Of a stretch of DNA of 24,216 bases, positions 1 to 24,216 are shown piece after piece. The DNA lies in IMG/VR virus record IMGVR_UViG_3300028596_000066, positions 1-24,216 of that record. The stretch is one strand, 5' to 3'. The first letter of the stretch is position 1. Every line of letters starts with the position of its first letter. A program made the translations under genes and the position numbers. Source of the DNA: a virus. The notes beneath the pieces were generated by a model that searched no databases, had not been told where the DNA came from, and saw only the letters and a program-made list of their open reading frames with translations.

Positions 1-33
1 TGCTGGGGGTGCGGTGTCGGTGTGCTCGGGCAT
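1..33 (-). CDS. 5' end of a leftward gene, truncated by the window edge
   Basis: An ATG at 33-31 on the minus strand opens a frame reading MPEHTDTAPPA before the window ends. A GGAG lies 6 nt upstream of the ATG (sequence GGAGTCCAGTATG), a good actinobacterial ribosome-binding site, and this is the main reason for calling a gene. Eleven residues are too few to assign a function. It is separated from the next leftward gene by the plus-strand gene at 208-396, so it probably has its own promoter in the 34-200 region. Confidence 0.45.
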   Translation of the reverse strand, partial: MPEHTDTAPPA

Positions 34-100
34 ACTGGACTCCGTTCTGACCTAGACACTCAGGACGGTACTCCGCTCTGGTGGCGGTGATGTGACGGTT

Positions 101-138
101 GCGCCCCCTGCGCAGGCTTTGTGCTTGCGAGGGGGCGC
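101..138. terminator. Long inverted repeat, candidate terminator
   Basis: Arms GCGCCCCCT (101-109) and AGGGGGCGC (130-138) are perfect complements. Inside them, CGCAGGC (111-117) pairs with GCTTGCG (123-129) with one G-U pair and one bulged G at 110, leaving a 5-nt loop. That is about 16 base pairs of stem. No T-run follows on either strand, which is common for actinobacterial terminators. It could stop leftward transcription running past 400 or act between the divergent starts at 33 and 208. An operator or other structured element is also possible. Confidence 0.45.
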
Positions 139-148
139 TTCGCGTGGG

Positions 149-167
149 GGCGGGATCTGGCGGGATC
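149..167. repeat. Tandem direct repeat GGCGGGATC, 10-bp period
   Basis: GGCGGGATC occurs at 149-157 and again at 159-167, one base apart, so the two copies lie on the same face of the helix one turn apart. They sit about 30-45 nt upstream of the -10-like element for the plus-strand gene at 208. This spacing suits a protein-binding site, but two 9-bp copies in GC-rich DNA could also arise by chance. Confidence 0.35.
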
Positions 168-195
168 GGGATGAGTGGTCGGCCCGGCTGATCGC

Positions 196-201
196 TAGGC
201 T
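196..201 (+). promoter_or_regulatory. -10-like TAGGCT, leaderless-type promoter candidate
   Basis: TAGGCT fits the actinobacterial -10 consensus TANNNT. It ends 6 nt before the A of the ATG at 208, the spacing expected if transcription starts at the ATG itself (a leaderless mRNA). No convincing Shine-Dalgarno sequence precedes this ATG, which agrees with that reading. No clear -35 hexamer is visible. Confidence 0.4.
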
Positions 202-207
202 GGTGGC

Positions 208-396
208 ATGCCCCCCACTCCTTCGCCTCACGGCACCGTGCGTTCGGCTGCGGCCGTGAACGCTGCGATCCGGGCGATCGTTGTGGGTGCGCAGGGCAGG
301 CCGTGGCGGGAGGCGGAGCGGGCCCTGTACGGGCTGCTGCTGGACGAGTGGGTGCAGGCTGAGCAGCAGGTGCGGGACGTCGTCGAGGCGGCGTAG
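208..396 (+). CDS. Small plus-strand protein of unknown function (62 aa)
   Basis: This is the only supported rightward gene in the window. The product is predicted to be mostly helical: an N-terminal basic stretch, a VNAAIRAIVVG helix near residue 20, and a C-terminal helix with YGLLLDEWVQAEQQV. Short proteins of the form 'VNxAIR...G...YxxLLxEW' are common in actinobacterial phages and genomes, but I know no assigned function. It starts just after a TANNNT element and lacks a good ribosome-binding site, so it may be translated from a leaderless transcript. It is convergent with the leftward gene ending at 400, with only 3 nt between the stop codons, so transcripts of the late operon may read through it as antisense. 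Confidence 0.6.
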   Translation: MPPTPSPHGTVRSAAAVNAAIRAIVVGAQGRPWREAERALYGLLLDEWVQAEQQVRDVVEAA

Positions 397-399
397 CGG

Positions 400-594
400 T
401 CAGCCGACGTCCGGTTCGCAGGCGAGTAGCTCGCTGCCCCGCTGCTCGTACCACTCGGCAACGGCGGCTTGGACGACGGCACGGAGTTCGTCGGCTACAT
501 CGTCGGCGTACATCTGCTCGCCGTCCTTGACGGGCAGGTGCTCGGAGGAGTGGGCGGTGAAGCCGACACTGAAGGACATGTGCGTCTTACTCAC
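400..594 (-). CDS. Small acidic protein of unknown function (64 aa)
   Basis: I chose the GTG start at 594 because it overlaps the stop of the upstream gene as GTGA and has a GGGGAG ribosome-binding site about 6 nt upstream. The ATG at 579 (59 aa) is possible but has a poor site. The product has an N-terminal SFSVGFTAHSSEHL segment and a helical acidic part containing DDVADELRAVVQAAV. No signal peptide or membrane segment is seen. It is the last leftward gene of the run and lies downstream of the lysis genes. I do not recognise a family. Confidence 0.6.
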   Translation of the reverse strand: MSKTHMSFSVGFTAHSSEHLPVKDGEQMYADDVADELRAVVQAAVAEWYEQRGSELLACEPDVG

Positions 595-911
595 GCGGGC
601 TCCCCATCCGGGAAATGCGGCCGGAGCGGCCAGTGGGGCGTGAACGTCGCGTCCGCGTTGTCCAGCAGCCACAGGCCGGGCTTGTCCGGATACGCCTCAC
701 GGAACGGCGCAGGTGTGGCCACCCGGTCGCGGCGGCCGATCGTCTCCGAGCGGATCACGCCGTCGTCCCATGCCTGCCGCCACTCGGCGTCGAGCACACG
801 CCGTCGCCACGGCAGCAGCGCATTCAGCGGCTCGTCCTGCTCAGCCATGATGAGCGGGATGTTGCGGTAGTAGGTCCCGTCGGCGTTTTGGAACCAGGCG
901 CGGCGCATCAT
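591..911 (-). CDS. Tryptophan-rich protein of unknown function (106 aa)
   Basis: This soluble-looking protein has six tryptophans in 106 residues (RRAWFQNADG, LPWRRR, EWRQAWDDG, GLWLLD, HWPLRPH). An early 'W-x-N-x-D-G-T-Y' segment and an LLDNADATF segment resemble the beta-strand edges of small phage minor tail or fibre-associated proteins, but this is only a resemblance. Two adjacent ATGs (911 and 908) could start it. It lies 30 nt after the collagen-like gene and its stop overlaps the GTG of the next gene, so it is translationally coupled to that gene. It could be a tail fibre assembly factor or a post-lysis accessory protein; I cannot decide. Confidence 0.6.
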   Translation of the reverse strand: MMRRAWFQNADGTYYRNIPLIMAEQDEPLNALLPWRRRVLDAEWRQAWDDGVIRSETIGRRDRVATPAPFREAYPDKPGLWLLDNADATFTPHWPLRPHFPDGEPA

Positions 912-941
912 GCCCTCAGGATGGCAGACCAGCGCCCGCGC

Positions 942-1598
942 CTACGCGTATTGGGTGCGTCGAGGATCCAACCCCAGTAACCCCGACCCGCCGCTCCCGT
1001 TCCCCGGCCCCGGATCCGGCGCCCCATCCCGCCTACACACCAGCGCATCCGGGTCATACGACGGCGCCTGCAACGAGTACCCGTCCGGGCACGTCTGCCC
1101 ATCCACACCGTCCTGGCCGTCTGACCCCGCAGGACCAGGCTCACCCTGAGGGCCCGCCGGGCCCGGCTCACCCTGAACACCCCGCGATCCCGTAGGCCCG
1201 ACCGCGCCCGGCTCGCCACTCGCCCCCGGACTCCCCGCCACACCATCCTTGCCCGGCGCCCCAGACGCCCCCGGCGAACCCGACGGACCAGGCGGCCCCG
1301 GAATCGGCACCGGCACCTCCGCGCGATCCGGGAGATCCTCCACCGCTTTCGCTGGATCGGGAGCCACCGGCGTCTTGCCCTCAGCTTTCACTTGCTCCCG
1401 CAGCGCCCGCACATCCCCCGCCAGCGTGCTCACCGCAGTCCCCCGCAAATCCGCCTCGGCAGCCAACTGGTCGGCACGCCGGTCCGAGGCATCGATACGG
1501 TGCCACGTCGCCCACGCAATGCCGAACAGAGCGACGATCGCACACAGGGTGGCGATGCCGCGCCAGTGCTGGACGATCGTGCGCTCAGTCCGCGTCAT
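942..1598 (-). CDS. Membrane-anchored collagen-like protein (218 aa)
   Basis: Residues 14-32 ([19 protein letters not shown]) form one hydrophobic segment after a short basic N-terminus, predicting a signal anchor with the rest outside the cytoplasmic membrane. Residues 36-72 are heptad-like and charged, a probable coiled coil. Residues 101-169 are 23 consecutive Gly-X-Y triplets without interruption, rich in GEP, GPA and GAS. A short CPDGYSLQ motif at 170-177 pairs with Cys188, perhaps as a disulfide. The tail is Gly/Pro-rich. The ATG at 1598 overlaps the upstream stop as ATGA. Collagen-like triplets usually build trimeric rods in phage fibres; here the membrane anchor and the place after the endolysin and holin suggest a role in lysis or in the host envelope. 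No known lysis protein has this exact layout as far as I can tell. Confidence 0.9.
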
Positions 1599-1855
1599 GG
1601 GTTCGGTGTTCCTCCGAGTCGGATGTTCTCTATCTCAAGCTGCGTGATCCTGACGAGGTAGTCGTGGCGCTGCTGCTCCAACGCCGCGATCTGTACGTCC
1701 TTCTCGGCAAGGCGCCGCGCCAGGCCGTCGCGCTCCTCCTGGACCTGGTCCGTCAGCGAGTTCGCGTTCTCCCCGCGTTTGCCGATGTACGCCACCACCG
1801 AGCCGGACAGAACACCGACACACGCGAGGACCGCGCCGAGGGTGGTGGCGTCCAA
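1595..1855 (-). CDS. Small membrane protein with coiled coil (86 aa), holin-like or lysis accessory
   Basis: The start is TTG at 1855, preceded by GAGGAG at about 6 nt; no better start is seen. Residues 1-25 hold one hydrophobic segment ([21 protein letters not shown]). Residues 30-80 are a strongly charged helix with leucines and isoleucines in heptads ([23 protein letters not shown]), a coiled coil. It lies 10 nt after the holin candidate and overlaps the collagen-like gene by 4 nt. One transmembrane segment plus a coiled coil is common in accessory proteins of actinophage lysis cassettes. It may be a second holin, an antiholin, or a partner of the collagen-like protein, whose N-terminal half has the same design. 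Confidence 0.85.
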
Positions 1856-1865
1856 CAGGGCTCCT

Positions 1866-2066
1866 CTACTGGCTGGGGGTGGCCGCGTGCTTCGCGTCCT
1901 GCCGGTTCGGGACCGCCCACGTCAGGCCGAGCGTGCCCAGCACCGCGGCTACCGCTGTCAGGCCCTCCTGCGTGGTGACGGTGTTGTCCGCGAGCGCCGT
2001 CCCCAGTGAGGCCGCGCCCGCCGCGATGCCGGCGACGACCGCCTTCCAGTACTTCGAGACCTTCAT
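1866..2066 (-). CDS. Putative holin (66 aa)
   Basis: The protein has a basic N-terminus (MKVSKYWK), a first hydrophobic segment at about 8-26 (AVVAGIAAGAASLGTALAD), a short polar turn, a second one at about 35-52 (GLTAVAAVLGTLGLTWAV), and a charged C-terminus. Two short membrane segments with a charged tail fit a class II holin, which makes holes in the cytoplasmic membrane so that the endolysin can reach the cell wall. The ATG at 2066 has a GGAG site inside the last codons of the endolysin gene, 2 nt of intergenic space, and so is coupled to it. The assignment rests on size, topology and position next to the endolysin. Confidence 0.8.
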   Translation of the reverse strand: MKVSKYWKAVVAGIAAGAASLGTALADNTVTTQEGLTAVAAVLGTLGLTWAVPNRQDAKHAATPSQ

Positions 2067-2068
2067 GG

Positions 2069-3028
2069 TCAGTTCTCCTTCGTGAGTGCGTCGCCGAGCC
2101 GGTCCAGCGCCGCCTCAGCCCCGGCCTGAGCAGCCGCCTGGATCTCCGATGCGTCCAGCCCGCCACCCTCGGCGAGCTTCCCCACAGCAGCGCTCAGCGC
2201 GGCCACCTGAGCCGTCAGCGCAGCCGTCGCCTTATCCACCCTGCGGCCCACAATCTCCGTGTTCCGCACCGCCGTCGCCAGCGAGATGAACGGATTCACC
2301 GAGACGGTGTCCGTGTTGGGGTTGGCGATGATCCCGTCGATCGTCAGGACCCTCTTCGCGACCTTCGTCGCGTCGTCGTCGGACAGTGGCACGTCGTCCT
2401 CCTCGGGGACGGTCTGGCCCTTCGCGAGGGCGAGCAGTCGGGTGAAGTCGATGGCGCCCGGGTCGCCGTGCACGTTCTCGGGAACGTGCATGTGGCCGCA
2501 GATGCCCTTGAACGCCTCCCACTGGGCGCCGGTCATCCGCTGTCCGCCGCCGTTCGCGTAGGACGTGGGGTATGCCGGCCAATTCGAAGGCCCGACGAGC
2601 GGGACGTCGTGTTCGGTGTTCAGCCACTTCAGGAAGGTGGCCAGTTCGGCGAGCGCCCAGTCAGGGGCTTCCGGCCAGTAGATGTGCTCAGCCGAACCCC
2701 AGTTGCGGTGGGTCGCCGGGTCGCACGTCCCCACGAGCTCGACCTGCACGACGTTCAGCGTGTTCGTCTCCACCCCACCACTGAGGTTGACCAGCGCGCG
2801 GGATGAGCGGTCGATGTCGAAATGCTGGAACCAGCGCAGCTTCCGGGCGGCGAAGTCCGGGACCGCGGTGAGGTTCGGCGCCGACCCGCCCCCGCCGTAG
2901 TCCGGCAGCGACCGGCCCTCGGTGGTGTGCAGGACGACGACGTTGACCTCCATCACATCGCCGCCGAACCGGTTCTGGTAGAAGTACGCCGTCGAGGCGC
3001 CCGGATACTTCTGCAAGCCAGCGGCCAT
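2069..3028 (-). CDS. Endolysin, N-acetylmuramoyl-L-alanine amidase (319 aa)
   Basis: The N-terminal 200 residues match the amidase_2/PGRP fold that cuts the bond between muramic acid and L-alanine in peptidoglycan. A zinc-binding His34 lies in VVVLHTTEG; the second metal site is in GHMHVPENVHGDPGAID, with His181 and Asp189 as likely ligands. The middle (Gln95-Glu97) has the VQVELVG strand usual in this family. Residues 215-319 are a separate C-terminal region with a heptad-like stretch (VDKATAALTAQVAALSAAVGKL, near 264-285) and an alanine-rich helix, probably for wall binding or oligomerisation; no known wall-binding repeat is visible. The ATG at 3028 overlaps the upstream stop by 1 nt, and longer upstream starts would only extend into the previous gene. 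Confidence 0.93.
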   Translation of the reverse strand: MAAGLQKYPGASTAYFYQNRFGGDVMEVNVVVLHTTEGRSLPDYGGGGSAPNLTAVPDFAARKLRWFQHFDIDRSSRALVNLSGGVETNTLNVVQVELVGTCDPATHRNWGSAEHIYWPEAPDWALAELATFLKWLNTEHDVPLVGPSNWPAYPTSYANGGGQRMTGAQWEAFKGICGHMHVPENVHGDPGAIDFTRLLALAKGQTVPEEDDVPLSDDDATKVAKRVLTIDGIIANPNTDTVSVNPFISLATAVRNTEIVGRRVDKATAALTAQVAALSAAVGKLAEGGGLDASEIQAAAQAGAEAALDRLGDALTKEN

Positions 3029-3573
3029 CACAGGGCCTCCGTTCTCGGGGTGTAGCGGCGGACGGTGAGCCGCCCGTAGGGGTCGACCGTGAGCCGGTCC
3101 TCGGCGACGCCATCGCCGTCCTTGTCCCACGCAGTGGAGTGCGCGTCCGCCCGGAGCACGACCACGATCCGGTGCCCGACAGGCCAGTCCGCAGGGACCA
3201 CGTAGGGCACAGCCACAGCGAGGGTGATGTGGTGGGTGTCCTTCGTGACGTTCTCGCCCACCGACCCGGCCTCGCCGTCCAGCCGCCACCACGGGCGTAC
3301 CGACACCGCCGGCACCGTCCCGTCCGGGCCAGGCGACGGGTCACAGTCGTAGGCCCACAGGTGCGCGCCCAAGCCGACGTTGTAGCCCTCGTCGTTGGTG
3401 GCCTTCATCCACGCGGACACATCGAGGACGTCGCCCGCTTCGACTGGGACGATGACCCGCATGATGGTCTTCCACGTGCTGGTGGACAGGTCGACGACGA
3501 GGTCGGCAGGGACGACCTCGTTGGTCGTGTGGAAACCGGTCAGATCGAGGGCGCCTGCGTTGATGACGGTCAT
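3028..3573 (-). CDS. Minor tail-associated beta-rich protein (181 aa), function unknown
   Basis: The ATG at 3573 overlaps the previous stop (TGATG). The sequence alternates hydrophobic and polar residues as in a beta-sandwich (VVDLSTSTWKTIMRVIVPVEAGDVLDV, then HHITLAVAVPYVVPADWPVGHRIVVVLRA). A central acidic, Asp/Gly-rich loop (DKDGDGVAED, near 150) looks like a calcium-binding loop. The C-terminus ends in LTVDPYGRLTVRRY. This design suits a small receptor-binding or baseplate-decorating protein, and it sits between other minor tail genes and the endolysin. I do not recognise a named family. Confidence 0.75.
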   Translation of the reverse strand: MTVINAGALDLTGFHTTNEVVPADLVVDLSTSTWKTIMRVIVPVEAGDVLDVSAWMKATNDEGYNVGLGAHLWAYDCDPSPGPDGTVPAVSVRPWWRLDGEAGSVGENVTKDTHHITLAVAVPYVVPADWPVGHRIVVVLRADAHSTAWDKDGDGVAEDRLTVDPYGRLTVRRYTPRTEAL

Positions 3574-4013
3574 CAGACCTCCTCGTAGATCGTGACGAGG
3601 AGCGTCGTGAACGCGGCCAGGACCTGGATGCCGGTGCCGCTGGACATGGACCCTCGGAGCTTGAACGTGTGGCTGCCGGCCGTGCCGACCGCGCCCCGCC
3701 ACGTGAAGCTCGCCTCGCCGAAATCCGTGGTGACCTCGCCGCTCCACCTCGCGTTGCCGGTGAGGCTGGACCCGTCGAGCTGGCACACGCCGCTTGCAAA
3801 CGCGGTCGTCGCGGACGTGATGTCGAAGGAGAACGTCGCGGTCGCCACGTAGTACGCGCCAGCCGTCTCCGTCGTCAGCGTGATCGACGCACCGGTGATG
3901 TCCGTCTCCGTCGTCGACAACGCCAAGTTGCTGCTGCCCACCGTGTTGTAGACGGCCGGCTTCAGCCGGTTGATGCGGGCTGCGGTGATGCGCTCACCAG
4001 CGAGATAGACCAT
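3573..4013 (-). CDS. Minor tail protein, small (146 aa)
   Basis: The first 15 residues (MVYLAGERITAARIN) share the motif YLAG-x-RITA with the neighbouring gene at 4580-4023, so the two probably attach to the same site on the tail tip and arose by duplication. The remainder is a Thr/Ala/Ser-rich beta-sandwich of the kind seen in phage tail decoration and adhesion proteins (GAYYVATATFSFDI, SFTWRGAVGTAGSHTFKLRG). The start at 4013 follows the upstream stop by 9 nt. It is likely a structural component of the tail tip or a side fibre; binding to a host glycan is possible but not shown. Confidence 0.8.
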   Translation of the reverse strand: MVYLAGERITAARINRLKPAVYNTVGSSNLALSTTETDITGASITLTTETAGAYYVATATFSFDITSATTAFASGVCQLDGSSLTGNARWSGEVTTDFGEASFTWRGAVGTAGSHTFKLRGSMSSGTGIQVLAAFTTLLVTIYEEV

Positions 4014-4022
4014 GGGCGCTCC

Positions 4023-4580
4023 TCAGGCGATCCGCTGCAAGCGCAGCCACGAGTCGGTGAACAAGGTGACGTTGGACGCGTCGGAGACCTGCTGCGACCA
4101 GTCCAGGGAGTACGTGCCGCTCACGGAGCCGACCCGCACCGTGGCTGCGAGGACCATGGTCAGCGCGGTCCCAACCCCCAGGCAGCCGAAGCTCTTGGCG
4201 GCGGTGACGTCGTTGGACTCGGTGCGGATCGGGTAGCCGCGGGACTGGACGGAGTCCGAGACGATCGCCGGGGTGGTGTTGAAGGAGACCACGGGGCTGT
4301 GGCCGACGCCCCAGCCAAGCCACTCGCCTTCCGTGCCGGACGGCGCCGACCAGTCCAACAAGAGGTCGGCGGCGGTCGGCCCGTCGTATTTGATCCATCC
4401 GTCGAGCACGTACACCGCGTTCGCGATCACGCTGAATGTGAGATGCGGGTCCGCGGCCGGCGTCGTCGTGGCAGCGCGCTGGGTGTCGGCGGTCTTCCGC
4501 GCGACCAGCGGCTGCGCGGAGGAGAGCAGCGATGCGGTGATCCGCTGCCCGGCCAGGTATGTCGGGTACGCCTCAGGCAT
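4023..4580 (-). CDS. Minor tail protein (185 aa)
   Basis: It starts at ATG 4580, 12 nt after the tail hub gene. The N-terminus YPTYLAGQRITASLLSSAQP carries the same YLAG-x-RITA motif as the 146-residue protein downstream, suggesting a shared anchoring peptide. Residues 45-185 are beta-rich with the pattern of a jelly-roll or immunoglobulin-like domain (HLTFSVIANAVYVLDGWIKY, LTMVLAATVRVGSVSGTYSL) and end in WLRLQRIA. Its position after the hub and before the endolysin is where actinophages place tail-tip and receptor-binding proteins. No enzymatic motif is seen. Confidence 0.8.
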   Translation of the reverse strand: MPEAYPTYLAGQRITASLLSSAQPLVARKTADTQRAATTTPAADPHLTFSVIANAVYVLDGWIKYDGPTAADLLLDWSAPSGTEGEWLGWGVGHSPVVSFNTTPAIVSDSVQSRGYPIRTESNDVTAAKSFGCLGVGTALTMVLAATVRVGSVSGTYSLDWSQQVSDASNVTLFTDSWLRLQRIA

Positions 4581-4592
4581 GCTCCACCCCCG

Positions 4593-7436
4593 TCACAGCG
4601 ACACGATCGTCGGATAGGCCAGCCGGATGTCCTCGCCCGCCACCTGCGCCTTGCTCACGCCGTTCACCGAGCGGGTCACCGTGAAGACCTGCGGCTGCTG
4701 GAGGTCGATGTTGTCGTAGCTGACGATCGGGTTGACGTTGCTGTTGGCGACGTCGGAGATTGACCGCAGGCCGAAGAACGGCGAGTTGGTGAGCGCGGAG
4801 TCGGTGGCCGTGATCTGCCACTCCGGCGTCTCCACCACGCTCGCGGCCCATGCTTTCGCCCGTAGTACGGCGCCACGCCCCTGGAAGCGGACCCGGTAGA
4901 AGGTTCCGGCGACGTAGGCGTCCGGCAGGGCATACGTGCCCAGCGTCGTCTGGACATCGTTCACGCGCTTCCGGATCGTCAGGCTGAGCGTGTTGGACGT
5001 GGTGAACTCCAGCTGCGCGGTGTACATGTTCGACGAGTCCACGTAGCGCGCGGCCAGGCCGCCGTTCAGCGAGCCGCCCGTTGCGGTTGCCGAGGTGGTC
5101 ATGCTGCCGTAGAAGTCGAAGTCCGAGTAGGCGGTGCCAGCATCGATGAAGCTGCGGCGGGACGCGCCCGTCGTGGACAGCGTGTGCCCGCCCGCGCCGG
5201 ACGCCACGTTGAAGTCGCCAGCCACGCCGCCCGCCGTCTGCCACGTCTTGCCGTTGTCCGACGTCCCCCAACTGCTGGCCGCACTGCGGGTGAACGTGTC
5301 GTAGATGAAGCTGCTGATGTCGGTGACCGTCATGATCTCGCCGCCGCACCGCACGTAGAACGGGAACTCCGCGTCGGTCGTGGTCCAGCGGGCGTAGTCC
5401 GTCGTCGACGGCGTCACTACCAGCGTCGTGTCCGCCGCGCCCACCGGGAGCAGCAGCGCGGATCCGTCCGTGTCGACGCGGGCGGCGTCCTGGTCGAGGA
5501 CGCCCACCAGGTACGGGGAGGCGGGCGCGCACACGAACGTGATCGTGTGCTCGAAGTGCGTGATCGTCCGCGGGTCGAGGCCGAGGATGATCTGGTCGAT
5601 CGCACCCGGCGGCAGCCACGCAGGAGGGTTCTGGACCTGGATGCGGTCGCCCTGCCGCAACCGGAGGACCGCCTGCGCGAGCGCCGGGTTGTCGACGAAC
5701 GAGCTACGCGCCAGGTTCACGCTGATCTTCGGGTAGCGGGGTTCGTCGACCGTGCCCATGTGGACCCGCCACGCCGCCTGACTCGCGGCCTGCCCCGAGG
5801 AGGAGAGGTTGAGGGTGACCTCGCTGCCGTACACGCCCACCCCGGTCGGCGGAAGCTGCACGGACAGCGGCCCGTCCGTCGCCTCGTAGGTGGCGCTCAC
5901 GCCGCTGACCGTGACGGTTACCTTGTTGGCGATGTACCGGTCGTCCTCCACCGGCGTCGGAATGTCCTCGGAGAGGTCGTTGCCCACGTAGTCCAAGACC
6001 AACTGGGGGTCTTGATTGCACAGGGCGACCCGGGTCCGGTAGCCGATCCCGCCACGCGCCTCGTACAACATCCCGCCGTCCGCGAGCTCCGCCTCACGGA
6101 AGTGCGTCAACGCGTTCTGCTTGGGCTGCGCGCCCATCGCGACCGTGTCGTCCAGGTCCCCGATCCACTCGAACGGGATGCCCTCCTCCGCGCACAGCCG
6201 CTGAATCCGGCGCCCCGCAGTCTCGCCCACGGGGTTGAGGTGGACGCCGAGGAGCGTGACCGGGGTGATCGTGTCCTCGACCGTCACATGGCCGATCGCC
6301 ACATCCGTCAGCCCCGACGTACCGATCGGCCCCACCGCAGACCGCGACGCCGGCCCGAACGAAACCTGCGTGACACGGGAAACGCCTGCCGCGCCGCCGT
6401 CCGAGACGTCATACGACCGCTGCTCGGTCAGGTCATACAGGCGCAGCGCGCGGGTGATGACACCTCCGCTGTCCTGCAGCTCGATGCTGACGTACAGCTG
6501 GCGGCCGCGGACGTCGAGCGTGTGCGCCAGCTCGAAGCCCAAGAGCGCGCCGTCGCCGTCGCACTGACGGAGATACAGGGTGGTCCCGGTCGTGGTGTAG
6601 AAGAGTTCCCAGAACAGGGTGCCGCCGGTGTCCTCCTGGTCGATCGAGCAGATGACCTTGCCGTCGGTCAGACCGGCTGACGGGATCCGCACCATGAAAC
6701 GCACCTGCGTCATCGTCGGCTCGGAGTACCTCGCGACGCCGCCGGTGAGGACGTTGCCCGCCATGAGGACCACCGGGTCGGCCGCGGCGAAATCGTCGTA
6801 GCCCGCCAGCGTCGGCGTCCCGGTGAACGTCATCGGCGACCCGGACACCAGCGGCGACGACAGCGTCGTCGAGCCCGTCGCATCCTCCAACGGCCAGTAC
6901 GCTCGCAAGTTCGACGACAACGGCTCCATGATCGCGGTACGCATCACCGAGTACGGGGGTGGCGGGGCCTGCGCAAGCCGCCACATCGGGCCGGACACGG
7001 TGACGTCCACCCACACGTCGTTCCCGGACCGGTCCCAGGACGGAGCCCACGAGGTGACGTCACCCCAGATCACATACGCTTTGCCGCCGACGCCGTCCGG
7101 GACGCTGATCCGCATCGGAGTGTTCCGGCCGATCGCCCCGTAGTACGGACCGCTGGGGTTGCGGGGGCTGAAGCGGGCGTCGTCGTTGCGCAGTTGCAGG
7201 CGGGCCACCGCGAACTCGGCGCTGGCGCCCTCCGACCGGATGCCGCTGGTGATCTCCACCTTGCCGTTGTCGTCCCGGACCATGCAGTACGAGGTGATGT
7301 CCAGCCACTCGCCGCGCACCCACATCTCGATGACGACCGGCTCGCCGTTGCTGGCCTCCCCGACCGCGCGCGCGGGCCCGGGCAGGAGCGCCAGACGGCG
7401 GCGAAACGCCGTGAAGAGAGGGGCGGTAGCGGGCAC
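4593..7436 (-). CDS. Tail hub / large minor tail protein with two lectin-like domains (947 aa)
   Basis: This is probably the tail-tip hub that closes the tail tube and carries host-recognition domains. Residues 30-165 form the N-terminal hub part (MWVRGEWLDITSY, LRNDDARFSPRNPSGPY, a motif I know from Streptomyces phage minor tail proteins). Residues 176-392 look like a LamG/concanavalin-type lectin domain (LRAYWPLEDATGS). Residues 400-645 are a second hub domain. Residues 650-710 begin a small beta-module that seems to resume at 914-947 (FTVTRSVNGV). Between them, residues 711-913 form another lectin-like domain (YDTFTRSAASSWG at the start, YDNIDL at the end). The start is GTG at 7436, 3 nt after the previous stop; its GGAGG is rather far upstream, so the start is only fairly sure. 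Confidence 0.85.
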   Translation of the reverse strand: MPATAPLFTAFRRRLALLPGPARAVGEASNGEPVVIEMWVRGEWLDITSYCMVRDDNGKVEITSGIRSEGASAEFAVARLQLRNDDARFSPRNPSGPYYGAIGRNTPMRISVPDGVGGKAYVIWGDVTSWAPSWDRSGNDVWVDVTVSGPMWRLAQAPPPPYSVMRTAIMEPLSSNLRAYWPLEDATGSTTLSSPLVSGSPMTFTGTPTLAGYDDFAAADPVVLMAGNVLTGGVARYSEPTMTQVRFMVRIPSAGLTDGKVICSIDQEDTGGTLFWELFYTTTGTTLYLRQCDGDGALLGFELAHTLDVRGRQLYVSIELQDSGGVITRALRLYDLTEQRSYDVSDGGAAGVSRVTQVSFGPASRSAVGPIGTSGLTDVAIGHVTVEDTITPVTLLGVHLNPVGETAGRRIQRLCAEEGIPFEWIGDLDDTVAMGAQPKQNALTHFREAELADGGMLYEARGGIGYRTRVALCNQDPQLVLDYVGNDLSEDIPTPVEDDRYIANKVTVTVSGVSATYEATDGPLSVQLPPTGVGVYGSEVTLNLSSSGQAASQAAWRVHMGTVDEPRYPKISVNLARSSFVDNPALAQAVLRLRQGDRIQVQNPPAWLPPGAIDQIILGLDPRTITHFEHTITFVCAPASPYLVGVLDQDAARVDTDGSALLLPVGAADTTLVVTPSTTDYARWTTTDAEFPFYVRCGGEIMTVTDISSFIYDTFTRSAASSWGTSDNGKTWQTAGGVAGDFNVASGAGGHTLSTTGASRRSFIDAGTAYSDFDFYGSMTTSATATGGSLNGGLAARYVDSSNMYTAQLEFTTSNTLSLTIRKRVNDVQTTLGTYALPDAYVAGTFYRVRFQGRGAVLRAKAWAASVVETPEWQITATDSALTNSPFFGLRSISDVANSNVNPIVSYDNIDLQQPQVFTVTRSVNGVSKAQVAGEDIRLAYPTIVSL

Positions 7437-7439
7437 CGG

Positions 7440-7949
7440 TCAGCCCACCTCCTGGAACACCACGTAGCAGCGGAGGTCGATCGCCGTCGTCGCCGTAGTC
7501 GCCCGCACCCGCAGGAACTTCGAGATCGGGATGATCGGGCGGGCGTCCGGCATCCACTGGCGGACGTAGGACAGCCCGGACTCTCCACTCGTCGAGCTGA
7601 GTGAGCAGACGTCGAACACCCGGCTCGCCGTTGTGCTGCCCTCGGCGGTCGCGGTGTAGCCGGTCGCGGACGTGCCCAGCGTCAGCAGCGACGCAGGCCC
7701 GTTGGGGTCCAGGTTCGGTACCCCCGCAGCAACGTGCGCGGTCACCGTCGCCGCCACGTCCGTCTGCAACAGCTCGATGACACCGTCGGCGCCGGGCGGG
7801 TCGTCCGACGACCAGCCCCACTCCAGGAGCTGGATCATCCGCGTTGCGGGGGTGGCCAGTTGCAGCATCGTCTTGATCGCGGTACCCGTCGTGACCGCCT
7901 GCTGTGCGGCAGTGGTGGCCGATGGCCCGTTCCATGTGATGTACGGCAA
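7440..7949 (-). CDS. Minor tail protein following the tape measure (169 aa)
   Basis: The start is TTG at 7949, supported by AGGAGG about 6 nt upstream; there is no ATG or GTG that would use this site. The product is a single beta-rich domain. The N-terminal PYITWNGP is followed by a long strand and turn region with TRMIQLLEWGWSSDDPPGADG and ends with LRCYVVFQEVG. The place between the tape measure gene and the hub is normally that of the distal tail (Dit-like) protein or a small minor tail protein. It is shorter than a usual Dit protein, so I call it only a minor tail protein. Confidence 0.8.
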   Translation of the reverse strand: MPYITWNGPSATTAAQQAVTTGTAIKTMLQLATPATRMIQLLEWGWSSDDPPGADGVIELLQTDVAATVTAHVAAGVPNLDPNGPASLLTLGTSATGYTATAEGSTTASRVFDVCSLSSTSGESGLSYVRQWMPDARPIIPISKFLRVRATTATTAIDLRCYVVFQEVG

Positions 7950-7958
7950 AGCCGCCTC

Positions 7959-10900
7959 CTACCTTTCCCGTTGTCCGAGGGCGTTCTGCACGTTGCCGCC
8001 CCGCCCGCGGATCTCTTCCTTCAGCGGCTCGAAGACCGCTCGGGCCACGACCTTCCCGTCGAGCGTGATCGTCTGGTGCACGATCACCGTCTGAGTCCCG
8101 CCCCCACCCGCGGACGCCGAAGCAGCAGCCGGCCGACGAGGCGCGGTCAACATCGACTCCCACGCCGCGGCCTTCCTGCGGGAGTCCGGACCCGACCACA
8201 CCCGCGAGCCCACCGGCAGCTGGAGCAGCTCCGGCTCGTGCTCGCCTACCCACGTCAGCCCGCCCCGGATCCCGCCCGACGCCGCAGCGCCGACGATCCC
8301 GCCGGACGCCTTGCCGCCCATCGCCCGGGAGATCGCCCGCTCCAGCGTCTTCGCGAGCCCGGCCATCGTGGCTTCCAACTTGTCCTGCGACTTCTGGAGC
8401 CGGGCGGTGGCCGCGGTCTGCGCCTTGATCGCCGCCCCATAGACGGCATCCGCCGACGTCTTCCCCGCCGCTGTGGCCGCCGATGTGATCTGCGACTGCA
8501 GCGAGTTGATCGCGGAGATGTCGTTCGAGCCCGCCGACAGCAGTGCACCCGCAGTCTCCAGGCCGCCGCCGTTGATGCCGGCCTCGGCGATCTGCTGGAT
8601 CAGCGACCCGGACAGGCCCTTGGACTGGAGCTGCTTCAGTGCCGACGCGAACGCGCTGGCCTTGTCCCGGTTGTCCGTCAGCCCCTGGAGGATCCCGCCG
8701 ACGGTGACGTTCTTGCCCGCGGTGCCGCTGGTGATGTCCGACGCCTGGAGCACGCCGCCCCTCACGGACGTCGACAGCTGCGATGCGCTCGTCTTGAGGT
8801 CGCTGAGCTTGGTCTTCGCCGTCTCCAGCGCCTTGTTCACGGAGGTGAGCTGCTTCTCGTACTTGATCAGCGAGCGGCCCACCCCGTCGAGCTGCTTCAT
8901 CAGACGGGACTCGGTCTTCCCCGAGAACGCCGCCCTGATGTTCTTCGCCGCCTCGTTCAGCGAGGTCACCAGCGCGCCCACATCCGACGGCGCACCCAGC
9001 GCCTTCTCGAAGCCGGTGCGCTGGTATCCCGCCGCCCTGCCGAACGTGCTGATGTTGAACTGGCCGCGCAGCGCCGACCGCGCCTGCTTCATCGCGTCCG
9101 ACATGCCGCCCTTGGCGAACCACTGCACTTCGCCGCCGAGGATGCCGACCGTTTCTTCGGCGATCGCCCGCGACCGGCCCCGCTTCGCCGGCGCCAGCGG
9201 GATGTACGCCTCCCCGCCCGTCTCCGGCTCGCCCCACACCCGCCACGACCCGGCCGGTGCGATCTGCGCGACGTGCTGTTCCGTGCCACCGTCGGCGTAG
9301 AACCGCATCACGCTGCCGTTGGCGTTCTTGAACGGCTTCTGCAGGTTGGACTCGGACTTGCGGTACTCCACGTTGATGTACGACGTGCCGAGCACCCGGC
9401 CCGCGAGACCTCCCACCGCGGTCCGGAACGGGCTCGTGTCCGCAGCGACCCGCACGGACTTGCCGTTGATCTTCGTGCCGGTCACGGAGCCGACTGCGCG
9501 GAAGAACGGCGACGGGTCTGCGGACAGGGTGGACTCCGCCTTGTCCTGGTCGAACTGGCGCAGGCTTGCGCGGGCCAGCCGCAGCATCTCCTCGGCCTGC
9601 TCCTTGTCCGCCGTCAGCTCGGCCTTGCGTTCCTTCGTCAGCTCCGGGTCCTGCAACTGCTCCTTGATCGAATCCAGGTTCGCCTGGGCCTGATCCACGT
9701 TCAGGCTGAGCTTCGCCCGGTCCAGGTTCGGGCCAGCCGCAGCCGCGAAGTCCGTGACGCCCTGCTGCATCGTGTCGAGGTTGTCGAGCCAACCCGCAGC
9801 GGCTTCGTCGAAGTCGGTCTTCAGGCCCTTGAAGAAGTCGCCCATGCCGGGGATCCCGGAGAACGTGGCCGACAGGACAGTGAGGAACGCACCCAGGGAG
9901 GCGATGCTCATCTCCGCGAACATCTTGAACAGCCCAGTCAGAACCGGCAGGGTCTGCAGGCCGGCGTCGAGCATGCTGATGATGCCGGACGCGACCATCG
10001 TGAACGCCAGCCGGATACCCGTCTGGTTGTCCTGCACCCAGTCGGAGAACCCGGTGAACTGGTCGGTGAGCGAGCCGATGCTGTTGTCGCCGGACAACGC
10101 CTGCAACGTTCCCAGCAGTGCCTCACCCAGCACCTTCGCCAGGCTGCCGAGGACGGAGAACCCGATCGCGGCAACCTCGTTCAGCGCGCGCAGCGAATCC
10201 GTGAACAGCGACACCAGCGGCTCGGACGCCTCCAACGATGCCGAGAACACGGTCGCGAACGCGTTCAGCGCCCCGCCCGCGGTGACGAGGAGCTGCTCGA
10301 AGAACGGGCCGAACGTCTCCGCCCACGCACCCGCCATCTTGCCCAGCGAGGGGAGCAGGCTGGAGTTGATGAACGTGGCCAGCCCGTTCAGGAAGTCGCT
10401 GCTGCCCTGGATGCCCTGTTCCATCTCCTTGAACATCGACGGCAGGCCGGTGTCGAGGAGTCCGCCGAACAGGTTCTGGAACGCGTCCAGGCTGGGCTGA
10501 GACTTGGTGCCGAAGTCCATGAACGCCTGCGTGAACGTCAGCAGGCTGCCGGTGAAGTCCGAGAAGAATGCCGACCCCATCTGCACGTTCTTCAGCAGGC
10601 TCGCCTTGAACGCGGGGCTGTTCGCGAACGCCGCCGCCTTCTCGACGATGTCCCCGAACGCCTTGCCGCCCTCCTTGACGACGGGGTGCAGGCCCTTCAT
10701 CGCGCCCTTGACGTCGTCCATCGCCCGCTTCACCCCGGGCATCACAGCCTTCGATGCCGTCTTCTGCAGGGCCTCGAACTCGGGCTTGAGCTTCTTCGCC
10801 TCCTCCTTCAGGTCCTTCATCGCCAGCGCCGCCGCGCCCCCGATGCCGGCCAGCCCGAACAGCATCGGCGAGAGGGCGCCGATCGTCGGGAGCAGCGTCG

Positions 10901-11141
10901 TGCCGATGGCGGCGCCGACGCCGATCAGCTGGCCGCGCAAGCTCCCGCCGCCGCTGCCGAACGCGTTGCCGGCGTTGTTCGCGGCCGTGGTGAGGGTGCC
11001 GAGCTGGCCGCCCACGATGCGGAGGCTGCCGCCCATCTGGTTGGCCTGGTGCTGGAGTTGGCGCAGGTTGCGGTTGACGGAGGCCATGCCCGGGCCGGAG
11101 AGGTCCCGGACGTGGACGGTGATGGTGACGTCGTCAGACAC
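7959..11141 (-). CDS. Tape measure protein (1060 aa)
   Basis: It is the largest gene in the window, directly after the tail assembly chaperones, and has the low-complexity Ala/Gly/Ser and helical make-up of tape measure proteins, which set tail length and enter the host envelope. Residues 70-107 are hydrophobic (GAAIGTTLLPTIGALSPMLF), a possible membrane-active segment. Residues about 480-535 are a charged coiled coil (AQANLDSIKEQLQDPELTKE). Two related Gly/Pro modules with VWGEPETGGEAYIPL and VGEHEPELLQLPVGSRVW lie in the C-terminal half. I see no peptidase or lysozyme motif. The GTG at 11141 overlaps the frameshifted chaperone stop by 8 nt and has a GGAG site. At roughly 1.5 angstrom per residue, the length would predict a tail near 160 nm. 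Confidence 0.95.
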   Translation of the reverse strand: MSDDVTITVHVRDLSGPGMASVNRNLRQLQHQANQMGGSLRIVGGQLGTLTTAANNAGNAFGSGGGSLRGQLIGVGAAIGTTLLPTIGALSPMLFGLAGIGGAAALAMKDLKEEAKKLKPEFEALQKTASKAVMPGVKRAMDDVKGAMKGLHPVVKEGGKAFGDIVEKAAAFANSPAFKASLLKNVQMGSAFFSDFTGSLLTFTQAFMDFGTKSQPSLDAFQNLFGGLLDTGLPSMFKEMEQGIQGSSDFLNGLATFINSSLLPSLGKMAGAWAETFGPFFEQLLVTAGGALNAFATVFSASLEASEPLVSLFTDSLRALNEVAAIGFSVLGSLAKVLGEALLGTLQALSGDNSIGSLTDQFTGFSDWVQDNQTGIRLAFTMVASGIISMLDAGLQTLPVLTGLFKMFAEMSIASLGAFLTVLSATFSGIPGMGDFFKGLKTDFDEAAAGWLDNLDTMQQGVTDFAAAAGPNLDRAKLSLNVDQAQANLDSIKEQLQDPELTKERKAELTADKEQAEEMLRLARASLRQFDQDKAESTLSADPSPFFRAVGSVTGTKINGKSVRVAADTSPFRTAVGGLAGRVLGTSYINVEYRKSESNLQKPFKNANGSVMRFYADGGTEQHVAQIAPAGSWRVWGEPETGGEAYIPLAPAKRGRSRAIAEETVGILGGEVQWFAKGGMSDAMKQARSALRGQFNISTFGRAAGYQRTGFEKALGAPSDVGALVTSLNEAAKNIRAAFSGKTESRLMKQLDGVGRSLIKYEKQLTSVNKALETAKTKLSDLKTSASQLSTSVRGGVLQASDITSGTAGKNVTVGGILQGLTDNRDKASAFASALKQLQSKGLSGSLIQQIAEAGINGGGLETAGALLSAGSNDISAINSLQSQITSAATAAGKTSADAVYGAAIKAQTAATARLQKSQDKLEATMAGLAKTLERAISRAMGGKASGGIVGAAASGGIRGGLTWVGEHEPELLQLPVGSRVWSGPDSRRKAAAWESMLTAPRRPAAASASAGGGGTQTVIVHQTITLDGKVVARAVFEPLKEEIRGRGGNVQNALGQRER

Positions 11142-11672
11142 CCTGGGCCTCTCCTTCCATGTCGTCGGGTGTGCCGAGGCGCTCGATGGTGATCAGGCGC
11201 AGGAGGTCGGCGGGCTCCTCGTAGAGCTGGCTGGGCAGGCATTTGAAGCGGGTGCAGAGGTCGAGGATCAGGCGGGCACGCTGGAAGGCAGGGGGAGGTC
11301 CGACATGGCTGCCGTCGGCACGGACTCCACCAGGGACGGCTCGCCAGAGAGCGAGCTGCTCGGCAAAGGGTCGGGGACCCCGCTTGCGGCTTCACGGGTG
11401 GCGTTGAGGATCGCGGTGATCATGGCGGAGTCCTGGGTGCAGACTCCGTCGAACGTCGTGGGGACCGGGCCCTGTTCGTCTTCGACGTTCCACTCGACGA
11501 GGAGACCGGTCATCAGCCGGAACACCTCGCGGCCGGCACCCTCCTGGCCCTGGAGTGATTCCATCTCCAGTTCCTCGCCGACGGTCGGGCCACGCATGGA
11601 CACTTCGAGGCCCTCGTAGTCCGTGCCGCTGAAGTCCAGCTTGTAGATCTTGCGCTTCGGTCGGAAACCCAT
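11134..11672 (-). CDS. Tail assembly chaperone long form made by -1 frameshift (179 aa, gpGT-like)
   Basis: This shares its first 101 codons (11672-11370) with the short chaperone, then shifts back one base at CCCTTTG (11370-11364) and continues in the -1 frame to the TGA at 11136-11134. The extension is coding-like with no stop in 76 codons: it contains LALWRAVPGGV, FQRARLILDL, LPSQLYEEPADLLRLI and IERLGTPDD. These residues match the style of actinophage T-type extensions, which bind the tape measure protein while the tail is built. It has no ribosome-binding site of its own. A conventional gene caller would probably miss it. The frameshift is inferred from frames and signal, not measured. 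Confidence 0.88.
11268..11672 (-). CDS. Tail assembly chaperone short form (134 aa, gpG-like)
   Basis: This is the unshifted product. It begins MGFRPKRKIYKLDF, contains a DYEGLEVSMRGPTVGEE segment that is frequent in chaperones of Streptomyces phages, and ends in SSVPA at the TGA 11270-11268. Residues 1-101 are shared with the long form; the last 33 residues are specific and Ser/Pro-rich. It acts in the host cytoplasm to help tail tube subunits assemble on the tape measure protein. The ATG at 11672 follows the tube-like gene ending at 11686 by 13 nt. The position between the tail tube and the tape measure is diagnostic for this family. Confidence 0.88.
   Translation of the reverse strand: MGFRPKRKIYKLDFSGTDYEGLEVSMRGPTVGEELEMESLQGQEGAGREVFRLMTGLLVEWNVEDEQGPVPTTFDGVCTQDSAMITAILNATREAASGVPDPLPSSSLSGEPSLVESVPTAAMSDLPLPSSVPA
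11364..11370 (-). promoter_or_regulatory. -1 ribosomal frameshift site CCCTTTG
   Basis: Read on the minus strand, the zero-frame codons are GAC CCT TTG, so C-CCT-TTG is a perfect X-XXY-YYZ slippery heptamer in the correct phase. After a 7-nt spacer there is a hairpin with arms GCTCGC (11356-11351) and GCGAGC (11344-11339) and a 6-nt loop, the usual distance for a stimulatory stem. The -1 frame is open for 76 codons afterwards. The combination of heptamer, phase, spacer, stem and downstream open frame makes this a strong call. Confidence 0.88.
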
Positions 11673-11685
11673 GCGAGTACTCCCC

Positions 11686-12093
11686 TCAGGCCCAGGCCGG
11701 CGGCGTGCCGTCAGCGAGGGCGAGCGGCACGGAGAAGGTGAGTGCGCCGTCGTCGCCTCGGGTGAGGGCGTAGTCGGAGGCGACCATCTCCATGGCGAGG
11801 GTGACGCCGTTCACGGTGTGCGTGACGGTGCGCTGCACGCTGGTCGAGGAGACGGTCTTGAAGACGTCGTGCGCCTGGTTGGTGGCGGCGTTGAAGACGC
11901 CGTTGAGCGTGACCGATCCGTCGGCGAGGAGCAGCAGGCGCTCGTTGCCGGACTTGTCGACGCCGGTGACGTCCTGCACCCCGCGGGGGGTGGACATCTG
12001 CCAGTTCGTGATGTCGTTCTTGATGGCCCTCGCGGTACCCGTCGCGTCATCGACGCTGAGCGTCGTCTGTCCGATGCCCGAGCTTTTCGCCAT
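11686..12093 (-). CDS. Tail tube-like protein, short paralogue (135 aa)
   Basis: It begins MAKSSGIGQ, nearly the same as MAKSSGLGD in the larger tube protein at 13298. Further matching pieces are TGVDKSGNER against TGINKSAYER, and RGDDGALTFSV against RGDDGMLTFGV. The two are therefore paralogues with the tail-tube beta-barrel fold, and this one lacks the C-terminal extra region of the larger protein. It could be the main tube subunit, a minor tube or a tube-terminating ring. The ATG at 12093 has a GAAGGGG site about 9 nt upstream and lies 6 nt after the previous stop. It directly precedes the chaperones, the usual place of the major tail tube gene. Confidence 0.85.
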   Translation of the reverse strand: MAKSSGIGQTTLSVDDATGTARAIKNDITNWQMSTPRGVQDVTGVDKSGNERLLLLADGSVTLNGVFNAATNQAHDVFKTVSSTSVQRTVTHTVNGVTLAMEMVASDYALTRGDDGALTFSVPLALADGTPPAWA

Positions 12094-12099
12094 GAGTGA

Positions 12100-12546
12100 T
12101 CACCCCTTCTTGATTTCGTCCGCGAGCGTCTGCTGATGCTCGGCAAAGTCGTCGACCCAGGTCTGCGGGTTCAGGTGCTGCCTGGTCTTCGTCCTGCGCG
12201 GGTTGCCGCGGTGGTCGCCGTCCCGGACCAGGAACAGCGGCGGCCGCTCCTCGCGGAGGTAGTGCGTCGAGGCGCGGAAGCACTCCTGGCCCGGCTCGAA
12301 CACCAGCCAGTTCTCGCCCTCCGCGACGTGCAGTTCCCGGTAGCGGCGGCCGGATGTGCGCGCAGCGTGCAGCAGGTCCGGGGTGCAGTTCTCGACCCGC
12401 ACACCCCAGCCGTTCAGGTAGTGCGGGCAGGCGGTCTCAGCGCATGTCGCCTTACGGAAGTGCGTGGATAGCGGCGAGACGACCGCGTAGGTCTTGTACC
12501 GGCTCGGGTCCATGAGCGGCGTGGGCCGGTTCGGCTGGGCGGCCAT
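12100..12546 (-). CDS. Conserved-looking phage protein with Cys/His residues (148 aa), function unknown
   Basis: The ATG at 12546 overlaps the previous stop by 1 nt. The protein is hydrophilic, rich in Arg and His, with no membrane segment. Cysteines appear in THFRKATCAETACPHYLNGW (C-x4-C-P-H, residues about 35-42), ENCTPD and QECFRAS, which could make a small metal site, though spacing is irregular. Segments such as ENWLVFEPGQECF and RPPLFLVRDGD suggest a compact alpha/beta fold. It is placed between the two tail tube paralogues, so a role in the tail or its assembly is likely, but no function is known to me. Confidence 0.8.
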   Translation of the reverse strand: MAAQPNRPTPLMDPSRYKTYAVVSPLSTHFRKATCAETACPHYLNGWGVRVENCTPDLLHAARTSGRRYRELHVAEGENWLVFEPGQECFRASTHYLREERPPLFLVRDGDHRGNPRRTKTRQHLNPQTWVDDFAEHQQTLADEIKKG

Positions 12547-13298
12547 CAGAACGTCACCCCCGCAATCTCGTTCTTGATCATGTTCACGGAGAACGACACC
12601 GTGGTGAAACCGCCCGTCGTGACCGTCACCGCGCGCACGTACCGGCGGATCGTCGCCGTGTTGCCCAGGGCGATGCGCTCCGACGCAGGCTCGGCAGTGA
12701 CCTGGGTGAAGGCGAAACTGGCGACGTCCGTGAAGCTGGAGTTGTCCGCCGAGTCCTGGATCTTGATGGTCACGTCCGTGCCACTGAAGTCCGTGACATG
12801 CAGGTACGCCTGGCCGCCGAAGGAAGCAGACGCCACCGTGTCGATCGACGTCCCGTTCGTGGCCGCCGTATCCGTGCGGATCCCGGCGGTCAGCTGCCGG
12901 CCCCACTCGATGCCGTAGCCGTTGGACTGCGCCGACACCCCGAACGTGAGCATGCCGTCGTCGCCGCGCTGCGGGTCGTAGTTGACCTGCTTCCCGACGA
13001 GGGACGCTGCCGGATCGCCGAGCGTGGTGCCGCGGCAGTAGGTGAGGATCACGTCCGTGCGGGGCAGCGCCGACAGCTTCTCGTGCAGCCCGCCGGTGAC
13101 GGCCACCGTGTTGAAGAAGGTCGTCATTTCGATCTGCCCGGACCGCAGGCCGCCCTGCCGCTCGTAGGCGGACTTGTTGATGCCGGTCATGTTCAGCAGA
13201 GCGGGGCCGCCGCTGATGTTGTTGAGCTGCTGGATGTCGCCGGACGCGTCGAACCCAGCCACGTACAGGTTGTCGCCCAACCCGCTGGATTTGGCCAC
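12546..13298 (-). CDS. Major tail tube protein, long paralogue (250 aa)
   Basis: This has the tail-tube layout: an N-terminal strand region (SGLGDNLYVAGFDASGDI), the TGINKSAYER and MTTFFN pieces shared with the shorter paralogue, and RGDDGMLTFGV near residue 113. Residues about 165-250 form an extra C-terminal beta domain (AYLHVTDFSGTDVTIKIQDS, TTVSFSVNMI), of the kind that often decorates the outside of phage tails. The start is GTG at 13298 with GGAGG upstream and a 1-nt overlap with the previous stop. It follows the terminator protein and precedes the chaperones, fitting the structural gene order of long-tailed phages. Confidence 0.87.
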   Translation of the reverse strand: MAKSSGLGDNLYVAGFDASGDIQQLNNISGGPALLNMTGINKSAYERQGGLRSGQIEMTTFFNTVAVTGGLHEKLSALPRTDVILTYCRGTTLGDPAASLVGKQVNYDPQRGDDGMLTFGVSAQSNGYGIEWGRQLTAGIRTDTAATNGTSIDTVASASFGGQAYLHVTDFSGTDVTIKIQDSADNSSFTDVASFAFTQVTAEPASERIALGNTATIRRYVRAVTVTTGGFTTVSFSVNMIKNEIAGVTF

Positions 13299-13756
13299 TA
13301 CGCCTCCTGGTCCCAGAGATCGTTCACGATGAGAGGAAGGGTGATCGTGAGCACGCGGTACTCGGCGCCGGACTCTGCGAGATAGCCCGCCCGCGCCGAC
13401 AGCGGATCGCCGTGCTGCCCCAGCAGGTCGACGTCACGCACCAAGCCATCGAGGGTGAAGTCACCGGAGTACGCGGCCATCAGCGCATCGAGGGCAGTCA
13501 TCAGGTCCGGGTCGATCGCGTCGGCCGGCTGCTGTACGAGGGAGGAGTACAGGCGCACGTACAGCGCGAGCCGGACCGTCGTCGAGTCGAGCCCCGAAGC
13601 GCCGCGCGCGGGCCCGATCTGCTCGACCCACACTGCCGCGGTGATCCCGGACGTGGGTGGGGACTTCGGCTCATGCCCGTTCACCTCGGCGAAGTGCCCG
13701 GACGCGAGCGCGTGGGACTCGACCGCGGACAGGATGGTACGGATGTCGAGGGCCAT
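13298..13756 (-). CDS. Tail terminator / tail completion protein (152 aa)
   Basis: The ATG at 13756 overlaps the previous stop as TGATG. The protein begins with an amphipathic helix (ALDIRTILSAVESHALASGHF) followed by a strand-rich part (ITAAVWVEQIGP, STTVRLALYVRLYSS) and a helix near residues 82-96 (DPDLMTALDALMAAY), a pattern usual for tail terminator proteins that form the ring between tail tube and neck. The position, immediately after the neck protein and before the tube protein, supports this. Sequence families here diverge strongly, so the assignment is by pattern and order rather than by motif. Confidence 0.78.
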   Translation of the reverse strand: MALDIRTILSAVESHALASGHFAEVNGHEPKSPPTSGITAAVWVEQIGPARGASGLDSTTVRLALYVRLYSSLVQQPADAIDPDLMTALDALMAAYSGDFTLDGLVRDVDLLGQHGDPLSARAGYLAESGAEYRVLTITLPLIVNDLWDQEA

Positions 13757-14157
13757 CAGAGCAGCCCCCTCGACCTGTAGCGGGCCAGCAGCTCCCGGGC
13801 GATCTGCGGCGCCTGACGGTCCAGGAGCGCCTTCGTGCGGCGGAACGTGAAGTAGCCGGGGAAGCGGGTGACCGGACTGTTGCGGGAGCCGGTGCCCTCC
13901 AGCCACGGCCCGTAGATCACACCACCGTCGTGCACCTGGTATCGGCCGCCCGACGTCCGGTCCACGCTGATCCGCGACTGGTAGTAGCCAGTCGGGTGAC
14001 GGAGCACCTGCCGCAGCCGCTGATGCACCAACTGCTCGCCACGCCGCGCCACCTGATACTCGGTGTCGTCCGCGTACCGAGGCAGCGCACGGGCAGCCCG
14101 CCCGTCCGTCCATGGGCCGCTGCTGTGGGAGTTGACGCGCACATCGAATCCAGGCAT
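13756..14157 (-). CDS. HK97 gp10-like neck / head closure protein (133 aa)
   Basis: It starts at ATG 14157, 3 nt after the adaptor stop. The protein is basic and begins PGFDVRVNSHSSGPW; it has a helix with ARRGEQLVHQRLRQVLRH and ends in a strongly charged C-terminal helix (FRRTKALLDRQAPQIARELL). Small basic proteins in this position usually join the head connector to the tail (HK97 gp10 or head-closure type). A 'YGPWLEGTGSRNSP' loop in the middle is common in actinophage versions, as I recall. No enzymatic motif is seen. Confidence 0.78.
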   Translation of the reverse strand: MPGFDVRVNSHSSGPWTDGRAARALPRYADDTEYQVARRGEQLVHQRLRQVLRHPTGYYQSRISVDRTSGGRYQVHDGGVIYGPWLEGTGSRNSPVTRFPGYFTFRRTKALLDRQAPQIARELLARYRSRGLL

Positions 14158-14160
14158 CCG

Positions 14161-15546
14161 CTACACCGCCCTCGTCCGGGCCTTGCGGCCGTGCGCGTTG
14201 TACGTGCGGGTACGCAGCCCTTCCAGGGAGAGCGTCTCGACGGACACGCTCTTGGAGCCGGAGGACGCCTTGCTGGTGCGGGCATAGCCGGCCTGCTCCT
14301 GGAGCAGCCGGTTCATGGCCTCGCCGATGACGAAGTCACGGACGAGGGCGGGCGGGTCCCAGCGCTGGATCGTCGTGCCGCCCGCGTGGGTGGCCGCCGT
14401 GGTGCCGAGCGCACCGCGGGTGACGGTGAGGGTGCGGGAGGCGTAGATGTCGACGCCAGCGGTGTGAGCGGCGAGGACGGACCCGTCCCAGGCGCGGATG
14501 ACGGTGAGCTGGTTGCCTGCGATGTCGACGATCAGCATGCGCTCGGACTCGATGAGGAGGACCTCGTCAACGGCGAAGGCGGTGCCGTCGGACACGGTGA
14601 GGGTGACCGAGTTGGCCTGCGCGGTCAGGCCGGAGCCACCGACGTTCTGCCCGGTGTCGGTCATCGCGCGCGCGGTGACGACCATCCGTTCCGAGTCCAC
14701 CCTGATCACCGAGCCGACCCCCAGGGCTGCGGCTGCCGCGCCGTTGACGTCCACGCCGGTCTCGGACGTGTCGAGCGCCTCAGCGAGCGCGCCTGCGGTG
14801 GTCTCGGTGTTGCGGTAGCCCCACAGGCCAGCAATCTGGACGTCGCGCTGGTAGGTGTCGCCGCCCCCGAAGGACGCGCTGGATCCGAGGTTGATCTCGA
14901 CGCGGTTGAACGGGGGGCCAAAGTTGACCGGCTCCAGGTTGTACTCGCCCTCGGCAAGGGCCGTGCCGCCGGAGGTGATCGCCGAGACCGAGATGAGTTC
15001 CTGGTCGTCGAGGCGCAGCACCCACGGGGTGGCGCCCTGGCGGGGCGGCCAGTCGAGGTACCTGGTGGCCTGCATGGGGAAGAACTTGCGGTGACACAGG
15101 GCCTCGACGTCGCGGGACGCGGAGGCGAGCGCGCGATCGATCTGTGCGCTGTTGCGGGCGGTGGGCTTCGAGTCCAGCGCCCGCTGGACATCGTCGCGGG
15201 TGGCGTACCAGACGCCGTCGGGGCTGGTGTTGGTGGCGTCGGCGGCGGCTGGCGCGGTGACGGTGACCGTCTCGGTGGCGGTGACCGGGCTGCCGGCTTC
15301 CAGGCCGGTCCACAGGGCGAGGTACAGGCCGGGGGTGAGTGTGCTGGTGGGTGTCCAGGCGTAGCCGTAGGAGCCGGTTCCGGGGTGGGTGACGCCGCTC
15401 GTGGTGGCGGCAAGGGCCGTGGCACCGGTGGCGACGGACGTGATGGTGATCGACGGGGTGGCATCGAGGTCTCCGAGGGTGCCGCCCTCGAAGTCGTAGA
15501 ACTGGGCGAGGAGGGCGACGGCCTGGCCTGCGATCACGGTCGTCAT
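14161..15546 (-). CDS. Head-tail adaptor with added beta domains (461 aa)
   Basis: Residues 1-98 are an Ig-like beta domain (VALLAQFYDFEGGTL, GTGSYGYAWTPTSTL). Residues 112-245 carry the connector part typical of gp6/gp15-like adaptors: YATRDDVQRAL, a helix DRALASASRDVEALCHRKFF and LDWPP. Residues 254-393 are a repeat region in which the unit 'ERM-x-V' followed by 'LTV-x-R-G' and a 'TAATHAGG'-like turn appears more than once (VDSERMVVTAR near 283-293, IESERMLIVDI near 332-342, LTVTRGALGTTAATHAGG at 373-390). The C-terminus is basic. Adaptors are normally 100-200 residues, so this is more than twice as long. The ATG at 15546 overlaps the previous stop as ATGA. Confidence 0.82.
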   Translation of the reverse strand: MTTVIAGQAVALLAQFYDFEGGTLGDLDATPSITITSVATGATALAATTSGVTHPGTGSYGYAWTPTSTLTPGLYLALWTGLEAGSPVTATETVTVTAPAAADATNTSPDGVWYATRDDVQRALDSKPTARNSAQIDRALASASRDVEALCHRKFFPMQATRYLDWPPRQGATPWVLRLDDQELISVSAITSGGTALAEGEYNLEPVNFGPPFNRVEINLGSSASFGGGDTYQRDVQIAGLWGYRNTETTAGALAEALDTSETGVDVNGAAAAALGVGSVIRVDSERMVVTARAMTDTGQNVGGSGLTAQANSVTLTVSDGTAFAVDEVLLIESERMLIVDIAGNQLTVIRAWDGSVLAAHTAGVDIYASRTLTVTRGALGTTAATHAGGTTIQRWDPPALVRDFVIGEAMNRLLQEQAGYARTSKASSGSKSVSVETLSLEGLRTRTYNAHGRKARTRAV

Positions 15547-16130
15547 GCGCTCGTCCCGTCCGTGATGAGGCCAAGGTTGGCCAGGGCGGTGATGAGCGAA
15601 CCGAGAGCGGCATTCCCGCCACGCGAGCCACTGACGGTCTGCTTCGCGACTGCGGTCGCACCGTGGAAGCCAAGCTTGTTGCCAGTGGCGTCGAGGGTGT
15701 GGACGGCGGCCGAGTCGGCGGTGTCAGCGAAGATCCAGGTGCCGCAGGCATGCGCCAGTTGGACGCCGGATTCGAGACGCAGGTAGGTGCGCTGGGTTCC
15801 GTCGAAGTTGGTACCGGAGAAGACGCTGAGGATCCAGTCCGATCCCGTGGCCTCGCAGTCGAGGCGCGAGCCGAGCGGCCGGAATCGGTAGCCCTTGTTC
15901 GTGCCGAGAACCGAGAAGTTGGCGTCATCGACGGTGACGGCCCCGGTGAAGGTGGCGCCAGCAAGCGCGGCAAGCAGCGCCACCAGTCCGTCGACGTAGC
16001 CCTTCGAGGCCGCGTTCAGCGCCTGGTCCGGAGAGGAGTCGGGCAGCGTCAGCTCACCCGTCATCACATCGCCCGCCCGGTTCACCTTGCGGGTGTCTCC
16101 GGTGGTGCTGGCGTATCCGACTGCCGTCAT
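15543..16130 (-). CDS. Fibre-like protein within the neck gene group (195 aa)
   Basis: The N-terminus has the hallmark of phage fibre shafts: GDVMTGELTLP followed by ALNAASKGYVDG (residues 20-48), as in many tail fibre repeats. Residues 55-150 are beta-rich (FTGAVTVDDANFSVLG, YLRLESGVQLAHACGTWIF), and the C-terminus has GNKLGFHGATAVAKQTV and ITALANLGLITDG, an ending I associate with fibre proteins of Streptomyces phages. The ATG at 16130 has a GGAGG site. It is unusual that the gene is located between head-associated and adaptor genes instead of near the tail hub. It could be a head or neck fibre. The fold is inferred from motifs alone. Confidence 0.8.
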   Translation of the reverse strand: MTAVGYASTTGDTRKVNRAGDVMTGELTLPDSSPDQALNAASKGYVDGLVALLAALAGATFTGAVTVDDANFSVLGTNKGYRFRPLGSRLDCEATGSDWILSVFSGTNFDGTQRTYLRLESGVQLAHACGTWIFADTADSAAVHTLDATGNKLGFHGATAVAKQTVSGSRGGNAALGSLITALANLGLITDGTSA

Positions 16131-16166
16131 CTGCCGTCCTCCTCTCTCGGTGCCGTCGTGGTGGTA

Positions 16167-16595
16167 CTACTGGTCAGCGGAGCTGGTCCCCGACGTGCCG
16201 GCCTCCTGGCCGCCATCCGTCGAAGCGGCAGAAGAGCTCTCCGTCTGGGCCTTCTTCGAGCGGCTGCCCGTCGTTCGGGCACGCTTCGGGCTCGGCGTCT
16301 CGCTCGGCTCGGGCTCGGGCGACGGCGTCTCGTCGGATGCTGAGGAGCTGCTCCCAGGCGATGCCTCCTCACCGCCCTCCTCGCTCGCGGGCTCCGGCCA
16401 CACGTCCGGGTCACCCTCGGTGGACCACGAGCCACCCACCACGGACGCGCCCGCCACACTGGGGCCGCCGTGCACGGTGATCTTCGGCATGAGTTCCTGT
16501 CCTTCCTCGACGTGCTCGCTGCTGCCGCACTGCGGGCACCGGGCTGCACCGACCGAGTACCGGGCGGTGCAGCCGGTGCAGACCCACAGCGCCAT
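16167..16595 (-). CDS. Zinc-ribbon protein with Ser/Glu-rich tail (142 aa)
   Basis: Residues 1-27 form a zinc ribbon: WVCTGCTARY then RCPQCGS, with Cys6, Cys9, Cys20 and Cys23. From residue 36 there is a second part beginning MPKITVHGGPSVAG, and residues 65-142 are a Ser/Glu/Pro/Thr-rich disordered tail with a short basic patch (PKRARTTGSRSKK). Proteins resembling the second part alone occur in Streptomyces phages next to capsid and connector genes, as I recall, so this may be a fusion. Met36 (codon at 16490) has AGGA upstream and could be an internal start. I chose ATG 16595, 1 nt after the previous stop. Function is unknown. Confidence 0.75.
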   Translation of the reverse strand: MALWVCTGCTARYSVGAARCPQCGSSEHVEEGQELMPKITVHGGPSVAGASVVGGSWSTEGDPDVWPEPASEEGGEEASPGSSSSASDETPSPEPEPSETPSPKRARTTGSRSKKAQTESSSAASTDGGQEAGTSGTSSADQ

Positions 16596-16596
16596 G

Positions 16597-17067
16597 TCAG
16601 GCCGCCGCCACCGCGGCACCGTTGTCCAGCGGGATGTACGTCAGATCCCACTTGACGCTGCCGGTGTTGGAGGCCGCGCAGTCCAGCAGGATGCTTCCGG
16701 GCTTGAGCACGATCGGCTGCGCCGGAACCTTGTTCGACGGCAGGAAGTTCAGCGCGTCCTGCATCGCCGTCGCCGGAGTCCCGGTGATCGAGTACATCGT
16801 TCCGACCGCGTCCGCCGTGATGTCGAGGACCGCGCACAGGTCCTGCGTTGCGCCCGCGTCGGTCGGGTCGAACGTGAGTTTGGTGTTGTCGGCCTGCGTC
16901 TGGATGACCGTGGTCACCTCGCCGATCAGGCTCGTGATGAGGACCTTGCCGCCGGACACCGTGAACAGCGTGCTGGTGCTCGTCTGCGGCAGCGCCGCGG
17001 TGGCGCGCTGCACCTTGACGCCGCACAGCAGGGAGCGAAGCTGGTCGCCCTGGATGAGAACGGACAT
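16597..17067 (-). CDS. Head-associated beta-rich protein (156 aa), unknown function
   Basis: The ATG at 17067 lies 2 nt after the previous stop. The product is rich in Thr, Ala and Val with alternating strands (STLFTVSGGKVLITSLIGEVTTVI, VGTMYSITGTP, SGSVKWDLTYIPLD-like ending). It has three cysteines, at about residues 15, 78 and 129, but no metal pattern. It lies between a probable decoration protein and the zinc-ribbon protein and is likely part of the capsid surface or of the neck. No recognised family. Confidence 0.75.
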   Translation of the reverse strand: MSVLIQGDQLRSLLCGVKVQRATAALPQTSTSTLFTVSGGKVLITSLIGEVTTVIQTQADNTKLTFDPTDAGATQDLCAVLDITADAVGTMYSITGTPATAMQDALNFLPSNKVPAQPIVLKPGSILLDCAASNTGSVKWDLTYIPLDNGAAVAAA

Positions 17068-17069
17068 GG

Positions 17070-17489
17070 TCAGGCCCCCACGATCGCCAGGTTGTCCGGC
17101 TTGCGGGACGTCGACAGGTCGTGGAGAACGGCGGTCACGAGACCCGCCGCGCCCGCCGAGACCTTCACGTAGCCCTTGCCGTCGGGCAGAGCGTCGCCGG
17201 ACACGTAGAACACGACCGTGCCGGAGGAGATGGTGACCGCGTTCGACGCTGACTGCGAGGCGGTGACCCATGCGGCCGAGCCGTTGGTCGCCGTGTTCGT
17301 CTGCTTCGTCGTGATGATGTTGCCGGGGGTCGCATACGACCCGGCGAAGGTGTCGGCGACGGTGATCGTGAACGTGTCGTTGCCGGTGCAGACGAACGAG
17401 ACACCGGCGCAGTCGCGGAGGGAGAGCCCAACGCCGGCCGCGATCGGCACGACGTTGAACTCGCGCCCGAGTCCTGCCATGGCTGCCAT
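17070..17489 (-). CDS. Probable capsid decoration protein (139 aa)
   Basis: This gene starts at ATG 17489, with AAGGA about 6 nt upstream; a second ATG in frame at 17480 is less likely. The protein is Ala/Thr/Val-rich and beta-predicted (EFNVVPIAAGVGLSLRDC, NDTFTITVADTFAGSYATP, GTVVFYVSGDALPDGKGYVKVSAGA). It is small, neutral and directly follows the major capsid gene behind a terminator-like hairpin. That position is typical of decoration or cement proteins that bind the capsid lattice. A role in the tail is less likely. The assignment is by position and composition, not by a known motif. Confidence 0.72.
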   Translation of the reverse strand: MAAMAGLGREFNVVPIAAGVGLSLRDCAGVSFVCTGNDTFTITVADTFAGSYATPGNIITTKQTNTATNGSAAWVTASQSASNAVTISSGTVVFYVSGDALPDGKGYVKVSAGAAGLVTAVLHDLSTSRKPDNLAIVGA

Positions 17490-17535
17490 GGATTGTTCCT
17501 TTCCAGGCGGGGTGTGAATGCCGCCCTGGGGTTGG

Positions 17536-17567
17536 CCCCGGCCCGGGGCGTTACTGCCGGGCCGGGG
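17536..17567 (-). terminator. Strong hairpin after the major capsid gene
   Basis: CCCCGGCCCGG (17536-17546) and CCGGGCCGGGG (17557-17567) are an exact 11-bp inverted repeat around a 10-nt loop. It begins 9 nt after the capsid stop codon and lies in the largest gap of the head gene run (86 nt between 17489 and 17576). No T-run follows. Since genes downstream must still be made, it would be a partial terminator or an mRNA-stabilising end that raises capsid mRNA over the downstream genes. Confidence 0.7.
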
Positions 17568-17575
17568 GTGGAACG

Positions 17576-18925
17576 TCAGGCGCGGGTGGCGACCTTGACG
17601 AACGGGGACAGGGTGTTGGAGCCCTTGCGGGGGGTGATCGCGTACTTGATCCACGGGGTGCCGTCGACGCGCTCGATCACGCGCATGGCCGTCTTGTCGT
17701 TGCCGAACTTGAACTCGGTCGACGTGGCCGACTGCATGGCCTGCCGGTCACCGATCAGGTAGTAGCCGAAGTCGACGAAGTTGATGTCACCCGCGGTACC
17801 CACGGACGAGACCTTCTCGGTCCACACGACCGGCCGGCCGAGGATCGTCACGGGCGGGGCGCCGGCGCCGTCACCGTTGCCGATCCACACCGCGCTGCCG
17901 CCGGTGCCCACGCTGAGGGCCATGGTGGCGAGCTCGGGGAAGGTGTCGATGTGCGCGACCCACACGGCGCGGCCGATCGACGCCGGCAGCATGCGGGAGT
18001 ACGCCTTGACGATGTTCTCCCACAGGATCGAGCCTGCGGCCTGGCCGGTCTCCTTCGGGACGGACACGGCGGCCGGGGCGTTGAGGAAGCCGAGGGGCTG
18101 GCCGACGCCGTTGCCCTCGGTGAAGGCGACGTCCTCGAACCAGGCGAGGGCCTCGGGGTAGGACTCGTTCATGAACTGGTCCAGGCTGATGATGCTGTCC
18201 TGGAAGAGCTCGTTGGGGATCTCGCTGTAGAGGGTGAGCTTCTTGGCCTGGAGCTCGATGCGGCCGAACGTCGGGCTGCTGTCGGTGAGGGTGCCGCCCT
18301 CCTCGGTCCAGTAGCCGACGATGCCGCCGTGCACCGACGACGCGTTCGACGTGTTGTCGATCATCGGGTACGGGACGGTGAGGGACTCCATCGGCACGAC
18401 CCGGGCGCGGGAGCGGACAACGGCCATCTCCAGGGCGACGCGCAGGAGTTCGGCGCGCAGCGTCTCCGGAATCAGGAACCCGCCGTCGGACGGCACGCTG
18501 CTGCCGAACGCGTTCTGGATCTTCTTGATGTCCGAGCGCGCAGCGAGCGACTCCTGCGTGTTCGCGCCCTGCCACGTCGCCGTGAGGTAGTCGCCCCAGT
18601 TGGCGAACTGCTTGTCGAGCGCGGCACCCGGAGCCTTCGGGTTGTAGTGCTTCGACCGGGCGACCGGCGGGGCGGTCGGGTCGAGGTTGAGGCGGTTGAT
18701 GTTGTTGAGGAGCTTGTCGTCGCGGAGGATGTCCGCGAACTGGCGCTGGGTCTCCTCCCGGATCTGCGCCTCGATGTTGGGGTCCTGCTTCTGCTGGCCC
18801 TTGGCGAAGTCGAGGATGAAGGACTCCAGGGTGTCCTTGTCCTTGACGATGTGCTTGAGCGTGGCGGTGTCGCCCAGAGCTTCCGCCAGTTCGTCGGCGT
18901 TCTGCGGGACGGTCGGTGTGGCCAC
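17576..18925 (-). CDS. Major capsid protein, HK97 fold (449 aa)
   Basis: The capsid domain begins near residue 125 with FGSSVPSDGGFLIPETLRAELL, the usual entry of HK97-like (Phage_capsid) proteins, followed by VVRSRARVVPM and YPMIDNTSN, then SEIPNELFQDS and the spine helix NESYPEALAWFEDVAFTEGN. It ends TPRKGSNTLSPFVKVATRA. Residues 1-115 are a charged helical N-terminal arm (delta domain, e.g. EALGDTATLKHIVKDKDTLE) that acts as an internal scaffold and is expected to be cut by the prohead protease. The start is GTG at 18925 with AAGGAGG upstream, the strongest ribosome-binding site in the window. It lies 10 nt after the protease gene. Confidence 0.95.
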   Translation of the reverse strand: MATPTVPQNADELAEALGDTATLKHIVKDKDTLESFILDFAKGQQKQDPNIEAQIREETQRQFADILRDDKLLNNINRLNLDPTAPPVARSKHYNPKAPGAALDKQFANWGDYLTATWQGANTQESLAARSDIKKIQNAFGSSVPSDGGFLIPETLRAELLRVALEMAVVRSRARVVPMESLTVPYPMIDNTSNASSVHGGIVGYWTEEGGTLTDSSPTFGRIELQAKKLTLYSEIPNELFQDSIISLDQFMNESYPEALAWFEDVAFTEGNGVGQPLGFLNAPAAVSVPKETGQAAGSILWENIVKAYSRMLPASIGRAVWVAHIDTFPELATMALSVGTGGSAVWIGNGDGAGAPPVTILGRPVVWTEKVSSVGTAGDINFVDFGYYLIGDRQAMQSATSTEFKFGNDKTAMRVIERVDGTPWIKYAITPRKGSNTLSPFVKVATRA

Positions 18926-18935
18926 TGTGCCTCCT

Positions 18936-19988
18936 TCAGGCTGCCGTCGCGCTGGACGACGTGTCGGGCTCGATCAGGTTGGAGACGAGCGCCGACCAGG
19001 CGTCGTCGGTGGTGAGGTGGGCGACGGCTGCCGTCCACGCGTCTGCGGGTTCGGCGGCGGGCTCGGGCTCGGGGGCCGGTTCTGGTGCGGGCTCGACGGG
19101 GGGCATCTCTGCAACCGGCTCGACGGGCGCCGGGGGTGTGGGCTCGGCGCGCTGCGCGACGGTCTTGCGGAGCATGTCGGCAAGCTGTTGGCCGAAGGTC
19201 TCGCCGAGGTTGAACGTGAGCGTCACCGGCTCGGGCTGCGCCTCAGGCTCCTCGCGGCGGGGACCGGTGTAGCCGTAGGCGGCGAGGTCGAAGGCGCGCG
19301 CCATGTCCGGCTGCTCCTCGTCCTCGTCCGGGGTGACTGGATCGGCGGCCTTCGGCGCCCGCACGGCCTCGTCCGCAAGCCCGTTGGCGACGGCGTCCTC
19401 GGGCAGGTACCAGGTCTCGGCACGCATCCGGGCCCGCCACTCGTCGCGCGTACCGCCGGCGCGAGAGGCATAGGCGTCGGCGATGTTGTCGCTGATGAGG
19501 TCGAGGAGTTCGGCCATCTCTTCCATGTCGGCGGCGTTGCCCATGCACAGGCCACTGGCGTCGTGGATCATGAGCATCGTGTTCGGGGCCATCTCGATCC
19601 GGTCCCCAGCCATCGCGATGACGGAGGCGATGGAGGCGGCGATCCCGTCGACCTGCACGGTCACGTTCGCGGGGTGGGAGCGAAGCGCGTTGGCGATCGC
19701 GATGCCCTCGAAAACGCTGCCACCGGGGCTGTTGATCCGCACCCGCAGATTCGGCGCCGTGACCCCGCGCAGGTCGGCAATGAACTGATCCGCGGTCGCG
19801 CCGTACCAGCCGCCGACCTCGTCGTACAGCATCACCTCGGCCTCATCCTGCGAGGCGGCGTTGGTGATGCGGTACCAGGAGCGGGCCTCGATACCCAGCT
19901 GCTCGCGCTGCTTCTCAGCCCGCTCGCGCTGGCTGGCCATGAGGGTGGCCGCCTTCCCGGGCAGCGCGATGCCCATCGTGCCCTTCAT
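18936..19988 (-). CDS. Prohead protease, ClpP-type, with Pro/Glu-rich tail (350 aa)
   Basis: Residues 45-210 are a ClpP/SppA-like serine protease fold: RINSPGGSVFEGIAIANAL (oxyanion-hole loop, 84-102), VDGIAASIASVIAMAG (nucleophile Ser119 likely), and MLMIHDASG with His142 as the base. The third catalytic residue cannot be fixed by eye. Residues 212-350 are acidic and proline-rich with many EP pairs, then a helical end (AVAHLTTDDAWSALVSNLIE). Such tails can serve as an internal scaffold; no separate scaffold gene is present. The enzyme matures the capsid by removing the N-terminal arm of the major capsid protein. The ATG at 19988 overlaps the previous stop as ATGA. Confidence 0.92.
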   Translation of the reverse strand: MKGTMGIALPGKAATLMASQRERAEKQREQLGIEARSWYRITNAASQDEAEVMLYDEVGGWYGATADQFIADLRGVTAPNLRVRINSPGGSVFEGIAIANALRSHPANVTVQVDGIAASIASVIAMAGDRIEMAPNTMLMIHDASGLCMGNAADMEEMAELLDLISDNIADAYASRAGGTRDEWRARMRAETWYLPEDAVANGLADEAVRAPKAADPVTPDEDEEQPDMARAFDLAAYGYTGPRREEPEAQPEPVTLTFNLGETFGQQLADMLRKTVAQRAEPTPPAPVEPVAEMPPVEPAPEPAPEPEPAAEPADAWTAAVAHLTTDDAWSALVSNLIEPDTSSSATAA

Positions 19989-20395
19989 GAGCGGCTCCCT
20001 TTCGTCTCTGCGCTGATGTCCGCCATGCCGAGCGCGCGGAGGGCCTGATCCCACTCGATGAAGCGGACGGCCCGGTCGTCGACGTAGTGGAGCGCGGGCA
20101 GCTTCCGGTCAGTCACCAGCAGCACGCCCCGTTCGTTCCAGAACGGCTTGCGGCGGCCGTACCAGGTGCGCGGAAGCCGAGTGGTGCACTCGAAGCCGTA
20201 GCCCGACATGCGCTCGATCCAGCGGGCGACTTGCCGGGCGTCGCGGGTGGTGTGGATGAACACGGCGTGCTCTTGCATGAGGCGGCTGAGCGCGACGACG
20301 GCGCCGGGCTTCCAGTCGCCGTAGATGGTGCCGTCGTGCCAGCCCTTCTCGTAGCTGTGCAGGACCCCGTCGAAGTCGACGGCTACCGTGCTCAT
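19985..20395 (-). CDS. HAD-like hydrolase, putative phosphatase (136 aa)
   Basis: The protein has the conserved motifs of small HAD-family phosphatases: VAVDFDGVLHS (motif I, Asp7 nucleophile and Asp9), VFIHTTRDA (motif II, Thr49/Thr50), a lysine near 98 (TDRKLP) and LHYVDDRAV (motif IV, Asp106 and Asp107). There is no cap domain and no kinase motif, so it resembles the phosphatase half of phage 3'-polynucleotide phosphatases. A small capless HAD of this size may act on nucleotides or nucleic-acid ends. It starts at ATG 20395, which overlaps the portal stop as ATGA, and its own stop overlaps the protease start. A location within the head operon is unusual. Confidence 0.85.
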   Translation of the reverse strand: MSTVAVDFDGVLHSYEKGWHDGTIYGDWKPGAVVALSRLMQEHAVFIHTTRDARQVARWIERMSGYGFECTTRLPRTWYGRRKPFWNERGVLLVTDRKLPALHYVDDRAVRFIEWDQALRALGMADISAETKGSRS

Positions 20396-21873
20396 TCGTC
20401 GTCCCTCGTCTTCCTGCGCTTGACGACCTTGCAGCGGCAGTCGTTGCCGTACTCCGCACCCACGCAGCGCACGTAGCCGGAGCCGCCCGGGTAGTCCTTG
20501 TAGGCCTGCGCCCGGTTCCGGTAGAGGCGCCCGTCCTGGTCCGCGCACGGCTGACAGACGTCGTCGTCGTGCTCGGTGACGACCTCCCACCGCATCGCGT
20601 TCTCCACCCCGGTGCCGAGCAGGCCGGCAACCGAGTCATCCCACGACGGGGCTGGCGGAGCGGTCCCGACTGGCTTGCCCACGAACGGGATCTCCGGCAG
20701 GCCGACAGCCGACAGAGTGCCCTCCGGCTCGAACCCCGCCTGCACGAGCACGGCGGCCGCGTTGGAGCGGGACGTCAGCTGCAAGGCCTCGCTCTCGACG
20801 TCGTCGGGGATCGGGTTGACGAAGTCGAACTCCAGGCCCGTGGCCGTGGTGCCGTAGAGGGGGAGGAGCCGGTGGTTGAGGGCGTCGCGGACGGCTTCGA
20901 GGTCGGGGACGACGAGCCAGCGGGCGAACATGACTGCGCCGGCGTCGGCGTTGGAGCGGTTGACGTCGTCGACTGCTCCGGTCATGGGCTTGGGGAACCC
21001 GAAGGCTTCGCGGATGATCTCTCGGCCGACTTCGCGGAGTTCGACGAACTGCATGTCGCGCTGGGTGAACTTGCGGTCGACCCACTTGCCGTGCTCCAGG
21101 ATGGCGACGCGGTGGGCGTTGGCGATCCCCTTGTGCTGCTCGTTCCACCGGTCGCGCAGCTCGTCGAACTCGTTGTCGCCGAGACCGCCGGGGACTTCGA
21201 TGATGCCGCCCGGCTCTGCCGAGTTCAGGAAGAAGTTGCGGTTCCACTCGGCGGAGTAGCGGACCGCGTCGAGGTCGGTGAGGAGCGCCTGCACCGGGCC
21301 GATCCCGCGGTACGGGTCGGTGGGGTGCGGGGTCCGGATGAGGATGACGTCCTCCTTGCGGAGCGCGATCTCCTGCCCGTCCGGGCCGGTGTACATGTAG
21401 CCCGACAGGAACGTCTCCGGGTCCGGTACGGGCCGCATCCGGTCCGGGCGCACCGGCCACAGTTCCAGCGGCAGGTTGACCGTCTCGTGCCGGGCGATCA
21501 CCCACCACTGCTCGCCGGTCAGCTGCTTGTGCTGCGCCCCGGCCTCGACGAACTCGGACTGCGTGTAAAACGGGTTGGGCCGGTTCCACAGGTCCAGGGC
21601 TGCATGGCTCGTGACCTCGGTGCGGTCTTCCTTCTTCCCGGACTTGGCCTTCCGGTACAGCTTCCACTCGACGCCGGCCTCGGCTTTGGCGGTGCGGTTG
21701 ACGATGGCGAAGACGGTGGAGACGGAGCCCATCGCGTCGAGTTGGGCGGTGGCTCCGCGCTGGCTGCCGAAGAGGCCGCGGCCGTAGGAGGCGGCGCGGG
21801 AGGCGAAGGGGACGGGGGTGTTGGTGGTCGTGCCGGCGCGGTTGAGGAGCGCGCCGAGGAGGGTGCGTGCCAC
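20392..21873 (-). CDS. Portal protein, HK97 family, with Cys-rich MuF-like C-terminus (493 aa)
   Basis: The central region matches HK97-type portals: VSTVFAIVNRTAKAEAGVEWKLYR (50-75), PNPFYTQSEFVE, a YMYTGPDGQ insertion, IRTPHPTDPYRGIGPVQALL (179-198), and FGFPKPMTGAVDDVNRSNADAG (291-312). This ring of 12 forms the vertex through which DNA enters. Residues 425-493 are an added module with AMRWEVVTEHDDDVCQPCADQDGR, Cys440, Cys443, Cys470, Cys479 and Cys481 (CRCK), like the C-terminal region of MuF minor head proteins. No separate MuF gene is seen in the window. The start codon of the open frame (21873) follows the small membrane protein gene by 13 nt. Confidence 0.93.
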   Translation of the reverse strand: MARTLLGALLNRAGTTTNTPVPFASRAASYGRGLFGSQRGATAQLDAMGSVSTVFAIVNRTAKAEAGVEWKLYRKAKSGKKEDRTEVTSHAALDLWNRPNPFYTQSEFVEAGAQHKQLTGEQWWVIARHETVNLPLELWPVRPDRMRPVPDPETFLSGYMYTGPDGQEIALRKEDVILIRTPHPTDPYRGIGPVQALLTDLDAVRYSAEWNRNFFLNSAEPGGIIEVPGGLGDNEFDELRDRWNEQHKGIANAHRVAILEHGKWVDRKFTQRDMQFVELREVGREIIREAFGFPKPMTGAVDDVNRSNADAGAVMFARWLVVPDLEAVRDALNHRLLPLYGTTATGLEFDFVNPIPDDVESEALQLTSRSNAAAVLVQAGFEPEGTLSAVGLPEIPFVGKPVGTAPPAPSWDDSVAGLLGTGVENAMRWEVVTEHDDDVCQPCADQDGRLYRNRAQAYKDYPGGSGYVRCVGAEYGNDCRCKVVKRRKTRDDE

Positions 21874-21886
21874 CTACCCCTCCCCT

Positions 21887-22084
21887 CTACGTGCCGCTGT
21901 AGAACCGCCAGTTCAGGACGATGCAGCCGACGCCGAGGGCGGCGACTCCCGCCGCTACCCCAAGGAGCAGCATGGCGGATCCCGACAACAGAATAACCCC
22001 AGCCGTGTCAAGCACAACCGGCATGGCCCTATTCAATCCCTGCATCCACCTGCGCACAGGCACCTTCCTCGTCATCCGAGCCAC
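21887..22084 (-). CDS. Small two-segment membrane protein (65 aa), function unknown
   Basis: The start is GTG at 22084 or ATG at 22075. A basic N-terminus (RMTRKVPVRRWMQ) is followed by two hydrophobic stretches, about 22-37 (VVLDTAGVILLSGSAM) and about 38-57 (LLLGVAAGVAALGVGCIVLN). The frame overlaps the large terminase end by 13 nt and ends 13 nt before the portal. A small membrane protein here is unusual in the packaging cluster; it might be an injection or superinfection factor, but I have no evidence. Codon use fits the neighbours. Confidence 0.6.
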   Translation of the reverse strand: MARMTRKVPVRRWMQGLNRAMPVVLDTAGVILLSGSAMLLLGVAAGVAALGVGCIVLNWRFYSGT

Positions 22085-23574
22085 CTCACCCTGGTCCGAG
22101 CGCCGTTGTAGAAAGCCAACAAAAGCGCGTCCGCGTTGTCCGGCGACCTCCCGAGCCGCTTGCGAATCTCATCCTTCGGCTCCACCTGGATCCGGCCCGC
22201 CGCATCCACCAGCCACAGCGGCTCCAGCAGCTGCGCCACCGTCGTGTCCGCGTTCTCCATCCCCGAGAGGTCCCAGCCCTGCCGCTCCGACAGGCCGCGG
22301 GCGAGCAGCCACCACATCTCCGCGCGCAGGTTCTTGTACTTGTCGGGGGCGCTGGACTTCTCGCCGACGTTGACGCCGACGATGCGCGCCGCGTGCTTGC
22401 CCTGCGAGGCGAGGTTGCGCAGCTCGCCGATCACGCCGAAGCCGACGCCGATGCTGTCGACCTTGACGGCGGTGGCGCCGGACTCCTTGATGGCGGCCAC
22501 GACCATGGGTGCGATCTTCTCCGGCCGGTCCGTGTGGGCACGCCACTCCCGGCCGGCGCGCCGGCCGCGGCGTTCCCGGATGACGGTCTCGTCCCCACCG
22601 CCGCCGACGTCCACGCCCAGCTCCACCGGCTCTAGTTCCTCGGCGGTCGGCCGGCGTTCGGGGTCGATACGGCAGCGGGCGATGTCGGAGGCGCGGACCA
22701 CCTTGTTGGGGGCGTCCTCGCTGAACTCGCCGAGCACCTTCGACTTGTAGAGGGGGTTGTCCTCGCCCCACTCCTGCGCTTTCTCCTCGACCCATTCGCG
22801 GCCGACGAGGGCCTGCGCCACATCCTCGGGGACGGGTTCGCCGGTGAGGTTCGGACTCTCGAACGCGCTGATGCCGATGACGTGCCAGCCGGATCCGGGC
22901 TGGCACACCTTCCGGAAGTGCGAGGCCGGGTTGTCGGGGTTGCCGATGGCGAGGATCCGGCAGTCCGCGTTCGTCGTCAGCGCGTCCGCCGCAACCCAGA
23001 GTTGCTCGGGGATGCCGCAGGCTTCGTCGAGGATGACGAGGACGTAGCGGGCGTGGATGCCCTGGAACGCACTCTCGTCGTGGTCGGCGGGCTTACGGCC
23101 GAACGCGACCAGCTCGTCTTCGATGTGCCATTCGGTCTGGTTGACGCGGCCGGCGAGTTTGCCGCAGCGGTGGACGCGGCGGATGTACCGCCAGAGGATG
23201 GCGCGGACCTGGGCGAAGGTGGGTGCCGACGTGACGACGAAGGCTTCGCCGGGTGGGTGGGTGTCGAGCCACCAGGAGGCGACGAGGGCCGCGGTGTGGG
23301 ACTTGCCGACGCCGTGGCAGGAGCGGACGGCGGTGCGCCGGTTGTCGCGGATGCTGAGCATGATCTCGCGCTGCTTCGACCACACGACCTGGTTGAGGCG
23401 TTCCTCGACCCAGCCGACCGGGTTGTGGGCGTAGAGGCGGGTGCGTTTGCGGAGGTTGCGGCGGTCGACCTTGGCGACGAGCTGGTCTCGGATCTCCTTC
23501 AGCGCCTTCGTGTCGCCGGCGCGCACCAGCTGTTCGATCTGCTGGTGGACCTGGTCACGCGTCGGTGTCGTCAC
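22072..23574 (-). CDS. Large terminase subunit (500 aa)
   Basis: The ATPase half has a Walker A-like SCHGVGKSH at 85-93 (Lys91, Ser92) and Walker B VLVILDEACG at 178-187 (Asp183, Glu184), followed by a coupling region with ILAIGNPDNP. The nuclease half carries acidic residues in GVDVGGGGDET (Asp322), VKVDSIGVG (Asp373) and DNADALLLAF (Asp479 or Asp482). The protein drives DNA into the prohead and cuts the genome. The GTG at 23574 overlaps the small terminase stop by 20 nt; no good ribosome-binding site is seen, consistent with coupling. Confidence 0.95.
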   Translation of the reverse strand: MTTPTRDQVHQQIEQLVRAGDTKALKEIRDQLVAKVDRRNLRKRTRLYAHNPVGWVEERLNQVVWSKQREIMLSIRDNRRTAVRSCHGVGKSHTAALVASWWLDTHPPGEAFVVTSAPTFAQVRAILWRYIRRVHRCGKLAGRVNQTEWHIEDELVAFGRKPADHDESAFQGIHARYVLVILDEACGIPEQLWVAADALTTNADCRILAIGNPDNPASHFRKVCQPGSGWHVIGISAFESPNLTGEPVPEDVAQALVGREWVEEKAQEWGEDNPLYKSKVLGEFSEDAPNKVVRASDIARCRIDPERRPTAEELEPVELGVDVGGGGDETVIRERRGRRAGREWRAHTDRPEKIAPMVVAAIKESGATAVKVDSIGVGFGVIGELRNLASQGKHAARIVGVNVGEKSSAPDKYKNLRAEMWWLLARGLSERQGWDLSGMENADTTVAQLLEPLWLVDAAGRIQVEPKDEIRKRLGRSPDNADALLLAFYNGARTRVRWLG

Positions 23575-24076
23575 CGTCGTCCGGTCCCATGGCTGCGTCG
23601 AGGAGTCGGCTGATGTCGCGGCCCAGTTGTTCGGCTTCGACGCTTACGCGGGAGGGGGCGTCGAGGCCGAGGAGTTTGCGGAGGGACTCGCGGGCTTTGA
23701 GGTAGCGGTCGACGGCTGCGAGTTTGATGCTGTCGTCGAGGAGTGGGGTGCCGTCGTCGTCTTTGACGATCTTGCCGTGGGAGACGGTGACGTGGTCGCG
23801 TTGAAGGATCGCCAGTACCTCGTCCGTGATCATCTCCAGGCGGTCGACTTCGAGTTCGATGAGGCGCGTACCCGGGCCGGCGCAGGCGTCGCGGATGGCT
23901 CGGTGGACGGCTTCCCAGGCGCTGCGGCTGCTGGCGTAGCCGAGGTCGTCGGCGATCTGCTGGTACGTCTTGCCTTGGGCGCGGAGTTCGGCGGCGGCAG
24001 CGTCGCGGGTGGCGGTTTCGGGGTTTCGGCTGTAGCGGCCGTGGCGGTCGCGGACGTTCTGGTTGGGGTTGGCCAT
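23555..24076 (-). CDS. Small terminase subunit (173 aa)
   Basis: Residues 20-62 look like a helix-turn-helix (ATRDAAAAELRAQGKTYQQI followed by ADDLGYASSRSAWEAVHRA), the DNA-recognition part of small terminases that bind the packaging site. Residues 70-115 are an oligomerisation helix region (LIELEVDRLEMITDEVLAIL). The C-terminus is acidic (MGPDDGDDTDA), the usual tail for contact with the large subunit. The ATG at 24076 has GGAGGG about 6 nt upstream. It is directly upstream of and overlapping the large subunit. Confidence 0.9.
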   Translation of the reverse strand: MANPNQNVRDRHGRYSRNPETATRDAAAAELRAQGKTYQQIADDLGYASSRSAWEAVHRAIRDACAGPGTRLIELEVDRLEMITDEVLAILQRDHVTVSHGKIVKDDDGTPLLDDSIKLAAVDRYLKARESLRKLLGLDAPSRVSVEAEQLGRDISRLLDAAMGPDDGDDTDA

Positions 24077-24090
24077 GTCCGCCCTCCACT

Positions 24091-24102
24091 GTTACCGGTA
24101 AC
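24091..24102. promoter_or_regulatory. 12-bp palindrome GTTACCGGTAAC upstream of the small terminase
   Basis: The sequence is a perfect 12-bp palindrome 15 nt upstream of the small terminase start codon, in a locally AT-richer stretch. It is placed between the ribosome-binding site and the likely promoter region, so it could be an operator for a repressor or activator of the late operon. It could also simply be a restriction-like palindrome. No other copy was noticed in the window. Confidence 0.4.
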
Positions 24103-24153
24103 TGTGTTTTGATGGTAGCGGTGGCGGCAAGCTGGCGGCTTGCGTGCATGGGT

Positions 24154-24185
24154 GAGGCCCGCTCCCTGGGCAAGGGGCGGGCCTC
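24154..24185. terminator. Strong hairpin upstream of the terminase genes
   Basis: GAGGCCCGC (24154-24162) and GCGGGCCTC (24177-24185) are exact complements; with the next pairs (TCC against GGG, one G-U) the stem reaches 12 bp around an 8-nt loop. No T-run follows on either strand. Lying about 80 nt upstream of the small terminase start, it may end transcription of an earlier gene to the right, separating it from the late operon. The remaining 24103-24153 bases hold a small inverted repeat (GCAAGC 24127-24132 and GCTTGC 24138-24143) and no gene. Confidence 0.6.
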
Positions 24186-24216
24186 CGGCGTGCAGTAGGT
24201 CAGGTGAGTTGCGTGG

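What the first reader, a model, noticed from the sequence alone, without database searches (positions are those of the whole stretch)
942..1598. Membrane-anchored collagen-like protein in the lysis cassette
The protein combines a signal anchor, a coiled coil, 23 uninterrupted Gly-X-Y triplets and a Cys-framed C-terminal cap. Collagen repeats are usual in phage fibres but a membrane anchor is not. It is translationally coupled to a small anchor-plus-coiled-coil protein and sits just after endolysin and holin. It might form a stiff trimeric rod projecting from the membrane into the thick wall, a possible envelope-spanning lysis or wall-disruption part.
Basis: partly seen in the sequence, partly recalled or inferred. 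Interest (0 to 1): 0.68.

Follow-up and report, generated by a model that had tools for sequence, protein, structure and literature searches.

The report
Membrane-anchored collagen rod in lysis cassettes
Phages and prophages of Streptomyces, and in a related form Arthrobacter phages, carry beside their cell-bursting genes a protein that looks like a membrane-rooted collagen rod with a small disulfide tip; databases call it a tail fibre, but its conserved anchor, its gene neighbours and one published virion analysis of a relative suggest it works at the host envelope, probably during lysis.

Summary
ORF 942-1598(-) encodes 218 aa: N-in transmembrane anchor, helical stalk, 23 uninterrupted Gly-X-Y triplets (20,000 shuffles reach at most 8), a two-Cys cap and a conserved LDPxRRxY tail, behind endolysin, holin and an overlapping one-TM coil gene. 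All 109 complete distinct homologues keep the anchor, even those fetched with the cap alone; generic phage collagens mostly lack one. SF3, Kromp and OnionKnight show the same gene order. Arthrobacter phages carry an analogous pair directly before the endolysin. For Arthrobacter phage ArV2, published LC-MS/MS of virions lists 14 proteins but not this one, though it was annotated a tail fibre. Stalk and collagen lengths compensate (rho -0.79), giving an estimated reach of about 32-36 nm. Stalk type matches the upstream partner's type (75/75 versus 0/34) while endolysins mix freely. Best reading: a membrane-anchored, probably trimeric rod acting as an accessory envelope or lysis factor, topologically like LysZ; the 'minor tail' annotation is probably wrong. 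Expression, localisation and function are untested.

The parts
942..1598 (-). Membrane-anchored collagen-like rod protein, 218 aa
   Evidence: ORF; Pfam Collagen 3e-16; phrog_1806 E 2.6e-34; 109 complete distinct homologues with the same layout
1503..1559 (-). Transmembrane segment, aa 14-32 ([19 protein letters not shown]), N-in
   Evidence: KD19 1.87; all 109 homologues >= 1.77, and all 109 have more positive charge before than after the TM
1383..1502 (-). Helical stalk outside the membrane, aa 33-72
   Evidence: AlphaFold2 helix 3-72; L66, Q69 and G74 invariant
1299..1382 (-). Proline-rich linker aa 73-100 ending in VPVPIP
   Evidence: Conserved in the long-stalk subfamily
1092..1298 (-). 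23 uninterrupted Gly-X-Y triplets, aa 101-169
   Evidence: shuffles reach at most 8
1035..1091 (-). Cys-framed beta-hairpin cap, [19 protein letters not shown], aa 170-188
   Evidence: Both Cys 100% conserved; hairpin pLDDT about 87
948..971 (-). C-terminal LDPxRRxY motif, aa 210-217
   Evidence: RR or RK within the last 8 residues in 108 of 109 homologues
1610..1615 (-). Likely ribosome-binding site GGAGGA of the collagen gene
1595..1855 (-). Small one-TM coil protein (86 aa), N-out/C-in; overlaps the collagen start by 4 bp (ATGA)
   Evidence: Charge bias consistent in 75/75 relatives and -4 overlap in 69/75; LysF1b-like topology (PMC13056207)
1866..2066 (-). Probable two-TM holin, 66 aa
   Evidence: Sequence; same position as the annotated holins of SF3, Kromp and OnionKnight. 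No confident family hit of its own
2069..3028 (-). Endolysin
   Evidence: phrog_1493 endolysin E 5e-13; no Pfam or NCBIfam hit

Best explanation
A late phage protein of the lysis cassette. The N-terminal TM, a predicted uncleaved signal anchor, fixes it in the cytoplasmic membrane with the rest outside. The stalk and Gly-X-Y repeats probably trimerise into a stiff rod of roughly 32-36 nm. The disulfide cap and the LDPxRRxY tail at the far end reach into the cell wall and bind a wall or membrane-anchored polymer. There the rod acts as an accessory release factor, helping the holin and endolysin disrupt the envelope or free progeny, as proposed for LysZ. A partner with a cytoplasmic coil, translated from the overlapping gene, probably works with it across the membrane. 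Shown by sequence: anchor, topology bias, repeats, conservation, gene order, partner matching, and the length pattern from assumed rises per residue. Shown by others: absence of a related protein from the LC-MS/MS list of ArV2 virions. Inferred: expression, trimer, ligand and lysis role.
For: Anchor in 109/109 complete distinct homologues even when searched by the cap alone, N-in charge bias 109/109. In a control of generic phage collagens, 4 of 25 have a weak hydrophobic stretch (<= 1.77, two of them signal-peptide-like) and none above 1.8; the family median is 2.43. Gene order endolysin-holin-small TM-collagen in SF3, Kromp and OnionKnight; an endolysin linked by phmmer within 1.6 kb upstream in 35 of 39 diverse representatives. 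Arthrobacter phages: small N-out TM, then N-in anchored rod, then endolysin, the rod overlapping the endolysin by 4 bp in 6 of 7. ArV2 gp20 is not in the LC-MS/MS virion table, while gp24 fibre and the other tail proteins are, although gp20 offers 9 tryptic peptides of 7-30 aa. Long-stalk rods go with N-out partners 75/75 and short-stalk rods 0/34, while endolysins up to 81% identical occur with both types. Stalk and rod lengths compensate, rho -0.79, total CV 6% against 15% and 35% for the parts.
Against: PHROGs and several annotators file the family as tail fibre or minor tail, and the lysis genes follow tail genes, so gene position alone is ambiguous. No experiment exists on any Streptomyces member that I could find. 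The ArV2 paper contradicts itself in one sentence about gp20, and non-detection can be technical. The length compensation is mainly one contrast between two subfamilies; within subfamilies it is weak. Partner matching may partly reflect the overlap of the two genes. Four of 39 representatives had no endolysin found by this method. Topology comes from charge bias and hydropathy only.
Confidence: 0.6

Rival explanations
1. It is a virion tail fibre or minor tail protein, as PHROGs and several deposited annotations say, with an N-terminal hydrophobic helix that inserts in the tail or the membrane during assembly.
For: phrog_1806 'collagen like minor tail' E 2.6e-34; Kromp gp28 and Arthrobacter gp21/22/24 annotated minor tail; collagen repeats are common in tail fibres; tail genes lie just upstream.
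Against: N-in TM anchor in all 109 complete homologues and in 7/7 Arthrobacter rods, unlike most generic phage collagens. ArV2 gp20 was not in the MS table while the real fibre gp24 was. The gene follows the holin in Streptomyces phages and is bound by overlap to a TM gene. P. acnes phage gp19, a collagen predicted to be a tail protein, lies before the amidase gene.
Confidence: 0.15
2. It is a surface-display protein rather than a lysis factor: the receptor-binding-like cap is shown on the infected or lysogenic cell to exclude superinfecting phage, to stop progeny re-adsorbing to debris, or to change surface adhesion.
For: Many carriers are temperate phages or prophages; about 21% of sampled Streptomyces genomes carry it. 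Caps are modular: an alternative Streptomyces cap resembles Arthrobacter caps and two cap types alternate between Arthrobacter rods. Weak similarity, in the repeats only, to collagen-like adhesins.
Against: The position within the lysis cassette and the overlap with the endolysin in Arthrobacter argue for late expression; no own promoter was recognised (weak evidence). The cap was not found on another protein of the window nor on a TM-less protein in the top 80 viral hits.
Confidence: 0.17
3. It is itself a type III-like holin: one TM with a large outer domain like T4 protein T, whose oligomers make the membrane lesion.
For: One TM, N-in/C-out, lysis cassette; T4 T is 218 aa with the same topology (PMC9671378).
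Against: A separate two-TM holin candidate and an N-out LysF1b-like protein are already present. The outer part is an extended rod, not the globular domain described for T.
Confidence: 0.05

Closest known systems
LysZ of Corynebacterium phages CL31 and Cog (McKitterick, Lyerly and Bernhardt, doi 10.1073/pnas.2606687123; described in PMC13056207, original paper not readable here)
   Same: One TM, N-in/C-out, a lysis protein, about 180-220 aa, Gram-positive actinobacterial host, large outer domain
   Different: No collagen repeats are mentioned for LysZ in the text read; LysZ is proposed to act on lipoarabinomannan of mycolate bacteria, while Streptomyces and Arthrobacter lack a mycolate layer (own knowledge). 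Sequence relation was not tested.
i-spanins (Rz type)
   Same: N-in TM with outer coil, in the lysis cassette; weak profile hits (phrog_214 E 0.013; Caulobacter BL198 i-spanin E 0.4)
   Different: No outer membrane and no o-spanin lipoprotein partner; the rod is collagen rather than only coil
LysF1b of mycobacteriophages Girr and NormanBulbieJr (PMC13056207)
   Same: Matches the upstream partner gene 1595-1855: one TM, N-out/C-in, charged helical cytoplasmic tail, ATGA overlaps between cassette genes
   Different: It is the partner, not the rod; no anchored rod is described for those phages in the text read
phrog_1806 and phrog_18350 ('collagen like minor tail', 'tail fiber protein')
   Same: Sequence family membership; these profiles cover the stalk, the repeats and, in some members, the TM
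   Different: Their functional label is not supported by the anchor, the neighbourhood or the ArV2 virion table
Transmembrane collagens of animals (MACIT type, e.g. collagens XIII, XVII; own knowledge)
   Same: Type II anchor, coil next to the membrane, collagen rod outward
   Different: No homology claimed; resemblance of layout only

Membership tests
LysZ-type lysis proteins | Single N-in/C-out TM protein | tested here: met
   Charge bias 109/109, predicted only
LysZ-type lysis proteins | Encoded with the lysis genes | tested here: met
LysZ-type lysis proteins | Sequence homology to LysZ | not tested
   LysZ sequence was not retrieved; original paper not held
LysZ-type lysis proteins | Deletion gives small plaques, relieved on hosts lacking the target glycopolymer | not testable with these tools
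   Needs phage genetics
Spanins (Rz/Rz1) | N-in TM with outer coil | tested here: met
   (predicted helix; coiled-coil oligomer not modelled)
Spanins (Rz/Rz1) | Outer-membrane lipoprotein partner or unimolecular equivalent | tested here: not met
   No lipoprotein-like gene seen by eye among the cassette genes; hosts have no outer membrane (own knowledge)
Phage collagen tail fibres | Collagen Gly-X-Y repeats | tested here: met
Phage collagen tail fibres | Present in the virion | tested here: inconclusive
   Relative ArV2 gp20 absent from the LC-MS/MS table (PMC4205034), but the text is inconsistent and no Streptomyces member has been examined
Phage collagen tail fibres | Lacking a membrane anchor, as most generic phage collagens do | tested here: not met
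   Anchor in 109/109 against a weak hydrophobic stretch in 4 of 25 controls
LysF1b-like proteins (for partner gene 1595-1855) | One TM, N-out/C-in, charged helical cytoplasmic tail | tested here: met
   Charge pattern in 75/75 relatives; description in PMC13056207

The most novel reading that the evidence does not exclude
Actinobacterial phages encode a class of trans-envelope release machine: a membrane-anchored collagen or collagen-like rod of set length, matched to a cytoplasmic-coil membrane partner. It would carry exchangeable disulfide caps to wall polymers about 30-40 nm away, a Gram-positive counterpart of spanins built from collagen and hidden in databases as minor tail proteins.
Probability: 0.35. 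Interest if true: 0.85.

Novelty: new variant of a known kind. Interest (0 to 1): 0.66.

Why it matters
Gram-positive phages are not expected to need spanins, yet LysZ suggests that membrane-anchored release factors exist. This would add a widespread form with a collagen architecture, present in about a fifth of sampled Streptomyces genomes and in an analogous form in Arthrobacter phages. It would correct an annotation copied through public databases (collagen = tail fibre). It also makes a question directly testable: whether the rod's reach and cap determine wall disruption in thick-walled hosts. Some carriers (Kromp, OnionKnight) grow on Streptomyces lividans, a laboratory strain.

Tried and rejected
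Virion fibre reading: tested by looking for TM-less homologues with cap-only searches, by a control of generic phage collagens, and by published virion proteomics; not favoured. Cap shared with tail fibres: the main cap was found only on anchored proteins among the best 80 viral hits; the alternative cap gave 6 viral loci (not all analysed) and Arthrobacter anchored rods. Spanin homology: only weak hits (E 0.013 and 0.4), not claimed. Cap homology to solved structures: none (best E 1.6). Endolysin against solved structures: none. Sigma-70 promoters and terminators in the region: none found, uninformative in a high-GC actinophage. Length rule: strong across all 39 representatives but mostly between two subfamilies, so kept as suggestive. 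The LysZ paper could not be read (not held), so that comparison rests on PMC13056207. Papers on collagen-like proteins together with phage lysis gave nothing on this layout. A PDB fold search of the model was not run because the model is mostly one helix plus low-confidence collagen.

Full report
Observation. The ORF at 942-1598 on the minus strand encodes 218 residues exactly as described. A hydrophobic segment (aa 14-32) follows a basic N-terminus. A helical stalk follows (AlphaFold2 helix 3-72), then a proline-rich linker, 23 uninterrupted Gly-X-Y triplets (aa 101-169), a cap framed by Cys170 and Cys188, and a C-terminal LDPRRTQY. Shuffling the residues 20,000 times never gave more than 8 triplets in a row, and the window has no other long collagen run. 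The start overlaps the stop of 1595-1855 by 4 bp and has a GGAGGA site upstream. Upstream lie a probable two-TM holin (1866-2066) and an endolysin (2069-3028, phrog_1493 E 5e-13). The whole 24-kb window is a viral record with a tail-then-lysis gene order.

Conservation. Searches with the full protein and, separately, with the cap alone gave, after removing duplicates, 109 complete distinct proteins. One further protein is cut by a contig end. All 109 have an N-terminal hydrophobic segment (19-residue mean hydropathy at least 1.77, median 2.43), 15-38 triplets and both cap Cys; 108 end in the RR-type motif. All 109 have more positive charge before than after the segment, predicting N-in/C-out. 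Eight loci (one of them the window's own copy) fell outside this set because their cap differs from the pattern used or they are truncated; those read (for example L057, L076, L080) also show the hydrophobic segment. As a control, collagen-like proteins in viral contigs found only through Gly-X-Y similarity were examined. Of 25 usable ones, 4 have a weak hydrophobic stretch (1.71-1.77), two of these signal-peptide-like, and none exceeds 1.8. The anchor is therefore a property of this family and not of phage collagens in general. The family is found in 42 of 199 Streptomyces genomes and in 7 of 395 genomes of a class-wide sample; the seven loci of the genome-collection scan were all named Streptomyces.

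Neighbourhood. In SF3 the order is endolysin, holin, 'hol-like chemotaxis', collagen. Kromp and OnionKnight have endolysin, holin, a further small gene, and the collagen gene overlapping that gene. Among 39 representatives below 66% identity, 35 have an endolysin linked by phmmer within 1.6 kb upstream. The other four were scanned: one (L056) has a poly-gamma-glutamate hydrolase or phosphodiesterase-like ORF there, and no endolysin was identified in L034, L077 or L153. The gene directly upstream comes in two forms. One is N-out/C-in with a cytoplasmic coil (75 loci, charge pattern 75/75, 4-bp overlap in 69). In the loci of the other form that were read, it has a C-terminal TM and a coil in the cytoplasm. 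The first goes with long-stalk rods (75/75), and none of the 34 short-stalk rods has it. Endolysins do not follow this split: pairs up to 81% identical occur with both. The stalk and the partner therefore travel together, although the gene overlap may account for part of this.

Second host genus. An alternative cap found in a few Streptomyces-type members (L080 type) led to Arthrobacter phages. In Sarge, PeggyLeg03, Ryan, BrayBeast, MrSmee, Popper and ArV2 a small N-out TM protein is followed, with 4-8 bp overlap, by an N-in anchored rod, then by the endolysin. The rod overlaps the endolysin by 4 bp in six and by 82 bp in ArV2. The rods mix short Gly-X-Y runs with helical two-Cys repeats, except in ArV2, which is mostly collagen; two cap types alternate. 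These proteins are annotated minor tail, tail fiber or, in PeggyLeg03, membrane protein. A 2025 note on two related Arthrobacter phages counts the small TM gene and the endolysin as the lysis cassette (PMC12716707).

Published virion data. The ArV2 paper (PMC4205034) lists 14 virion proteins by LC-MS/MS of CsCl-purified particles. ORF20, the anchored collagen, is not in that table and is stated as not detectable; the fibre ORF24 and tail proteins 15-18 are listed. Another sentence of the same paper says gp20 was detected, so the source is inconsistent. ORF20 would yield nine tryptic peptides of 7-30 residues, so low digestibility alone is not an obvious reason for absence.

Reach. Assuming 0.286 nm per residue for the collagen and 0.15-0.20 nm for the stalk, long-stalk rods average 32-36 nm and short-stalk rods 33-35 nm. 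The total varies by about 6%, against 15% for the collagen and 35% for the stalk alone; rho between stalk and collagen length is -0.79 across 39 representatives. Within each subfamily the trend is weak, so this is suggestive of a length requirement, not proof.

Mechanism and rivals. Anchor, topology, neighbours, partner matching and the ArV2 table point to a membrane-anchored rod acting at the envelope late in infection. The nearest functional parallel is LysZ, a one-TM N-in/C-out protein of corynebacteriophages proposed to act on membrane-anchored glycopolymers (as described in PMC13056207). The upstream partner resembles LysF1b of mycobacteriophages, whose deletion impairs lysis. Virion fibre, surface display or exclusion, and type III holin remain as rivals with lower weight. 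Membership in LysZ or in spanins is not claimed: sequence relation to LysZ was not tested, and the outer-membrane partner of spanins is absent.

Verdict. The 'minor tail' label in databases is probably wrong for this family. Function awaits virion proteomics and a deletion in a laboratory phage and strain.

Noticed in passing
L001 8019-8546 (SF1) against L002 8025-8663 (SF3): SF1 and SF3 share this region, but SF1's record annotates a reverse-strand ORF (SF1_450) in place of the collagen gene, probably a gene-calling error.
   Followed up: yes
L214 5001-5777 (phage ArV2 gp20; PMC4205034): The ArV2 paper contradicts itself on gp20: one sentence says detected in the virion, another and Table 2 say not.
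   Followed up: partly
L210-L213, L215, L216 (Arthrobacter rods): Rods built of short Gly-X-Y runs alternating with about 25-residue helical two-Cys repeats (P-x-A-E-x-V-x-A-A-V...C...C-x-G-P-x-G), an unusual mixed rod design.
   Followed up: partly
window 1595-1855 and the short-stalk loci (e.g. L059, L084): Two unrelated-looking partner genes (N-terminal TM N-out, or C-terminal TM) occupy the same slot; in both the coil is predicted cytoplasmic.
   Followed up: yes
L057, L076, L080, L204, L205: A second cap type (PSGWTFTDGTG..C..YTC) replaces the CPDGY cap in a few members and resembles Arthrobacter caps, pointing to cap exchange.
   Followed up: partly
window 2069-3028: The endolysin has no Pfam, NCBIfam or solved-structure match and is recognised only by PHROGs.
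   Followed up: partly
window 591-911 and 400-672 (minus strand): Small uncharacterised ORFs follow the collagen gene; 591-911 has no Pfam or PHROG hit.
   Followed up: no
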